From: Pseudomonas sp. Leaf58
GTDB lineage: Bacteria > Pseudomonadota > Gammaproteobacteria > Pseudomonadales > Pseudomonadaceae
Length of the DNA stretch: 64,000 nucleotides
Assembly (NCBI RefSeq): GCF_003627215.1
Contig: NZ_CP032678.1
Span: forward strand, 840,164 to 904,163
Direction of reading: 5' to 3'
Position numbers and translations under genes: made by a program. This document shows positions 1 to 64,000 of the stretch, one piece after another. The notes beneath the pieces were generated by a model that had not been told where the DNA came from, did not search any database, and was given only the letters and a program-made list of their open reading frames with translations. How positions within the stretch are numbered: the stretch's first letter is position 1; each line of letters opens with the position of its first letter.

Positions 1-482
1 TTGGCCATACAATGCACAGCGAGGATTTTTCGCAGCAGCACCGCGTCCTCATTAGCCACATGGGGCCAGTTCAGCACTTCGATTTGCTCATGGATCTTGG
101 CAACGGTTTGCGCCGGCAGGTGATCACTAAACAGCAACACGGAAAAGGCCTGACTCACGTCAACATCGTCATACAGCTTTTTCATCCACTGGATGTCCCA
201 CGGACTGTCCACGATGAGGGTTTTGCCCGCAAGCATGGCATTAAGTTCACGTGCGACCAGAAACGCATCACGGCCATGGGTGATGATTGTCTCACGCTCG
301 ATACCATGCAGGATCTCGGCTACCGGATCCCAATCATCCCAGTGTTCCAGCGGGCAGACCAAGCGATACCAGGTCTGCCCGCCTGGGCCAGCAATACCAA
401 TGGAAACAGGATAGGACTCATCGTTGTTGTAGCTGCTGGCTTCGATATCCAGCGTCAGCAGCTCGGCAAGGTCTAGGCTCAT
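1..482 (-). CDS. 3'-5' exonuclease-like protein, partial (runs off left edge)
   Basis: The reading frame opens with ATG at 482 and stays open to base 1, so the C-terminus lies outside the window. The start is preceded by AGGAG, which overlaps the end of the upstream exonuclease gene; the two are 12 bases apart and surely co-transcribed. The N-terminus reads MSLDLAELLTLDIEASSYNN, and LDIEASS is a DxE motif like the first metal-binding motif of DEDD exonucleases. A later segment (HGRDAFLVARELNAMLAGKTL) fits the middle part of that fold. It may be a paralogue of the neighbour or a diverged partner. The missing 3' end prevents a check of the last catalytic motif. Confidence 0.6.
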   Translation of the reverse strand, partial: MSLDLAELLTLDIEASSYNNDESYPVSIGIAGPGGQTWYRLVCPLEHWDDWDPVAEILHGIERETIITHGRDAFLVARELNAMLAGKTLIVDSPWDIQWMKKLYDDVDVSQAFSVLLFSDHLPAQTVAKIHEQIEVLNWPHVANEDAVLLRKILAVHCMA

Positions 483-494
483 GCTTCAGTGCTC

Positions 495-1154
495 CTACGC
501 TTTGGGATCAAACGCCACACCCTGGTCAGACAGGATGACCCTTGCCACATCCCTGGCATCATCCACGCCCCGGTGCCGGGTGCCAGAGAAAGCAAGGTTC
601 TGGCGCTTCACTGCTGCTCCTAGCCCTCGACGCTTGACCCCACTGCGCGTTTTCGAATAGATCATCTTGGCGTTGAAGTGACGCTCTGCAGGAAAGACCA
701 TTTCAGCCCCTTTGCGCTTGGCCTCCGCCGTCATCTGGTGCAGGTCGTAGAATCCCCAGGAACACCAGGCAAATTCACCCAGCCCTTCAAGCCACGTCTT
801 GGCCACCTGCATGGCCTCGGAAAAATTGTCAGTGCGCACGATGTCATAAGAGACGTTCGGGTCGTCCTGCACCTTGCCTTCAAGCAGGTCATTGGTAATG
901 GAGGTTAGGCCCACGCAAAAATCCGACAGTATGGGGTGCTCGACAGGTTTGACCAGGATGGAAAGTTCGCGGGAGATGGTCAGTGTTGCTACGTCAATGG
1001 CCACCATGCCAATCTCGATCACCTCATAGTGCTCTGCACCGGGGTCATTAGGGTCACCCTTATCCCAGCAAGTCGCCTCGATATCCAGGCAACACAATGA
1101 CGTCAGAGGCCCAGCCTCTTCAAGAATTTTGTCCAGCACGGTGCTTGTTTGCAT
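495..1154 (-). CDS. DEDDh 3'-5' exonuclease (ERI-1/KapD-like)
   Basis: A 219-residue protein with the DEDDh exonuclease signature. The first motif is LDIEATCW with D24 and E26. An HF-like middle motif lies in the stretch around CSWGFYDLHQM, and the last motif is HRGVDDARD near residues 194-202, where H and D are spaced by four as in the DEDDh class. The CW after DIEAT and the overall layout resemble the ERI-1/KapD branch, which trims RNA 3' ends. The substrate here is unknown. It is the first gene of a minus-strand pair with another exonuclease-like gene. The start ATG at 1154 is the first in the frame. Confidence 0.85.
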   Translation of the reverse strand: MQTSTVLDKILEEAGPLTSLCCLDIEATCWDKGDPNDPGAEHYEVIEIGMVAIDVATLTISRELSILVKPVEHPILSDFCVGLTSITNDLLEGKVQDDPNVSYDIVRTDNFSEAMQVAKTWLEGLGEFAWCSWGFYDLHQMTAEAKRKGAEMVFPAERHFNAKMIYSKTRSGVKRRGLGAAVKRQNLAFSGTRHRGVDDARDVARVILSDQGVAFDPKA

Positions 1155-1461
1155 AGCCCATCTCCATTTTCTTGCCTCAGTGTAACACGCAAAAATAGGG
1201 ATTCAGATCTCGCCTGAGTCAGCGAACCGCATGGAGCAGGTATTTTGATCAGGGCGCAGGATGGGTCTTGGCAACTGCACTTGTCTTAGGGCTGTTCACA
1301 GCCCAAGGAGAGTGATGGCCAATATATCGGAAAGCGATTGCATGCATGTGCAGGATCGCGTGCAGCCCTGGCACCAACCTCGCACCAGGACTTCATCGAT
1401 ACCCCTGTCGTTGAGCCACGGTAGAGGGTGTTGGACAGTTCAGCGCGCAGGTAGCAGCGAG
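1155..1461. other. intergenic stretch without recognisable gene
   Basis: About 300 bases separate the exonuclease gene from the next minus-strand gene. A 76-codon open frame on the plus strand has no ribosome binding site and no recognisable product. The motif CCAATATA occurs near 1319; the same octamer class is found in several promoter regions of this window. Nothing else was seen. Confidence 0.5.
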
Positions 1462-1926
1462 CTACCAGATATTGCCAATCCCTGGCGTTGATGTCGCCCA
1501 GGCCTTTTGCACAGGGCTGAGTGAAGCAGTGAGGCCTTTGACCGTATGTTCGGGTGTCGGCGCATTCATCGCATTCATGACATCGATCATCAACGCGTAA
1601 CGCTCGGCTTTGGGTGTATGATCCGCCAGGTACGCAGCAATACTACCCAGGTGCTCAGGTCTACCCAGGATGCGCCAGCTATTGGCCTTGCCAGTCAGCG
1701 GGCTGTCGACCGTGCTGTGGGCATACACGGCGTTTTCTGGAAGCGTCATGACACGCTGGGTAACCGGGTCGGTAAAGGCCTGGTTGCTGACATTTTTGCG
1801 CACCACCATGTGACCCTGCTTGAACACCCCGCCTTTTGTCAGCAGGTCATGAATCGCCTGCGCCAGCACGGGGGCAAAGTCCATGTAGGTCAGTTCTTGA
1901 AAGCTAATTGCCCTGTTCATGTCCAT
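1462..1926 (-). CDS. hypothetical protein
   Basis: A 154-residue soluble protein of unknown function. It begins MDMNRAISFQELTYMDF and has a mixed composition without membrane segments or clear motifs. It starts one base after the stop of the 641-residue upstream gene, so the two are translated from one transcript. A second methionine two codons in (MNRAIS) could also be the start. The tight spacing suggests a partner of the upstream DLGL-tailed protein, but this is inference only. Confidence 0.65.
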   Translation of the reverse strand: MDMNRAISFQELTYMDFAPVLAQAIHDLLTKGGVFKQGHMVVRKNVSNQAFTDPVTQRVMTLPENAVYAHSTVDSPLTGKANSWRILGRPEHLGSIAAYLADHTPKAERYALMIDVMNAMNAPTPEHTVKGLTASLSPVQKAWATSTPGIGNIW

Positions 1927-1927
1927 T

Positions 1928-3853
1928 TTAGAGCCCTAAGTCTTGTTCGAGTTTTCCGCTGATGTACATTTCCAGGACATTCTTGGGCAAATGTTCGGAA
2001 ACACCCACAAAGTCGAATTTCGATGCCAGGAATTTCATGCGCGGCGCCGTGGTTGCCAGCCTGGCCACCTCTACGATGTCCAGACGATCCAACAGGCCTG
2101 CTGCCATGTCCTTGATTTTGTCCTCCTGCGAGCGAACGGCTTTGGCCACCCAGGCCTCTGGGGTATCCCCCAGCGCGCTCAAGTCCGCACTGTGACGCTC
2201 GCCCAAGCTCGCCCTCAGTCGAGGATGATCGCCCAGGCTGTTGGCATACCCCTGTCGACCTTCGATGTGATAGCTGATCTCCTCGGTAAAGCCCAGTTTC
2301 TGGCTTGCCATGAACTCAAGGAAATGCAGCGGCGCGACGATTCTGAATTGAATGTCCCCGAGCGTTTCACGGTAGGTTTTCAGCAGGTCGAGCACCACGG
2401 CCAGGTTTTCATCATCGCTTAGGGCACGATCGTAGGTGCTCACACTAAGGCGCTTGGTCTCCTCGGGCCGCGTCTCGTTTTTCATGAATTCCTGGCTCAG
2501 CTGTTCACGCTCCAGTGGGCCAGTGAAATATTTGAGCAGACCCGGTGAGCTGTGCAGCTCCACGCCAATGTCCAATTTTGCCAGTTCCCGCGTCTTGGAG
2601 GAGAACTCCCGATTGGTGTCGAAAAATGCCGCAGGCACCCCTTTGAGGTACAGCCTGGTATCCAGAGAACTGGAAATCCTGCGTTCCAGCTGCCCTCGAA
2701 TCTTCAGCACTTCCGGGCGATGGTACTGCACGGCCAGGGCCAATTCCGCTGGCACATTCGCCTTTTCACGGGGGAAATGACTGGGCACTAGAATCACGGC
2801 CATCGTTGGGTCGGGTGCGATCGACTCCCTCAGCATCGCAATCTGATCGTTGGCCAGCAACGACATGGCCAGCCGGACTTCCACATCAGAGGTCTTATCG
2901 CTCACGCTGGCAAACGCATGCACCGGAGCCATGAAGCGGCCATTGTTACCCTCAACGAGCTGATCAGCACTGACCCTCAGTGCAACGGCGCCATGACGCT
3001 CCAGCGCCTTGGCATCGGCTGCCGCAGCCACGGCAGGGTAGTAGTTCGGGAAATGCTCCAGATGCCAGCCGCCCAGCGACGCCGCATAGGTCTGTCCCAG
3101 CGCAAAGGCCTCGCCCAGCGTCGCATCTTTGACCAGGGGAAGCTCGCCAGCCAGGGTGACCTTGGGTATGCCAATATTGCGCTCCAGCATAATATCGCCG
3201 ACGTAATCCACCTGGGCGTTGAATCGGCTTTGCGACCAAAGCCCCCAGGTATTGTCCTGGCCGGTAATGTCAGCAAGGTTGGCACTGGGCGGCATGTCCA
3301 GACCCAGAAGGTTCAGCACCTGTAAGGTCGAGCGATCCCATGTGCGGTAGTTGCCCATGATGCGGAAGAACGCCATCTCCTGGTTGATGCGGGTGTAGTG
3401 ACGCAGATCCTCATGCATCATCAGCCGGATCTCGTCCAGCGAATCCAGTGACTTCAACATGGTCAGAGCCTGAACGTGGTGACCTTTGGAGCAGAGATCC
3501 GCAATGAAATGATGCCTGGACTCAGGCGTGGCCTTGAGCGCCACCTCTTCAATAAAATCGAGGTATCCCGGCAGCAGGCGCAATTTGGACGACAGCAGTC
3601 TCTCGACTTCTTTTGCCGAATATTGGCTACGCGTCAGGGCTTGACGCCAGACCTCAGAAAATACGTCATCATGGTTTTTCTGCCCGTCATCCTCCCTGTT
3701 TCGGATGACAGTATCGAGCCGATAAGCTAAATCTTCGAGCTCGATGAAAGGCGCGGCGACTGCAATGAGATCAACGCGCTTTTCACGCTCGGCAAGCTCA
3801 AACAGGAGCAGCAGGGCATCTTTGGTGTTGCTTGGAGGGTAATCTCTGGCCAT
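1928..3853 (-). CDS. large hypothetical protein with C-terminal DLGL tail
   Basis: A 641-residue cytoplasmic protein of unknown function. It is largely helical and charged at the N-terminus (LLFELAEREKRVDLIAVAAPFIELEDL), with no recognised catalytic motif or membrane segment. The last residues are KLEQDLGL. The tail D-(L/I)-G-L recurs at the exact C-terminus of four other genes here (19162, 20264, 21260, 25851), encoded by different codons, so it is conserved as protein. The start ATG at 3853 opens MARDYPPSN. The gene is probably the second of a minus-strand set with the membrane protein upstream, 67 bases away, and the 154-residue gene downstream. Confidence 0.7.
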   Translation of the reverse strand: MARDYPPSNTKDALLLLFELAEREKRVDLIAVAAPFIELEDLAYRLDTVIRNREDDGQKNHDDVFSEVWRQALTRSQYSAKEVERLLSSKLRLLPGYLDFIEEVALKATPESRHHFIADLCSKGHHVQALTMLKSLDSLDEIRLMMHEDLRHYTRINQEMAFFRIMGNYRTWDRSTLQVLNLLGLDMPPSANLADITGQDNTWGLWSQSRFNAQVDYVGDIMLERNIGIPKVTLAGELPLVKDATLGEAFALGQTYAASLGGWHLEHFPNYYPAVAAAADAKALERHGAVALRVSADQLVEGNNGRFMAPVHAFASVSDKTSDVEVRLAMSLLANDQIAMLRESIAPDPTMAVILVPSHFPREKANVPAELALAVQYHRPEVLKIRGQLERRISSSLDTRLYLKGVPAAFFDTNREFSSKTRELAKLDIGVELHSSPGLLKYFTGPLEREQLSQEFMKNETRPEETKRLSVSTYDRALSDDENLAVVLDLLKTYRETLGDIQFRIVAPLHFLEFMASQKLGFTEEISYHIEGRQGYANSLGDHPRLRASLGERHSADLSALGDTPEAWVAKAVRSQEDKIKDMAAGLLDRLDIVEVARLATTAPRMKFLASKFDFVGVSEHLPKNVLEMYISGKLEQDLGL

Positions 3854-3920
3854 GTTGGTCTCGCGCCTTTTTTACCAGTATTGCGCGCTGCCAACAGGCG
3901 AAGCAAGGTTTAGCCCTTGC

Positions 3921-4466
3921 TCAGGAATACATTTTTGAAATCAAGTGAACAGCTACCCCCATCGACACCGCGCCGACTGGCACCGCCCACTGCGGCATGC
4001 GAGGGGTCAGTGACGATGCCATCTGCAAGGAGAATGCGCAGAACACCGAGGCGATGGCTGAAACCACCCACATGCTGGTGCTGGGGCTCCAACGTCCGGA
4101 CAGACTGGTCAAGAAAATCATGGCCGTCTGCACCATGTAGATGGAGACGAAAAAGGCATGCCAGGCCAGGACACCGTTCAGGTACGCCTCGGAGAACCGC
4201 TGAGTAAACGGCAGGCCTTTGGGCATGGCCAGGATGGTGGGTGCCGACATGAAGCCAATCATCAGAAGGCACGAAACGGCCATGAAGATGCCCGCCTGCA
4301 GCCCCATGACCATCGCCGACATGATGAACAACGTCGCGGCGTAGAGGCCGATCCAACGCAGCTTGTAGCCAGGATCTTCCTGGGCCCACGCCTGCATCAC
4401 CAGGGGTGCGTGGGTAATGGAACCAATCACGTAATGAATGGGGTGTTGAGCGACTTTCAGGAACAT
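3921..4466 (-). CDS. multi-pass membrane protein
   Basis: A 181-residue protein with about five hydrophobic segments, for example LYAATLFIMSAMVMGLQAGI, FMAVSCLLMIGFM, GVLAWHAFFVSIYMVQTAMIFL, WVVSAIASVFCAFSLQ and VPVGAVSMGVAVHLI, so it should sit in the inner membrane. No family was recognised. The alternative frame over the same DNA is not membrane-like and rich in His and Gly, so it is rejected. Upstream, the sequence CAATATAACGAAAAATAG is very like CAATATAACGCAAAATAG upstream of the gene at 10603, which suggests a shared promoter element. It is divergent from terD. Confidence 0.65.
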   Translation of the reverse strand: MFLKVAQHPIHYVIGSITHAPLVMQAWAQEDPGYKLRWIGLYAATLFIMSAMVMGLQAGIFMAVSCLLMIGFMSAPTILAMPKGLPFTQRFSEAYLNGVLAWHAFFVSIYMVQTAMIFLTSLSGRWSPSTSMWVVSAIASVFCAFSLQMASSLTPRMPQWAVPVGAVSMGVAVHLISKMYS

Positions 4467-4621
4467 GAGGGGTGCCCACTATTTTTCGTTATATTGTGCG
4501 CATATGAATCCACAAACCTTTTTCTGGGTCAAGCGAAAGAACTCGGTTAACCAGTTAATTGACAGCTACCAAATTCCTCCTTAGTATTTCCCCCACCCCT
4601 TATTGCCTGTAGGAGGCGCAT

Positions 4622-5239
4622 GTGACTTCCATCAACACCATCAACCTGGACAAAGGCCAGCGAATCAGCCTGGACAAGGCGGCTCCGGGCCTGAAGAAAA
4701 TCATTGTCGGTCTCGGCTGGCGCGAGAGCGGTGTGCCGGGCGTCGCGTTCGACCTCGACGCCAGTGCGTTGATGCTGAACGCACAGAACCGCGTGGGCCA
4801 AGATCACCACTTCATCTTCTACAACGCGGCCTTCCAGGTCAGTCCGTGCGGCAGTGTGCGCCACTCCGGCGACAACCTCTCGGGCGCCCAGAACGATGAA
4901 GAGTGCGAACAGATCAGCATCAACCTGGAAACCCTGCCCGAGTCGGTGAAGCGCATCGTCGTTGCGGTGACCATCTACAAGGCCACCGAGCGCGGGCAGA
5001 GCTTTGGTCAGGTGCGAGACGCCTTTGCCCAGATCAAGAACGAGGAAACCGGTGAAACGGTGGCCCGCTACAACCTGACCCACACCTACGACAAAGAAAC
5101 GGCCCTGGAAATGCTGGAGATCTACCGCTACAGCGACGGCAACGTCAATGAATGGCGTGTCGGTGCGATTGGCCAGGGTTACTCCCAAGGTCTGAATGGC
5201 ATCGCGAGCCGATACGGCCTGGACGTCACTGGCGGCTGA
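4622..5239 (+). CDS. terD: TerD-family tellurium/stress resistance protein
   Basis: A 205-residue protein of the TerD/TerE/CABP1 family, cytoplasmic calcium-binding proteins linked to tellurite, phage and colicin resistance. The N-terminus NLDKGQRISLDKAAPGLKKIIVGLGW, the segment FDLDASALML with its Asp pair, and the later HSGDNLSG are typical. The likely start is GTG at 4622, placed just after AGGAGG; the overlapping ATG at 4620 is followed directly by a stop. It is a single gene with its own terminator, not part of a full ter operon within this window. The family role is established; its task on this replicon is not known. Confidence 0.9.
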   Translation: MTSINTINLDKGQRISLDKAAPGLKKIIVGLGWRESGVPGVAFDLDASALMLNAQNRVGQDHHFIFYNAAFQVSPCGSVRHSGDNLSGAQNDEECEQISINLETLPESVKRIVVAVTIYKATERGQSFGQVRDAFAQIKNEETGETVARYNLTHTYDKETALEMLEIYRYSDGNVNEWRVGAIGQGYSQGLNGIASRYGLDVTGG

Positions 5240-5265
5240 CAGCCGGCAGCGATGCCGCAAGAAAA

Positions 5266-5292
5266 AAAATCCCGGCCCAGCCGGGATTTTTT
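5266..5292 (+). terminator. rho-independent terminator after terD
   Basis: The stem AATCCCGGC / GCCGGGATT with a short loop is followed by a T run, 30 bases past the terD stop codon. Confidence 0.9.
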
Positions 5293-5393
5293 ATCGCCTG
5301 CATATTGCACCATAATTTTCAGCAATATATATTTAACTCGTAGTGATCGAGACGATACTACTCACGTGCCTGCGGGGCGTGATTTTCCATTTA

Positions 5394-5413
5394 TTGTCGC
5401 TCTTGGAGGACAA
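5394..5413 (+). promoter_or_regulatory. ROSE-like RNA thermometer hairpin upstream of hsp20
   Basis: The leader just before the hsp20 start contains TTGTCGCT, a loop CTTGG, and AGGACAA. TTGTC pairs with GACAA and CT pairs with AG, leaving one bulged G. TCGCT matches the UYGCU motif conserved in ROSE elements, and the pairing hides the AGGA ribosome binding site. This layout is that known for ibpA-type heat-shock leaders in pseudomonads and rhizobia: the helix melts on heating and frees the site. Only this 3' hairpin was checked; the 5' hairpins of a full ROSE element were not folded. Confidence 0.65.
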
Positions 5414-5414
5414 C

Positions 5415-5816
5415 ATGAACCAAGCCCATCTGCTTTTCAACCTGACTTCCGCCTTTGAATCCCTGGCCTCGCGCCAGCAGACGCCCGGCAAAGACTGGTC
5501 ATACCCACCGACCGATTTGCTCAAAACCGGCGAGAACAGTTACGAACTTCATTTTGCACTGGCCGGCACCCGGCTTGACCAAATTGACATTTCGTCGGAG
5601 CTTCAGCAGCTCACCGTCAGCGTCAAGTTCCCGGAACCTGCTGGTGAAGACCAGTACGTCGTCAAGTCGATTGCACGACGCTCGTTCACCCGAAAATTCG
5701 CCTTGGCCGAACATTTCCAGGTCGGTGAAGCAACGTTTGTCGATGGTCTGCTCAAGATCAAGCTGGAGCAGGTCATCCCTGAGGCGCTGAAAAAACGCAC
5801 CATCCCAATTACCTGA
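5415..5816 (+). CDS. small heat-shock protein, Hsp20/IbpA family
   Basis: A 133-residue alpha-crystallin-type chaperone that would hold unfolded proteins in the cytoplasm. The N-terminus FNLTSAFESLASR and the motif YPPTDLLKTGENSYELHFALAG match IbpA-like proteins (YPPYNIE..GE..Y.I..A.AG), and FTRKFALAEHFQVGEATFVDGLLKIKL is the family core with the G-L-L motif. The start is set at ATG 5415 because it follows GGAGGA and gives the normal family length; a longer frame from 5343 adds 24 unlikely residues. The leader carries a ROSE-like thermometer, so translation is probably heat-induced. A strong terminator follows. Confidence 0.92.
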   Translation: MNQAHLLFNLTSAFESLASRQQTPGKDWSYPPTDLLKTGENSYELHFALAGTRLDQIDISSELQQLTVSVKFPEPAGEDQYVVKSIARRSFTRKFALAEHFQVGEATFVDGLLKIKLEQVIPEALKKRTIPIT

Positions 5817-5830
5817 TACTCCTACGAAGA

Positions 5831-5854
5831 GGGGGCCCTTGGGCCCCCTTTTTT
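5831..5854 (+). terminator. rho-independent terminator after hsp20
   Basis: A perfect GGGGGCCC / GGGCCCCC stem with a TT loop is followed by six T, just 14 bases past the hsp20 stop. Confidence 0.92.
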
Positions 5855-5869
5855 CATGCTGAGGTACGC

Positions 5870-6097
5870 ATGCTGGACACCATTCTGAAAGAAGCCGCAG
5901 AAGCCGGGCGCCTCGATCGCAAAGACCAATCTGAATGTGCCCCTTACCACTCCGCACGGTACAAGGCGCTGCGAGAGAAGCACCCGGAAAAACATGAGCG
6001 CAAAATGCTCAAAGCCTACCTGGATGCCCACCGGGGTTATGTCCTGGACGTCTCCAAACTCCCCCCCCACTGTTCAACAGGTAATGCCCCATCATGA
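5870..6097 (+). CDS. small charged hypothetical protein
   Basis: A 75-residue protein, MLDTILKEAAEAGRLDRKD onward, rich in Lys, Arg and Glu. No family was recognised. It has a TGAGG ribosome binding site six bases before ATG, and its stop overlaps the start of the next gene (ATGA), so it is coupled to it. That coupling and the clear start site are the main reasons to believe it is a gene. Confidence 0.6.
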   Translation: MLDTILKEAAEAGRLDRKDQSECAPYHSARYKALREKHPEKHERKMLKAYLDAHRGYVLDVSKLPPHCSTGNAPS

Positions 6098-6603
6098 CAA
6101 CCCTTGACCGCACTTTAGATGTGGCTGTTCCAGACCAAGAAAAACGCCATCTGCTTGAACTGGACGAGAAACTCCAGCAGCTCCTGGCGGCTAAACGATC
6201 GGGAGCAGAGGTGGCTGATGAGGCCGTGCTGTTCGCCTACACCTGCCGAGCAGCAGAAAGCCGCCGCTTGCAGCTGCAGGTACTGTCTCAGCGCGAGCAA
6301 TGTCGAAATCACCTGGGGATGCTGATGCTCGATTTTCTGCGGCGCCAGGACAACACCAATCCAGAGGTCACATGGCTGCTGCATGCCTTGGGCGAATCCT
6401 ACCAGACGCCCACCAAAGAACATGTCTTGCAGGCTTTCCGCGCCGAAATCTATGAGCGCGGCCAGCACCTGGATGCTAATAACAGTCTTCGCTGGAATGA
6501 GATCGCCTACGGTTTTGCGCTGGCCCGAGGCTGCTCGCAACCGGTGGCGCAGGAAATCATGGTTGACTGGTACGACTACTGCCGCGCCAGTGACACTGCT
6601 TGA
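6094..6603 (+). CDS. hypothetical protein
   Basis: A 169-residue, mostly helical soluble protein (QEKRHLLELDEKLQQLLAAKRSG at the N-terminus). No catalytic motif or known domain was recognised. It starts inside the stop of the preceding small gene and ends at the upstream limit of the DHH phosphoesterase frame, so the three genes probably form one operon on the plus strand after the hsp20 terminator. Confidence 0.65.
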   Translation: MTTLDRTLDVAVPDQEKRHLLELDEKLQQLLAAKRSGAEVADEAVLFAYTCRAAESRRLQLQVLSQREQCRNHLGMLMLDFLRRQDNTNPEVTWLLHALGESYQTPTKEHVLQAFRAEIYERGQHLDANNSLRWNEIAYGFALARGCSQPVAQEIMVDWYDYCRASDTA

Positions 6604-6656
6604 CCGAGCATCATCGACCCCGGCACGCTGTAGCAAACGAGATTGGACTGCCTGAA

Positions 6657-7520
6657 ATGCGCAAAACTTATGTGATTTACCATGCACACTGCCTCGATGG
6701 CATGACCTCTGCCGCCATCGCCTACCAAAAGTTCGGCGACCAGGCGACCTATCTGCCGGGCGTCTATGAAAAGCTCCCGTTCGATGAACTGGTAGACTCG
6801 GACGTGTACCTGCTCGACTTCACCCTCAAAGAACAGCCGTTGCGGGATTTGCTCGCCAGCGGGAACCAGGTAACGATCATTGATCACCACGAAGATGCGG
6901 TGAAGGCCATTGCCCATGTGCCCATCCACGAGCTGATTTTCGACAACGAGGAGAGTGGTGCGAGCCTGACCTGGGGTTATTTCTTCCCGGAGCGTGAGCC
7001 ACCGCGAATGGTTACCTACGCCAAGGATTACGACCTGTGGAAATTCAGGCATCCAGAAACCAATGGCTTCATCGCCTGGCTGGAGCAGTTCCCGCTGGAC
7101 ATCCAGGTCTTCGCACAGAAGCTGCAAATGGATGATGCTGCTTACACCAAATCCCTGGAAATCGGCACTCCGCTTTACCAATACAAGATGAACCTGGTGG
7201 CCTCAATCGTCGATCAGGCACGCCCCTGTGTGATCAAAGGTCATCATGGCTGGATGGTGAACGGGCCATACCCGTTGGCCAGCGTGATCGGTGAGCAACT
7301 GGCGCGCAAATACGACACCTATGCCATGATCTGGTCTGAGCGCGCCGACAAGACGGTGAGGCTGTCTTTCCGGGCCACCAGCGGCATCGTTCCCCAGCTA
7401 ATTGCACAGGCCCTGGGTGGTAACGGGCATAAGAAGGCGGCGGGGCATTCACTGCCCATGGTGGCGTTCCAACGCCTCATTGCCGCCAGTGACAGGGCCC
7501 TGGAGCAACCAGAACCCTGA
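6657..7520 (+). CDS. DHH-family phosphoesterase (NrnA/RecJ-type)
   Basis: A 287-residue protein with the motifs of DHH phosphoesterases, which cleave short nucleic acids or cyclic dinucleotides with Mn. The first motif is YHAHCLDGMTSA, the second lies in VYLLDFTL, the third is IIDHHED, and the C-terminal DHHA1 signature is GGNGHKKAAGHSLP. The start is uncertain: a TTG at 6600 extends the frame by 19 residues, but MRKTYVIYHAH at 6657 puts the first strand where the family has it. It is last in a plus-strand operon and faces the CYTH gene. Oligonucleotide clean-up or a signalling-nucleotide role are both possible. Confidence 0.85.
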   Translation: MRKTYVIYHAHCLDGMTSAAIAYQKFGDQATYLPGVYEKLPFDELVDSDVYLLDFTLKEQPLRDLLASGNQVTIIDHHEDAVKAIAHVPIHELIFDNEESGASLTWGYFFPEREPPRMVTYAKDYDLWKFRHPETNGFIAWLEQFPLDIQVFAQKLQMDDAAYTKSLEIGTPLYQYKMNLVASIVDQARPCVIKGHHGWMVNGPYPLASVIGEQLARKYDTYAMIWSERADKTVRLSFRATSGIVPQLIAQALGGNGHKKAAGHSLPMVAFQRLIAASDRALEQPEP

Positions 7521-7538
7521 TTGATCAGCAAAAGGCGA

Positions 7539-8441
7539 TTACTTAGCGCCCCATTGGCTGTAAGGGCGCTTTGCCAATGACGAGTTGTAGTACTCCAGTC
7601 GCCCGGTCACCTCCTCGCCCAGCCACTCGGGGCGGGTGAAGTCTTCACCCTTGGTCTTGAAGCTGATTTCGGCCACGACCAGCCCTTCGTTCTCGCGATG
7701 AAATTCATCGACCTCAAACAGATGGCCGGCATGCCGGATGAAGTGACGCGTCTTGTCGATACCGCCCGGCTCACACAGGGCAAACATGAAATTCGCCTCC
7801 TCCAACGTCAGCTGCTTGTTCATTTCCGGGCATTCTTCCCCGGATTCATCACTGGGGCCCTTAATGGTCAGCACGCCACGCCCGTCCTGCACCCGCACTC
7901 GAACCGTGCGTTCCGGGTTGGAGTTCAGATAGCCCTGGCGAATTACGGCGCTGTGCTCAATCTGCTCGCGCCAGCCTGCCTTGACCAGAAACTTGCGCTC
8001 GATTTCCTTGCCCACACTGTTGCTTTCGGCGAACGCGGCACCTGGGTCAGGGCTGTTGGCAGCCACCAGTTGTTGAATGGTGCTGGCCAGGGCATTGAGC
8101 CCTTCCTGGTCATCGATGTGGTAATAACCACAGGCCAGGCCATTGAAGTGCTCGCGTGGCGATGGACAGCCCCCGTGGCCATCCACCCGCACGCTGTGGC
8201 CGTGTGTAGCATGCAGGGCTTCGGCAGTCTCGACATCCAGGCCCGGCCCCTTGGCTTCCCAGTACCGCCAGCTGCGCAAAAATTCCCAACCGTGCAAATG
8301 CCCGCGTACCGAGGTGACGACCTCATTGTTTTCTTTTCGAAGAAACTCGTGACTGAAGACTTCAATGCCGGCGAGGGTCAACTCTTGCGTGAGTATCGCG
8401 TCATTATCCGGATGGTTGCCGGCCCTGTTCAAAAACCCCAT
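7539..8441 (-). CDS. CYTH-domain phosphatase fused to an unknown N-terminal domain
   Basis: A 300-residue protein with two parts. From about residue 145 there is a CYTH (triphosphate tunnel) domain: EIERKFLVK, IRQGYLN, RTVRVRVQDGRGVLTIKG and VDEFHRENEGLVVAEISF, with the alternating charged residues that line the tunnel. This family hydrolyses inorganic triphosphate, thiamine triphosphate or related molecules. The first part (GHLHGWEFLRSWRYWEAKG, GHSVRVDGHGGC, YYHIDDQEGLNAL) was not recognised. ATG at 8441 is chosen because it follows AGGGGAG; the frame extends 15 residues further upstream without a binding site. Confidence 0.82.
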   Translation of the reverse strand: MGFLNRAGNHPDNDAILTQELTLAGIEVFSHEFLRKENNEVVTSVRGHLHGWEFLRSWRYWEAKGPGLDVETAEALHATHGHSVRVDGHGGCPSPREHFNGLACGYYHIDDQEGLNALASTIQQLVAANSPDPGAAFAESNSVGKEIERKFLVKAGWREQIEHSAVIRQGYLNSNPERTVRVRVQDGRGVLTIKGPSDESGEECPEMNKQLTLEEANFMFALCEPGGIDKTRHFIRHAGHLFEVDEFHRENEGLVVAEISFKTKGEDFTRPEWLGEEVTGRLEYYNSSLAKRPYSQWGAK

Positions 8442-8466
8442 GGTTTTCTCCCCTGAACTAAACACA

Positions 8467-8490
8467 GAAAAACCCGGTGCAGGCACCGGG
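8467..8490 (-). terminator. rho-independent terminator after ligA
   Basis: On the minus strand CCCGGTGC, a three-base loop and GCACCGGG are followed by a T run (A run at 8468-8472 on the plus strand), just past the ligA stop and before the CYTH gene. Confidence 0.85.
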
Positions 8491-8512
8491 ATTTGATTGC
8501 AAAAAACGCCGA

Positions 8513-10560
<2,048 letters not shown>

Positions 10561-10602
10561 TCAATATAACGCAAAATAGATGCATTGAAAGAGGCAATTC
10601 CC

Positions 10603-11214
10603 GTGGCCGCTAAAAATACCCCGCGAAGCCCTAAAAAGCTGTTATGCCTTGATCTGGATGAAACCTTGATCCACGCCAGCGTCAAGCCGTTTGAGCACTA
10701 TCAGCTGATTGTGGGCGGTGATTTCATGGCGGTTCGACCGGGGTTGATCGCCTTTCTCGACAGGCTGGCACCCCACTATGATTTCATGCTGTGGAGCGTC
10801 TCCGGGGAGGAGTATGTCAACGCCATGTTGAACGTCATCTGGCCCAAAGAGCACGAGCTCAAGGCCATTTACACCGGCAAGCATGCCAGGCCCCATGTGG
10901 AAAATGGCTACGGAATTCCCACCTACAAGGAATTGTACAAGGTCTCCCGGCGCCTGCCGTATAGCCGCAGCCAGATCCTTGCCCTGGATGATCGGCCTCT
11001 CGCCCACAAATTCAACTACGGCAATTTGGTGCAAATTCAGCCCTTCTTGGGGGATCCGGACGATCGAGAATTTGAAAAGGTGGGCAACCTTCTGGAAAAC
11101 CTGGCGGGGGTGCCCGACGTTCGTACCGTCGAGAAGCGCTGGTTCAAGATGATGCCTGACATGTATGCCGACAAACGCGCTCAAGGTGCAGGCGAGCCGT
11201 CTCCAGGCTCCTGA
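10603..11214 (+). CDS. FCP1/NIF-like HAD phosphatase
   Basis: A 203-residue member of the FCP1/SCP (NLI-interacting factor) branch of HAD phosphatases. The nucleophile motif is LCLDLDETLIHA (DxDxT), followed by VRPGLIAFLDRLAPHYDFMLWSVS with the second motif Ser and by ILALDDRPLAH as the acidic motif. This branch is best known for dephosphorylating serine in eukaryotic RNA polymerase II tails; bacterial members occur mainly in phages and plasmids and their targets are unknown. GTG at 10603 follows AAAGAGG and is preferred over the TTG at 10585. It is divergent from ligA and overlaps the next gene tail to tail by 34 bases. Confidence 0.85.
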   Translation: MAAKNTPRSPKKLLCLDLDETLIHASVKPFEHYQLIVGGDFMAVRPGLIAFLDRLAPHYDFMLWSVSGEEYVNAMLNVIWPKEHELKAIYTGKHARPHVENGYGIPTYKELYKVSRRLPYSRSQILALDDRPLAHKFNYGNLVQIQPFLGDPDDREFEKVGNLLENLAGVPDVRTVEKRWFKMMPDMYADKRAQGAGEPSPGS

Positions 11215-12032
11215 AGCGTTGCCTCGACGACTGCCAGGCTACGCAGGGTCTTCTGGATCTTTTGCTCGCACATCTGGCAATACTCAAGGCTCATGGCAGG
11301 GCCTGATGGGTTGATGACCCTGTCGGCGATGGCAGGGAGGTAGAAATACAGCGAGTTGGTGCCATACACCGGCCTGTCGAGATCCCTGAGCAAATCACTT
11401 TTGGTAATGTTGTCGATCAGCCGCTCGATCAGCATGCTGCTGGGCAGGCTGGCGACTTGTGTTCGAGCCTCTTCCGCCTTGATGGACAAATCGCCCAGCA
11501 CCGTACCTGGCTTGGCCAGATGACTCAGCGTTTCTTTGAAGGGGAAAAATAACCCTCGGGTCTTGTAGGTCGAGGATTTCAGTCCAGACTCAAAACCACA
11601 GAACCCGTTGATGGCGGAGTAAAGTCGCTCAGCCTGATTTAGCGTTGGCAACGCTGAAGCCCTGCCTGGCTTGATTAGATCGGCCAATGGCACAAGCGCT
11701 GACAGCCGATCATCCAACTTTTTCCTGAGCTCGACAACCGTGGCCAGACTGTTTTTAACGGCCTCGCTGGCCCATGAGCCGCAAAAGCGAAACAGTAGCT
11801 CATCCATCAGCTCAGATGTTCGAAACTGAGGCTTCTGATCTCCCTTTAGGTCATGCATGTCCATGTTCACATGGCGCATGGAGTCCTGGATCAGCAACAA
11901 CAGCAGCTCCACGTCCGGCACATGAGGCCCGACGAGTGAATCCAAGTCCGCAAGGGCAACGCGTCGGGTAGCTGCGTCCGTTTTGGAGGCCATCAGCACA
12001 GTATCGAGAAGAATGGGGAGGATAGAGGGCAT
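11181..12032 (-). CDS. hypothetical protein
   Basis: A 283-residue soluble, mostly helical protein of unknown function. It contains VELLLLLIQDSMRHVNMDMHDLKG and a basic, Ser-rich middle; the C-terminus ends GDGSPAP. It overlaps the FCP1-like gene at the 3' ends. It is divergent from the Wadjet operon; its start lies about 75 bases from the Wadjet promoter on the other strand. No domain could be named. Confidence 0.65.
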   Translation of the reverse strand: MPSILPILLDTVLMASKTDAATRRVALADLDSLVGPHVPDVELLLLLIQDSMRHVNMDMHDLKGDQKPQFRTSELMDELLFRFCGSWASEAVKNSLATVVELRKKLDDRLSALVPLADLIKPGRASALPTLNQAERLYSAINGFCGFESGLKSSTYKTRGLFFPFKETLSHLAKPGTVLGDLSIKAEEARTQVASLPSSMLIERLIDNITKSDLLRDLDRPVYGTNSLYFYLPAIADRVINPSGPAMSLEYCQMCEQKIQKTLRSLAVVEATLQEPGDGSPAP

Positions 12033-12107
12033 CAGAAAGGCCTTTTTTCTTTATGTTACAGGCATGGCGCGGAAAAATTCAAAGCCACATATCGCTTTAG
12101 CTGTAAA

Positions 12108-12136
12108 TTGACACATTGGCCATTTCTCCCTATAGT
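12108..12136 (+). promoter_or_regulatory. sigma70 promoter of the Wadjet operon
   Basis: A perfect -35 TTGACA (12108-12113), a 17-base spacer and a -10 TATAGT (12131-12136), 22 bases before the jetA start. Confidence 0.85.
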
Positions 12137-12157
12137 CTCGCGATCAAGGAGACTAGC

Positions 12158-13483
12158 ATGAAGCCCGAACTCTACCTAAAAACCCTGAGTGATCAGTGGC
12201 CTGTCGTCAGCACGCTGTGGGCCAGCCATGAATCCCGCACCTTCTCGCAAGGCGAACTCTACCGGGTTGCCCGCGATGTCGGTGGCGCGCAGCAAATCGC
12301 CGCCAGTGCCATTGCCGCCAGGCTGGTCTCCTGCGCAATTCTGGTCGAGAACAAGCGGGGTGGCCAGGGTTATTCCTTCAATACCCACCTGGTGCCCTTC
12401 ATCCAGTTCCTGCTGGATGAACAAAAGCTCGGGCTCCTGGCAGAAATCACCGCCAACACCGACACGCTACGCGATCACCTTGATCAGATTCGCATTGCCC
12501 TGTTCGAAGGGCGACGCACCGGATTCTTTCAAAAGTGCCAGGAGATGGAGTCGCGGTTTCACACGCTTCAGCGCCTGGTCGATCAGAACACCAAGGCCAT
12601 CTACCACCTGGTCGATGAAGCCAAGCAGGCTGACCGCAGCCAGCCGATCAAGGAGCGTTACGCCAAGGTCATTACCGCCTGGGATTCCTACGTTCGCCCC
12701 GCCCTGGAAATGAAAAGTCCGGGCCAGCCGTTCACCACCTTGATTACCCAGATTACACGGGAATTTCAGGCTTGGCTTGAAGACGCCACCCTGAGCGTAT
12801 TGATGGCTGACGATGCCCGTCACCAGCTTGAAAGCGTGCATTTCAGGATGCTGGATTTCCGTGAACTGCTCGATCGCTCGATCGACATCATGTCGCGCAA
12901 ACTGACGCCCCTGATCCAGCAGGCCCGCATCAACACACAGATCTCGCAAGGGGCTTCCATCGCCTTCCGCAGCCTGGCCAAGACGGGCAGCATTGCCGGG
13001 GAGCACGACCTGAAGCTTCCTGCCAAGGTCAGGCTGGTACGCCGGGCCGACTCCAATGCCCTGCTGGAGTTCTACAGCTCATTCATGGATGCGGTGGTGA
13101 CCGAGGAGGCCGAGTCGTTGCCGGTGGGGCTGAAGGTTGAAGCCGCTGCACGCAAGGCTCGACGCGAGACCGTCGCCGACATGATTCATTGGATCAAGAC
13201 GGCTCGACCGGTGGAAGACATTTGCCAAACCCTCAAGGATCAGTATCCACAGGCCACGGCTCAATCCATCTGCAAAGCGCTCGGCGCCCTCAGTCGTGAC
13301 CCCGCGACCCGCACCTATGTCATGCGTCACGATGACCGGCAGGAATATCACTTCGAGAACCTCACCGTGATCATGATGCGACGCTCCTTCAACCTGGCCT
13401 TGGCCCACAAGGTCGCCCCCTACACAGACGTCCTCGACGTGCTCCCTCAACGCAAACCAAAGGTTGCTGCACACCATGGATAA
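12158..13483 (+). CDS. jetA: Wadjet protein JetA (MukF/MksF-like kleisin)
   Basis: A 441-residue protein taken as the kleisin subunit of a Wadjet/MksBEFG plasmid-defence complex. Direct similarity is modest; the call rests on its place (first of four genes in the order kleisin, small subunit, SMC-like ATPase, Toprim nuclease), its size, and its helical, winged-helix-like N-terminus followed by long helices (LEITANTDTLRDHLDQIRIALFEG). In known Wadjet systems this protein bridges the ATPase heads. ATG at 12158 follows AAGGAG; the upstream ATG at 12116 lies inside the promoter and is rejected. It overlaps jetB by 8 bases. Confidence 0.8.
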   Translation: MKPELYLKTLSDQWPVVSTLWASHESRTFSQGELYRVARDVGGAQQIAASAIAARLVSCAILVENKRGGQGYSFNTHLVPFIQFLLDEQKLGLLAEITANTDTLRDHLDQIRIALFEGRRTGFFQKCQEMESRFHTLQRLVDQNTKAIYHLVDEAKQADRSQPIKERYAKVITAWDSYVRPALEMKSPGQPFTTLITQITREFQAWLEDATLSVLMADDARHQLESVHFRMLDFRELLDRSIDIMSRKLTPLIQQARINTQISQGASIAFRSLAKTGSIAGEHDLKLPAKVRLVRRADSNALLEFYSSFMDAVVTEEAESLPVGLKVEAAARKARRETVADMIHWIKTARPVEDICQTLKDQYPQATAQSICKALGALSRDPATRTYVMRHDDRQEYHFENLTVIMMRRSFNLALAHKVAPYTDVLDVLPQRKPKVAAHHG

Positions 13484-14192
13484 CGCCGAACTGATCAACA
13501 CGGTCGAAACTGAGGCCGAATCCCTGCGCCTGAACCAGGAAATCGAAGCTTCGACTTTGTACTCAAAGCAACTGCAGCAACTGTTGCCACGCTCTGCCGA
13601 GATTATTGGCCTGCTGCAAGCGGGCACGTTCATCAGCTCCAGCGGACACATCAAGCTGCACAAAGAGCTGAGCCGGCACACCCATGCCTATCAGGTGCTC
13701 ATGGAAATGACCGGCAACACCCTGGTGCATCACCACGTCGGATTCTTCCACCTGCAGCCTCTGGAAACCAGGACGCTGAACCTTCGCGAGCGGCAGATTG
13801 CCGCCGCGATGTTTGCCTTGGTCGAATGGCTCTCGGATCAAGGCCGCTCGGTAGAGTCCATGATCAATGCTGAAGACCCCATCAGTATGAACGATCTGAA
13901 CCTGCTGGTTGAGCACCACCGTGAGCGCCTACAGCCGCTGGGGCTCGGAAGCGTGGATGACTACCTGGTTAATGGCATCAAGAAGCTGGTGGAGGCAGGT
14001 GTCATGCAAACGCACACTAATGCCATGAATCAGCAAACCTACACCCTGGGGATCCCCACGTATTACTACCTGGACATTACCCGTAAATTGGCGAAACAGA
14101 AGGAGTCGCAGGCCGCCCAGCAAGAGATTGCCGTCATCGATATCGATGCGGCGGCTGAGGATCTGCTCGAATCCCTGGACGAAGAACTCTGA
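13476..14192 (+). CDS. jetB: Wadjet protein JetB (MukE/MksE-like)
   Basis: A 238-residue protein expected to be the small kleisin-associated subunit. It is acidic with LPRSAEIIGLLQAGTFISSSGHIKLHKEL near the N-terminus, typical of the MukE-like winged-helix repeats, and ends DLLESLDEEL. ATG at 13476 follows AAAGG and overlaps the jetA stop by 8 bases, so translation is coupled. Position between the kleisin and the SMC-like gene is the main argument. The family function is loading and stabilising the SMC complex on DNA. Confidence 0.8.
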   Translation: MDNAELINTVETEAESLRLNQEIEASTLYSKQLQQLLPRSAEIIGLLQAGTFISSSGHIKLHKELSRHTHAYQVLMEMTGNTLVHHHVGFFHLQPLETRTLNLRERQIAAAMFALVEWLSDQGRSVESMINAEDPISMNDLNLLVEHHRERLQPLGLGSVDDYLVNGIKKLVEAGVMQTHTNAMNQQTYTLGIPTYYYLDITRKLAKQKESQAAQQEIAVIDIDAAAEDLLESLDEEL

Positions 14193-14200
14193 GGCTCACC

Positions 14201-17029
14201 ATGACCAAAGCAAAACGCTCGAACTACGGCATTCGCCACTACTGCCTGATCAACAGCGGCCCCCACCTGTTGAGTGTCCTGCCGCTTTCCGGCCCCCTGT
14301 CGATCGCCGGCTCCAACAACGCCGGTAAATCGTCCGCCATCCAATCGATGCAGTACTTACTCTTCCAAAACCAGTCGCACATGGATTTCGGCAATCACGA
14401 TGCCAAGGCCTCGCGGGAGTTTTACTTCCCCAAGGACAACTCTTTCGTGATGATGGAAGTCATGCTCTCCACGGGCATTTTCATCATTGGTGCACATGGA
14501 AAGGGCGCAGGTTCCGGTTACGACTATGAGCTGTTTGTGGCGCGTGGCGAACTCAACACCGATGATTTCCTCGACGACAACCGGCTGCTGTCCTACCGCG
14601 AGGTATTTTCCCGCTGGTCTGCCGCAGGTCGTGAATACATGACCGTCTCTCGCGAAGAGATGCGTCAGCTACTATACGGCGAATACGTCAAGGTGCGTGG
14701 CGGTAATTGGAACATCACCCTGGCCCCGATTGCCAACGCAGGCGAGCGCCGCTACGGGGTGTTCCGCCAGATCTACAAGAACCTGCTGACCCAGTCGGTG
14801 CTCAGGAGCAAGGAATTCAAGGAGCTGATCCTGAACGTGTTCAGCGATAAGCTCTCCAACAGCTCGATCAATTTCACCCAGGTACGCAAAGAGGCGTTCC
14901 GTGACCACGCCTTGCTGGCCCATGAAGTGCTCTCGCTGGAGCAGCGTCGCCAGGACATCCTTACCCTGTTCCAGGAGCAGCAAACCCTGCAAGACAAATC
15001 TGCTGAAGGCGCCCTACTGACGCGACAGCTCAAGGTCAACGTGGAAACCGCCGCGATGGCCTATCCGGAGCTGCTGCGCAAGTGGGAGGCGGAACTGCTC
15101 GAAAAACAGGAAAGCAAGAACCTGCTCAACCAGGGTTACAAGGCCCAGCATGAAACACTCACCCAGTTGCACCGGCAAAAAGGCGTGCATGACGCCATGG
15201 CCAAGGAAATCGTGACGCTCAAGCAGCGCACCTCACTGGGCAGCCAGGCGGAAACGGAAGCCAGCCTGCAAGCGGTGCAGCGTGACATCGCCAGTCTCGA
15301 AGCCAGCCTGGCGCAAGCCGGGGTGTTCCAGCCGGATGTGATCGAGCGCAAGCTGCGCTCGGTCGAAGCACAGATCAAAACCCTGACTGACAAGCACACC
15401 CGCCTCAAGGATGGTGATGGCCTAGCCCACAGTCTGGGCCTGAGTGAAGGCCAGATCAGTGAGGCTTCCCGCCTGCTGAACCCGCAACTGTTCGGTTTGA
15501 GCAAGCACTGCCTCAAAGAAGCGACCAAGGGCAATTTCAAGAACTATCTGCTGGCGCACCTCACGCCAGAGGATGGCATGCTGGAGCGCGCAGGCTTCAG
15601 CCTGAATGCCCAAGGGATCGCCCCAGTCACCTTTGAACTGGATCAGCTCCCTGAACTGGAGCAGCAAATCCAGCTGGAACGAAACAACCTGCAGGCCTTG
15701 CAAAAAGACCTGGCTATTGCCAATGACCAGGAAGGCACGCGCCAGCGCCTGGCTGAACTGAAACAGACCGCCAGAAAGCTCTCCAGCTCTGTGCATGAGT
15801 ATGAGCGCCTAGAGCAACTGGAAGCTGATTACCTCGACAAGAAGGGGGAGATCGTCGGCTTGGAGCTGCAAATTGAAGAGTTGACCGAAGCCACTGATCA
15901 ATACGCAGTGAAGCTCGAAGCCCTCAATACCGCCATCCATGCCATTGGCGTCGATCTCGAAGCGCTTCGCCGCAAGCAAAAAGCCGTCCGCGAGGTTCAG
16001 GAGAAACTCAGCTACAAGATTGACTTCTTTGGCTTGGCCGAAGGCGATGACGAAGCCTTCCTTTGCGACCTGAGCGAGTTTGACTTCGACGAAGTGTTGG
16101 CGCGGCTGAACAGCCTGGAAATGGCAGTACGCTCCATCCAGAACAACGCCAAGGTTTGCCAGGAACGAATCATCGAATCCCTGCCCCAGCTCGCTGAACA
16201 CCTGGAAGACAATACGCTTGCCCTCAAGGCGAAAGAGCGGATTGATGCCTTGCCACAGACCCGTGAATGGCTGGCGCGCCTGCAAGAAGCGGCGATCATC
16301 AAGATTGCCGGCAGCCTGCGCGACCTGCAGGATAACTTCCTGCAGCTGGAGCACGAAATTACCTTGTTCAACCGCAGCATCGGTGCGCGCAAGGTGTCCA
16401 ACCTCAAGCGTTTCAGCATCGAGTTGCGCCGCAATGACCAACTCCTTGAATCCATCGACACCATGCTGCAATTCATGAACAGCAGCGATTTCTCGGCAGA
16501 CCTGTTCGGTGGAGTCGGCGAAGAGATTTCCAATGCCGAGGTTAAGCGTGCAATGGATCGGATCTCGCGGGTGGTTGACAATGAAAAGGATGGCAACCTG
16601 GAAGTCGCTGACCTGTTTGAAATGGCCTTTACGGTGGTCGACGCCCGTGGGCGCGAAACCACCAGCGAGAAGCTCGATGACATGGCTTCGACGGGGTCAA
16701 GCATCGCCCTCAAAATCCTGGTCTTGTCAGCCCTCATTCGCCACCTGATGGACAAAAAGGTCAAGGATGAGCCGTTCCTGCCTTTTTACCTCGACGAGGC
16801 AGAGCGTGTGGATGAGCAGAATCAGAAGGTCATTCTGGGCTACGCCCAGGACATGGGTTTCACCCCCGTATTTGCATCAGTTCATCCGACGTTGACCGGT
16901 GATTTCGGGGTCAACCTGAGTGAGTGCATCCAGGATGATTCCCGCATCGTCATCCTGCCGGCAGACTGGCAGCACTTTGTTCACCATGACCAGGTCGTGG
17001 CCGACAATCAGCTGGAGCTCCCGGCGTGA
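14201..17029 (+). CDS. jetC: Wadjet protein JetC (MukB/MksB-like SMC ATPase)
   Basis: A 942-residue SMC-type ATPase. The Walker A motif is GSNNAGKSS (residues 37-45). Near the C-terminus lie the signature-like stretch MASTGSSIALKIL and the Walker B LPFYLDEAERVD, followed by FASVHP. The middle is long coiled coil rich in Glu, Gln and Leu with a hinge in between. Known Wadjet JetC proteins extrude DNA loops and sense small circular DNA. At 942 residues it is somewhat shorter than many JetC proteins. Its stop overlaps the jetD start (GTGA). Motifs and operon context together make the call firm. Confidence 0.92.
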   Translation: MTKAKRSNYGIRHYCLINSGPHLLSVLPLSGPLSIAGSNNAGKSSAIQSMQYLLFQNQSHMDFGNHDAKASREFYFPKDNSFVMMEVMLSTGIFIIGAHGKGAGSGYDYELFVARGELNTDDFLDDNRLLSYREVFSRWSAAGREYMTVSREEMRQLLYGEYVKVRGGNWNITLAPIANAGERRYGVFRQIYKNLLTQSVLRSKEFKELILNVFSDKLSNSSINFTQVRKEAFRDHALLAHEVLSLEQRRQDILTLFQEQQTLQDKSAEGALLTRQLKVNVETAAMAYPELLRKWEAELLEKQESKNLLNQGYKAQHETLTQLHRQKGVHDAMAKEIVTLKQRTSLGSQAETEASLQAVQRDIASLEASLAQAGVFQPDVIERKLRSVEAQIKTLTDKHTRLKDGDGLAHSLGLSEGQISEASRLLNPQLFGLSKHCLKEATKGNFKNYLLAHLTPEDGMLERAGFSLNAQGIAPVTFELDQLPELEQQIQLERNNLQALQKDLAIANDQEGTRQRLAELKQTARKLSSSVHEYERLEQLEADYLDKKGEIVGLELQIEELTEATDQYAVKLEALNTAIHAIGVDLEALRRKQKAVREVQEKLSYKIDFFGLAEGDDEAFLCDLSEFDFDEVLARLNSLEMAVRSIQNNAKVCQERIIESLPQLAEHLEDNTLALKAKERIDALPQTREWLARLQEAAIIKIAGSLRDLQDNFLQLEHEITLFNRSIGARKVSNLKRFSIELRRNDQLLESIDTMLQFMNSSDFSADLFGGVGEEISNAEVKRAMDRISRVVDNEKDGNLEVADLFEMAFTVVDARGRETTSEKLDDMASTGSSIALKILVLSALIRHLMDKKVKDEPFLPFYLDEAERVDEQNQKVILGYAQDMGFTPVFASVHPTLTGDFGVNLSECIQDDSRIVILPADWQHFVHHDQVVADNQLELPA

Positions 17030-18036
17030 CCGGCAGGGTGAACCGCAAAGTCATCCTGCAGGCACTGGAGGCCCTTCAACGTGAGGGCCTGCAGCCGGCC
17101 ACCGCCTGGCAGACCCGACTGGCTACCGAGCTCAAGGGTCTGCGCGACATCGGCGTAGTTGCCATCGCCGTCCCTCCAGGCAAACGCACGCCGCAGGTCG
17201 TCATCACCGACCCTGGGCGGCTTCAGGCGCGCATTGACGCCCTGAAAGGGGAAGCCATCTCCGAGAATGCCAGTGTCCGGGCCACCAACCTGGGGGTACG
17301 CGGCGATACAAAAACGGGCAGCCGACTACCCTACATGCTGATCAATGTCCTCGGTGGGGCTCAGACCGCTTGGGCAAGGCCCTCAGGGGCCTCCCTGGCG
17401 ACCGCTGGCGGCGATCCAGGGGCATACCAGGGCATCATCCTTCGTGACGACGGCAAAGACGATTATGAGCCCTCAGGGGCCGTGGTGCTCGTCGAGAACC
17501 GCGACGTCTGGCTCAACATTCGTCCGTTGCTGCCGAAGCCACTCAGCGCGGCTGCCCTGATTCAGTATGAAGGCTGGCTGTCCGACCGCTTTGCAGCACG
17601 CCTCGCGTGCTGGCACCACGCGAGACTGTTTCTGCTGGCCGACTACGACCCGGTGGGCTTTCAAAATCACCTGCGCTTGCAGCACGTGAGGCCCGACGCG
17701 CAGATGCTGATCCCGGACATGAGTGATGACCAGCTCGATCAGTGGGGAAATAGCCACGTTTGGCAGAAATCCACCCGCCACCTGTATACTCTTAACGAAT
17801 GGGCTAGCGCGTGTGATTCTGAAGCAGCCCGATTCTACAATCGCATCGCCAAGAAAGGTCTGGCCATTGAGCAAGAAGCGCTCCTCGGCATCCAGAGCCT
17901 ATCCTGGCGACCGCTGAAAAGGGTTTACCATGCAAAACCAGCAGGCAATGCTCAGGCTTTATCAAGCCATGATGGAAATCAAGGGGGACAGCTTGACCCT
18001 CCCCCTCCCCCGTCGGCTTCAGCTGCCCGTTGTTAA
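17026..18036 (+). CDS. jetD: Wadjet protein JetD (Toprim nuclease, MksG-like)
   Basis: A 336-residue protein with a C-terminal Toprim fold: VVLVENRDVW gives the conserved Glu, and FLLADYDPVGF gives the Asp-x-Asp pair. In Wadjet systems JetD cuts the plasmid once the SMC complex has extruded it. The start is GTG at 17026 in a 4-base overlap with jetC. The last 35 or so residues (after RPLKRVYH, with PPPPPSASAARC) look like DNA of the next gene read in another frame: the overlap with the gene at 17930 is 107 bases. The true stop may lie earlier if a base is wrong here. Confidence 0.85.
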   Translation: MTGRVNRKVILQALEALQREGLQPATAWQTRLATELKGLRDIGVVAIAVPPGKRTPQVVITDPGRLQARIDALKGEAISENASVRATNLGVRGDTKTGSRLPYMLINVLGGAQTAWARPSGASLATAGGDPGAYQGIILRDDGKDDYEPSGAVVLVENRDVWLNIRPLLPKPLSAAALIQYEGWLSDRFAARLACWHHARLFLLADYDPVGFQNHLRLQHVRPDAQMLIPDMSDDQLDQWGNSHVWQKSTRHLYTLNEWASACDSEAARFYNRIAKKGLAIEQEALLGIQSLSWRPLKRVYHAKPAGNAQALSSHDGNQGGQLDPPPPPSASAARC

Positions 18037-19129
18037 AGAGTTCCGCCAGCTACTGCTGTCGGAGTTGCAGCCGATCTACGACTCCTACATTGAAGCGGAT
18101 GCAACGATGGGAGAGTTTTTCGGCGGGGCCATCGATTACATCCAGACACTGGAATCAGCCAAGCGCTATGGCGAACAGGCGATTCGGATTGGCTACATGA
18201 TCTCCAAGCATCAGCGTCTGGGCGGCGCGATTTTTACCGTGTCCGAACCGCTTGAAAAAATGTTGGCCGACACTGGCCTGAAAAACAATATTCCTGTCAA
18301 ATTCTTCACGCCGCCACACCGGGTCAGCTACATCGAATTCTGCCCAGCTGAACGCAGGGAGACCTTTCGCTTGTCCACCTATGCAGGAGGTGGCACCAAC
18401 ATCAGCGAAGGCTGCTACCTGCAGGAGAAAAAGGTGGACAAGCTTCCGTTGATGACACGCGAAGCTCGCGAGGCCTTGCAGCTTGATCCGCAGCAAGGAG
18501 CTAGGATTCTGGATATTGGAATCACTGTCTCCCCCCTGAATAATCAGGAATTAGCGGGCGTCGGCACCAAAATTGCCATTGACACCGTTGATAATTTCAC
18601 CCTGTACATTCAGGACGAGGCCGAGCCCCTGGCGGACGTGCTGGAGCGTCATTTCGAGTTTTACAATCAGCGGGCGCTGAACTCTGGTGCCAAGAACGGC
18701 ATCGCCGATCGCGACCTGTTCAAAAGCCGAACAACCGAGATTTTCAGCTATCTGACCAAGGTCTTGATGTACCTCTACATTGAAAAAAAGGCCCGGTACA
18801 CCGTCAATGAGGCCAGTGAACTGGAGGAGCGCATCCAGAAGGTCGCCGAGAAGAAACGCTCGAAGCTGGAGAAGCAGCTCAACCGCGTCTACGACCGCAT
18901 CGTGATCGGCCCGAAAAGCTACACCCCGCTGGCCGAACGCATCGCCAGCCAGGGCGCGGCGAAGGGCACCAAGCGCCCGCATTTCCGCTCGGGGTACTTT
19001 GGCATCCGGTGGAAAGGCACAGGCCAGGCCAAGCTGCCCGAACTGGTGCGGGTCGACGAGACGATCGTCAACGAGCAGATGCTCAAGGATGCGGATGCCC
19101 CGACAAGGCGAGACTACGAAATACGCTGA
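17930..19129 (+). CDS. fifth gene of the Wadjet cassette, unknown function
   Basis: A 399-residue protein of unknown function that starts inside the 3' end of jetD behind AAAAGGG. The middle is alpha/beta with GGGTNISEGCYLQEKKVDKLPL. From about residue 300 there is a basic coiled segment (ELEERIQKVAEKKRSKLEKQLNRVYDR). The C-terminus HFRSGYFGIRWKGTG...VRVDETIVNEQML resembles a basic tail seen in many plasmid and phage proteins (H-x-R-x-G-h...G...I-x..h-V-N), but I cannot name that family with certainty. It could be an accessory factor, regulator or passenger. It is not one of the four standard Jet proteins. Confidence 0.7.
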   Translation: MQNQQAMLRLYQAMMEIKGDSLTLPLPRRLQLPVVKEFRQLLLSELQPIYDSYIEADATMGEFFGGAIDYIQTLESAKRYGEQAIRIGYMISKHQRLGGAIFTVSEPLEKMLADTGLKNNIPVKFFTPPHRVSYIEFCPAERRETFRLSTYAGGGTNISEGCYLQEKKVDKLPLMTREAREALQLDPQQGARILDIGITVSPLNNQELAGVGTKIAIDTVDNFTLYIQDEAEPLADVLERHFEFYNQRALNSGAKNGIADRDLFKSRTTEIFSYLTKVLMYLYIEKKARYTVNEASELEERIQKVAEKKRSKLEKQLNRVYDRIVIGPKSYTPLAERIASQGAAKGTKRPHFRSGYFGIRWKGTGQAKLPELVRVDETIVNEQMLKDADAPTRRDYEIR

Positions 19130-19130
19130 G

Positions 19131-19146
19131 CCCCCGCTTCGCGGGG
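19131..19146. terminator. hairpin between convergent genes
   Basis: CCCCGC / GCGGGG with a three-base loop directly after the stop at 19129; no long T run, so a weak terminator at best, between the Wadjet cassette and the DLGL gene set. Confidence 0.5.
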
Positions 19147-19161
19147 AAGGGGGCGACTGCC

Positions 19162-20267
19162 CTACAACCCCAGGTCGCTACCGAGGATCTCTTCCCGGTA
19201 GCGTTCGCTGACGCGGTCTACGACAAAAGGCAGCCGCCACTCCCGCCACAGTTTGTCCGCTGACTTTTGATCGTACGCAAGCTGAATGAAGGGCTCTTTG
19301 CCCAACGCCTGGATCAGCGCTTGCCCCAACGGCTTGCACCCGTTGTTTTTCGCGCCAGACATCACCGCTGCCAGCTCGGCTGTCGGATCAGGCGTACGCC
19401 CCACCAGGTCGAAGTACGCGCACGCGCCACTTGTCTTTTGTTCAAAGGCGATGTACCAGTCCGCGCCATCTTGGATGAGCTGTTTCATCACCTGCATGAC
19501 TGCCTTGGAATCCTTGTCCATCAGCTCCCGGATCACTTCGTGCCCCACCTTCTGGGCGAATTCCGGAAGTGAAGGCACCTGCGTATTGTCATATCTGAGC
19601 TTCGCCAAACCGAGCATTTCGTCCACGTAGTGGGCGTAGGATTTGGGCATGAATGCGTTCGTGGCAAGGTAGCGGGTTCGCAGTATCGACGCCGGATCCA
19701 GGGGGTATTCACTCAGCCAGGTGGACACTTTGCCAGGATCGAAGACCTTGGAATTTTCGGAACCTTGAGGAGGTACTGCAGATGACCCGCATTGTCGGCC
19801 TTGATCGCCGTCCACATCAGAAACTCGACCATCGATTTACTCTGGCACAGGTAACTGATTGCCTGCACAGGCACCATTGCCCCCGATGAACACAGCAACG
19901 AACTTGTCCCAGGTTGATGTGGGAAGGCATCCCTGGGGACAGCCCGAGCGCTCAACTTCAGCCGCTGATTGGCTGCGTAAAAAATGAAATCGGCCATGTA
20001 CAAGGGGCTGCGCATCAGAGAAAACGCCCGCAAGCGTGTGAGTCGCTCGAAGCTGTTATCACCAAAGGGCATCAGGGCGTGAGGGGAAATGGCCTGTATC
20101 CGCGTGAGATGATTTTTTGCATGGTCTTGGGCAATCTGTGTAATTGCCGCTAGTGAGTGGTTTTCCAGCACCAGGGCGTGCATTGTCTGGCACGCAATTT
20201 CTTCATCCGCTTCGGTCAGGTGCCCAGGGAAAATACTCAGAAAGTCGAGGTTGAATGCAGTGCTCAT
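19162..20267 (-). pseudogene. DLGL-tailed hypothetical protein, split by one frameshift
   Basis: Two overlapping frames (19713-20267, and 19162 to about 19815) join into one protein of about 368 residues if one A is added to the AAAA run near 19755: the text then reads LQYLLKVPKNSKVFDPGKVSTW. Neither half has a known domain. The protein is helical and ends EEILGSDLGL, the tail shared with four other proteins here; the last 13 residues are close to those of the next gene upstream (EKILGHDLGL). The start overlaps the stop of that gene (ATGA). The cause may be a base-calling error, a true mutation, or least likely a programmed -1 shift at AAAA. Confidence 0.65.
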
Positions 20268-21235
20268 AAGCCCAGGTCGTGCCCTAAGATTTTTTCGTGG
20301 TAGCGGGTGTCTTTGACATCGTGCAGCGCATGCTCAAGGCCCAGTTGGTAGGCCAGAAAGCGGATGCGGTCATTGCGCAGCTCACGGCCCGTGGTCACCG
20401 CGTCCATGGCCTGAACCTTCTGGAAGATCACGGTCGCTGCACTCTTAAACCGGGCAATCAACCGCTCCTGATCGACCGTTTCCTCGACCCTTGTCATGAG
20501 GTTTTCGAACAGATCGCCCCAGGTCTCATTGGCCCCCTTGAACTCGAATTGACCCGAGATGGCCTGGCGCACAATGGTTTCCATACGCTCGCTGCCCTCG
20601 GCCACCCGCATGGCCTGGCTGTAGGCCTTGGCCTGGCACAACAAAAGCGTCTGACGCTCTGCCGAAATGTACTTGTCCAAGGCGGTTTCTTTCAGGGTGG
20701 CCCTTGGGATGTCCTTCAGCACCTGACCCACCTCAACCGACTCATTGGCAGCCAGCATCGCATCACACATGGCATGGGCGATTCTGAACCGCGATTTGGC
20801 CAGCGCGTCGGCCAGCACCGACTCGCGCATGCTGGTGTTGATTCGGGTCAGGCAATTGCGCTCGTTGTCCCACTGTTTGAGCTGAATGATCGCAAAGCTT
20901 TCGGGCATGTGCTTAAGCACGGCGTAGTAGGTGGCCTTGCCGATACCCATCACCCCCTTGATGATGTTGATCATGCGCTTCAGGCAGTGCTGGTCGACGT
21001 TAGGGCATATCCATTCTGCGTTCTGCAGGATCAGGTCATTGGCCACGAAGACCGCCTTGGCATCCCGCTCAAGGATGGTGAGTATCAATTCGGAGAGACC
21101 ACGACTGCGCCCTTCATCACTGAAGGCCAGGATCAAAAATTCAGGCGACATGGCGGCAGGGTGGAACGCCGACATGACATCTGCGATATCCCCGGTTTTC
21201 AGGGCGTTCTTGGTGATGACTTCCAAAGCTTGCAT
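20264..21235 (-). CDS. DLGL-tailed hypothetical protein
   Basis: A 323-residue cytoplasmic protein of unknown function, nearly all helix, without catalytic motifs. Segments such as LSELILTILERDAKAVFVANDLILQNAEW and RIAHAMCDAMLAANESVEVGQVL suggest helical repeats. It ends RYHEKILGHDLGL. It is the middle of three tightly spaced minus-strand genes, 24 bases after the 381-residue gene and overlapping the frameshifted gene by four bases. All three carry the DLGL tail, which points to a common binding partner or a shared origin. Confidence 0.7.
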   Translation of the reverse strand: MQALEVITKNALKTGDIADVMSAFHPAAMSPEFLILAFSDEGRSRGLSELILTILERDAKAVFVANDLILQNAEWICPNVDQHCLKRMINIIKGVMGIGKATYYAVLKHMPESFAIIQLKQWDNERNCLTRINTSMRESVLADALAKSRFRIAHAMCDAMLAANESVEVGQVLKDIPRATLKETALDKYISAERQTLLLCQAKAYSQAMRVAEGSERMETIVRQAISGQFEFKGANETWGDLFENLMTRVEETVDQERLIARFKSAATVIFQKVQAMDAVTTGRELRNDRIRFLAYQLGLEHALHDVKDTRYHEKILGHDLGL

Positions 21236-21259
21236 GCAAAATTCTCTATCCGTTAGGGT

Positions 21260-22405
21260 TCAAAGACCAAGGTCATCCATGAGGATGTCCGCACGCCCTA
21301 CCTCAGACGCTTTCTCCATCCATCCACACTGCGGCATGACCTCGGCGAATACACTGACCGTCGTATCCGACATCTTGCGCGGGTAAATCTTGTGGACATC
21401 CACCCCATCCAGCAGGCGCTGCAGGGAATCCTGAAACGCGGCCCATTCGTCTTGACCCAGCACCCCTTTCCAGGCGCGCTTGGCGGTTAGCGCAGCTTTC
21501 TCCAGCGGCTTCAACGCGCCGCGATAGAGGTCGAAGGACATGGGAAAACCGGCTTCTTTTGCATCCAAAAGCAGCAGCGGTGCGCCGACGATCATCTGTC
21601 TGAAACGCTTGGTGGAAAGCTGCTTTTTGATGTCCACCGCGTTATCCGGAGAAAAGACCGTGAAGGCCACCGCGAGCAATTTTTCCATGACTCGCTGCTG
21701 GTCATCGCCAAGCTTGGCCAGATCCCCTCGGATGTCGCGCCAGAAATAATTGGCACCGAGGTCGAGATCCACCTTTTGAAGGGTTTTCGAGCGGGTTTGC
21801 TGAAGCAACTGGTCGAAAATGTAATCCTGAAATTCAAAATCCCCCTGCAACGCCGGAGTCAGCACCGACTTCCAATGATCGGTTGAAAACTGATGCAGCT
21901 TGTCTGGGGCGTGCTCGATACACAGCTTGTAAAGCTCAAGGTCGCAATAGTAGGCCTTGCCTTGGACATCAGGCTGTTTCAGGTTGTTCTTGTGCACCTT
22001 GTCGGCATAGCACCAAAGCCGCTCAGATATTTCAATCATGTCCAGGTAGGCGCTTCTGAAGTCTGACGATTTCCACTCTGTTGAATGGTAGTTCATGCGG
22101 AAAACAACTTCCGTGGCCAAACCATTGAGTGACGCGGTTACCCAGGTCGGATCATTGTTGGTAGGCCTGGCATCGACCAGGCGAGCGAAGAACTGCTTAG
22201 CCTCGGCATAGTCACCGGACTTGAACAGGAGCGGTAGCAGCTCCTGGGGTTCCGCCAGGCCCTTGGCGACGAACTCAGGAAGACCCTGCAACTGCGGGAA
22301 GGCATCGAGCAGCATGCCGTGCATGACTTGCCGACTGAACGGTCTTTCACCGCCCGTCCAGAACAGTTGGTGTATGATCTGTTCCTGAAGCTCATGTTGC
22401 GACAT
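21260..22405 (-). CDS. DLGL-tailed hypothetical protein
   Basis: A 381-residue soluble protein, first of three linked DLGL genes. It has no recognised domain; the N-terminus is MSQHELQEQIIHQLFWTGGERPF and the C-terminus is RADILMDDLGL. The composition is helical with many aromatic residues (YLDMIEISERLWCYADKVHKNNL). Translation starts at ATG 22405. The upstream gap of about 60 bases to the small ribbon-helix-helix-like gene leaves room for either a shared transcript or a short promoter. Confidence 0.7.
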   Translation of the reverse strand: MSQHELQEQIIHQLFWTGGERPFSRQVMHGMLLDAFPQLQGLPEFVAKGLAEPQELLPLLFKSGDYAEAKQFFARLVDARPTNNDPTWVTASLNGLATEVVFRMNYHSTEWKSSDFRSAYLDMIEISERLWCYADKVHKNNLKQPDVQGKAYYCDLELYKLCIEHAPDKLHQFSTDHWKSVLTPALQGDFEFQDYIFDQLLQQTRSKTLQKVDLDLGANYFWRDIRGDLAKLGDDQQRVMEKLLAVAFTVFSPDNAVDIKKQLSTKRFRQMIVGAPLLLLDAKEAGFPMSFDLYRGALKPLEKAALTAKRAWKGVLGQDEWAAFQDSLQRLLDGVDVHKIYPRKMSDTTVSVFAEVMPQCGWMEKASEVGRADILMDDLGL

Positions 22406-22466
22406 GACAATTACCGCCCTTTAAACTGGTGGATCGAACTGATAATCCCAGTGTGCCAGAGGAGCA

Positions 22467-22700
22467 TCAGTCGTGTAACGGGGCAATGGCCTTTGCTGCC
22501 CGCTCACGGATCATCTCGCGGATAATCTCTTGCTTGGATACCTTGTTACCGGACTGACAGGAAAGCTCGACAAGGCCCAGGAGTGCTTCGTTGTCATCAG
22601 CGGTAAGCGGCACTCCGATGCGGACAGTGCAAGGCTCAGGCTGAAGTCTGGGGCGACCCCGTCCACGCTTGGAAACACCAGTTTCAGATTTATCACTCAT
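22467..22700 (-). CDS. small DNA-binding-like protein (ribbon-helix-helix type?)
   Basis: A 77-residue protein starting at ATG 22700, which has GAGG nine bases upstream. It has a basic arm (SKRGRGRPRLQ, AT-hook-like GRGRPR) and a short strand-helix-helix pattern (CTVRIGVPLTADDNEALLGLVELS...KQEIIREMIRERA) typical of small plasmid regulators. It lies just upstream of the three DLGL genes on the same strand and may regulate them. The fold call is inference from pattern only. Confidence 0.6.
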   Translation of the reverse strand: MSDKSETGVSKRGRGRPRLQPEPCTVRIGVPLTADDNEALLGLVELSCQSGNKVSKQEIIREMIRERAAKAIAPLHD

Positions 22701-22801
22701 ACTCGCGCACCTCAACCCCTGCACCAGGAATGGCGATGAATATTTGCGCCTGGCAGTGGTATTCTGTCGTTATCTATATTCCATATACTGCTGGGTGCGA
22801 A

Positions 22802-23392
22802 ATGAATAAATCAACGAGACTGAGCATTTCAAAAGAGGAGGGAGCACTCATCCAAGTCTGTGTAGACATGCTGCAAAAAACCGTCGAGGGTGATCCCCGG
22901 CCTCTTCTGAACCTGGTGTTGACTACCCGAGAGAAGGCCTTGCAGTTTGTCACCACGGACATCTGGGCAGAGATGGTCAATCATATGGCGCGCTTTATCA
23001 ACGCCAGCTGCGCGCAACCAGATTACCGAAACGTGCTCAGAAGATGGCGCGACGACTGCGACCGTGCTGTGCAAGAGCTCGATCTTGGCAGCCTGGGCAT
23101 CGAGCCGTTGCGCTTCATGGAGGATGCGCTGGAACTGCACCTGAGGATGCAACTGCTGCAGTATGGAAGGATTGCTGAAATTCAACGCTACGGCACGTTC
23201 TCGACCGCCAGCAAGGATGCGCTGTGGGACTTCGTCAACGGCTGGAACAGCGGGGGCCCCAACCTCAGGAGCGCGGCACCCTCTGCGCGACAGGCCGCGC
23301 AATTGATGGACAAGGTCAGTCCACTGATCAAAACCTTGCGCCAGGAGCCAATCTGGCGCGCCCTGGCCTCTAACCAAGAGCGCGATCGATAA
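22802..23392 (+). CDS. hypothetical protein
   Basis: A 196-residue soluble protein, MNKSTRLSISKEEGALIQV at the start, with Trp-rich helices (WRDDCDRAVQELDLGS; ALWDFVNGWNSGG). No family recognised. ATG at 22802 is favoured over the frame opening at 22730, because a -10-like TATACT lies between them (in CCATATACTGC). Its 3' end overlaps the convergent small membrane gene by 23 bases. Confidence 0.6.
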   Translation: MNKSTRLSISKEEGALIQVCVDMLQKTVEGDPRPLLNLVLTTREKALQFVTTDIWAEMVNHMARFINASCAQPDYRNVLRRWRDDCDRAVQELDLGSLGIEPLRFMEDALELHLRMQLLQYGRIAEIQRYGTFSTASKDALWDFVNGWNSGGPNLRSAAPSARQAAQLMDKVSPLIKTLRQEPIWRALASNQERDR

Positions 23393-23624
23393 TCATGAGG
23401 GCCAGGGTGGCGGAGAACCCGGCAAGCCCCATGGTTACATAGCGCGTCAGGTAATAGGCCTGTACGTAGGTGTGCAGTGCCTCAATCACTATTTGGCGCT
23501 GCGTGCCGACAAGCTTGTCAGACAGCAAGAGATTGTTTTCTGGCATAATGAGGTTGACCAGGCCCTGGCGTTCCAGGCGATCGCACAGCATCAGCTCTTT
23601 GAAATACTTTAACGGAGTCGTCAT
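23370..23624 (-). CDS. small membrane protein
   Basis: An 84-residue protein, MTTPLKYFKELMLCD at the start, with one C-terminal membrane segment (YVTMGLAGFSATLALMIID). It is thus a likely tail-anchored or single-pass inner membrane protein of unknown role. It has the best sigma70 promoter of this neighbourhood about 30 bases upstream. A start five codons earlier at 23639 is possible. Confidence 0.55.
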   Translation of the reverse strand: MTTPLKYFKELMLCDRLERQGLVNLIMPENNLLLSDKLVGTQRQIVIEALHTYVQAYYLTRYVTMGLAGFSATLALMIIDRALG

Positions 23625-23653
23625 AGGATGCCCCAACACGCTTTGATGCCTGA

Positions 23654-23681
23654 ATTATAATGTTGGATGACATCGTGTCAA
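23654..23681 (-). promoter_or_regulatory. sigma70 promoter of the small membrane gene
   Basis: On the minus strand TTGACA (23681-23676), a 16-base spacer and a perfect TATAAT (23659-23654), about 30 bases before the start codon. CCAATATA lies just upstream at 23685-23692. The remaining bases up to 23982 hold no clear gene. Confidence 0.8.
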
Positions 23682-23982
23682 TCGCCAATATACACATAAA
23701 AACGCAATGCTTGATCCGCATCACAGATTTCGCATGCACAGTGACTTTGGCCTAGCGTGTTCGGCATGCCCGGCAAGTTGGGTGCTTATCAGTTGGCCTG
23801 GATCAGCAACGCGGCTTGTGTGCTCACCTTGAGGTGCGCTTGTCAGGCTTTATGGTGGGGCGTAAAAGCGCGATCAGGCATTCCCGCTACCAACATGCAG
23901 GCACACAGCCTGCGCTCACCACTGCGGGGCATGAGCGCATTACCGGCAACAGACCTTCTTCAATCATCAGCGGAGATCAAGC

Positions 23983-24351
23983 ATGCATCCACTAGCCCCG
24001 AAACTAGGCCCTGATCAGGCTGCAGAAAAACTTGGCCGGGATCAATATTGGATTAACTTCGCACGAAGAATTCAGCATCATCCGGTGGTCAAGCAGCAGT
24101 TGATGGCCAATCAAGGCGGGCGATGCCCCGTTTGTGCCCGTGGCGTGGCATTGACCGACACGGTGCACCATGTGTCCTACCTGCGCCGTTGCGTGTACAC
24201 GCACCAGGTGGAGTTTTCCGCCGCGACCCCCAAACGCCCCAACAAAACGGTGACTGCGCCGCCCTGCGAAGGGTGCCCGCAGCTTGAACAATGCGCCAGG
24301 CTGCTGGTACTGGTGCATGACAAGTGTCATCACCTCATTCACAAGGTGTAG
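23983..24351 (+). CDS. HNH-type zinc nuclease-like protein
   Basis: A 122-residue protein with the layout of a small HNH endonuclease: GGRCPVCARGV gives the first Cys pair, VHHVSYLRRC the His-His centre, and VHDKCHHLIHKV the last His motif. An inserted CEGCPQLEQC adds a second Cys cluster. Such proteins cut DNA with a beta-beta-alpha metal finger; target and role are not known. GGAG lies eight bases before ATG 23983. It ends three bases before the convergent tmk gene. Confidence 0.72.
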   Translation: MHPLAPKLGPDQAAEKLGRDQYWINFARRIQHHPVVKQQLMANQGGRCPVCARGVALTDTVHHVSYLRRCVYTHQVEFSAATPKRPNKTVTAPPCEGCPQLEQCARLLVLVHDKCHHLIHKV

Positions 24352-24354
24352 CAG

Positions 24355-25011
24355 TCATGCGCTCAGGAGATTCCGGTCTTGCTGCGCCGTTTTCATGCGC
24401 ACTTCGAGAATCGCGATGATCTGGGCAAGCACCACCTCAGGGGGCTGACTGGCATCAATCACGACGAAGCGCTCAGGGTCTTCCTGGGCCTGAGTGAGGT
24501 AGCCGTGCCGGGCGCGGCGATGATACTCAAGCGGCTTTTGTTCGAAATAATCCTTCTCGGCGTTGCGGGCGCGGGTGCGCTCAATGCCGATCTGCGGGTC
24601 GATATCGAGGATGAAGACGATGTCCGGCTGGAACGGCCCCAGTGCCACCTGGTTGGCCGCTTTGACGACTTCGATGGGCAGGCCTTCGGCATACCCCTGG
24701 AAACTCACTGACGAGGTCGCCCAACGGTCACAGAGGATCAGCTTATCGGCCTGAAGCGCAGGGAGGATCACTTCGCGCAGATTCTGGGCCCTGGCCGCCG
24801 CAAACAACAGCAGCTTCGATTCATTGAACAGCTCTGGATATTCATTGTCGAGAATCATCTTGCGCAAGCGCAGTCCAAACCGTGTCGCGCCAGGCTCTTT
24901 GCTCAGCACGACATCCCGTCCTTGCTGGGCGAAATGCGCCTCCAGGCCTTCGATCACCATGCCCTTGCCAGCGCCGTTCCCGCCTTCAATGACGATCATG
25001 TAACCTTTCAT
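24355..25011 (-). CDS. tmk: thymidylate kinase
   Basis: A 218-residue dTMP kinase, which makes dTDP for DNA synthesis. The P-loop is EGGNGAGKG (family: EGxxGxGKT/S); the usual Thr/Ser after Lys is Gly here, an unusual change in a residue that normally helps bind Mg. The DRW motif (LCDRWATSSVSFQGYAEG), the dTMP-binding KEPGATRFG, and the lid (RTRARNAEKDYFEQKPLEYHRR) are as in the family. ATG at 25011 follows AGGTGG; GTG codons lie just upstream. A plasmid or phage copy beside a dUTPase elsewhere suggests dTTP supply during replication. Confidence 0.9.
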   Translation of the reverse strand: MKGYMIVIEGGNGAGKGMVIEGLEAHFAQQGRDVVLSKEPGATRFGLRLRKMILDNEYPELFNESKLLLFAAARAQNLREVILPALQADKLILCDRWATSSVSFQGYAEGLPIEVVKAANQVALGPFQPDIVFILDIDPQIGIERTRARNAEKDYFEQKPLEYHRRARHGYLTQAQEDPERFVVIDASQPPEVVLAQIIAILEVRMKTAQQDRNLLSA

Positions 25012-25050
25012 TTTCACCACCTGCTTTTACAATTCCGGATGAGGTAAAAA

Positions 25051-25080
25051 CCAAAACAGCCCGCAGAGCGGGCTGTTTTC
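25051..25080 (-). terminator. rho-independent terminator
   Basis: AACAGCCCGC and GCGGGCTGTT around a three-base loop, with a T-rich run on the minus strand, directly after the gene ending at 25089 and before tmk. Confidence 0.88.
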
Positions 25081-25088
25081 AACCGGCG

Positions 25089-25790
25089 TCAGACCGCACT
25101 TTCAGCGTCGGCTGGCGCCGGCAGCAGTTCGATCACATCGCCATCCGCAGGGGCGGGTTCGGCAGCAGCATCGACCACTTCGGCTGCGTCAGCAGCCGGC
25201 TTGGCTGGTTCGAGGTCAGCACCGAAGGTGGTGGACACCACGGCACTCGCCAGGCCCACAGCACCGCCTGTGGCAACAGCGCCAGCAGCAGCTGCAGCGG
25301 CAACACCCGCGTCGTCCGCACCACCTTGATCATCATCGTCCTTGTCCCCAGCATCGCTGTGCGACAGGCCGAGCAGCTCGTCGATGTTGCAAGCGCCCTT
25401 GGCCACGATTTCAAATGGCAGGCCACGCACCTTCTGCGCCATCCCTTGCAGGGCATCGGCGATCATCTCGTTGCTGTGCGCGTAGGTGTCCTTGTAAGCC
25501 GCGCTGACCGAAATCAGGACGCTCTCAAAGCGTGCGCGCAAGTACAGGGTCTGACTGGCGTCCAGGGTGGTCTTCATCGAGTCCTTGGACAGGTCGATCA
25601 GCTCGATGGTCGGGATGCCTGCACCCACCAGCTTGACCTTAATTTCACCACCCGTTTCCGTGACGAATTTGTCGATGCGCGGCTGCATTTTTTCGCGAAT
25701 GACGACCGGATCGTCGACGACGTCGGTCATGACCTCCAAGGCTTCTTGCAGGCGGGTGTAGGCTTGTTGTTGTTGTTTGCTGAGATTCAT
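25089..25790 (-). CDS. hypothetical protein with Ala-rich acidic tail
   Basis: A 233-residue protein with an ordered N-terminal part of about 150 residues (MNLSKQQQQAYTRLQEALEVMTDVVDDP; KVKLVGAGIPTIELIDLSKDSM) and a low-complexity, Ala- and Asp-rich C-terminal tail (SHSDAGDKDDDDQGG...). No family recognised. ATG at 25790 follows GGAGG. Upstream on its strand lies TCAATATATGTGATAATC, which includes the recurring TCAATATA octamer and a possible -10. A terminator follows, so it is a single-gene unit. Confidence 0.65.
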   Translation of the reverse strand: MNLSKQQQQAYTRLQEALEVMTDVVDDPVVIREKMQPRIDKFVTETGGEIKVKLVGAGIPTIELIDLSKDSMKTTLDASQTLYLRARFESVLISVSAAYKDTYAHSNEMIADALQGMAQKVRGLPFEIVAKGACNIDELLGLSHSDAGDKDDDDQGGADDAGVAAAAAAGAVATGGAVGLASAVVSTTFGADLEPAKPAADAAEVVDAAAEPAPADGDVIELLPAPADAESAV

Positions 25791-25850
25791 GTGGCCTCCG
25801 TTAATTGTGATTCGATTATCACATATATTGATCCGGACGACCACCCTTTG

Positions 25851-26714
25851 CTACAAGCCGATATCCTCGCCCAGCGCTTCTTCCAGGTGCCTATCCTTGA
25901 TCTTGGCGTCAGCTGGGCTAATCAGCCCCGCCATGCAGAATTCCAGGCGGTGTTGCAGTGGCACACCTAGCACATCTTCGGCGCTGAGCTCAATCTTCCT
26001 GGCGTGCACGATATTTCTCACGGACGCCGACTTTAGGGTCTGTGGGTTGATCCATAAGCGCGACTCAATGCCTCGATCATAAAGGGTGCCAAGGAAGGTC
26101 TCTTGGGTTTCATTGGCGGCTTTTTCCTGGATGATGATTTGGGTAAACATGGTGATCATGCGCATTTTTTCACTGTCTGACCAGGTGTTCACCGGGGTGA
26201 ATACCACGTCCAGCAATGTCCCCCTGCCCTCACACAAGGCAAACATCAGGTCGGGGGTCGGCTCCAGGCTTTGCATGGGGAGTCCGGCCACACAAAACAG
26301 CCGAATGGACTCCGAGCGTAATGCCGCCATGATGACCTGTTGCTGAAAGTGACTGTCGAGGATTGTCGGGTGGGCATCGATGGCAACCGTTAGCACCTGG
26401 ATGGTACGGTTTTCACGCCACTGGCTGTTGAACACAAGGTGACTGGTCAAGAGCGTAAGGCACAGTTCACGCAGCCTACAAGCACCGATCAAGCCAGCTT
26501 CCACAGCCTTGACCAGGGCAAAGGCGAGTTCGACCAGGCGGTGCTTGTCCTCGACTTTCTTGTCAAATGTCTCGCAGCAAAAATCCCAGGATGCCGGCAC
26601 ACCAAACTCGCGCATGATAGCTAAAAAATCGCGAGCCCTACCCTCTGTCAGTGCTTTTTCCAGCGGGTGGACAAGGCGCCGTCCCGTGGCGGCCAGTGAT
26701 TTATGATCAGTCAT
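25851..26714 (-). CDS. hypothetical protein with C-terminal DIGL tail
   Basis: A 287-residue helical protein without recognised domain. It includes LVELAFALVKAVEAGLIGACRLRELCLTLL and ends HLEEALGEDIGL, the Ile variant of the DLGL tail found in four other genes of this window. ATG at 26714 lies inside the end of the upstream gene (8-base overlap), so the two are coupled and probably belong to the transcript that starts at the replication initiator. Confidence 0.7.
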   Translation of the reverse strand: MTDHKSLAATGRRLVHPLEKALTEGRARDFLAIMREFGVPASWDFCCETFDKKVEDKHRLVELAFALVKAVEAGLIGACRLRELCLTLLTSHLVFNSQWRENRTIQVLTVAIDAHPTILDSHFQQQVIMAALRSESIRLFCVAGLPMQSLEPTPDLMFALCEGRGTLLDVVFTPVNTWSDSEKMRMITMFTQIIIQEKAANETQETFLGTLYDRGIESRLWINPQTLKSASVRNIVHARKIELSAEDVLGVPLQHRLEFCMAGLISPADAKIKDRHLEEALGEDIGL

Positions 26715-27360
26715 GCGGGCGCGTCCAGGTCACGGGCACAGCGATGCCGCTGACCACCGAGGGTGAACGTAGGTTTTTTCTGGTGAGTGGTGAGTTCATT
26801 AACGCATCGACGACGCCGGAGGCCAGATGAATATTGGCAAAACTCGAAAGACCCGTGCTCAGGTAGTAGCGAGCCAGAGACTCCTTTTCAAAATCGCTGC
26901 CGACCAGCATCTCATCTCCCGGCAAGTCAGCCTTGAGAAACATTGCATCGTGCTCAGCAATGGCTGCCTGCAGGGAACCGGGTTTCCATTCGAGGAAGAC
27001 AGCCATCGCGGTGGTGGACGCCTGCCCCGCATTTTCAAGGTGGGACAGGAAATGCCAGGCTTCAAAATGGTGCTGGACATGAATCAGTGTGCCAGCCAGG
27101 TGGATCATGTTGCCCCGCTCATCAGGCGCCAGCCGATCAGTGTCGATCAGACGGCCATAGAGCATGTGGGTCGTGGGTAGTTTGTCGACAAAAATAACCG
27201 GCACCAATCCCTGCTTGCTGCTAACCAGTCCAGACAAGCCTGGGTGGCAGCGGTGGGTCAGCACCTCACTTTCCGAGAGGGGTGAACTGGCGATCTCTGA
27301 TGCGCTGTATGGCACCAGGATCCCCTGAGAAGCCTGAATGTCGATCTCTGAGATTTGCAT
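26707..27360 (-). CDS. hypothetical protein
   Basis: A 217-residue soluble protein of unknown function, MQISEIDIQASQGILVPYS at the start. The middle (RGNMIHLAGTLIHVQHHFEAWHFLSHLENAG) is rich in His and aromatic residues but gives no known motif. ATG at 27360 follows GAGGG; another ATG five codons upstream is possible. It lies between the initiator gene and the DIGL gene, about 110 bases after the initiator stop; a GGGTTTTCGAAAACCC-like hairpin near 27448-27464 sits between them and might weaken read-through. Confidence 0.62.
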   Translation of the reverse strand: MQISEIDIQASQGILVPYSASEIASSPLSESEVLTHRCHPGLSGLVSSKQGLVPVIFVDKLPTTHMLYGRLIDTDRLAPDERGNMIHLAGTLIHVQHHFEAWHFLSHLENAGQASTTAMAVFLEWKPGSLQAAIAEHDAMFLKADLPGDEMLVGSDFEKESLARYYLSTGLSSFANIHLASGVVDALMNSPLTRKNLRSPSVVSGIAVPVTWTRPHD

Positions 27361-27472
27361 TGATTGAGCCCTCATTCCTAGCGCACGCCAAGAACGCAGG
27401 GCTGCAAGCCCCGCATCTGGTATTCAATCAGTCTAACTCAAAATATGGGGTTTTCGAAAAACCCGCTCTCGA

Positions 27473-28576
27473 TTATCCGCCTTGCTCGAATGCATCTTGC
27501 TGATGAGGGGCTTGCTCTTGCACCTGAAATTCACCTTCAAGGTCATCGGCCTGCGACTCCAGATCGGCGATCGTCAGTTCCGAACGGCAGCGGATGTCGG
27601 CGCCCAATTTCAGGCCACGAATAAGATCCTCGCCATCTTCATTACGATAGAACTCCCAGCCGGATTCGATCCAGCCATTGCTCTCCCAAAGCTTCAGGCG
27701 CTTGTTCAAGTCCGACTTCATGCGGCGTTTGACTTTTGCGTACTCGGAAATTGACCCGCTGAACTTGTGGTAGTTTTCAAGCTTGATGGGGAACACGCCA
27801 TCACGGTGCGAAGCAATGAATGGCAACAACTTCTTGCCGAAGCGGTCGAGTTTGTCGTAAATCTCAAAGGGCAATAGCGTGGTATTGACACCATCGAAGA
27901 AGACGGCGGATATCAGATCCAAGCTCAACAGGGTCTTGCCTGTCATGGAGTTGTGAGCGCGGTTGGCAATGAAGCGCATCGTGATATCCACGGGCTCATC
28001 ATTTTCAAGCCCATGGGCGATCATCTTGAGCATGGGCCCAAAGCGGTTCTCAATCGACTCCTTGTAGAATTTGCCATCCGGTCGATCAGCAATCGTAGGG
28101 CTGGTGAGGATGTCATACAGTCGCTTCAGCGCCATTCGGTCAGCAATCTTGATTTCACCCGTGGCCAGGTCATCCAGGATGGTGCGTGCTTTGGCAAAGT
28201 TTGCGCCCGAGTCACCCAGATCCAGCCAGCGCAGAATGTCGGCCAAAAAGACGTGAACCGGCTTGGTTAGGGACTTGCCACGGGCCAGCGTGAGCAGCCT
28301 GGCCATGACCACCTCGTGCTCAATGGTCAATCCAGGCCCTTTGTACATGATGCCGCTTTTGCCGAATGAGAAAATCGGTGTCCACTCGGAGTAGACTTTG
28401 CCCATCTTGGTGGTGCTGTACAGGGCACTGCGTACAATCGGGTTGGACTGCTCGAAGTACTTCTCGTTGGTGAGGGGAAGGACGCCCTGGCCAGATTCGA
28501 ACTCAAACTTCGCCTGAAGCTTGGTTTTTCTGTCGTCAATGACCTCTAGGGCTTCTTTGATTTGGGGCGTTGGCAT
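27473..28576 (-). CDS. plasmid replication initiator, TrfA-like
   Basis: A 367-residue protein resembling the TrfA/RepA initiators of broad-host-range plasmids, which bind iterons and open the origin. The stretch NPIVRSALYSTTKMGKVYSEW...IFSFGKSGIMYKGPGLTIEHEVVMARLLTLARG parallels the conserved TrfA region (ARSALF...IFS.GK....Y.G..L...D..VW..L..LAR). It is followed by a winged-helix-like VFLADILRWLDLGDSGANFAKARTILDDLATGEIKI. The acidic, Gln-rich tail (EFQVQEQAPHQQDAFEQGG) is extra. The gene lies at the edge of a 2.2-kb iteron field and is transcribed away from it. An inverted repeat and a TATAAT lie in its leader, pointing to autoregulation. Confidence 0.8.
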   Translation of the reverse strand: MPTPQIKEALEVIDDRKTKLQAKFEFESGQGVLPLTNEKYFEQSNPIVRSALYSTTKMGKVYSEWTPIFSFGKSGIMYKGPGLTIEHEVVMARLLTLARGKSLTKPVHVFLADILRWLDLGDSGANFAKARTILDDLATGEIKIADRMALKRLYDILTSPTIADRPDGKFYKESIENRFGPMLKMIAHGLENDEPVDITMRFIANRAHNSMTGKTLLSLDLISAVFFDGVNTTLLPFEIYDKLDRFGKKLLPFIASHRDGVFPIKLENYHKFSGSISEYAKVKRRMKSDLNKRLKLWESNGWIESGWEFYRNEDGEDLIRGLKLGADIRCRSELTIADLESQADDLEGEFQVQEQAPHQQDAFEQGG

Positions 28577-28584
28577 GATTCTTC

Positions 28585-28608
28585 CGCTCGGGCGTTTCCG
28601 TTCGAGCG
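28585..28608 (-). promoter_or_regulatory. inverted repeat in the leader of the initiator gene
   Basis: CGCTCG and CGAGCG flank 12 bases, nine bases upstream of the initiator start codon. It may be an operator or a leader hairpin. The ribosome binding site GGAAG lies just inside. Confidence 0.5.
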
Positions 28609-28643
28609 TAGGATATATTCCATGAATCGCAAGGTGTACCCTG

Positions 28644-28649
28644 ATTATA
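28644..28649 (-). promoter_or_regulatory. probable -10 box of the initiator gene
   Basis: A perfect TATAAT on the minus strand, 67 bases upstream of the start codon. No good -35 was found at 16-18 bases, so the box alone is reported. Confidence 0.4.
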
Positions 28650-28698
28650 GACTTTTTTGATATAAGAAGACATCTCTACAGCCCTGGCGGTTTGGTTG

Positions 28699-30538
28699 AC
28701 CGGAATCCTGTGTACGCTGACCTGCTCAGGAAGGGTGCGGGTTACCTAGCTACTGCGACCACTGGGCGTGCAATATCTCCCACTCTCCTGCTTCAGGCCA
28801 CGGAATTCGCGGTGTACACAAGATTCCGGTGTTGCCCCTAGCTGTCGCGCTCACACAATTCCGGTCTGTAATTCGCGCCAAGCCTGACCGAGATTGTCTG
28901 TGCAGGGGCTTTCAACGCCTCCCAGCGTGCTGCTCTTCCTTATATAGGCGCTGTACGCAGGATCACGGTGCGTGCACACAGATTTCCGGTCGTAAGCCCC
29001 AGATAGCCCCATTGAGCGGGCAATCTCCACTCACGCACATGGCTTTCCGGCAGCCGCACACAGGATAACGGTCAGCGTACACAAAACCACGGTCACCGCA
29101 GGCCCCAGGCGGTTGGATTTACCTGGCGCACAGGAAACTCCGGGATGGGTTGAGCACCTGGGTGCGGTTTGAGGTGTTGCGCACAGCAAATTCCGGTACA
29201 CCCCAGGCTGCGCACACAACTTTCCGGTGAGCGCTCACAGAAATCCGGTGGCCGCCCGCTGATGTCGGCTGCAGGCGGGATAACTTAAGTACTAGGCGCA
29301 CACAGCTTTCCGGTGACCGCTCAGAAAATTCCGGTTTGGCACAGTAGGAGCGCGGGTCTCGTGGCCAGGACGCGCCAGTGACCGCTTGCAACTGTCAAAA
29401 GGCGAGGCAAACAGGGCGTTTGCACACGAAACTCCGGTCGCTGTACACAAAATTCCGGTCTGCGCTCAAAAGATTCCGGTCAGCGCTCAGAAAATCACGG
29501 TATATCAACAAGATAGCCAAACTGGCTTGGAGTCCGTCAAAAACAGGCGGCACAAGGCGGCGCGTACACAAATTTCCGGTGAGCGCTCAGAAAACTCCGG
29601 TATATCAGTTGGTTAGACAAGATTTTGGCAACTGGCGCACAAGAGATTCCGGTGCGCGCACACAAAATTCCGGTCGAAAGGCGTGCTTCAGGCCGTCAAA
29701 GCCATGTCAGGAGCTGTTGGCGCTCAGCAATTTCCGGTAGGTGCTCACAAGTTCCGGTCGGCGTACACGTAACTCCGGTCGGCATCGCGCCCGCGCACAC
29801 AAGAATCCGGTCAGCGCACATCAAATTCCGGTCGACGCTCCCTCCTGGACGGGAGGATAAGTGTCTGCGGACGTTGATCCACAGCTCGCACATACGAATC
29901 CGGTCGCTGCACACCAATTTCCGGTGACTTCGGGGCACCCTGCTCGTTCCAGGCCGCGAGTGAGGGTGCGACCGCTGCCTTGCTGCCCTCCAGCCGACCA
30001 GCTGCACACCAAATTCCGGTCTTATCGGGCTCTCGTACAAGAAACTCCGGTCACCGCACACAAGATTCCGGTCGCACTTGGAGGAAAGCTCCAGCTGCAC
30101 AGCCTGGCACCTGCCCAGGGGTATTGCGAAAGCCTGGCGGACGGTTGTACACAGGACTCCGGCAGGTGTACACGAACTTCCGGTCATATCCACGTCAGAC
30201 GCTGGATCCGTTGGATGGCGACGTTCACGGCGCACCCGCAATTCCTGTCGGCGCACGTGAATCTACGGTCGATTGGCGAGGTGACGCCCCTATCCTCCCC
30301 AATAAACCTCAGTGCTGCGGATATGCTTCGGCTCACGAACATGGGATTCCGGCTAGCGCACACCAATTTCCGGTCGGGAAGGTTTTTCATCGCGGCTCCA
30401 GCATCGGCCAGCTACCCGACCAGCTCTCCAGCTGACTGTTTCCAGCGGGGTGTACACATATTTCCGGTCTGCGCTCAAAAGATTCCGGTTGAATTCGGGA
30501 AAGCCGCTGTTTTCCTGGAGCGCACAGGAATTAGCGGT
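28699..30538 (+). repeat. dispersed iteron field, about 40 copies, paired at 21 bp
   Basis: About 40 copies of an imperfect 18-20 base element, consensus GCGCACACAAAATTCCGGTC, all in the same direction between 28830 and 30538, plus one reversed copy at 28699. The CCGGT ends of neighbours are most often exactly 21 bases apart (for example 29438, 29459, 29480, 29501; 29051, 29072, 29093), two helix turns; other gaps are about 31 or 50-100. There is no credible gene in this stretch; open frames here only read through repeats. The field lies between the initiator gene and the compact iteron cluster at 30711. Confidence 0.88.
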
Positions 30539-30635
30539 ATTTCATGTGAATTCGCCCGTGAGCAATGCTTGTCCCCTGTAAAAATTGCACGGAGATGCAC
30601 GCAGCCCCTATGAATCGGGGCTTACAGCTAACCCG

Positions 30636-30910
30636 TGGAATTTATATACAAAGTTATTAACTGGTTATGCACAGCTTACTCACAAAAAATCAGGGTATTT
30701 TGGGGTTTAGAGCGGAGTTTTGTGTGCGCTCTCCGGACTTTCCTGAGCGCCAACCGTAATCTCATGAGCACGGGCCGGATTTTCCTGAGCGCTTACCGGT
30801 ATTCCATGAGCGGTAACCGGAATGCTGAAAACGCCCACCGGAAAGCTGGTTACAAGCGTGTACACCCAAAGCCCAACAGGCACGGGCAAAAGCCCCAGTT
30901 ATCAACAAGC
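30636..30910. other. probable replication origin (oriV) core
   Basis: An AT-rich stretch (30636-30665), a DnaA box TTATGCACA at 30665-30673, the seven-copy iteron cluster, and a second DnaA-box-like TTATCAACA at 30899-30907 in the same direction. AT-rich DNA, DnaA boxes and tandem iterons beside an iteron-type initiator gene are the standard parts of such origins. The function is inferred from this layout. Confidence 0.7.
30711..30856 (-). repeat. compact iteron cluster, seven tandem copies at exactly 21 bp
   Basis: Seven copies in the opposite direction to the dispersed field begin at 30711, 30732, 30753, 30774, 30795, 30816 and 30837, each a variant of ACCGGAATTTTCTGAGCGC. The spacing is constant at 21 bases, unlike the irregular field on the left. 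The position next to the AT-rich DnaA-box stretch suggests these are the sites used for opening. Confidence 0.9.
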
Positions 30911-31024
30911 CTTAACCCCGTAGATCTAATCCCACGTTTTTAATCCCGGTTTTCCTAACCCCGTCAGCAGCCCTAACCATCCTTTTTTGTAACCCTTTGG
31001 CTTTGCTCACCCGCAAACTCAGGC

Positions 31025-33379
31025 TCAAAGCCGGCCCTGAAGAATTTCGCCGAGGCTGTAGGCATCGAGCATGGGGTTGTCCATGACCTCATCAAGATCA
31101 GCTTGCTGGATGGCTTTGTCGAGAACCCCGACATCGAAACTCGGCAAGCCGAGCTGCCTGCTCAACTCGCTTTCGCGTTGGCTGAGGCTTCGCAATCGGC
31201 ATAAGGCAAAGCGCAGGTGCCGATCGGGGTGGGCGCTCATCAGATTCCGGGCTGCACGCACACCGGCTTCATGCAACTGCTGACGCACTTCGACAGGGAT
31301 ATGAAAATCTGCCGTGTCAATTGTCCCCGTGCGAAGGATGCCGATGTTGTTCAGCGCTTCTTCGGAGGTGACCTGGGGATTATGGTGGGACATGAACTGT
31401 CCCACGGTGGCCGACACCGCCCTGAGCATGTGAATCTTGATGGCATCCCAATGCCGCCGCAGTGAACCAATCCTGGGCAGACCCAAAGCATTCAGGTCGA
31501 ACTGATACATCTGTCGTTGAATTTCCTCATCGAGCATGATGCGCAGCTTGCTGCCCTTGTTGTTGATCAGTTCATCCACCGCCTGATACTCCAGGTCAGA
31601 CTCAGTTGAGGACTGAATGAAAGCAATTGTCTGGGCATCGGCCTCTTGCTGAGAGGCGAACTGATCCGTGAACATACGCAGGGGGAGGTTGTTGTTGACC
31701 CCGCCGTCAATCAGATTCATACCATTGAACTTCATGACTTTGAAAACCACCGGCAAATTCATACTGGCCCTGACTGCTTTTTTGATGGGCATGTGCTGAT
31801 GTTCGCCAAAGCGCCCATCCTTGTTGGCAGCTCTGGCAAAGATCGGTTTGAAGAACAAGCGGTTATCAAGTGCGCCAAACCCGTCGTCCACTTTTTTCCC
31901 CTCCGTGAACGCTGTAATCGTTCGCTGAACCAGACGTGCGCAAAAGCGGCGGACTGCCCTGGGGGATATAGGGAGGTGGTGATCGGTCATAGCCACCCCA
32001 AACTCCTTGAAACCTTCCTGTGGAAACAGGTCGGCAAGTTGTTTGAGCTGAACGAAGGTGACGTTACGCCGGGCTTTTCGAGTATTCAGGGGAGGGGTGA
32101 TGGATTCAAGAGCATGGGGATTCAGGCGATCCAAGCGGCTCTGAATCACATCGCCGATAAATTCCTCAATCGTTTCGGATTCCGGATCCAGCCTGGATTT
32201 CGCGAAGCGTAAACATTGAATGGCGCCCTGATAAGCTTCCGAGCGACCAAATAACCCCACAAATTGAAGCGTTTCAGCTTCTGCTCTGAGCCCCTGCGCA
32301 TGCATATCGCTGAGGAATTGCCTGCGAGCCTGATGGTAGATCTCTGCAAGGCTAACTTCACCGCGAGCAGCAACACCTTCCAGTCGCTGTAAATGGGTAT
32401 GGATAACCTCTTCATCCATTTTCAGCCACTGGCTGGTGGTAATTCCAGTGTGCTCGACGAGCATGGGCACCATGTATTCCCGACTGAAATCCTTGAGCAT
32501 AATGCCTTCAGTCTGGGGTGATGTTTCTGTGGATATTGAGCGCAGATAGCGCTTGCCTCGCACCCGCGCAGCAATGGTTTTGACAGTTTCCGTGAATTGT
32601 CGCTGGTATTTCGCAGCCATGCTGATGGGCAATGCACTTTCAGCAAAAAATTGGGCAAATCTGCCGTAATGCACCAGGTGTTTTATCTCTTTTGCCGGGA
32701 ATCCGAAGGCCATCATGAGGCCAATCAAGGCCCCGGCTGACGTGCCGCCAACGTACTTGATATCCTTCAGGGCGCCGATTTGCTCCAGGTATTCGGCAAC
32801 ACCACTGGCACCCATTTTTTTGGCACCCCCGCCCTGAAAAATCACAGCTTTGGGGGCAAATACAATATCCTGCTTCTTACGCATATTGACCGCTCTGTCA
32901 CAGGCGCTCTCCAGAATATTCTCTTTCTGCTGGAGGATCAGCTCTGCCTTGCGCCGGTCGGTGGCACTGGCATCAGCCGCCATGCCTTTGGTAATCACAC
33001 GATTGGTGTCTGCAATGTGATTTTTGAGCACACCCAGCTTTTTCTTCAGGGCGGGGTCAATTTTGGCCAGGCCCCGTTCTAGGTCTTTAAACAGGTGGCG
33101 ATTGTCACGACCATGGGGGTCTGCAACTGCAAAAAATCGCTCATCGTCTGCCTGATCGCTATGCATGACTCGGGTCAGAATGCCCAGCAGGTAGGGTTTG
33201 ACCTCTTCCGGATCCTGGTTTTTCATCTGCTCAGGGGTAAACACATAGCTGCCGACGCGCAGGAAAGCCACCCATCCATCGGATATCAGCCGCGCCATTT
33301 CGTGAATTTGTCTTTCACGCAAAAAAACCGCAAAAGCTTCCTGCCGCTTGACCTTGATTTCGTGGAGCGAATTACTCAT
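31025..33379 (-). CDS. patatin-like phospholipase
   Basis: A 784-residue protein with a patatin domain. The oxyanion loop is FQGGGAKKMG (residues 183-190), the nucleophile elbow is GGTSAGALIG with Ser214, and the catalytic Asp lies in NLIDGGVNNNLPLRMF. Such enzymes hydrolyse membrane lipids; some are type III or type IV effectors, others act in defence or phage lysis. The 175-residue N-terminal and the long C-terminal parts show no domain I can name and no signal peptide. A TATATTGATAC motif lies 22 bases upstream of the start. It is single, next to the origin. Confidence 0.87.
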   Translation of the reverse strand: MSNSLHEIKVKRQEAFAVFLRERQIHEMARLISDGWVAFLRVGSYVFTPEQMKNQDPEEVKPYLLGILTRVMHSDQADDERFFAVADPHGRDNRHLFKDLERGLAKIDPALKKKLGVLKNHIADTNRVITKGMAADASATDRRKAELILQQKENILESACDRAVNMRKKQDIVFAPKAVIFQGGGAKKMGASGVAEYLEQIGALKDIKYVGGTSAGALIGLMMAFGFPAKEIKHLVHYGRFAQFFAESALPISMAAKYQRQFTETVKTIAARVRGKRYLRSISTETSPQTEGIMLKDFSREYMVPMLVEHTGITTSQWLKMDEEVIHTHLQRLEGVAARGEVSLAEIYHQARRQFLSDMHAQGLRAEAETLQFVGLFGRSEAYQGAIQCLRFAKSRLDPESETIEEFIGDVIQSRLDRLNPHALESITPPLNTRKARRNVTFVQLKQLADLFPQEGFKEFGVAMTDHHLPISPRAVRRFCARLVQRTITAFTEGKKVDDGFGALDNRLFFKPIFARAANKDGRFGEHQHMPIKKAVRASMNLPVVFKVMKFNGMNLIDGGVNNNLPLRMFTDQFASQQEADAQTIAFIQSSTESDLEYQAVDELINNKGSKLRIMLDEEIQRQMYQFDLNALGLPRIGSLRRHWDAIKIHMLRAVSATVGQFMSHHNPQVTSEEALNNIGILRTGTIDTADFHIPVEVRQQLHEAGVRAARNLMSAHPDRHLRFALCRLRSLSQRESELSRQLGLPSFDVGVLDKAIQQADLDEVMDNPMLDAYSLGEILQGRL

Positions 33380-33439
33380 CAGCTTCGACTCGTATCAATA
33401 TACCTATTATTAAGCGCACAGAAAGCAGTGCAACGACAA

Positions 33440-34282
33440 CTATGCGCGGTACCAGCCAGAACGAGTGGAAAACCTGTGCATGACAACATCGGTAGCAGCG
33501 CCAATATCATCAAAAAGACCTTGTAAGGTGAATTCAACAATTGCCCCTCGAAGCACACCATGGTCGCTACGTGAAATTTCGGCCAGGTCACAAATGGCTA
33601 CTCCTTGGCACATGGGAGCCACTGGCGCGAGCAGCGCCATCTCATTGGCATTTGTCCAAGGTTTGATGTACCGGATCGTGATGGTTTTGTTCTCATTGTC
33701 GATGTTGTCTACAGTGCCCCTGACCCGCGATCCTGGCTGACCCCATAGGGCGCACTTCTTGTCCACTGCCGACTGCGGGGGCAAAAGATCGGGGATAAGC
33801 CACGCATTGAAGACCGCATCGGCAGCCTCTCGCAGATCAGCACTGCAAGAGTCCACGGCAATGACCTCAACGCGCACTCCCTGGCGCCTGGCTGCTTTAA
33901 TCAGCGGGGCAAAGTCACCATCACCGGTGAGGATCACCACGCGATCGAGTCTCCCCGCCCCCTCCAGGACATCAACTGCAATCTCCATGTCCACGTTTGA
34001 CTTGACCACGACACGATCACCCTCATCAAAATGTTTGGCAAGCTTGACCGTGATGTTGTAACCCAGGGCTTTTATGGCTGAGTGATACCCCTGAACGCGG
34101 CCAGCCAGCGCAGGATCTTTCTCCAGTCTTACTGGATCAAGGGAAGTGTAAACGTTCATGTGCACCGCTCTGGAGCCTCCACGCAAGGCAAAATCTCGCA
34201 GCACGGTGTAGTCCATGGTGAAACCACCACTGGCATTGATATTTGACTGATCAACGAAAATGCCCACCCTATCCTGACTCAT
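33440..34282 (-). CDS. NYN-domain (LabA/DUF88-like) ribonuclease
   Basis: A 280-residue protein with an N-terminal NYN (PIN-like) domain: VGIFVDQSNIN carries the first Asp, FDEGDRVVVKSNVDMEIAVD the second, and VVILTGDGDFAPLI the third acidic motif. About 100 further residues (GSRVRGTVDNIDNENKTITIRYIKP) may form a small beta domain. NYN proteins cleave RNA; targets here are unknown. ATG at 34282 follows AAGGA. It is divergent from the MvaT-like gene and followed by the patatin gene 60 bases away. Confidence 0.85.
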   Translation of the reverse strand: MSQDRVGIFVDQSNINASGGFTMDYTVLRDFALRGGSRAVHMNVYTSLDPVRLEKDPALAGRVQGYHSAIKALGYNITVKLAKHFDEGDRVVVKSNVDMEIAVDVLEGAGRLDRVVILTGDGDFAPLIKAARRQGVRVEVIAVDSCSADLREAADAVFNAWLIPDLLPPQSAVDKKCALWGQPGSRVRGTVDNIDNENKTITIRYIKPWTNANEMALLAPVAPMCQGVAICDLAEISRSDHGVLRGAIVEFTLQGLFDDIGAATDVVMHRFSTRSGWYRA

Positions 34283-34341
34283 GACTCACCCGTCCTTAAT
34301 TTTTATCGTTCCATTTAATCACAAATCGAAGGCATGTGTCG

Positions 34342-34370
34342 TTGACAGCAGGGCTTGCCGTTCCTATATT
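34342..34370 (+). promoter_or_regulatory. sigma70 promoter of the MvaT-like gene
   Basis: TTGACA (34342-34347), a 17-base spacer and TATATT (34365-34370), 41 bases before the start codon. Confidence 0.82.
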
Positions 34371-34411
34371 GGAGCGGCTGAAGTACCCTCCCAAGCATTG
34401 AGAGTCGAACA

Positions 34412-34789
34412 ATGAGTAAAGTAGCCGAACTGAAACGCCTTGAAGCCGCGCATACTGCGACGCTTCAGCGCATTGAAACGCTTCGCAAAGAGCTTGCTGG
34501 CGTGGGAAAGATCGTTGACCATGTTCGCCAGGAAGCTGATAAGTCAGGCATCGATTTGCTTGAAATCTGCTATGCGCTGGTGCCTTCGCTTGAGCCTAAA
34601 GTCAAAGGCAAAAAAAACAGTGACGGTGGAGAGCCCGCTCGTCGGCAACAACGACGCCTGAAACGCTACGAAAACCCTAATAACGGTGAAATCATCGAAA
34701 CCAAGGGTGGCAATCACCGGGGCCTGAAGGAGTGGAAGCAGCAGTATGGCGCCGATGTTGTCGAGTCCTGGGCAACCGTGGTTGATTGA
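34412..34789 (+). CDS. MvaT/MvaU-family H-NS-like nucleoid protein
   Basis: A 125-residue xenogeneic silencer of the MvaT type, found in Pseudomonas and its plasmids. The N-terminal coiled coil for dimerisation starts MSKVAELKRLEAAHTATLQRIETLRKEL. The C-terminal DNA-binding part is RLKRYENPNNGEIIETKGGNHRGLKEWKQQYG, with the conserved KGGNH-x-x-LKEWK. It would bind AT-rich minor grooves and silence plasmid genes, limiting their cost; plasmid homologues such as Pmr of pCAR1 are known. The gene has its own strong promoter and a terminator-like hairpin behind it. Confidence 0.93.
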   Translation: MSKVAELKRLEAAHTATLQRIETLRKELAGVGKIVDHVRQEADKSGIDLLEICYALVPSLEPKVKGKKNSDGGEPARRQQRRLKRYENPNNGEIIETKGGNHRGLKEWKQQYGADVVESWATVVD

Positions 34790-34808
34790 TCGATAATTTC
34801 ACGTCCTT

Positions 34809-34859
34809 CGACCCTGTTCTACTGGCTGCACTAGCGGTAGGTAAGCAGGGTCGCCTTTT
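34809..34859 (+). terminator. terminator-like hairpin after the MvaT-like gene
   Basis: CGACCCTG pairs with CAGGGTCG across a 29-base inner part that can form a second small stem (CTAC/GTAG); four T follow shortly after. It lies 20 bases past the stop. Confidence 0.55.
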
Positions 34860-34903
34860 CCTAAAAAAACCTGCAAAATAGAAAGAAAAAACAGGTTTCT
34901 ATC

Positions 34904-35701
34904 ATGTGGGACATCATTGCCTACGTCGACAGTGAAATTAGCCTGCTACTCAAGCAGCGTGATATCTATTACATTTTCAAATACCCCTGGAAAGAGCCGA
35001 AGGCCATTCCCGCCTTGCTCACCACCCCAAGGCCCGAAGCGATCAACGTGCAGACCGACAAGCTACTGGGAGAACTTGTGGTCAGAAGCCGCCTCACAGC
35101 CCTTGAGCATGTCTGCAATCTAACCAGAGGTGCGCTGAAAGGAATGCCTGCTGGAAGTGAACGCGAGCTGGTAACAGAAGCCCTGAAATTCGCCCTGCGA
35201 CGCAAGAAAATGGATTTGATCCAGGCTTCTGAATTTATTCGGATGTTGACATCGTGCGCGCTGCTGACGGTGATTCCGGACAGTTTCTGGAATGCCTGTG
35301 CCTCCGAGATGGACGGTGACACGCTCAACAAGCTACGTGCCTCGCTCAATACTCTGGAAGTCTTGCACCCGCGCAACGACGATTGGCTAAACCAGGCCAG
35401 CGAATTCCTGGCTCGGGTCGCATGGTCGCAAAACCAGTTCCTGATGATTGAAACCACCTGCCGTCAGTTGTCTTACCTTCATTCCAAATTGCCCGTTGGC
35501 GAGGTTTTTGCGGAGCTTCGAAAAAAATCCACGAGCATGATTCAGCGTGAAGCGATTGAGCGTGACATGCTGAATCAGAAGCCTTGGCAAAAAAATGCCG
35601 TGCCGACGAAAAAGTCGATCAAAATCGGCCCCCACTCCAAATCAAGGCCTGATCGCCCTGCTGACTCCACCAACAAGAAGAACGCCGAGACTGACGAATG
35701 A
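34904..35701 (+). CDS. hypothetical protein
   Basis: A 265-residue protein of unknown function. It opens MWDIIAYVDSEISLLLKQRDIYYIFKYPW and ends in a long basic, disordered tail (QKPWQKNAVPTKKSIKIGPHSKSRPDRP) that could touch nucleic acid. No domain recognised. It lies 69 bases upstream of the Tus-like gene on the same strand, so the pair may be co-transcribed. Confidence 0.65.
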   Translation: MWDIIAYVDSEISLLLKQRDIYYIFKYPWKEPKAIPALLTTPRPEAINVQTDKLLGELVVRSRLTALEHVCNLTRGALKGMPAGSERELVTEALKFALRRKKMDLIQASEFIRMLTSCALLTVIPDSFWNACASEMDGDTLNKLRASLNTLEVLHPRNDDWLNQASEFLARVAWSQNQFLMIETTCRQLSYLHSKLPVGEVFAELRKKSTSMIQREAIERDMLNQKPWQKNAVPTKKSIKIGPHSKSRPDRPADSTNKKNAETDE

Positions 35702-35770
35702 TTAGGGGTTGATGAGTGATCTTGGCCAAGCTATAACAGGGAAGACGTTCTCTCTCGGGGTTTTGACCAA

Positions 35771-36610
35771 ATGGAAGTATCCCTGCTCAAGGATCAGCTA
35801 AAGACACTCAATGACAGCATCCTGAGCCTCAACGAATTGTTGAGTGCTGGTCAAGCATGCTTTGCCACTAAAGACTCGGGAGAATTCAAGGTCGGACAAG
35901 AGGCAATAAAGGTTATTAAAACGGCCTATGCGTCCCTGTGGTACGAAGAAGGTGTATCCGATGGTCGGGTAACACCTATTTGGCTGGGCGCCATGGCCGT
36001 AGATAGCGATGTCCTTGCCGCAGCCGCTCAGGTCAACCGGAACAAGGATCAGTTTCAATCAACAGTGATTGCGGCCAAGAAAAGGCTGCGCGACCTTCAT
36101 GCGCAGTCGGTGGCTGGCACCGATAAATCATTTCGCAGACTGATGAACGAGATTGGCCTGAGCCGCTTGTCGTTGCGGATGGCCTATCGGCACATTCCCC
36201 TTTTGGAAAAAACACCTGAGTCCATTCGCTTCTCGTTTTCATCATCAGGGAAAAGCATCACTCGAATCACTCCCGAACAAGCCCTTATAGAACTGCACGA
36301 GACCGGATTCACCGGCTCCCATATTGACTATCAGGCGACAATCCTCAGGAAAATTCACCCGGATACCCCATTGGCAAAGATTCAACACCTGGCGGGCTAC
36401 TATAAGGCCAATCTCAAGTTTGAAAACGAGCCCTTTCGAAAGACGTTGCCCACCTTTTTGCCTATTTTATACCCCGCTGGGGAGCGGGAGCCCGATCGTC
36501 AGCTGGAAGTTCCCGAGGCCTGGTCTACCATCAGGAACCGGCGCAAGGATCAAAAACTCTGTAGCATTCCCTTGATACCGACGCTCAGGATTCACACCTA
36601 TCTCTCTTAG
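35771..36610 (+). CDS. Tus-family replication terminator protein
   Basis: A 279-residue protein that I align by eye with E. coli Tus, which binds Ter sites and blocks replication forks from one side. Best matches are LRMAYRHIPLLEKTPESIRFSFSSSGKSITRITPEQALIEL against the Tus stretch [20 protein letters not shown]...DEVLAQL, WLGAMAVDSDVLAAAAQVNRNKDQF against [27 protein letters not shown], and the C-terminal IPLIPTLRIHTYL against LIIPRLHLYVAD. Length is slightly shorter than Tus (309). No Ter-like site was found in its upstream DNA by eye. It overlaps the next gene tail to tail by four bases. Confidence 0.68.
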   Translation: MEVSLLKDQLKTLNDSILSLNELLSAGQACFATKDSGEFKVGQEAIKVIKTAYASLWYEEGVSDGRVTPIWLGAMAVDSDVLAAAAQVNRNKDQFQSTVIAAKKRLRDLHAQSVAGTDKSFRRLMNEIGLSRLSLRMAYRHIPLLEKTPESIRFSFSSSGKSITRITPEQALIELHETGFTGSHIDYQATILRKIHPDTPLAKIQHLAGYYKANLKFENEPFRKTLPTFLPILYPAGEREPDRQLEVPEAWSTIRNRRKDQKLCSIPLIPTLRIHTYLS

Positions 36611-37512
36611 TCGAGAATAGGTTCCCGAATCAGCGCCTTCCAGTCCATTTCGGGGGGCTGCACTTCGACGGTGCGGGTTTCCACTACGATTTTCTCGATC
36701 ACTTTTGGCACCAGTGATTCGTTGAGGGCCTGGAACCCCCAGGTTGGCATCAGGTGGACATGGTAGAGCTTGTCGGCCAGACGGGCTTGCACGGTCTCGC
36801 ATAACAGGAGCGGGGCGGCAGTAGATTCCTTGGTCTTGAGGGAGTAGACGATGTTCAACGCGTCGCGGGTATCCACGCTGACAATGTCAAATTCCTCTTG
36901 CAGGATCATGCGCACCTCGCTGTCATAGCCAAGGTGCTTGAAGATAGCCAGGCAATACACCCCTCCTGCATCGGGTCGCCGCACGCCATGCTGAGCAAGG
37001 ATTTCGGACACCCCGATGATCATGCGGTCTACCTGCAGTCGCACGAACTCCTTGAAAGCCACTTCCAGCTGCGCCTGGCGCAGAATGTTGATGGTCACTG
37101 GCGCACTCAGGATTCCGGAGTCATTGGTCAATTCAAGGCGCACGCCATCTGTGACAGTTCGAGCCTGAAACTTAAGCCCAGCTTCAAGCGAAAGATGCTC
37201 CACCGACTGAACCAGGTCGCACAGCTCAGCGAGTTCGTTACTGGCCTGAATGGTGTAGCTGAGCCGCCCCAGCGTCATTGTGACAGCCAGAGTCAATTTT
37301 GGTTTATTGGGTATTTCAAATGGCAAAATCAAGCTGCCAAATGCATTAAGCTGCATACATGAGCCAATATTAGGCAAAATCAATAAGCGTGGATCCTGCC
37401 CGTAGCTGGCTGCAGCATGCAAATAACTATGGGAGTTCTCAGCGAGAGAATTCAATATTCCTTGAAAAATATCGCTTCGCAATTGTTCGAAGGAAAGCTG
37501 CATCTCAGACAT
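36607..37512 (-). CDS. hypothetical protein
   Basis: A 301-residue soluble protein of unknown function, MSEMQLSFEQLRSDIFQGILN at the start. It is alpha/beta with LTLAVTMTLGRLSYTIQASNEL and a C-terminal strand-rich part (VIEKIVVETRTVEVQPPEMDWK). ATG at 37512 follows AGAGGTG; the frame opens 32 codons earlier without a binding site. It is divergent from mfd and convergent with the Tus-like gene. Confidence 0.65.
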   Translation of the reverse strand: MSEMQLSFEQLRSDIFQGILNSLAENSHSYLHAAASYGQDPRLLILPNIGSCMQLNAFGSLILPFEIPNKPKLTLAVTMTLGRLSYTIQASNELAELCDLVQSVEHLSLEAGLKFQARTVTDGVRLELTNDSGILSAPVTINILRQAQLEVAFKEFVRLQVDRMIIGVSEILAQHGVRRPDAGGVYCLAIFKHLGYDSEVRMILQEEFDIVSVDTRDALNIVYSLKTKESTAAPLLLCETVQARLADKLYHVHLMPTWGFQALNESLVPKVIEKIVVETRTVEVQPPEMDWKALIREPILD

Positions 37513-37632
37513 AAGCACCTCTTTTCCTTTATTGAACCCTGATTCGCCCAGGAAATCCAGAGGATATCGCTTGCCAAGACTGTTGTTTTCGTTATAATCG
37601 CGAGGCATTCAGCACCACACAAGGATCAATCT

Positions 37633-40600
37633 ATGAGTTGGCTCAATATTTCGGGATCCGCCAAGGCTCTGGTCTATGGCAAAGAGCTTGAGCAATCAGG
37701 TGGCATCATCATTACCCGAAATGAGACCGAGGCAACTACCATTGCATCCGAAATTCCTTTTTTCTACCCAGGCTTGACTGAGCGAGTTGTCTATCTGCCT
37801 GAGGGCGAGGTCTTGCCCTACGACCTTGAGACCACGCCGCCGTCGATCAAAGCTGTTCGCGCCACTGCCCTGACCCGCTTGATGTCCGGGATTGAAAACC
37901 CAATCCTGGTGATCAGCGGCCCCAATCTGATGCAACCGGTCGCCGCCAAATCATTCTGGCTCGGCTCTCAGTTCGAGCTCAAAATCGGCTCGACACTGCC
38001 CGATGGGCATGAAAAGCTGCTGGAGGCCTGGGGTTATACCAAGTCCTTCCGCGTCAAGTCTCCTTCGACCTGGTCGCAGCGCGGAAAGGTTTTTGACATC
38101 TACCCGGTCGGTCTGGCTGAGAAACAATCCGGGTCTGAGTACTGCGCCCTGCGCATGCTGTTGGATGATGATCAGCGCATTGAGTCGATTCATCGCCTCG
38201 ACCCACTGACACAGGATTCCGGCGAAGCGGTTAACTCGGTGGTGATATTTCCGGATCGGGAGTACCCCCTAAACGCTGAACTGACCAACCTGTTCCGCAA
38301 AAAGTCATTTGATGTTCACCCTGAGCCACGAGACGAAAAAACCTACAAGGTGATCAGTGAGGGCAAAGACCACCCGGAGCTCTCGACGTGGTCGCATTTT
38401 GCCGATCTTGGCGCTCAATACCTCGCCGAGATTTTGAGTGGTGGTGTGATTTACGATGACGGTGCAAAAGCTTCCATTGAGAAGCAGTGGGCGCTGATTC
38501 ACCGCCGCCATCATGATGTGATTCAGGACAGCTCCCGGATTGTACCTGCCCCGAGTGATGCCTGGGCCTCTCCGGAGCACTTGCAGCAACTGCTTGCCCC
38601 TTACCAGTCTTTTGAGTTGGTGGAAAAACCGCGCCCCGATACTGTCGACCTGGGCTACTACCCCAGCGGCATGATCAGGAAGGGAGTTCTCAAAGAGGCC
38701 ATCGGCGTTTTGGAAGGCATCTTTGAAAGCAACATTCCACTGCTGTTTGTCATCAAAAGCGAGGTTCGCCACCGCCATGTCGCCGTATTGACGGAAATGG
38801 CTTCCGGTCACGAAGCGATCTCCGTTGCTAGTTTCGATGCTTTCGCAGCGTCCCGCCCCATGGTTGCCATTACCACAGGTGTCATGGAGCGTGGGTTCCT
38901 GGCCGGCAATGAGTACCGCGTCATCAGCGAGAAGGAGATCTTCGGCATCTCCATCGAATCGTCTCTGGACGGTGAACTGGATGAGCACCATCGCCGCGTG
39001 ATTCTCCAGGGCTTGCATGAGATCAAGCTCGACGAGCCCATTGTCCATGCCACCAAGGGCGTGGGCCGCTTTCAGGGCTTTGAGCAAATCAACATGGGCG
39101 GTGGTGCGACAGACATGGTCAAAATCGGCTACGCCGATGATGCCAGCACCTTCGCCCACATTCGCGATCTGGATCTGATCTCGCGCTACTCGGGCGGCGA
39201 TCCTGAAAAGGCCCCTCTTTCCAAGTTGGGTGATCCGAGCTGGCTTGCGGCACTCAAAGATGCCCAGAAAAGCGCCCTGAAGGTGGCCTCCGAGCTGATC
39301 GACTTGCGCAACACCCGCGAACGTGCATCGGGCATTATCCTGAAGATGCCGGGTGATGCTTACGACCGGTTCTGCCACACCTTCAGCTATGAAGAAACGC
39401 CCGGTCAAATACTGGCCATTCAGGATGTCATCAAGGATCTGACGTCTGGCAAGCCGATGGATCGCCTCATTTGCGGGGACGTTGGCTTTGGCAAGACCGA
39501 GGTGGCCATGCGGGCGGCCTTCCTGATGGCTGATCAGGGTTATCAGACTGTGGTACTTGCGCCGACCAAGCTGCTGGCTCAGCAGCATTACGACAGTTTC
39601 GTGAGCCGGTTTGAAGAAACACCGTACAACATCATCCTGGCCAGCCAGCAGACGTTCACCAAAGCCCAGATGAAGCAGCTGGAGTCGGGCGCAGTCTCCA
39701 TTGTCATTGGTACCCACAAGCTGTTGCAGGGTAATGTCGACTTCAACAACTGGGACTGATTATTGTTGATGAAGAACATCGCTTTGGCGTGGCGCAAAAG
39801 GAGCACCTGCGTACCCACAGGGGCAACAAGCATGTCATGACCATGGCGGCAACGCCCATCCCGCGCACGCTCAGCATGGGGCTCTCCAACATTCGCGACA
39901 TGTCCATCATCGCCACCCCGCCAGCCAAGCGCCTGTCGGTGCGCACCCTGGTGCGTAACGATGAGGATTCGGTGATCCAGGAGGCGTTACAACGTGAGAT
40001 GGCCCGTGACGGTCAAGCCTTTGTCATCCACAACTTCATTGATTCCATGGATGCTTGCGTGGAGCGAATCCAGCGGATTGTGCCGTCCGCCAGGGTTGCC
40101 AAGGTTCACGGCAAGATGTCTGAAACCGAAATGACCCGGATCATGCAGGCTTTCCGCGACCACCAGTATGATGTCCTGGTGGGCACAACTGTCATCGAGA
40201 TCGGTATCGATGTGCCGAACGCCAATACCCTGATCATCGAGCACCCTGACAGGCTTGGCCTTGGGCAAATGCACCAGATTCGCGGACGCGTTGGGCGATC
40301 GACGCGCCAGGCCTATGCGTACCTTCTGACTTCCAAGGAGGGCCCCAAGGAAGGCCCCGTCTACATGCGCCTAAAGGCCATGGAGCAGGCATCAAACTTG
40401 GGCGAAGGCTTTGTGATCGCCAGGCACGACATGGAAATCCGAGGGATTGGCGAGATCCTTGGCGAGGAACAAAGCGGTCACGTGCACAAGATCGGTTTCA
40501 CGCTCTACATGCGCCTGCTTTCCCAGGCCATCAAGGCGCTCGACGAGGGCGGTGATCGCGCCACCCTGGAAGTGGCTGCAATCATGAACAGCGTGGACTT

Positions 40601-41003
40601 CCCTATGCGAGGCTCAATCCCCAGCCATTTCATCACCGAGGTGGGTGAGCGTTTGGCCTGGTACCAGCGAATCATGTGTAGCGAGTCTGTGGAAGAGGCT
40701 GCCCTGAACCTGCGCGAGCTCAACGACCTCTATGGCTACCTACCTGCAGAGGTTCTGGAGTTCAAAGAGTGGGTTAAAGAGATGATTGCCCTCAAGCACT
40801 GGCAGCTGACCAGGGTTGAGAGCGTGGACGATGGTGTCCTGGTCTCGGTCAGCCATGGCTCGATGCGGCGCTCTAGCCAGGCAATGATGGCCTTGAACTT
40901 CGGGCGCTCGTTCAAACCTGCTGAGCGCAGCAATCAGTTCCGGGTTGAGGGGGTCAGCATTCGGCAGTTTGTCGAAACCGTCGTCCAGGCTACCTTGCAT
41001 TAA
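37633..41003 (+). pseudogene. mfd: transcription-repair coupling factor Mfd, split by one frameshift
   Basis: Mfd removes stalled RNA polymerase and recruits UvrA. The first frame (37633-39759) holds the UvrB-like N-terminal part, the polymerase-interaction domain (THATKGVGRFQGFEQ-like: VHATKGVGRFQGF), and the translocase Walker A LICGDVGFGKTEVAMRAAF. The second (39789-41003) resumes at FGVAQKEHLR and carries motifs TPIPRTLSMGLSNIRDMS, GTTVIEIGIDVPNAN, QIRGRVGRS and the C-terminal TRCF domain. The break is at 39752: AACTGGGACTGA; one more G gives NNWGLIIVDEEHRFGV. Restored length is about 1,123 residues, near the usual 1,150. Plasmid-borne Mfd is unusual. Confidence 0.9.
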
Positions 41004-41494
41004 GCGCTCAACGACCTGCCTCGGGGCGTGACGCGGGACACCCAGAACTGATGCTGGGTGTCCTGTGCTGCAAATTGGGCCAGCACGTAGGCTACATCCA
41101 GATTGCCTTGCACAAAGGCCTTGATTCGGCTGCTCAGCGTCATTACGGCATGTCCGTACTCCGGGCTCTTGTAGAGCTCTCCTGACATCGGGTGATAGCC
41201 ATCGTCGACCAAGCGTTGGCTGGCATAGGTGGAAAGCCTGACCTCCCTGACGCACTCGTCATGAAAGTCAAAAAAACCTTTGAGTTCGATCATCAGCACA
41301 TCGACAGGCATGCACTGGCCTGTTGACCTGAAGTGCAGGGAGCCGTCACCGACCTTGGTACCTGGCTTGAACCCAACGGGCCGGTGGATCTTCAGCAGCC
41401 AGTCTGCCAGTGCCATCCACGGGTCTTCGGTGTTCAGCATCGATCTTACGACCCCGATCCGATTGATCTCTTCCACAACATAGATGATACGCAT
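41000..41494 (-). CDS. hypothetical protein
   Basis: A 164-residue soluble protein of unknown function (MRIIYVVEEINRIGVVRSML). It includes MPVDVLMIELKGFFDFHDECVREVRLSTYASQRL. Its stop overlaps the mfd stop by four bases. No motif or family was recognised. Confidence 0.62.
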   Translation of the reverse strand: MRIIYVVEEINRIGVVRSMLNTEDPWMALADWLLKIHRPVGFKPGTKVGDGSLHFRSTGQCMPVDVLMIELKGFFDFHDECVREVRLSTYASQRLVDDGYHPMSGELYKSPEYGHAVMTLSSRIKAFVQGNLDVAYVLAQFAAQDTQHQFWVSRVTPRGRSLSA

Positions 41495-41579
41495 GCGTCC
41501 CCCTGGCGGAACTTTGGCGAAATTTTGTTGACGCAGTTCTCAATATGCCATATAAAGGCCATCAGATCTCGGAGGCCTG

Positions 41580-42122
41580 ATGAACACGCTCACCTACATA
41601 GACCCCATGTACTCAAGCAAGGCATCTATTAGCTTCGGCCAGTTTATGCTTTCAGTCAATATTGAAGGTCTGAAGGCGGTTAATTTTGTCGAGCCAAAGC
41701 TTCCCGAACTCTTGCCTCATGCTTCCGCAGAAGCCATTGCGACCATGCTGAGCATGAGCAACGCGGAACAGTGGATGATCGAGCTGAATTTCGAACAGAC
41801 GCTGAGCCGCATGGCAGAAGCCTTCCGGATGAAGGACTTTCCCGCCATCGCTGAGCAAGTCGAAGGGCTCAGGGTGACCCATCCTGATACCGAGCTGCGC
41901 CCCTACTGGGCAAAAGTGATTCGACCAGGCATTCTGGACAAGGCCGCTGAACTTGGTCTTGACACCTCATCTGAAGATTTCAATGCCGTCCTGACCTGGG
42001 CCCATCCCGCCAACACTAGTCGCAGGCTCCACCCCAGGGCTATCCGTTTCATCAGCCACGGTTTCCCCGACCTCTTGAGCCAGTTTCGCTCTGGTCGATC
42101 CTCGCTGATCAAGTCTGCCTGA
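41580..42122 (+). CDS. hypothetical protein
   Basis: A 180-residue soluble protein of unknown function, MNTLTYIDPMYSSKASISFG onward; the C-terminus is basic and Ser-rich (SQFRSGRSSLIKSA). The ATG follows GGAGG, and CATATAAAG with CTCAATATG lies upstream as a likely promoter. A terminator hairpin follows, so it is a single-gene unit. Confidence 0.65.
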   Translation: MNTLTYIDPMYSSKASISFGQFMLSVNIEGLKAVNFVEPKLPELLPHASAEAIATMLSMSNAEQWMIELNFEQTLSRMAEAFRMKDFPAIAEQVEGLRVTHPDTELRPYWAKVIRPGILDKAAELGLDTSSEDFNAVLTWAHPANTSRRLHPRAIRFISHGFPDLLSQFRSGRSSLIKSA

Positions 42123-42139
42123 CCCGCTACGCCTGACCG

Positions 42140-42167
42140 TTCCCGGTGAGGACGTGTTCACCGGGAA
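42140..42167 (+). terminator. hairpin after the gene ending at 42122
   Basis: A nine-base perfect stem TTCCCGGTG / CACCGGGAA with a ten-base loop; the following T run is weak. Confidence 0.6.
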
Positions 42168-42314
42168 TAAACGCTATATGACCTGCCTTTGCGTCAACCT
42201 GCCCCTCCCGTCTCCCCCGTCTCTCACTGTCATCCACACCCCAGCTGCAAATTGAAATAATCCCCCTGACGTGTCAATATTTGCCAATCTAATAACAAGC
42301 TATGGGATTGCCAA

Positions 42315-43202
42315 ATGTCCATTCTCGATTTTCCCTTGTATGCGGATCTTCCGCATGCGTTCTGGTCGATATTTATTTTCCTGGGGGCTGCCCTGGGCAG
42401 TTTCTTCAATGTTCTGGCGCTACGTTGGCCCGCCATTCAAATTGCCCACAACCATGCCGAGGCGACAGCCTGGGTAAGCCTAAATAAGGGTAAGGTCACA
42501 GGCTTGAATCTCAGCACGCCACTGTCACTACTGGGTGGGCGCTCACAATGCCCATGCTGCAAAAAGCCGATCCCTGCCTACCACAATATCCCGCTGCTCT
42601 CCTGGTTATTGCTTCGCGGCAAGTCGGCATGCTGCCAGGCACCCATCCGTTTCGTGTACCTGGGGATGGAGTTGGTCGGCGCCGCAGTCTTCATGGCGGT
42701 GGCTTTCACCATGGGCCCTACGATGGCGGGCTTGATTACGGGCATCATTGTGATGCTACTGGTGCTGATGGCCAGAATTGACGCTATTGAGGGCTTCATC
42801 CCCGATTCATTGTTGTTTTGCACCACTGCGCTGGGGTATGTGTTGGCCATGTCTGGCATCGGCGTGGGCGTTGAACAGGCCATGGTGGCACACCTGGCCG
42901 TGTTTTTTTCCCTATATTGCATTTTCCAGGGCATTACCTGGTTGACCAGGGCTAAACCCATGGGCATGGCAGACTACCATCTGTTTTCAATCGCCGCTGT
43001 ATTGCTGGGTTCGGACGTGCTCTTGGTATTTTTCATGTTTCTGCCCATGCTGATCCTTACCCAGATGTGCAAGCGCTGGTCAAAATGGGAGCCTGGAGTA
43101 TTTGCCCGCCTGGTCGGTTCGAAAGCCGTTCCAGCGGGCCCGGCAATCGTTGCCAGCACGGTGCTGGCCTTGGGCCTTAGGGCTATCGGCTTGCTTCCCT
43201 AA
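42315..43202 (+). CDS. type IV prepilin peptidase (PilD-like)
   Basis: A 295-residue inner-membrane aspartic protease with about eight hydrophobic segments. It has the N-terminal signature (FIFLGAALGSFFNVLALRWP), a Cys-rich loop as in methylating PilD (CPCCKKPIPAYHNIPLLSWLLLRGKSACC), and the first catalytic Asp in ARIDAIEGFIPD. The second site, normally GxGD, reads GMADYHLF, so the middle Gly is Ala. The protease cleaves pilin leader peptides and often methylates the new N-terminus. No pilin was recognised in the window. Promoter motifs with GTCAATATT lie upstream. Confidence 0.87.
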   Translation: MSILDFPLYADLPHAFWSIFIFLGAALGSFFNVLALRWPAIQIAHNHAEATAWVSLNKGKVTGLNLSTPLSLLGGRSQCPCCKKPIPAYHNIPLLSWLLLRGKSACCQAPIRFVYLGMELVGAAVFMAVAFTMGPTMAGLITGIIVMLLVLMARIDAIEGFIPDSLLFCTTALGYVLAMSGIGVGVEQAMVAHLAVFFSLYCIFQGITWLTRAKPMGMADYHLFSIAAVLLGSDVLLVFFMFLPMLILTQMCKRWSKWEPGVFARLVGSKAVPAGPAIVASTVLALGLRAIGLLP

Positions 43203-43335
43203 CTCTTCAAGGCTTTCTGAGCGGTTTTGATTGGCACGGGTTGCATGAAGATTCCCGCCTTTTTCTGGGCGGGTTGCCAAAGCCACTTGAAATTGTCATC
43301 CCCTTTATCAATACTAGCAAAAAGAGGTGGATTTG

Positions 43336-43698
43336 ATGAAAAAATTACTCGGCGCATTACTGTTTTCGCTTTTAATCCCATCCGTGTCCCATGCTGCGGA
43401 TCTTTCCTGCCTATCGATTCCTGCGAACGACGATATGCTGACCAACACGGGGTCTTTCAACAAGAAAGAATACCGAGAGGAACTGATTGGTCAGCAGGAA
43501 AATCCAGCAACCGACCTGATGGGTTGTGCAGCGTCGGTGCTTGATGGAAACAGTGCGGCGTCCTCGGTCAAGGGCAACTGTGGTTGCAAAAAAGCGATCG
43601 CCAGTCTGTGCTCGTTCAACATCAAGAAACACCGGATCAAAGCCTCTGGAGGCGCCTCGGTCGCCTGGTGCGCACCGTTTGCGCCCTGGAACCTCTGA
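43336..43698 (+). CDS. secreted Cys-rich small protein
   Basis: A 120-residue precursor with a Sec signal peptide (MKKLLGALLFSLLIPSVSHA, cleavage before ADLSC) and a mature part of about 100 residues with seven Cys (ADLSCLSIP, MGCAAS, GNCGCKKAIASLCSF, AWCAPF), probably in disulfides in the periplasm. Function is not known. ATG at 43336 is preferred to the ATG nine bases upstream because it gives a standard signal peptide; AAAGAGG lies in front. A strong terminator follows. Confidence 0.7.
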   Translation: MKKLLGALLFSLLIPSVSHAADLSCLSIPANDDMLTNTGSFNKKEYREELIGQQENPATDLMGCAASVLDGNSAASSVKGNCGCKKAIASLCSFNIKKHRIKASGGASVAWCAPFAPWNL

Positions 43699-43712
43699 AA
43701 TCCAGGCATGAA

Positions 43713-43735
43713 AAAACCCGGCGCTGCCGGGTTTT
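43713..43735. terminator. bidirectional terminator
   Basis: AAAACCCGGC and GCCGGGTTTT around GCT, between convergent genes ending at 43698 and 43748; A and T runs on both sides let it work in both directions. Confidence 0.9.
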
Positions 43736-43747
43736 CGTTGTCAGCCC

Positions 43748-44404
43748 TCAGGCAAATTCGGCGTAACACTCGCCCAGACGCTGGTACAGCAGCTCCATGC
43801 CGTCATCAGGCACCCAATTCTTCATCAGGTCTTCCAGGTACAGGTTGTCTTCGCGGCCCGACCAGACCTTGATGTACGTGCCCTGCTTGTCACCATTGTT
43901 CTGGCGGAACAGGTTCAGCACATTCTTGGCGGCGTAGATCGAGTACAGCGAATCAAACGAAAGGCCAGCATCTTTCATGATGGCGCGGTACAAGCTCCAG
44001 TTGATCCGCTTGGCGCAGGACAAGCCCATCAGCAAGTCCATTTTCTCCAGGGCAGGGAGGTCTTCAATCACGTACTCCACGTTGTCGAAGACAACCACCG
44101 TGTCCTCGACTGCCCAGGCTGCCAGCAGATCCTCACGCGCCTTGTCCGGATCGTTGGCAATGCGCGCCACTTCGCTGAGGTAGAAGTGGATGATGTCGAC
44201 CAATTCCAGCTGCATCTGAACGACGTCTTTGCGCACCGCTTTCCACCACTTGTAGCCATGATGTTCGATCATTTCGCCGCTTTCGACGCTGGCTGCGCGC
44301 AGGTAGGCATGGCGGTTCACTCGCCACTGGGGGTCGAATACGTTATTGAGCTGCTCCTGATAATGGAGCATCGTTGCCAATTTGTTGTTGTATCGCGATG
44401 GCAT
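43748..44404 (-). CDS. dimeric dUTPase (all-alpha NTP pyrophosphohydrolase)
   Basis: A 218-residue helical enzyme of the dimeric dUTPase group, which hydrolyses dUTP to dUMP and keeps uracil out of DNA. Key parts are LATMLHYQEQLNNVFDPQWR at the N-terminus, VESGEMIEHHGYKWWK with the metal-binding Glu pair and the typical KWWK, and ELVDIIHFYLSEV with the later acidic and His motif. This class is common in phages and unlike the trimeric Dut of most bacteria. With tmk at 24.4 kb it would feed dTTP synthesis. The next gene starts ten bases before it on the same strand, so the two are probably one operon. Confidence 0.82.
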   Translation of the reverse strand: MPSRYNNKLATMLHYQEQLNNVFDPQWRVNRHAYLRAASVESGEMIEHHGYKWWKAVRKDVVQMQLELVDIIHFYLSEVARIANDPDKAREDLLAAWAVEDTVVVFDNVEYVIEDLPALEKMDLLMGLSCAKRINWSLYRAIMKDAGLSFDSLYSIYAAKNVLNLFRQNNGDKQGTYIKVWSGREDNLYLEDLMKNWVPDDGMELLYQRLGECYAEFA

Positions 44405-44413
44405 CTTCAGACC

Positions 44414-44836
44414 TTATTGTGCGGGTTGATAAATTTTGTGGATGCCTGCGATTTTTTCACGCATGGCGGGATTGTCCGGCAGGGACGGGCTCACGGAACG
44501 CATGATTTCGTTGACGTCCCAGCTGGTCAGGATCATGGCATGCAGGGGCAGATAACCTTTGCTCACGTAGGTGTCGTACAGCTCTGCCGCATTGGGCAGT
44601 GGCACGATGAACTCACGCATCTTGTCCGCATTGGTGATCTGGCTGATCGACAGCGACTCCGCTTGATGGGTGACTGGATTGACCAGACTCAATTTGAAAT
44701 TGGCAGCCTGGGTCTGGGTGCTTGCTGGAGCCTGAGTGGCCGCTGCGGGTGCTTCAGTACTGGCATGGGAGGGTGTCGAAACGACCATAAACGGAATGGC
44801 CGTGGCCGCCAGCAGCCCAAGGATGGATTTTTTCAT
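44414..44836 (-). CDS. exported hypothetical protein
   Basis: A 140-residue precursor with a Sec signal peptide (MKKSILGLLAATAIPFMVVSTPSHA), an Ala/Thr/Gln-rich linker (STEAPAAATQAPASTQTQAA) and a folded part of about 90 residues (LVNPVTHQAESLSISQITNADKMREFIVPLP). The location is periplasmic or outer-membrane-linked; the function is unknown. It has a clear promoter (44884-44912) and is divergent from secA. Confidence 0.7.
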   Translation of the reverse strand: MKKSILGLLAATAIPFMVVSTPSHASTEAPAAATQAPASTQTQAANFKLSLVNPVTHQAESLSISQITNADKMREFIVPLPNAAELYDTYVSKGYLPLHAMILTSWDVNEIMRSVSPSLPDNPAMREKIAGIHKIYQPAQ

Positions 44837-44883
44837 TGTGATGACCTCTCAATCGGATCGGACAACCCGTGTGTTGATGAGTC

Positions 44884-44912
44884 AATATACCCATAACCCA
44901 ATATACGGTCAA
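44884..44912 (-). promoter_or_regulatory. sigma70-like promoter of the exported protein gene
   Basis: On the minus strand TTGACC, a 17-base spacer and TATATT followed by GAC. A second TATATTGG lies inside the spacer. The divergent gap to secA thus holds two copies of the recurring motif. Confidence 0.7.
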
Positions 44913-44989
44913 AGCGTAAACCGTAAAACCACTCAATTTACAGCAAAACCGAAATACAGTAGGATTTCCTGATACAGGAGATCCCCCCG

Positions 44990-47536
44990 ATGATCAAACA
45001 ACTAGACAATTATCTGCTTGGTCGAAGCGTACGCAAATACCGTGCAGAAGCTCAGATTATCCAGCACCATAGCCTCAGCCTTGGGGGCGTCCCCGATGGG
45101 TCGCTTGCCAACAGTTTCCAGAATCTTCGCGGTCGCACCGACCGGGAAGCGATGCAGGTGGGCTTTGCAATCATCGTCGAGATGGCTGATCGAACGCTTG
45201 GAAAGCGCCCTTATGAAGTGCAGATCATGGGCGCCCTGGCGATGGCGGATGGCCGTATCGCCGAAATGGCCACGGGTGAAGGCAAAACCCTCACCGCTGC
45301 GCTTCCGCTGGCCTGGAATGGCCTGCAGACTCGCGCCCATGCCATGACGGTCAACGATTTTCTGGCCAGACGTGATGCCCAGCAACTTGACCCCCTGTTT
45401 GAAGCCCTCGGCCTGACCGTGGGTTATCTGCAGGACAACTTCGGTCGTGAATCTCGCCAGATCGCCTATCAATGCTCGATTGTCTACGGCACCCCGTCGC
45501 AGTTTGTGTTCGACTACCTGCGTGACCACATCGTCCATCGCCATGCACAGCTCATGCAGCAAGGCCGGAATTTCCTATTGGTTGATGAGGCTGACTCCAT
45601 CTTCATTGACGAAGCTCGCACGCCCATGGTGCTTTCGGGCGATGGGGCTCTTGATCCGAGCCTGTGGACTGATCTCTATGCATTTGTCTCGTCGCTGACC
45701 CATGAAGACATGCGTGAAGACAAGCGCACACAGCTGGAGAAAATCCTCGTCGACAACCACGGCTACGAATCGCACCTGATCGTCGATCGCACCAAGTCTT
45801 CGGCGTTCTTCAGCGAGAGCGGCATCACCGTGGCCGAAGACTATCTGTTGGACAAGGGTGTCATTGCTACCCGCGATGAAATCTGGCAACCGTCACGCTC
45901 CCACATCTGGCGTGCCCTAAACGCCTGTGCCAAAGCTGCGCACCTGTTCGTTCGCGACCGGGACTACATCATCGCGGATGACAAAGCGATTATCGTTGAC
46001 CAGGAGACGGGACGCCTGTCTCACGGCAAGCGCTGGAACGATGGGCTTCACCAGGCGGTGGAAGCGAAAGAGTCCTTGTCCATCAAGCCTGAGTCGGAAG
46101 AGCTGGGGCGAATTGCTTTGTCGAATTACGTTTCGCTCTACAGCTCGGTGGGTGGCATGACCGGTACGGCCATGACTGAGGCCAAGGAAATCCATGATCT
46201 CTACGGGCTGACCACTGTCCCTATCCCGACTCACCGCCCGCGTATCCGCGTCGATCATCCCGACATCGTCTTCATGACCCAGGAAGGCAAGTGGCGGAAA
46301 ATTGTCGAGGATGTCAAAACGATCCACGCCACCGGCCAACCTATCCTGATCGGTACCGGCAGCATTTCCGACTCCGAGCAGCTCTCCGCACGCTTCGAAT
46401 CGCTGGGGATCGACCACCAAGTGCTCAATGCCAAGCAAGACGAGCATGAAGCGATGATTGTGGCCCAGGCGGGGCGTCTGGGCGCCATCACCATTGCCAC
46501 AAACATGGCTGGCCGTGGCACCGACATCATTCTTGGTGGCAACCCGGAACTGATGGTCGAGGAGGAGGCTGACGAGGAATCGATTGCCCGCGTGGAAGAG
46601 GCGTGCCGTAACGAACGGCAGGCAGTCATGGAGGCAGGTGGCTTGTTTGTGATGGGGTGCGAGCGTGGCGACTCCCGCCGCATTGACCTGCAATTGTCAG
46701 GTCGTGCAGGCCGCCAGGGCGACCCAGGGGCTTCACGCTTCTACATTGCCCTGGACGACCCGTTGCTCAAGAACTACGGTGGCGATGCCCTCAAGCGATT
46801 CTTCCTGGCCCTGGGCCTGGGCGAACATGATGGCGTCGAGCACAGCATGATCAACAGCTCCATCGCCAAAGCGCAGGCCAAGAAACAGGCCATTCACATG
46901 ACCTCGCGCAAGGAAGGCCTGAAGCAGGATTCGGTCATCGACAAACCGCGCCATGTGTTTTTCCAGCTGCGTGATGAGCTGTTGGCTGAGGATCCGGCAA
47001 CCATCTTCGACTTTGCCAGCAACAAGGTCGAACAGGCCGTTGAGCGCATGCTGTGCATCTACCTCAACAGTGGCAAGGGTTTCCCGGAGACCTGGAACAA
47101 GGCAGGCCTGCGCGACAAGCTGGTAGGCTGGGGGCTGTCCGGTGACTGGTTTGATGGGATGTACGCGGACTTTGAAAATGACCATTACAAGATCCAGGGT
47201 CTCAAGGATCAGCTGGTCAACTGGATTCAATTTGATCTGCGGGCCCGCTCATCTCAGCTCCAGGACAAGCGCGATGCCATGATCCATAGCAGCCTGCTGC
47301 ATGCGATCGACACCCAGTGGAAAGCCATGTTGGAGGAGGCTGACCACATCCGCGCCGGCATCCACTTGCGCGCCTATGCCCAGGAAAAACCCGACCTATC
47401 CTTCCAAAAGGAGGTGTTCAGGCTATTCAAGGCCCTGTATTTCGATATCCCGGTGGTGATGATCGATTACGTCTATGCCTGCGTGAGTCACCGTGAAAGC
47501 CAGCTTGATCAGGTCGAGGATACCGCCGCAGCCTGA
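44990..47536 (+). CDS. secA: SecA-type protein translocase ATPase
   Basis: An 848-residue SecA, the motor that pushes preproteins through SecYEG. Walker A is MATGEGKT (residues 93-100), Walker B is LLVDEADSIFIDEARTP, the cross-linking domain follows, and helicase motifs FGLGGNPE-like (GRGTDIILGGNPEL) and QLSGRAGRQGDPGASRFY are intact. It lacks the C-terminal zinc-binding Cys motif of housekeeping SecA, as in SecA2-type or divergent copies. A plasmid-encoded SecA is uncommon; it may serve special substrates such as the exported proteins next to it, or replace the host copy. A terminator follows. Confidence 0.92.
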   Translation: MIKQLDNYLLGRSVRKYRAEAQIIQHHSLSLGGVPDGSLANSFQNLRGRTDREAMQVGFAIIVEMADRTLGKRPYEVQIMGALAMADGRIAEMATGEGKTLTAALPLAWNGLQTRAHAMTVNDFLARRDAQQLDPLFEALGLTVGYLQDNFGRESRQIAYQCSIVYGTPSQFVFDYLRDHIVHRHAQLMQQGRNFLLVDEADSIFIDEARTPMVLSGDGALDPSLWTDLYAFVSSLTHEDMREDKRTQLEKILVDNHGYESHLIVDRTKSSAFFSESGITVAEDYLLDKGVIATRDEIWQPSRSHIWRALNACAKAAHLFVRDRDYIIADDKAIIVDQETGRLSHGKRWNDGLHQAVEAKESLSIKPESEELGRIALSNYVSLYSSVGGMTGTAMTEAKEIHDLYGLTTVPIPTHRPRIRVDHPDIVFMTQEGKWRKIVEDVKTIHATGQPILIGTGSISDSEQLSARFESLGIDHQVLNAKQDEHEAMIVAQAGRLGAITIATNMAGRGTDIILGGNPELMVEEEADEESIARVEEACRNERQAVMEAGGLFVMGCERGDSRRIDLQLSGRAGRQGDPGASRFYIALDDPLLKNYGGDALKRFFLALGLGEHDGVEHSMINSSIAKAQAKKQAIHMTSRKEGLKQDSVIDKPRHVFFQLRDELLAEDPATIFDFASNKVEQAVERMLCIYLNSGKGFPETWNKAGLRDKLVGWGLSGDWFDGMYADFENDHYKIQGLKDQLVNWIQFDLRARSSQLQDKRDAMIHSSLLHAIDTQWKAMLEEADHIRAGIHLRAYAQEKPDLSFQKEVFRLFKALYFDIPVVMIDYVYACVSHRESQLDQVEDTAAA

Positions 47537-47552
47537 TTTGCGTGCAAAGCAG

Positions 47553-47584
47553 AAGCCCTGGAGGTGATGCTTTCGGGGCTTTTT
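47553..47584 (+). terminator. terminator after secA
   Basis: AAGCCC pairs with GGGGCTT across 16 bases and runs into a T tract, 17 bases past the stop. Confidence 0.65.
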
Positions 47585-47668
47585 CCGTTTGAGCGGTGAA
47601 TAATATGGATATTGGCTTTGAGTTTCCCCTATTATTGGGCATACCAATTGCTCAGCACAGGCCTTCCG

Positions 47669-48358
47669 ATGACGCCCTCTACTGATGCCGTCTCCGCGCA
47701 GAAAATCATCAAATACGTCAAAGGCCTCCCGGCCAGAGACAGACAATTGATGGAGGGGTTTTTTTCCCGCACAGAAGGCTTTTTTGACAACCTAGGCCTG
47801 GATGACATCAGCCTCATCTCCACGCACCTTCGACTGCTGGGGTTGACGAAGCCACCCGTTGAGCAAACCGATGAGCAACGGATTGAAATGTGGGGGCATT
47901 ACGGCCTCACAGTCTCTGTTCCTGACGGCAGGGCGAGATTCAGTGGATCCATGATGCTCGCACCACATGATGGCGTCCCCTACTGCGTGAACGAGGATAC
48001 TCATTATGCCAGAACCGGGAGCGACGACCGTATCCGACACGCGATTGGCCACCGTCAGATGATGATCGATTGCTACCACGCCAAAATCAAGGCTCTGTAC
48101 AATTACTGCCTGGCGCTGGAACGAGGCCCTGTGTGGGTGCTCACCGGGGGAGGCGCTCGGGTTCAGGCATTCTTTGGCTATGAGCAAGGTTATCTTGCAA
48201 ATCTCTGCCTAGATTTGCAGGATGTTCCGCGCCAGACGGAGGAACAGCGGGCTGAGCTCGCTGGACGTACCCATTCACTGACGCCGAATTTTGAACACCA
48301 TGAGCCTCTCTTTGAGCGGCTGGACATACCAGGGGTGAAGGTCTCCCTGCACGATTGA
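47669..48358 (+). CDS. hypothetical protein
   Basis: A 229-residue soluble protein of unknown function, MTPSTDAVSAQKIIKYVKG onward. It contains many His residues (HYARTGSDDRIRHAIGHRQMMIDCYHAK) but no motif I can name. ATG at 47669 is preferred; a TTG at 47612 extends the frame over a hydrophobic stretch that looks like untranslated leader. It ends 35 bases before the HD-kinase gene, so both are likely translated from one mRNA. Confidence 0.62.
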   Translation: MTPSTDAVSAQKIIKYVKGLPARDRQLMEGFFSRTEGFFDNLGLDDISLISTHLRLLGLTKPPVEQTDEQRIEMWGHYGLTVSVPDGRARFSGSMMLAPHDGVPYCVNEDTHYARTGSDDRIRHAIGHRQMMIDCYHAKIKALYNYCLALERGPVWVLTGGGARVQAFFGYEQGYLANLCLDLQDVPRQTEEQRAELAGRTHSLTPNFEHHEPLFERLDIPGVKVSLHD

Positions 48359-48393
48359 CCTTTATCTCCACCCCCTTGAAGAGGTTTTTTCGC

Positions 48394-49575
48394 ATGACGT
48401 ACCAAGAGATGCAGAAGCTGGTGGCTGACCCTGGCCAGGCCCATGACATGAAAGCGCTGATCGAGTTGATCCCCGCGCTTGCACTGCTGGAGGCGACCCC
48501 CCAAGACCCCGTCTATCACGCAGAGGGGAACGTACTTGCCCATACCGACCTGGTGGTGGGCGCCATGGTCAACGGCCAGGACTACCGCAGCGCGACTGAG
48601 AATGAACGCTTTGTCTTGTTCTACGCCGCACTGCTACACGACATCGCCAAGCCTTCGACCACGGTGATTGATCCCGTCACTGGCAAAATCGGCCAGCCCG
48701 GTCATTCGCGACGTGGCGCGATTGATGCCAGGATCCTGCTATGGCGGGCTGGGGTGCCTTTCGAGCTGCGTGAGGAAATCTGCCGGATCATCACCGTGCA
48801 CCAATTGCCCTTCTTTGCCCTCAATGGTGACAAGCGCAGCGGCAAGCCGGCTGAGTTCCTGATTCACAAGCTGTCCTGCGAACAGCAGCTGTGGATGCTG
48901 TGTGCCATGGCCGTGGCTGACATGGAAGGGCGGGTCTATCACGACAAGCAGAACGTGCTGGCCGACATCGAGCTGTTTCGCATGCTTGCCGAGGAAGAAG
49001 GCTGCCTGCGATCGGCCAAGCAATTTCCGGACACCTACACCAAGCTCTGCTACCTGCGCGGCGCCTCGATCTCGCCGGACTACCCGTTCTTCCGTGAGCG
49101 CACAGGTTCGCAGGTAACCGTGATGTGCGGCATGCCGGCATCTGGAAAAAACCACTGGGTCAGCCATCACCGCCCAGGGCTTCCCGTGGTGTCCATTGAT
49201 GATGCCCGTGACGAACTCGGGCTGCGGTATGGCAAGAACAACGGGGCTGCCGCGCATTATGCCTACGACAAGGCCAGGGAGCTGCTGCGCCGACAGGAGC
49301 CCTTTGTCTGGAACACCACCTTGCTGTCGTCTCAAATGCGCGCCCAGACACTCGATTTTCTTCATGATTACCATGCGGACGTGCAGCTGGTGTACTTGGA
49401 GCAACCCGAGAAGGTCATTTATCAGCGCAACAACCAGCGGGACACTTCCCTGAAAAATGAGGGTATCCGCGATATGCTGTTCAAATGGGAGGTGCCCTTG
49501 CCCACCGAGGCGGCCTCAGTGGAGTACCGGATTAACGAGAACAGTCGAAAACCGATCTGTGAGCCTGAGCCCTAA
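48394..49575 (+). CDS. HD-domain phosphohydrolase fused to P-loop polynucleotide kinase
   Basis: A 393-residue two-domain protein. The first half has an HD domain: HAEGNVLAHTDLVVGAM with the first His, ALLHDIAKP with the HD pair, and RIITVHQLPFFA and ADMEGR as later metal ligands, as in CCA-adding enzymes and nucleotidases. The second half is a kinase of the T4 PNK type: P-loop VMCGMPASGKNHW, then VVSIDDARDELG and WNTTLLSSQMR, and a lid with QRNNQRD. Such fusions suggest RNA end repair: removing a phosphate and phosphorylating the 5' end. ATG 48394 follows GAAGAGG; the TTG at 48355 overlaps the upstream stop. Confidence 0.82.
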   Translation: MTYQEMQKLVADPGQAHDMKALIELIPALALLEATPQDPVYHAEGNVLAHTDLVVGAMVNGQDYRSATENERFVLFYAALLHDIAKPSTTVIDPVTGKIGQPGHSRRGAIDARILLWRAGVPFELREEICRIITVHQLPFFALNGDKRSGKPAEFLIHKLSCEQQLWMLCAMAVADMEGRVYHDKQNVLADIELFRMLAEEEGCLRSAKQFPDTYTKLCYLRGASISPDYPFFRERTGSQVTVMCGMPASGKNHWVSHHRPGLPVVSIDDARDELGLRYGKNNGAAAHYAYDKARELLRRQEPFVWNTTLLSSQMRAQTLDFLHDYHADVQLVYLEQPEKVIYQRNNQRDTSLKNEGIRDMLFKWEVPLPTEAASVEYRINENSRKPICEPEP

Positions 49576-49738
49576 AGGAAAGGGGCGACTGCTTTTGTGA
49601 GGCGCCCTTAGAGCAACTCACTTTCCAGGACGGCACACCGCACAATTTCATTGTCGATGCCGTCCAGGTCATCGCGGGTAACCAGGTTGAGCTGCACGAC
49701 CAGCGCGGCCAGGGAATGATCCTGAATGGTGTTAAGGG

Positions 49739-50302
49739 CTAGGCGTCGTCGCCAGGCGCCATGAGCTGAAGATTCTTGATGCAGCGCACCGGGGCTGTTT
49801 CATAACCGTGCTGTAGGTTGATCAGCGGGAAACCCTCAAATGCCCTGATGTTGGCCAGGACAGGGGCGCCATGCTCCAGGAGCAGGGTCTGGAACTCGGC
49901 AGGAAACATCTCCAGGTGATCGATGTCCTGGAAAAATGCCAAGGCCCAAGCGGTTTCCAGTAGCATCGCTTCAATCTGCACGTCACCGACGATGCCGTCA
50001 CGCAAATACAGATGCCTGCCAAATTCGATGGCCGCTCGGCTGATCTCGGGCGCGAAGGACGCGTAGGTGGTGACGATGAACAGGTTGAAGGATCGGCTAG
50101 TGCCTAACAAGACGGCCATATGCCCTTGCTTGGCATCGCTCAAGTGCAACATGTGCAGGTCGCGCAATGCCTGGTATTCCTGCGCCTGCACCAGGTGGTT
50201 GATGTGCGCCTTCATCTGGCCAACCGACCAGCCTGGCAGGACTGGCACCACAGAGGCCGTCTGAGAGGCCTCCTGGCGCCGCGCAGCAACGTTATTGGCC
50301 AT
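49739..50302 (-). CDS. hypothetical protein, probably extended to 49608 by a frameshift
   Basis: A 187-residue soluble protein (MANNVAARRQEASQTASVVPVLPGW). The frame stops at GDDA-stop, but the next frame downstream continues with a gene-like text without a start codon, ALNTIQDHSLAALVVQLNLV and on to VRCAVLESELL, and stops at 49608. Adding one C near 49741 joins both into about 231 residues. It resembles the single-base losses in four other genes here. No domain recognised. The start overlaps the 440-residue gene by 11 bases, so they are co-translated. Confidence 0.62.
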   Translation of the reverse strand: MANNVAARRQEASQTASVVPVLPGWSVGQMKAHINHLVQAQEYQALRDLHMLHLSDAKQGHMAVLLGTSRSFNLFIVTTYASFAPEISRAAIEFGRHLYLRDGIVGDVQIEAMLLETAWALAFFQDIDHLEMFPAEFQTLLLEHGAPVLANIRAFEGFPLINLQHGYETAPVRCIKNLQLMAPGDDA

Positions 50303-51614
50303 AGGCTGGTTGATCGTCCCGTGGGGCGCGCACGAACGGCGCAGGCGTAGCGGAGAGCTTCAGGGTGCGTTCGCAATTCTTGTCCAGCTCCAGGACGTTG
50401 CCAATGGCCTTGCCGTACGCATGAATGCTGCTCAGAAGCACGGTATTGTTCGCCCGAAACTCACGCTTGACGGTGTCGGCATTGCGCATGGCAATCGGGC
50501 ACGCCAGGTAGGCGTTCTGGTTCGCAAAATTCACGAACGGCGCGAAGTGGAAGCGTTTGTCGACAAAAGCCTTGAGCTGCTTGGGCATGCCATGGCCGCC
50601 GCGCATGAATTCCTTGAGGTACTTCTCGTTGGAAATGGGGCCGCAGTTGACACGCTGGATCGGAATGATCTCGATCTCGAAGCCTTTTTTCTTCATGAAC
50701 TTGAGCCAGCCCGAACCACGCGGGACAAATTCATCCCAGATGGTCGTGACATCGGGTACCTTCTGCTCCCGGTAATCGAACTGGTGATTCAGGCGGCGAA
50801 TCCCATCCACCTGAACCATGCGAGACTGTCCCGAGTTATCAACGGGGCGCATGATGACGCCGCCGTACATGCCGCATTGACTGTTGGATTCGATCATTTC
50901 CAGGATGGTGCTGCGCACCTTGGCCTCGTTGTCCAGATTCAGGGCTTCAAGGCGCTGGTACTGTACATCGACGCCGATGTAAAAGCTCTTTTTCTGATTG
51001 ATGTACAGGTCGATGGCGAGCTGCTCGCGCATCATGCTGTATTCGAGCAGGCTCATGCCCTCCAGCTCTTCAGTCGATTCGGTCGCCGCCTCCAGGATGG
51101 TATTCATCTCCATCAGGCGGATACGCTGCTGTTCGTACTCCGCAGTGTTCATGGGGATACGGTTCATCTCCAGGTATCCCACGCCGATCTTGGGCTTGGC
51201 CGCACGATCTTCGGCGCGCAACACTGAGAGCCAGTTGCACGACAGGATGTTCTTTTCGGCATCCACCACCTTGACCTGCTCTGCCAGGAACACTCCCCCT
51301 GTCATTGAGCCGGGGCCGTTGGTCTCGTCAGCAAAACAGGGGTTGCGGGCTGTGCGATGGGTTTCACTGAGTGAGGCAAGGTCGGGGATGATGACGTCCT
51401 TTTTCTTCTTTGCTTCCTGAATGAACCGCTCTGGCACCGTCAGCTGCAGCATAAACCGCGCCCCCGCCTGGTCAACCCCTTCCACGTACTGGTCAGATGG
51501 ATGGTCGCCAATCATATAGCGAGTGGGATAGCCTACAAAACCTGCAGTCGACCCTTTCTTGAGTGCTTCGACGCTGCCAAGGATGGGCGTACCTGCGCGG
51601 CTTTCTGAAGACAT
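50292..51614 (-). CDS. hypothetical protein of the transfer region
   Basis: A 440-residue soluble protein of unknown function. It opens MSSESRAGTPILGSVEALKKGSTAGFVGYPT and is alpha/beta throughout with no membrane segment (ELEGMSLLEYSMMREQLAIDLYINQKKSFYIGVDVQYQRLEALNL). ATG follows CGAGG. TATATTGACG, preceded at 18 bases by TTGGCA, lies about 120 bases upstream and may be its promoter. Its place between the coupling-protein gene and small unknown genes suggests a role linked to conjugation, but this is inference only. Confidence 0.68.
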   Translation of the reverse strand: MSSESRAGTPILGSVEALKKGSTAGFVGYPTRYMIGDHPSDQYVEGVDQAGARFMLQLTVPERFIQEAKKKKDVIIPDLASLSETHRTARNPCFADETNGPGSMTGGVFLAEQVKVVDAEKNILSCNWLSVLRAEDRAAKPKIGVGYLEMNRIPMNTAEYEQQRIRLMEMNTILEAATESTEELEGMSLLEYSMMREQLAIDLYINQKKSFYIGVDVQYQRLEALNLDNEAKVRSTILEMIESNSQCGMYGGVIMRPVDNSGQSRMVQVDGIRRLNHQFDYREQKVPDVTTIWDEFVPRGSGWLKFMKKKGFEIEIIPIQRVNCGPISNEKYLKEFMRGGHGMPKQLKAFVDKRFHFAPFVNFANQNAYLACPIAMRNADTVKREFRANNTVLLSSIHAYGKAIGNVLELDKNCERTLKLSATPAPFVRAPRDDQPAYGQ

Positions 51615-51769
51615 AACGAGTACCTCGAATCAATTTGTGGTCAAATCGTAGCCCCGGATTGGCGATTATTCAAGTCCCTGGGGTATCCGTTGACAATGAA
51701 AAAGGATCTGCGTGTAACTGACGCCTATACGTCAATATACGTGCAAATCCTTTGTGTTGCCAAGCGCGG

Positions 51770-52249
51770 TTAGCGCATGCCCATCGAAGACTCCTGGTGA
51801 ACCGGTTTCGGCTTGCTGGTGAAGCTGCCGACCAGTCTGGCGAAGAAGCCTTCCTTCTGCGTAGGCAGCTGGGAGTCGCGCATGAACACACCCTCATTGG
51901 CCTGCTCAACGCGGGCTTCGTAGGTGGCCGTCACGGCCTTCGACAGCTTGCCAATGAGTAGCTCATGCATGTTGTCCTTGTTTTCTTCCATGAACTGCTT
52001 GCCCATGCGATAGGCAGCGACGAACTTGCCACCGGCATAGCTTGGCAACGGAGCGGAGTCGCGCAGCAGGCTCATCTCTTCCGGGTTCAGGGTCTGAACG
52101 TCGATCAGCAGCTTGGCCTGGAAGTGCTTGGTCTTGTCATCGCCAGAGTGCAGCTCGGCCCCCGAGACTGCTTGAATCAGGTTGTCGATGCGGATGTTTT
52201 CCACGTTCTTTTTGAGATCGCGCAGGTTGTAATGGCTGCTTAGGGACAT
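51770..52249 (-). CDS. hypothetical protein
   Basis: A 159-residue soluble protein (MSLSSHYNLRDLKKNVENIRIDNLIQAVSG) with strongly helical, charged text and a basic tail (FFARLVGSFTSKPKPVHQ). No family recognised. AGAGGAAG precedes ATG 52249. It lies between the dotL terminator and the 440-residue gene. It may have its own promoter in the 150 bases upstream. Confidence 0.65.
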   Translation of the reverse strand: MSLSSHYNLRDLKKNVENIRIDNLIQAVSGAELHSGDDKTKHFQAKLLIDVQTLNPEEMSLLRDSAPLPSYAGGKFVAAYRMGKQFMEENKDNMHELLIGKLSKAVTATYEARVEQANEGVFMRDSQLPTQKEGFFARLVGSFTSKPKPVHQESSMGMR

Positions 52250-52403
52250 GACGGCTTCCTCTTATTCTTATTAACTTCAGTTTCCGCAATGAGCAAACAC
52301 AGTGACAATTCGCACCTGGCGCGGATTCAGTTATAAAATCGCCGTTGTTTTGATCTGGGGCAGCAATCACCTGCTAAATTCAATTGAAAATTATTTTTTC
52401 GAT

Positions 52404-52426
52404 AAAAAACCCGGCATTGCCGGGTT
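52404..52426 (-). terminator. rho-independent terminator after dotL
   Basis: AACCCGGC and GCCGGGTT with a three-base loop; on the minus strand a T run follows, 16 bases after the dotL stop. Confidence 0.88.
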
Positions 52427-52441
52427 GTGTGTGCCTGCAGC

Positions 52442-54970
52442 TCAGGCGTCCTTGTTCTTGTCGATTTGCTTGAGCATCAGCTCCAGAGTCTTACTCACGA
52501 TTTCTTCGCTGAGGCGACTGGGCTGTGGCTCGCTCGGGTATTGAATGCGCTCATCGATGATCTCCAGGCCACGACGCGCTTCGGCTTCAGCATCCTCTTC
52601 ATCCAGGCCATGCTCCATTTCAATCGCTTTCAACTGCTGCAATGGCAGTGCTTCCGCCTGCGCCTTCGGCGACAGAGGCTCTTCATGGGTATCGATCTGC
52701 TCTTGAATGGTGTCGTTGATGAGCTCAGAGAGCGATTTATAGATGCCTTTCGCTTCTTCCTTCAGCTCATTGTCCGATTCGTAGGCTTCCCGCATGAATG
52801 GCAGGCCCGAACTGACCTGGTGTTGAAGTTCGTCATCCTGGGCCTTGTCGATCTCCACCCTGCGCTCTTCGCGGTGCTGATCGGCAGTTGGCTGGGGTCG
52901 CTCAGTGATGGTCGGCTCCACTCGTGCTTTTTGTGGAGCGACTGGTGATGTATCCCCCTTGATTGCTCTCACGAAGGTTTCGTCGAGCAACTGCTCCTGG
53001 TATTCCATCAGGCCAAAGGCGAGGCGTGCACTGCCATTGGGATCCTGGTTGCGGTCACGGGCTAATTCGTAGCCGGTGAATAGGGCCTTCAGACCCGCAT
53101 CAAGATCGGTGTTTTTCAGCTTGCTCAGCGGCAGGCCAGAATCGAAGACCTTGCCAATGTTGCCACGGGCCTGGGTGATCTGTTTGATGGTTTCCTGCCG
53201 TGGGCGGTTCACCATCAACATGCGGTTGATGCGGTACTCAGGTGATTGGTTGGGTTCGGCGTAAAACAACCTGCAGCGAACCAGCAAGTCACCAAACATG
53301 ACATGTGCCTCGCCAGGCTTCTGATCGACCAGGTCGCGAATGGTGATCCGCTTGCGGCGTTCGATGCGGGTTTGCAGGTTGTCGGCGTAACCCGATACCA
53401 ATTCACCCTTGACTTCATGACCTGCGGTCGCAGCAGTTTCACCTTCGCCCGCACGTTCAACAGCCAACTGGAAAGTGTCGCCCTGGTCTTCAAGCTTCAT
53501 GAAGACTTTAATGTTGGTGTTGGCTGTTACTGACTTGGCTTCGTCCTCGCCCCCACGTTTAAAGCTCGGGAAGTCCTGGCCGGCGAAGATTACCGCAATA
53601 CCCAGCGATCGGGCCTGCGCGGCAACTACCGAGAAGCCCTTCACGGAATAATACCCATATTCATCGAGAATAAGCAGGAACGGCACATCGGAGTTGGTGG
53701 GTTTGGCATCCATAACTTCTTCGTGGGAGCCTTCCACCTTTTCGCCCAGTGCTGGCGCCAGTGCGCTTCGAACCCCGGCTACGACCAGTTTACCAAGACC
53801 TGACAGCGCGTCCGGGTCTTTTTCGAGGGCTGGCAACATCACAAACAGGATTCGGCGGTTATAAACCAAGTCCTTGTAGTCCACCTCACCCATGGGGGCG
53901 TTGAAGATATGCGCATAGGTCGAGGACAACTCAGAGAGCACCTCGGTTAGCTGCATTTGCAGGTACCCATGTTGTTCGTAGCACTTTGGCGACAGCGAGC
54001 CATTGAGTGCATCGTCTTCGTTATAGCCGGGCAGGTCGAGCAAGTATTTCTTGAGCTGCACAATGCCATGCTCAGGAATATCACGGCGCTGGGTAAGTTC
54101 AAGAACCCTATCAAGTGGCATGTAATCACGCAACTTGCCGACGTCCATGTTGATCTCACCGGAATCACGCAGGTAGACCAGGGTGTCCAGCAAGGCGGCG
54201 AGCAATGCACTGGCTCGGCCTTTCCACATGTCGTCGCCGCCACCGTCACGCATCAAGCTCACGACCAGTGAGCGCAACTGGGCGGACGGGCCGTAGGCGA
54301 AGGGGTTTGTGGTGTTCGACAGGCGTGTCCCGTCGCCTTTTGCACCGGGTGATTTTGAGCCTGTCAGGTAGTTGATCAGCAGCAGGTCATCTTCACGACC
54401 CAGGCGCCTGACCATCGAGAAGACCAGGCCAAATACCGTCGTGTCGCCCTTCCCGTCGACGTACATGACCCCGGAACCGAGCAACAGGGCCTGGTAGAAC
54501 AGCCCCAGCAAGAACCGGGTCTTGCCGCTGCCGGTAGATCCGAACACCAGCATATGGGTACGGGCATCATCGTTGGAGACCCAAAACGCCTCGCCACTGA
54601 CCTTGTCATTGCCAATCAGGATGATGCCGTTGCCCATCCGCCGCTTGAGAATTTTTTTCGGATCCCCTTTGTCCTCGGGCTTGAGCTTAACGGTCGGGTC
54701 GATCTCCAGCGGATCCATCGGTCGGCGCAGAGGGTAGGCCCGACGATTGTTTCGGCTGAGCATGAGCATAATCAAACCGAAGAAGATCATGAAGTCGGAG
54801 GCGGCCCCATAACCTATCCAGGGGGTGATGAACGCCGAGCAGCCAAAGAAGGCCGTGACTGCACCACCTGCGATGGCGAAGAAGTCCTTGATCCGATAAC
54901 GGAACGGGCGCACCTCGCGATGTAGCAACGCCGGATCAAGATCCGCATTCTTGGAAATACCGTGAACCAT
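52442..54970 (-). CDS. icmO: type IV coupling ATPase DotL/IcmO-like
   Basis: An 842-residue coupling protein of the DotL/IcmO (IncI TrbC-like) branch, which brings DNA or proteins to a type IVB secretion channel. Two N-terminal membrane segments (FFAIAGGAVTAFFGCSAFITPW, FMIFFGLIMLML) are followed by Walker A VFGSTGSGKTRFLLG and Walker B PFLLILDEYGYYSV, then an acidic tail of about 150 residues rich in Glu and Gln. The tail fits the adaptor-binding end of DotL. It is the last gene of a minus-strand operon that starts at the ParM-like gene, and a terminator follows. No relaxase is visible in the window. Confidence 0.9.
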   Translation of the reverse strand: MVHGISKNADLDPALLHREVRPFRYRIKDFFAIAGGAVTAFFGCSAFITPWIGYGAASDFMIFFGLIMLMLSRNNRRAYPLRRPMDPLEIDPTVKLKPEDKGDPKKILKRRMGNGIILIGNDKVSGEAFWVSNDDARTHMLVFGSTGSGKTRFLLGLFYQALLLGSGVMYVDGKGDTTVFGLVFSMVRRLGREDDLLLINYLTGSKSPGAKGDGTRLSNTTNPFAYGPSAQLRSLVVSLMRDGGGDDMWKGRASALLAALLDTLVYLRDSGEINMDVGKLRDYMPLDRVLELTQRRDIPEHGIVQLKKYLLDLPGYNEDDALNGSLSPKCYEQHGYLQMQLTEVLSELSSTYAHIFNAPMGEVDYKDLVYNRRILFVMLPALEKDPDALSGLGKLVVAGVRSALAPALGEKVEGSHEEVMDAKPTNSDVPFLLILDEYGYYSVKGFSVVAAQARSLGIAVIFAGQDFPSFKRGGEDEAKSVTANTNIKVFMKLEDQGDTFQLAVERAGEGETAATAGHEVKGELVSGYADNLQTRIERRKRITIRDLVDQKPGEAHVMFGDLLVRCRLFYAEPNQSPEYRINRMLMVNRPRQETIKQITQARGNIGKVFDSGLPLSKLKNTDLDAGLKALFTGYELARDRNQDPNGSARLAFGLMEYQEQLLDETFVRAIKGDTSPVAPQKARVEPTITERPQPTADQHREERRVEIDKAQDDELQHQVSSGLPFMREAYESDNELKEEAKGIYKSLSELINDTIQEQIDTHEEPLSPKAQAEALPLQQLKAIEMEHGLDEEDAEAEARRGLEIIDERIQYPSEPQPSRLSEEIVSKTLELMLKQIDKNKDA

Positions 54971-55035
54971 GGTTTGCCCATTCTTATTATTATAGGGTTA
55001 ATCCAGTTACGACCAATTTACATCAAAAGCGAATT

Positions 55036-55317
55036 TTAGGAAATCTTTATCCTTCCCTCTTTTCGCCGACACCGCTCCAGGATAGACTCCAGCCTGGCGA
55101 TCTCCTCGGGAGCGCCCAGGGCCTTCGCGCACTCGCTTGGCTCAATTCCCAGCAGAAGACTCAGGGCAAATGAAAGGCGCTGGGCATGGCAATTGGCGGC
55201 ATTCAGGACATGCCTGACTGTTTGGGTTGAAAACACCTCGTCGGCCCAGCCGCCCTGCCCTTCCAGGTGCGCCCAGTCACTGAGGATGTTGAAGATCCGG
55301 GAGCAGTCATTGGTCAT
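55036..55317 (-). CDS. small protein between dotM and dotL
   Basis: A 93-residue helical protein, MTNDCSRIFNILSDWAHLEG onward, with a basic end (ERCRRKEGRIKIS). Function unknown. Its place between the DotM and DotL homologues suggests a small partner of the coupling complex, as IcmS, IcmW or DotN are in Legionella, but no sequence likeness was seen. The start is uncertain: GTG at 55362 would add 15 residues and overlap dotM. Confidence 0.58.
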   Translation of the reverse strand: MTNDCSRIFNILSDWAHLEGQGGWADEVFSTQTVRHVLNAANCHAQRLSFALSLLLGIEPSECAKALGAPEEIARLESILERCRRKEGRIKIS

Positions 55318-55352
55318 TGGCTGCTCGCGAATCTCGACACAGTCACGCCGAC

Positions 55353-56720
55353 TCAAGTCCACTCATCCTGTTTGGCGGCGCCCGCCCGCGCCGGCAATTC
55401 CAGGGCAATGCGCAAGGCTTCGATCGCCTCGGTGGTTTCAGCATGCGGGACGCTGATCTTGATCTCTTTCTCCAGCAGCCAGTGCCCGTAGGTGCCAGCT
55501 GATTCGGTGAAGGCAGTTTTCTTGCCGACGCAGTTGAGGGCATACCACAGGGTGCGGTTGCGCCCCTTCAGCCAGCGGAACGATGATGGTGCCAGGGTGG
55601 CGCCATCGCGGGCGGCTTCCAGGAGGGTCATGAGCCCGGTGTAGGTGAAAGCATGCCTGGCCAATCTGCTGTCGGCCATGATGTGACGCAGCGTGTTTTT
55701 CAGATCCTTGTTGGAGACCATCGAACGGATGTCCGACTCCTTGACTTTGAGCGTGGCGCCGTGTTTCTTGTACATCCCGTCGATCATGGCGGTCAGCATT
55801 TCAACCAGCGCTTTGTGGGAACCAAAGTCCTCCTGCAGCTTGACCTGAGCTTTGGGCAGGGTTTTGATGTCCAGGGCGGCCAGGGCTTTCTTGTCGGTAG
55901 GAATCAGCCGGTTTGTATTCCGATGCTCGGTGATCTGCGCCACGTAGTCCATGAGGATGGGCAGAACCTCGACGCGCTTGACCAGGATTTTGCTTCTGAA
56001 CAAGTCTGCCAGCTTCTTCTCGTCTTCAGTGAGCCGATTGTGGCCCATGTACAGGCTACCCAGCTGCTTGTCGAAGGCCTTGCGACAGAGGTCGTCATTG
56101 AAGCCCTGCTGACCATCCCAGATGGCTTTGCGCAAGGACGCATCGCGCTTGGCTTCCTTGTCCAGGCCCACGGGTGGAACGCACTGGGCAAATTGACGCT
56201 CGGTCATTGCCATCGAGTACTCATAGCTGTCCGGATCATCGGGGTAGAAATCCAGCGGGGTCAGCTCCGGGTGAACGTTCAAGAACATCCGGTTGTTCGG
56301 GAACGCCCTCGACATCTTCAGCAGCAACGATTCCATGGTGTATTTGTCGAACGAGACGTTTTCCGACGCCAAAAATAGCTTGGCGCCGGCAATGGCGAGG
56401 AAGCCGCCTGGCAGCCAGTTGAAGAACTTCACATAAATGTTGTCGAATCCACTGATCATCGACGCGGTCATCAAGGTCGGCTTGGTGTCCAGCAGGAAGC
56501 GAAGTCCGGCGCCGAAATCAACGCCGATCAGATTTTCCACAGCCTGAGGCACGGTGAAGGCGAATAGTGAAATTTCGGCAATTCTGATCCACCGCCACAT
56601 CGTTGCGTACACCCAGAAATTGTGGCTGATAAGCCAAAAGGCCAGACAAACCAGGACGACAATCAGAAACGCCCACATCTCCATGTTGGTGTCTGAAGCG
56701 CCCGCTCCGCGTTGAGCCAT
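55353..56720 (-). CDS. icmP: type IVB secretion protein DotM/IcmP-like
   Basis: A 455-residue protein matching DotM/IcmP (TrbA of IncI plasmids), the partner of the DotL coupling ATPase at the inner membrane. Membrane segments lie at residues 13-32 (MWAFLIVVLVCLAFWLISHN), soon after around IRIAEISLFAFTVPQ, and near FNWLPGGFLAIAGAKLFL. The cytoplasmic part includes LPARAGAAKQDEW at the end and RWLKGRNRTLWYALNCVGKKTAFTESAG, close to the conserved end region of the family. AGAGAGGA precedes ATG. It lies three bases after the ParR-like gene in one operon. Confidence 0.85.
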   Translation of the reverse strand: MAQRGAGASDTNMEMWAFLIVVLVCLAFWLISHNFWVYATMWRWIRIAEISLFAFTVPQAVENLIGVDFGAGLRFLLDTKPTLMTASMISGFDNIYVKFFNWLPGGFLAIAGAKLFLASENVSFDKYTMESLLLKMSRAFPNNRMFLNVHPELTPLDFYPDDPDSYEYSMAMTERQFAQCVPPVGLDKEAKRDASLRKAIWDGQQGFNDDLCRKAFDKQLGSLYMGHNRLTEDEKKLADLFRSKILVKRVEVLPILMDYVAQITEHRNTNRLIPTDKKALAALDIKTLPKAQVKLQEDFGSHKALVEMLTAMIDGMYKKHGATLKVKESDIRSMVSNKDLKNTLRHIMADSRLARHAFTYTGLMTLLEAARDGATLAPSSFRWLKGRNRTLWYALNCVGKKTAFTESAGTYGHWLLEKEIKISVPHAETTEAIEALRIALELPARAGAAKQDEWT

Positions 56721-56722
56721 GA

Positions 56723-57226
56723 CTATTCCTCTCTCATCATTTGAAGTCTTTGTAGGGGATCCATGAAGTCGTCATCGTCGTCTTCATCGGGGTAAGCGGC
56801 GTTGTCTGGGGGCGATGGCAGGGTTTCATAGGTGCCTGCGAGCTCCACAACCCCCTCAGCAGGCTCTTTCGGGCTTATAGGCTCGGGCTCTACATCAACC
56901 CGCCGTGGCGGAACCGGGAGGCTTGCAGGCGCTTGTGGCGCTGTCCCTGCGGGGGGAGTGGAGCTTAGCGCTGGCACTTCGGAAACGGGGATCGGTTTCT
57001 GCCGGGCCTTTGCCTCTCTACGCACGGTGCGCACGTCGGGGTTGCGCGCCGCAAACCAGGCTTGTTCACCACTCTCCTGACGCAGGACGACACGAGCCCC
57101 GATCATGAGCATTTGCAGCAAGGCCTGGGCCTGACGATTCCGGCCTTCAATGCCCTCCAGATACTCCAGGAGTTCAGCATGACTGGGGTCAGCCTCATAC
57201 AGGCTAATGACCTTGCGATGGCGCAT
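56723..57226 (-). CDS. ParR/StbB-like DNA-binding partner of ParM
   Basis: A 167-residue protein. The first 50 residues (RHRKVISLYEADPSHAELLEYLEGIEGRNRQAQALLQMLMIGARVVLR) fit the ribbon-helix-helix of ParR/StbB: strand, two helices, and an R-x-x-A-L core. The rest is Pro- and acid-rich and probably disordered, as in ParR tails that touch ParM filaments. Its start shares one base with the ParM stop (TAATG). It would bind a centromere and couple it to ParM. The likeness is by pattern; the order parM then parR is the known one. Confidence 0.7.
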   Translation of the reverse strand: MRHRKVISLYEADPSHAELLEYLEGIEGRNRQAQALLQMLMIGARVVLRQESGEQAWFAARNPDVRTVRREAKARQKPIPVSEVPALSSTPPAGTAPQAPASLPVPPRRVDVEPEPISPKEPAEGVVELAGTYETLPSPPDNAAYPDEDDDDDFMDPLQRLQMMREE

Positions 57227-58236
57227 TACTTCTGCCCCATAGCAAATTCGGCGTACTTGAGCATGCCTTCGGCGTTGGCAAATGCGGCATCTTCCAGCAG
57301 CACCTGTTGCTCAAACCAATCTGCCAGGTGGGGCCTCAGGAACTCGCTGGTGCCGCCGATGAAAAATACCGTGTCAATGTCACCGGACTTCTGCAGTTGG
57401 CGCATGACGGTGGCCTTGATACTGTTCAGCACCGACATCGTTGCGGAATCGACGATTTCCCCGACGACATGCAGTTTGCCCTTGACCTTCACTTGGCGCG
57501 TGGTGAGCGCTTGTTCGACTTGCTCGTCAGTCAGGTCGACACCGTTAAAGAAATCATACAGACGATCCTTGAGGGCGGTGACGATTTTGATCATGCCGAT
57601 TTCATCGGTGGTGGAGCGATCTCGATCGAGCACCCAGTCCTTGACCACAGCTATATCAAGCGTGCGACCACCAATATCGATGATTGCTGTGCGCTCAAGG
57701 GCCCTGTCCTTGACAATGCTCAGCTTGCCCTCAGGATTGCGCTGGATGACGTAGTTGACCCAGCCGGCGATCGCCTCAGACAGCACATCATGCCGCTTGA
57801 TGACTGCCGGGGCATAACCATCCACACCTTTGACATCGTAGATTTTCAGGTTCTTCTTTTTGCGTCCGATAAGATCCTTGTTCAGGTCGCCGTTGAGGTA
57901 GAAGCGCTTGAGTGGAAGTCCGGTGACAATATCCAGTGTATGTGACTGGTTAAGGCCGAGCTGGCGCAGCGCATGAGCCACAATGACACGGTTTTGGGCA
58001 CTGGTTGGATAGCCATCGTAGGCCGTATCTTCAGCCGCCTCGATATTGCCAACCGAAAACGGGCCGTCCTGGGTCAGATAGCTGAACACGCCGCTTTTCG
58101 CGCCGTTGAGCGAAATCTGATTGGACAGGCCACTCATGGCCCTGGAGGGTGTGGAGATGCGCAGTCCATTGGATAGCACAATTTTCGTCTCGCGGTTGCC
58201 GTCATCAACGCCCGCGAAAAGGTGATTTTCTGACAT
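57226..58236 (-). CDS. parM: actin-like ATPase, ParM family
   Basis: A 336-residue actin-fold protein of plasmid segregation type. Phosphate-1 motif is FAGVDDGNRETKIVL, phosphate-2 is AIIDIGGRTLDIAVVKD, and the adenosine motif is VFFIGGTSEFLRPHL. Such proteins form filaments that push plasmid copies apart. It heads a minus-strand set: ParR-like, DotM, a small gene and DotL. TATATTGAC, 20 to 30 bases upstream of ATG, is the likely -10 region. Use in segregation is the best guess. A role tied to transfer is possible given the operon. Confidence 0.88.
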   Translation of the reverse strand: MSENHLFAGVDDGNRETKIVLSNGLRISTPSRAMSGLSNQISLNGAKSGVFSYLTQDGPFSVGNIEAAEDTAYDGYPTSAQNRVIVAHALRQLGLNQSHTLDIVTGLPLKRFYLNGDLNKDLIGRKKKNLKIYDVKGVDGYAPAVIKRHDVLSEAIAGWVNYVIQRNPEGKLSIVKDRALERTAIIDIGGRTLDIAVVKDWVLDRDRSTTDEIGMIKIVTALKDRLYDFFNGVDLTDEQVEQALTTRQVKVKGKLHVVGEIVDSATMSVLNSIKATVMRQLQKSGDIDTVFFIGGTSEFLRPHLADWFEQQVLLEDAAFANAEGMLKYAEFAMGQK

Positions 58237-58483
58237 TTTTTATTCTCGTTATCAGTCAATATAGGTAATACTAAATCACTCTGGTATCACCTTCAACCAA
58301 TAACGGGAAAACCCAAACAATATATGAGATAAGCGCACTGGACTCTCTCGGCGCTGGGTTTCCTGCGCATTCCCCCGTAATTCGCCTACCTGCTATTGAG
58401 CTCTTCGCTCGCCGGAATGTAATGCTGTGCGGTTGCCAGAGCGGTCGAGCCGTCCCTGGCTTCTCGCGAGCTGATGTGGGCAG
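58237..58483. other. intergenic stretch upstream of parM
   Basis: About 250 bases between the ParM gene and the primase-like gene. It holds TCAATATA (58256-58263), a motif shared with several promoters here. No tandem repeats typical for a parC centromere were seen, so the ParR binding site may lie elsewhere. Confidence 0.5.
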
Positions 58484-60456
58484 TTACAGGCCTTCGCGCT
58501 TGACGCGATAAGGCATGATTTCACACCCATAATTCCTGAATGGACATTCCAGGCAACCCTTGCAAAAAGCATCGTTCGACCTGGCCTCCTTGGTCAACGC
58601 TCCGACTTCCAGCCGCTTGTCATCGGAAATCCCAAGAATGCGCATTTGGTAGCCGTAGAGGTTTTTTCTACCGGCGCTCGCTGACACCCAGCCTAACTCG
58701 CGCAGCTTCTTCGAGACCCACTCAGGCTTCATCCATACCAGGGGCTTGCCTTTGATGGGCTTTTGCCCCATGGCCTGACGCAGGCGGAGCATGACCTCCA
58801 CCACACTGATCGTTCTGGCCCCTTCCCTCGCGCATTGCTCAATCACATAGGCCAGAGCATCGGTGGCCGAGCGGAATGTGATCTTGCGCTCTGTCTGCTT
58901 CTCCAGCGAGCGCTCAATCGCCTGTTCCGCCTCCGCCAGGCCTGACAGCTTGGCCAGCACTCTCAGCGGTGCGGCAATTTCCTGTTCACGATCGGCGCTG
59001 GCACCGAACAGGTTGCGGTAGCCATTGCTGACGTCGTTGACATGGTCAAAGGCCCAGCAGTGCAACTCATTTCGCAGTGTATGCAGTTCATCGGAACTGA
59101 GCTCGTGTCGGGCAAGAAACGGATCCAGCTGATCCTTGGGGATAAGCTGGGTGGATATTTGAATCATCCGTGTTCCCAGGATCCGATCGACTCCTGTGGT
59201 GTTCGAGACAATTTTGACCCCAAAGAAATTTACGATCTCGGTTTTCTTGCGGTCATTCGTGATCACCTTGTTGGCGGAAGCTTTCTTGTAGCTCACCTTC
59301 AACACCTGCACCATTTCTGAAAACGATTCGCGTCCGGCGCCCGAGGCTCTTGCCCCAATGGATTCCAGGTCGTCAATCACCACCAAGCCTTTGGCCTCAT
59401 CCATCAGGCGAATCATCGAGGAGGGGCTGGTCTTGCCGATCATGACCGCATTACAGGACACATCTGTCATGGCTTTGCCCAGGTCGCTCTTTCCTGTGCC
59501 ACCTTCACCATTGAGTAGAATCAAAGGCACAGCATCGAAGATGGCTTGGACATAGGAGGTGATGCAGGAAAAGGTGAGTACCCAGTAATCATCAGGATCC
59601 GGAAGCCACACCTTGGCATGCAGGTGCTGGTATACACGCTTGGCTAGGTGCCGCAGGCTTTGCGGGGTGTAGTCATTGGCCAGGTAGCGTTGTATCGAAT
59701 CCCATGACCAAGTCGACTGAAACCCTGCAATGGGTGGTTTTTGCAGCAGGTGCCATCGGTTAGGCGACAAATATGCGACTGGCGCCCCTTGGTCGACTTG
59801 GTTTCGATCACATTGAGCAGTGTGCGGTCGGATCGCACTACCACCACATCAATCGATTCGCTGCCCGCTTGTGCTACTCCATCCACGACATGCGGGGTGG
59901 AAACCAGGGTCTGCACGGAATAATAGAGGCAGCCGCGAAGAAAGGTGGAGCCCAAATCCACCGGGGCATAGGCCGCACGCGTGGGTAGTAGCTCAGCGGG
60001 CTCCGGTTCGCTTGCCAGGTGATTGCCTGAGAGCTTTTCAAGGCGGTAGACCATCCGCCAGACCATGAGCTTGGCTTGTACAGCAGCAAGTTCGGCCTGA
60101 CTCCCCTTGCCCTCCAGATTGCTCACGACGGTTTCAACAACCGAATCCCAGTCCTCTGCATCGAACAAGTCCGACGTGTTGTCATCCTCACCGAGGTTGG
60201 CCACTTTCAACAGTTGATCCAGGGCTACCAAAGCGATACCGGCCTCGGCCAGACCGAAACTGTCAATTGCTTTATCTCTGAGCGTTCGTCCGGTAATCAT
60301 CATGATGTCCAGGTGCGGATGTGGCAGTCGAAAGCCCGGATTTCGTGGCTTTGCGGTGTGTCCAGTTAGAGTCCAGGTATCATCACATAAGTAGGTACTT
60401 TCGTCCAGTGTCGTCCAACATGATACCTGCTTAACTAGCAGTGCCTGACCGAACAA
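58484..60456 (-). pseudogene. primase/helicase-like P-loop ATPase, split by one frameshift
   Basis: Two frames (59644-60456 and 58484-59770) join if one G is added to the GGGG run near 59790: the text then reads ETKSTKGAPVAYLSPNRWHLLQKPPIAGF. The joined protein has about 657 residues: an N-terminal domain that I do not recognise, then an ATPase with Walker A LLNGEGGTGKSDLG and Walker B LVVIDDLESIG as in plasmid and phage primase-helicases. The C-terminus has a Cys cluster CKGCLECPFRNYGC that could bind zinc or Fe-S. The N-terminal start is unsure: 60456 is TTG without a binding site, and ATG codons lie near 60303. A replication role is inference. Confidence 0.62.
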
Positions 60457-61665
60457 CGCCGTATTGATTGGGTTTGCAGTTTCAGAATTTTTAATGGGGT
60501 ATACTGGACAAAAACTGGAATATATAGAAAATCGTGTAAAATCAATGGATTGCTGATGTTTTAGTCCGGTTCTACTGGTTTATACCCGTGATTGAAAACG
60601 TGCTAACACTTGATAGTGGCTAAATGCCATCAACCGCACGGTGTTCTCGATTGAATCGTGCAGCTGATCAGGGAGGTTCATGCTTCTATACCCCTCCCCT
60701 GTCCGTGCGTTGCGTTTTATTGATGGTTTCTTCCAGTCTCCGTTTGAATTAAAGGAACATCTCGTTAAGGCCTCGGAAACGATCTGCGGGACTCGCCGGA
60801 TCACCGCTTCGGTTGCTCAACTTTAACTGTGACTTCCGTCGTTGGGACTGGGCTACCCAGGGTGAGATCGTCGCCCCTGCTCGTTTTCGAGGGATCCGGA
60901 ATCACCGTCTCCCTGGTCAAGCTTTATAGGACAGGCCATCAATCTAGCTGACTATCGTTTGTGCTCGTTGAGTTGCCCGGTTATTGCGTGTCTATGCAAT
61001 CGATTTTCCTGCCGAGGATGCCAACTGTTCTGGGTCAATGTGAAACGGTTGCACTGGATTCAGCTCTAACCTGCACGACAGCAGTGATCAGTGAATAACA
61101 GCAATGGGCACGAGAATGATCCGATTACTTGGCGTGCATCTCTGTTAGATCCATGGGCTTCTCAGGGCTCCCTCCCCTCTTTCATTTTAGAATGTTTGCT
61201 TGACCCAGCACTTTGCTCCGCTTATGGCTCTTGCTGGTGACGCCAGAGCAAAGACGCGCCGGTTGCGTGCGGCTTTAGCGTGTTGATGATTTGCAATGCG
61301 ACCGCAGCCCAAGATTCATTGGTTTGCTCGATGTCTCGCTATTGCTTGTCAGTGGGCCTCGCTTGATAATTCCTGGGCGATTTTTGGCGCTGATTCTCAT
61401 GCTCTAGCCTCCCATGAAGAGCTGCCCCAAGTGCTTCAGCCTAGATGTTTAATGCCCTGAACTGAATGCCCTTTCTCCGCACACCCCCCCCTCCCTCCCC
61501 TCCCCTTCTTGCTTCTGGTCTTCCATGCACGTAATAGGGGCCAGCGGTTGGGTGCCATCAATCCATCGACGCCACCGTCCGCTGGTCAAGATGACTGGAC
61601 GATGCGCACTTGAAGCCTATAGTCAGGTGCGTTAATGATTCGCCTGCCCGCAGCACCCAACGATT
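60457..61665. other. non-coding stretch right of the primase-like gene
   Basis: About 1.2 kb without a credible gene. A 74-codon frame at 60580-60804 has no support. The left end holds AT-rich DNA with TATATATAG near 60520, likely the promoter area of the primase-like gene. A C-rich tract lies near 61485-61505. No repeat family was recognised here; the palindrome array begins right after. Confidence 0.5.
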
Positions 61666-63911
61666 TCCCCAATTTGGGTTTCCTGCGAGGGTAGTCGTTG
61701 GTCATATTTCCGGGCATGAAAAATTTCGGTCAGCGCCGTGAGTCGTTAACCACCCTGCTTTGCGGTAGCGCACCTTTGTAGACACCCTCCACCTTGGTAG
61801 CTCGTATAGCATGTTGACCTTGGTTGTGTTTAAGTGGATGTGAGTAACCCCAAATTGGGGTAATGGGGTCGTCATCAATTTTGCCTCGAATCCGTTGCTG
61901 GCCTTCCGGTCTTTTCGTGAGTGGGGCCTACGAGCGACAGGCTCTAGTTTTGGGGCTGATGCTTTACCCCAATTTGGGGATCCGCAGGTGCAGTCGATTA
62001 CTGCTTCTCGTATCAGCTACGAGCAGTGTTGTTAAGTTGTGATTTTTGGTGTGAGCCACCCACCCCATATTGGGGTGCTCCCCAGTTCGCAACGCCGACT
62101 GCCCTCGTCTAGCACTTCCTCGGGTATGCTTGGCACCATGGGGCATCGAGTCATCCTTGGCTGAAACTGCAGGACGCCATCCACCCCAAATTGGGTTTTC
62201 ATCCTGCACCCAGTGATAAATCACCTAGCTTCTCAAGCAAGCTGATCGGACATGCTATCTGTGCTCGTTGTGGCGCAACCCCAATTTGGGGTAATCCGCC
62301 GCTCGCTAGACTGCGGGTAATCGCCTGCTGTCACAGCTTCCTCGCAGGCTTGCAACGCCCTGCGATGGCTGTAACAGTCCAGTTATCAGCTGATCATAAC
62401 CACCCCAATTTGGGGTTGGTCAGTCTAAGGAGGTCGATGGTGGTGTTCTGAGGATATACCCAGCCGAGGTTAGACCAGGCGGCGAGTCTATCGCCTGGCT
62501 CGTATGCATTAGGGCTTATCCACTAAGCGTCGCCCCCAATTTGGGGTAGAGTTGGTTGTCGGTCGTGACCTGAGTTCTATTAGCCAGTGCGCTGCCAAAC
62601 CAGCTCCGGCTTGCCAGTCTGTTACCCCTAGTCGCCTTAGAATGTGAGTCCTGGCTAGCCCTATACCCCAAATTGGGGTGATCCACTCTGCGCCGGGTAG
62701 GCTTCATTGTGGATGGGTGCCTGAGGCCACTAAGGGGACGACCATCGACCAGAGCACTGCCGTCGTCAGTCATTGCCTAAATTTGACTCCTCGAAGTTTG
62801 ACTGGCCGCCGGTGTCCCTTTCGACCGGGATCTGCGGCGAGTGACTTCGCAGCTTTGAGTCACCTGGCATGTTATCACTGCCGTCTTTGGATGCTAGACA
62901 ACCCCCAATTTGGGGCGCTAACCTTCCTTCCCTATATGCCCCTAACCCCCGTGCCCAAGCAACCGATGGCTATGGTGCTTGAGGCCGCTGTTCTGCAAGG
63001 CGAAACCTTTAGCGAGTATGTTGGTGTCCACTCGTCTAACTGTCTTGCAGATCGCACCCCAATTTGGGTTGGCATGTGTCGTCCCTTAAATCTGGGCGCC
63101 AAGGTGTCATGGAGAAGTCCGATGCCAGGCGCGCACAATAGGAGAGGAGGAGGGCGTGCATGGCTGATAACTGATTGAGTCGCAGGCGAATCGTCTCGGC
63201 ATGGTCGACGCTAGACCCCTTAGACAGTCAAGGATGACAAAACCAATTTGGGGATGGGCTTGCGGGTGGCGGATGGCAAAAGGCGATCATGTGAGCCGGC
63301 ATGAGCGTTAATCCGAGCACACCAGGCGCCTGGTCAATCAGGAATGAACGTCCCCGAATTGGGATGAGCCTGCAGCTATGATTCGAGTGGGGGTGACAAT
63401 CCGAATAGCCACCTGATGCCAGTAGTCCTAGGTCTGTGCGTAGGCGCTCGCCAAGACTATTGATTCGCGTGCGTGGGTCGCCCCAAATTGGGGTGAGCAC
63501 TAAGCTGGGAGTGGCCCTTCTCACCCTCGCGATTGCCACTGAGTCACTATCATTGACCCTGCATCTGCACGAAGAGTGGCAGTCTGTCGTTCCGAAACCG
63601 AAAGATCAGGGAGCGGTAGTTGTCGTCCATTGGGAGTAACGTCAGCGCGTATGTCAGTGCTCCAGCGTGCCTGAACCCCAATTTGGGGCATGATTCACAG
63701 ATGGCTTAGTGAGCGCCAAACGGCGATGACTAAAGTGGCTCTGGGAATGTCGAGGGGGCTGCATAGCACTTTATATAGTGGAAGGACGAAGTTTGTCAGA
63801 AAATTCCACAACCAAAAATGCCAGACTTCACCCTTGAATTCCGAACTTCCACGTCTATCATCTATTGGGACTTGGCTGCCATCTTTGGCAGGAACAACCC
63901 CAAATTGGGGA
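61666..63911. repeat. array of 16 copies of a 15-bp palindrome in non-coding DNA
   Basis: Copies of ACCCCAAWTTGGGGT begin at 61666, 61847, 61966, 62062, 62183, 62278, 62402, 62533, 62665, 62902, 63056, 63240, 63351, 63480, 63675 and 63897. Most are perfect palindromes around a central A or T; the copies at 61666, 62183, 63056, 63240 and 63351 have one to three changes in one arm. Spacing is 95-240 bases, most often 95-135. The DNA between copies is not repeated and has no gene. No copy was seen left of 61666. The array may continue past the right edge. Confidence 0.92.
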
Positions 63912-64000
63912 GAGCACCTTGACCCTGGGAAGGTGACTCGGTATCTTGTCACACAAGGCTTAATCTGGATGAGAATGTTTCTCAATTGTGGGGGGTGGCA

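Follow-up and report, generated by a model that had tools for sequence, protein, structure and literature searches.

The window analysed here, a stretch of 64,000 bp, corresponds to positions 840164-904163 of contig C2 of Pseudomonas sp. Leaf58; C2 is 904,163 bp in total, and the end of the window is thus the end of the contig. Close to this end lie sixteen copies of the 15 bp palindrome ACCCCAAWTTGGGGT, arrayed between 61666 and 63911 (C2:901829-904074), fourteen of them with no more than two mismatches and two with three. The features of the region are as follows.

57226..58236, minus strand: ParM/StbA-like actin homologue, 3.4 kb from the array (~26 kb away in P. silesiensis and P. serbica)
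58484..60456, minus strand: conserved gene flanking the array at the end away from parA, with a Walker-type motif, in two overlapping frames (59644-60456 and 58484-59770)
61666..63911, no strand: palindrome array (proposed parS cluster) without convincing genes, 16 x ACCCCAAWTTGGGGT (mean of 0.15 matches in shuffles)
61666..61680, no strand: palindrome 1, 2 mismatches
61847..61861, no strand: palindrome 2, exact
61966..61980, no strand: palindrome 3, 1 mismatch
62062..62076, no strand: palindrome 4, 1 mismatch
62183..62197, no strand: palindrome 5, 1 mismatch
62278..62292, no strand: palindrome 6, exact
62402..62416, no strand: palindrome 7, exact
62533..62547, no strand: palindrome 8, 1 mismatch
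62665..62679, no strand: palindrome 9, exact
62902..62916, no strand: palindrome 10, 2 mismatches
63056..63070, no strand: palindrome 11, 1 mismatch
63240..63254, no strand: palindrome 12, degenerate, 3 mismatches
63351..63365, no strand: palindrome 13, degenerate, 3 mismatches
63480..63494, no strand: palindrome 14, 1 mismatch
63675..63689, no strand: palindrome 15, 1 mismatch
63897..63911, no strand: palindrome 16, 1 mismatch; if C2 forms a circle, 89 bp ahead of the start codon of parA
63919..63947, plus strand: weak candidate for a sigma-70-like promoter, lying between palindrome 16 and parA, 9/12 match

All fourteen matches to ACCCCAAWTTGGGGT with two or fewer mismatches in the 64 kb window fall within 61666-63911, and 100 shuffles of the window give a mean of 0.15 such matches and a maximum of 3, with none attaining 14. 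The inner CCCAAWTTGGG is the best kept part, each of its positions being retained in at least 15 of the 16 copies, and the outermost position is retained in 11 of 16 on either side. Start-to-start spacings range from 95 to 237 bp and show no helical phasing at 10.4-10.6 bp. The initial annotation had described sixteen copies at intervals of about 95-240 bases in DNA without a gene and with unrelated sequence between them, and this description holds: self-BLAST of 60457-64000 (E 1e-3) reveals no further internal repeat, and the two ORFs of at least 100 aa in the array (166 aa, 62678-63178, and 103 aa, 63228-63539) are not convincing as genes, the former having no Pfam match. Rfam models give no match at 58-64 kb up to E 0.1. 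The array had been drawn from 61666 to 64000; its start stands, and the last palindrome stops at 63911, with 64000 merely the contig end. Sigma-70-like sites number four in 60400-64000 versus 2.4 expected, which is near chance, so the promoter candidate is not evidence alone. The core CCCAAWTTGGG occurs sixteen times in the whole genome (6,335,721 bases in two contigs), with thirteen copies in the array, two elsewhere on C2 and one on C1, which excludes an equal frequency elsewhere. Similarly, among 801 3-kb windows, sampling 508 kb of the 904-kb contig, only the four that contain the array exceed three copies of one palindrome class.

The first base of C2 is the start codon of parA, which encodes a 272-aa ParA, and parB (~310 aa) comes next. 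This gene pair was not visible in the initial annotation, since parA begins one base beyond the end of the window. Searches with ParM, ParA and ParB identify four related Pseudomonas megaplasmids: pMPPla107 (971,889 bp), FeN3W (909,734 bp), P. silesiensis pPL1 (1,168,067 bp) and a P. serbica plasmid contig (1,059,468 bp). We infer that C2 is circular because the pMPPla107 sequence is a circular record cut at the identical base, with corresponding genes flanking the cut, and because FeN3W, silesiensis and serbica have array and parA on one continuous stretch of sequence. On a closed circle the Leaf58 array would be positioned directly upstream of parAB.

ParA is a Walker-type ATPase with a KGGVGKS motif (PF13614, E 2.9e-35). 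ParB has an N-terminal ParB_N domain of the CTPase type (PF02195, E 7.8e-20), exceeds the curated cut-off of TIGR00180 (92.1 versus 58.45 bits) and scores 80.2 bits with the RepB model, under its cut-off of 201.5. The sequence contains the motifs GEHRWRA and ENKQR, which we take to point to a ParB_N (CTPase-type) domain. A profile of four family ParBs matches Noc, Spo0J and ParB structures (best E 3.8e-28) and KorB (1.3e-5). A structural model of a 93% identical homologue, P0001, has a mean pLDDT of 72, rising to 85-96 per ten-residue block across residues 131-240, and places helices 150-157 and 161-172 as in a helix-turn-helix. The best PDB matches of this model are ParB and Noc, and KorB structures are matched too, with whole-chain TM-scores of only 0.20-0.36 among the 25 best, and its whole-chain arrangement is unreliable. 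Pfam helix-turn-helix models do not match ParB. ParB is a member of the ParB/RepB/Spo0J family, of the Spo0J/Noc/KorB type, with a putative helix-turn-helix in a model of middling quality. A Type Ib system with a small RHH centromere-binding protein was considered and is out, as ParB is a ParB_N protein of ~310 aa.

Comparison with the relatives places the array in a broader context. A tblastn search with ParB matched 882 PLSDB records, from which the three Pseudomonas megaplasmids were taken into the comparison, and a search of genome contigs added one further family member (one of 70 candidate stretches). ParB homologues also occur in metagenomes (P0003-P0011), P0004 on a contig of up to 938,879 bp. 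All four records with a strong match to the Leaf58 ParB have a palindrome array upstream of parA, within a gene-poor gap of 3.1-4.8 kb. The pMPPla107 array has 18 sites of the palindrome TGCCCAAWTTGGGCA, that of FeN3W has 19 sites of TGTTTCCATGGAAACA, and silesiensis and serbica have a palindrome in common, AGTCGCAWWWTGCGACT, with 23 and 15 sites; these counts allow up to three mismatches (four for FeN3W), and 0.03-0.28 sites are expected from 40 first-order simulations of each. In all five plasmids the site closest to parA lies 66-146 bp upstream of it. FeN3W has no gene annotated in the gap, and ORFs of 200 aa in silesiensis and of 150 aa in serbica are likewise absent from it. The gap in pMPPla107 is not gene-free as annotated, and includes two short genes for hypothetical proteins (129 and 525 bp), the longer of which covers three sites. 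Array DNA of plasmids with different palindromes cannot be aligned, save for one 18 bp match. The pMPPla107 array also contains a 400 bp direct duplication, 84.6% identical and with several palindromes (L014:10012-10790), indicating that arrays can grow by duplication.

The exact 15-mer ACCCCAAWTTGGGGT is present only in Leaf58 among 95 genomes, its own and 94 others. An absence of the array from every close relative, a possibility raised in the initial annotation, is excluded by the palindrome arrays of the four relatives, although the 15-mer itself is found in 0 of the 94 other genomes. BLAST of the array DNA against PLSDB, for near and distant matches, gives none, although records of Leaf58 itself or very near to it were perhaps left out. 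A ParM profile finds only Leaf58 among 398 genomes of the genus (E 1e-60), and scans of IMG/VR with a double-site pattern and with ParM find nothing. The Vibrio megaplasmid NZ_CP062152 encodes a 42% identical ParM but was left out of the comparison because it lacks a relative of the Leaf58 ParB; a count of repeated k-mers in one of its ParA regions (L018) revealed nothing array-like. Vibrio pVP-19-VB00998, a megaplasmid with a 42% identical ParM, has 5.5 kb without listed genes before a DUF3346-domain gene (L051:13628-19149) in a PLSDB gene table that is incomplete.

The best account of these observations, as judged from sequence comparison, is that the array very probably forms the centromere of a ParABS partition system belonging to the megaplasmid itself, with the palindromes as clustered parS sites. 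Several features of such a system are found: a ParA ATPase gene, whose adjacency to the array follows from the presumed circle, a ParB with a ParB_N domain, and palindromes clustered upstream of parA. The canonical chromosomal parS sequence is TGTTYCACGTGRAAC, and with up to one mismatch it occurs three times on C1, five times in the serbica genome on a contig other than the megaplasmid, and not at all on the five megaplasmids. The initial statement that the palindrome differs from canonical parS is thus right in its letters, there being no such site on C2 at up to one mismatch, and the context nonetheless makes it a parS-type site. The initial annotation had also proposed a site for a dimeric protein with three unranked roles; of these the spread centromere gains support from parAB beside the array and from the arrays in four relatives, and nothing emerged in favor of a sink for a nucleoid protein or a fork-handling region.

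The counterpart of the gene at 58484-60456 is a single frame in pMPPla107 and FeN3W, and the division into two frames in Leaf58 could be a sequencing error, a frameshift or a true split of the gene. The gene adjoins the array in three of the five plasmids and is replaced by a different gene in silesiensis and serbica. It could be imagined that the palindromes are iterons of a replication initiator, perhaps the product of this conserved neighbour, and that the array is the replication origin. The GC skew of C2, as sampled, is negative in every stretch from 605 kb to the junction of the contig ends, negative in four of the five 10-kb stretches sampled within the first 50 kb, and mostly positive or near zero at 60-510 kb; it therefore turns between the junction and ~60 kb past it, near the array and not exactly there, and an origin may be near. 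Moreover, repeats that precede parAB in Deinococcus are reported in the available text of PMC7671480 to serve as ori and parS at once. However, the gene at 58484-60456 has no initiator match in Pfam, and silesiensis and serbica keep the array with a different gene in the neighbouring position. A candidate iteron-type origin is also present elsewhere in the window at 27473-31251, ~30 kb before the array, where a TrfA-family gene (27473-28576; PF07042, E 1.7e-7) stands beside iteron-like units of the GCGCACACAAAATTCCGGT type, 19 bp long, with 39 matches (up to five mismatches, 35 in the same orientation) in the 2.5 kb at 28.7-31.2 kb. The TrfA-family protein matches 124 PLSDB records by tblastn, and among the eight matches listed (seven P. 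aeruginosa and one P. citronellolis, 21-415 kb) it is 61% identical over 92%. In FeN3W, the only relative whose initiator was mapped, a RepB-family initiator gene lies 210 kb from the array. With the palindrome motif also tracking ParB, as described below, we regard an origin at the array as very unlikely.

The ParM homologue offers another candidate owner of the sites, since ParM is present in all five plasmids and in Leaf58 is encoded just 3.4 kb away; the array would then be the parC centromere of an actin-like parMR system and not that of ParAB. But in silesiensis and serbica parM is ~26 kb from the array, and the array is within 150 bp of parA. The parM gene sits in a transfer region, among genes for DotM/IcmP and a coupling protein, and the Leaf58 ParM is 56-69% identical to the ParM of pMPPla107, FeN3W and silesiensis, yet the palindrome changes. 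There is accordingly hardly any likelihood that the array serves ParM. An array that stays with parAB where parM is ~26 kb off and another gene occupies the opposite flank argues that the sites belong with parAB, and we retain the ParABS centromere as the preferred reading.

Other genes of interest lie in these regions. The Leaf58 window encodes a plasmid SecA homologue of 848 aa (44990-47536), and a SecA-like ORF, judged by eye, is located near parM of P. serbica (L019:19368-20954). The P. serbica megaplasmid also has an FtsZ-like gene (L019:17765-19117; PF00091, E 1.5e-46; PF12327), near parM and transfer genes.

Palindrome and ParB vary in concert among the five plasmids. The core CCCAAWTTGGG occurs 18 times in pMPPla107, 17 of them in the array, and is absent from FeN3W, silesiensis and the serbica genome. 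The FeN3W core, TTTCCATGGAAA, occurs 15 times there (12 in the array), is scattered in three copies in the Leaf58 genome and is absent from the others, and GTCGCAWWWTGCGAC is found 20 times in silesiensis (19 in the array), 14 times in serbica (13 in the array) and in none of the others. For ParB, we compared the N domain (residues 36-130 of the Leaf58 protein) and the DNA-binding region (131-205). The eight pairs with unlike palindromes are 41-48% identical in the N domain and 16-31% in the DNA-binding region, the Leaf58-pMPPla107 pair, with its palindrome core in common, is 59% and 52% identical, and the silesiensis-serbica pair, with the same palindrome, is 77% and 76% identical. Where the palindrome differs, the DNA-reading part of ParB has thus diverged more than the CTPase-type part, although silesiensis and serbica are also the most similar pair overall, the comparison has no outside control, and the DNA-binding region of ParBs may evolve faster generally.

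One scenario, which we advance tentatively as a possibility that falls somewhat short of an even chance, is that the whole centromere has been rewritten in place several times. The 15-23 palindromes of each array and the DNA-binding region of ParB would have changed jointly without the locus leaving its place upstream of parAB, so that five plasmids would hold four distinct centromere codes. The few isolated copies far from the array, one of which has the same intergenic position in two plasmids, would then be additional loading sites for ParB. If this is correct, centromere switching would permit related megaplasmids to coexist, and the co-evolution of centromere and reader would be directly testable.

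Seven of the eight isolated copies lie outside likely genes, the exception being a copy at 313785 of pMPPla107, 25 bp inside an annotated gene. Two are on C2, each with one mismatch: that at C2:610678 is between ORFs of 88 and 217 aa, with two small ORFs (80 and 95 aa) overlying it, and that at C2:711313 is not covered by any ORF of at least 80 aa. FeN3W has three copies between annotated genes, at 126138, 624732 and 624812. The copies at silesiensis 879985 (L093:6986) and serbica 289253 (L094:7254) are flanked by the same two convergent ORFs, ~256-258 kb from parAB, and the palindrome is perfectly conserved with diverged flanks; with A-runs and T-runs around it, this copy could instead be a terminator hairpin. 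The isolated copies may nonetheless be extra ParB sites.

The C2:711313 copy lies 171 bp upstream of an SMC-like operon encoding a 1265-aa protein (PF12128) and then proteins of 213 and 412 aa; palindrome and operon together take up L013:5314-11173, corresponding to C2:711313-717172. The gene arrangement resembles that of a condensin-type operon, and the 213-aa and 412-aa genes have no PADLOC or NCBIfam match. A link between ParB and condensin was considered and rejected, there being no exact palindrome core near the related SMC-like genes of FeN3W and silesiensis. This copy also bears on the idea that the palindromes are unconnected to partition and are instead operators for a regulatory or nucleoid-structuring protein, or sites that block replication forks. 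Palindromes do suit a dimeric protein, and the two one-mismatch copies outside likely genes on the contig, one of them ahead of the SMC-like operon, fit such a role. Set against this, the clusters adjoin parAB in five of five plasmids, promoter-like sites in the 60400-64000 region are near chance (four versus 2.4 expected), and FeN3W and silesiensis lack the exact core near the related SMC-like gene; a polar, Ter-like action is not expected either, because the sites are symmetric. A role apart from partition therefore seems extremely improbable, and the centromere remains the interpretation that we develop here.

As the centromere of a ParABS system the array would be read by ParB, whose binding to the palindromes we propose by analogy. 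Each palindrome would be bound by one ParB dimer and act as a loading site, as suggested by known ParBs with a helix-turn-helix (PMC5002424 and PMC13245405, in the portions available). CTP-bound ParB clamps would then slide from the palindromes across the gene-poor DNA, and bridge, as the same portions of these sources suggest. Many sites would give a large partition complex, to be moved by ParA to the daughter cells, and a gene-poor stretch would presumably spare ParB spreading a conflict with transcription. The site closest to parA may additionally autoregulate parAB. This reading provides a likely function for a striking unannotated array and a probable centromere for megaplasmids of the pMPPla107 type, relevant to how these plasmids are inherited and to their compatibility. 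Together the five make up a natural series for the evolution of centromere specificity, in which the CTPase-type part of ParB is better kept than the DNA-reading part, which differs along with tens of sites, and the family would be a source of distinct ParB-parS pairs for DNA labelling.

RK2 KorB is a ParB-family protein with many palindromic operators dispersed over the promoters of one plasmid. The Leaf58 system likewise combines a ParB-family protein with many sites per plasmid, but here most copies are in one array. Chromosomal ParABS systems (Spo0J/ParB-parS and Noc-NBS), as presented in the available sections of PMC5002424, are alike in having a ParB_N CTPase-type domain and several palindromic loading sites, as proposed here, and their helix-turn-helix corresponds to the one modelled for the Leaf58 ParB; they differ in that TGTTYCACGTGRAAC-type sites are missing from C2, where the sites are instead packed in one array beside parA. 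Replicons of the repABC type carry palindromic parS sites within the partition operon or close to it, in some cases more than one, according to the accessible text of PMC9040568. The Leaf58 palindrome, by inspection, does not fit the repABC parS consensus GTTNNNNGCNNNNAAC given in that text, and no repC match was found among the four searched genes after parB. The Deinococcus cisII and cisMP arrays are similarly positioned upstream of parAB on a secondary replicon and are bound by the cognate ParB, but in the available part of PMC7671480 they are 18 bp iterons (direct repeats) with DnaA boxes and an origin function, whereas the Leaf58 repeats are palindromes and the candidate iteron origin is ~30 kb off. 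The Bsr systems of Burkholderiales secondary replicons, in the sections available from PMC5450999, also pair a ParB of the helix-turn-helix type, the type modelled for Leaf58, with replicon-specific palindromes, of narrow, cognate specificity, and in Ralstonia pickettii 12J the Bsr site is repeated five times upstream of parAB. Bsr sites are 16 bp with a central CG, whereas those described here are 15 bp with an A/T centre, in 16 copies, and unlike among related plasmids.

In the literature searched we met no description of parS for this megaplasmid family, whose main comparative paper was outside the search and may contain a prior description. Neither parS nor ParB is mentioned in the available portions of PMC8544880 and PMC8628078, and a search with the strings CCCAAATTGGG and CCCAATTTGGG, from which the relatives' palindromes were left out, gave no paper on bacterial partition by title. 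Replicon-specific palindromic parS sites, multiple copies and arrays upstream of parAB have already been described (in the text available from PMC5450999, PMC7671480 and PMC9040568), and the kind of system is therefore known. The site sequence itself is apparently undescribed, and the notable part is the change of the palindrome between related plasmids.
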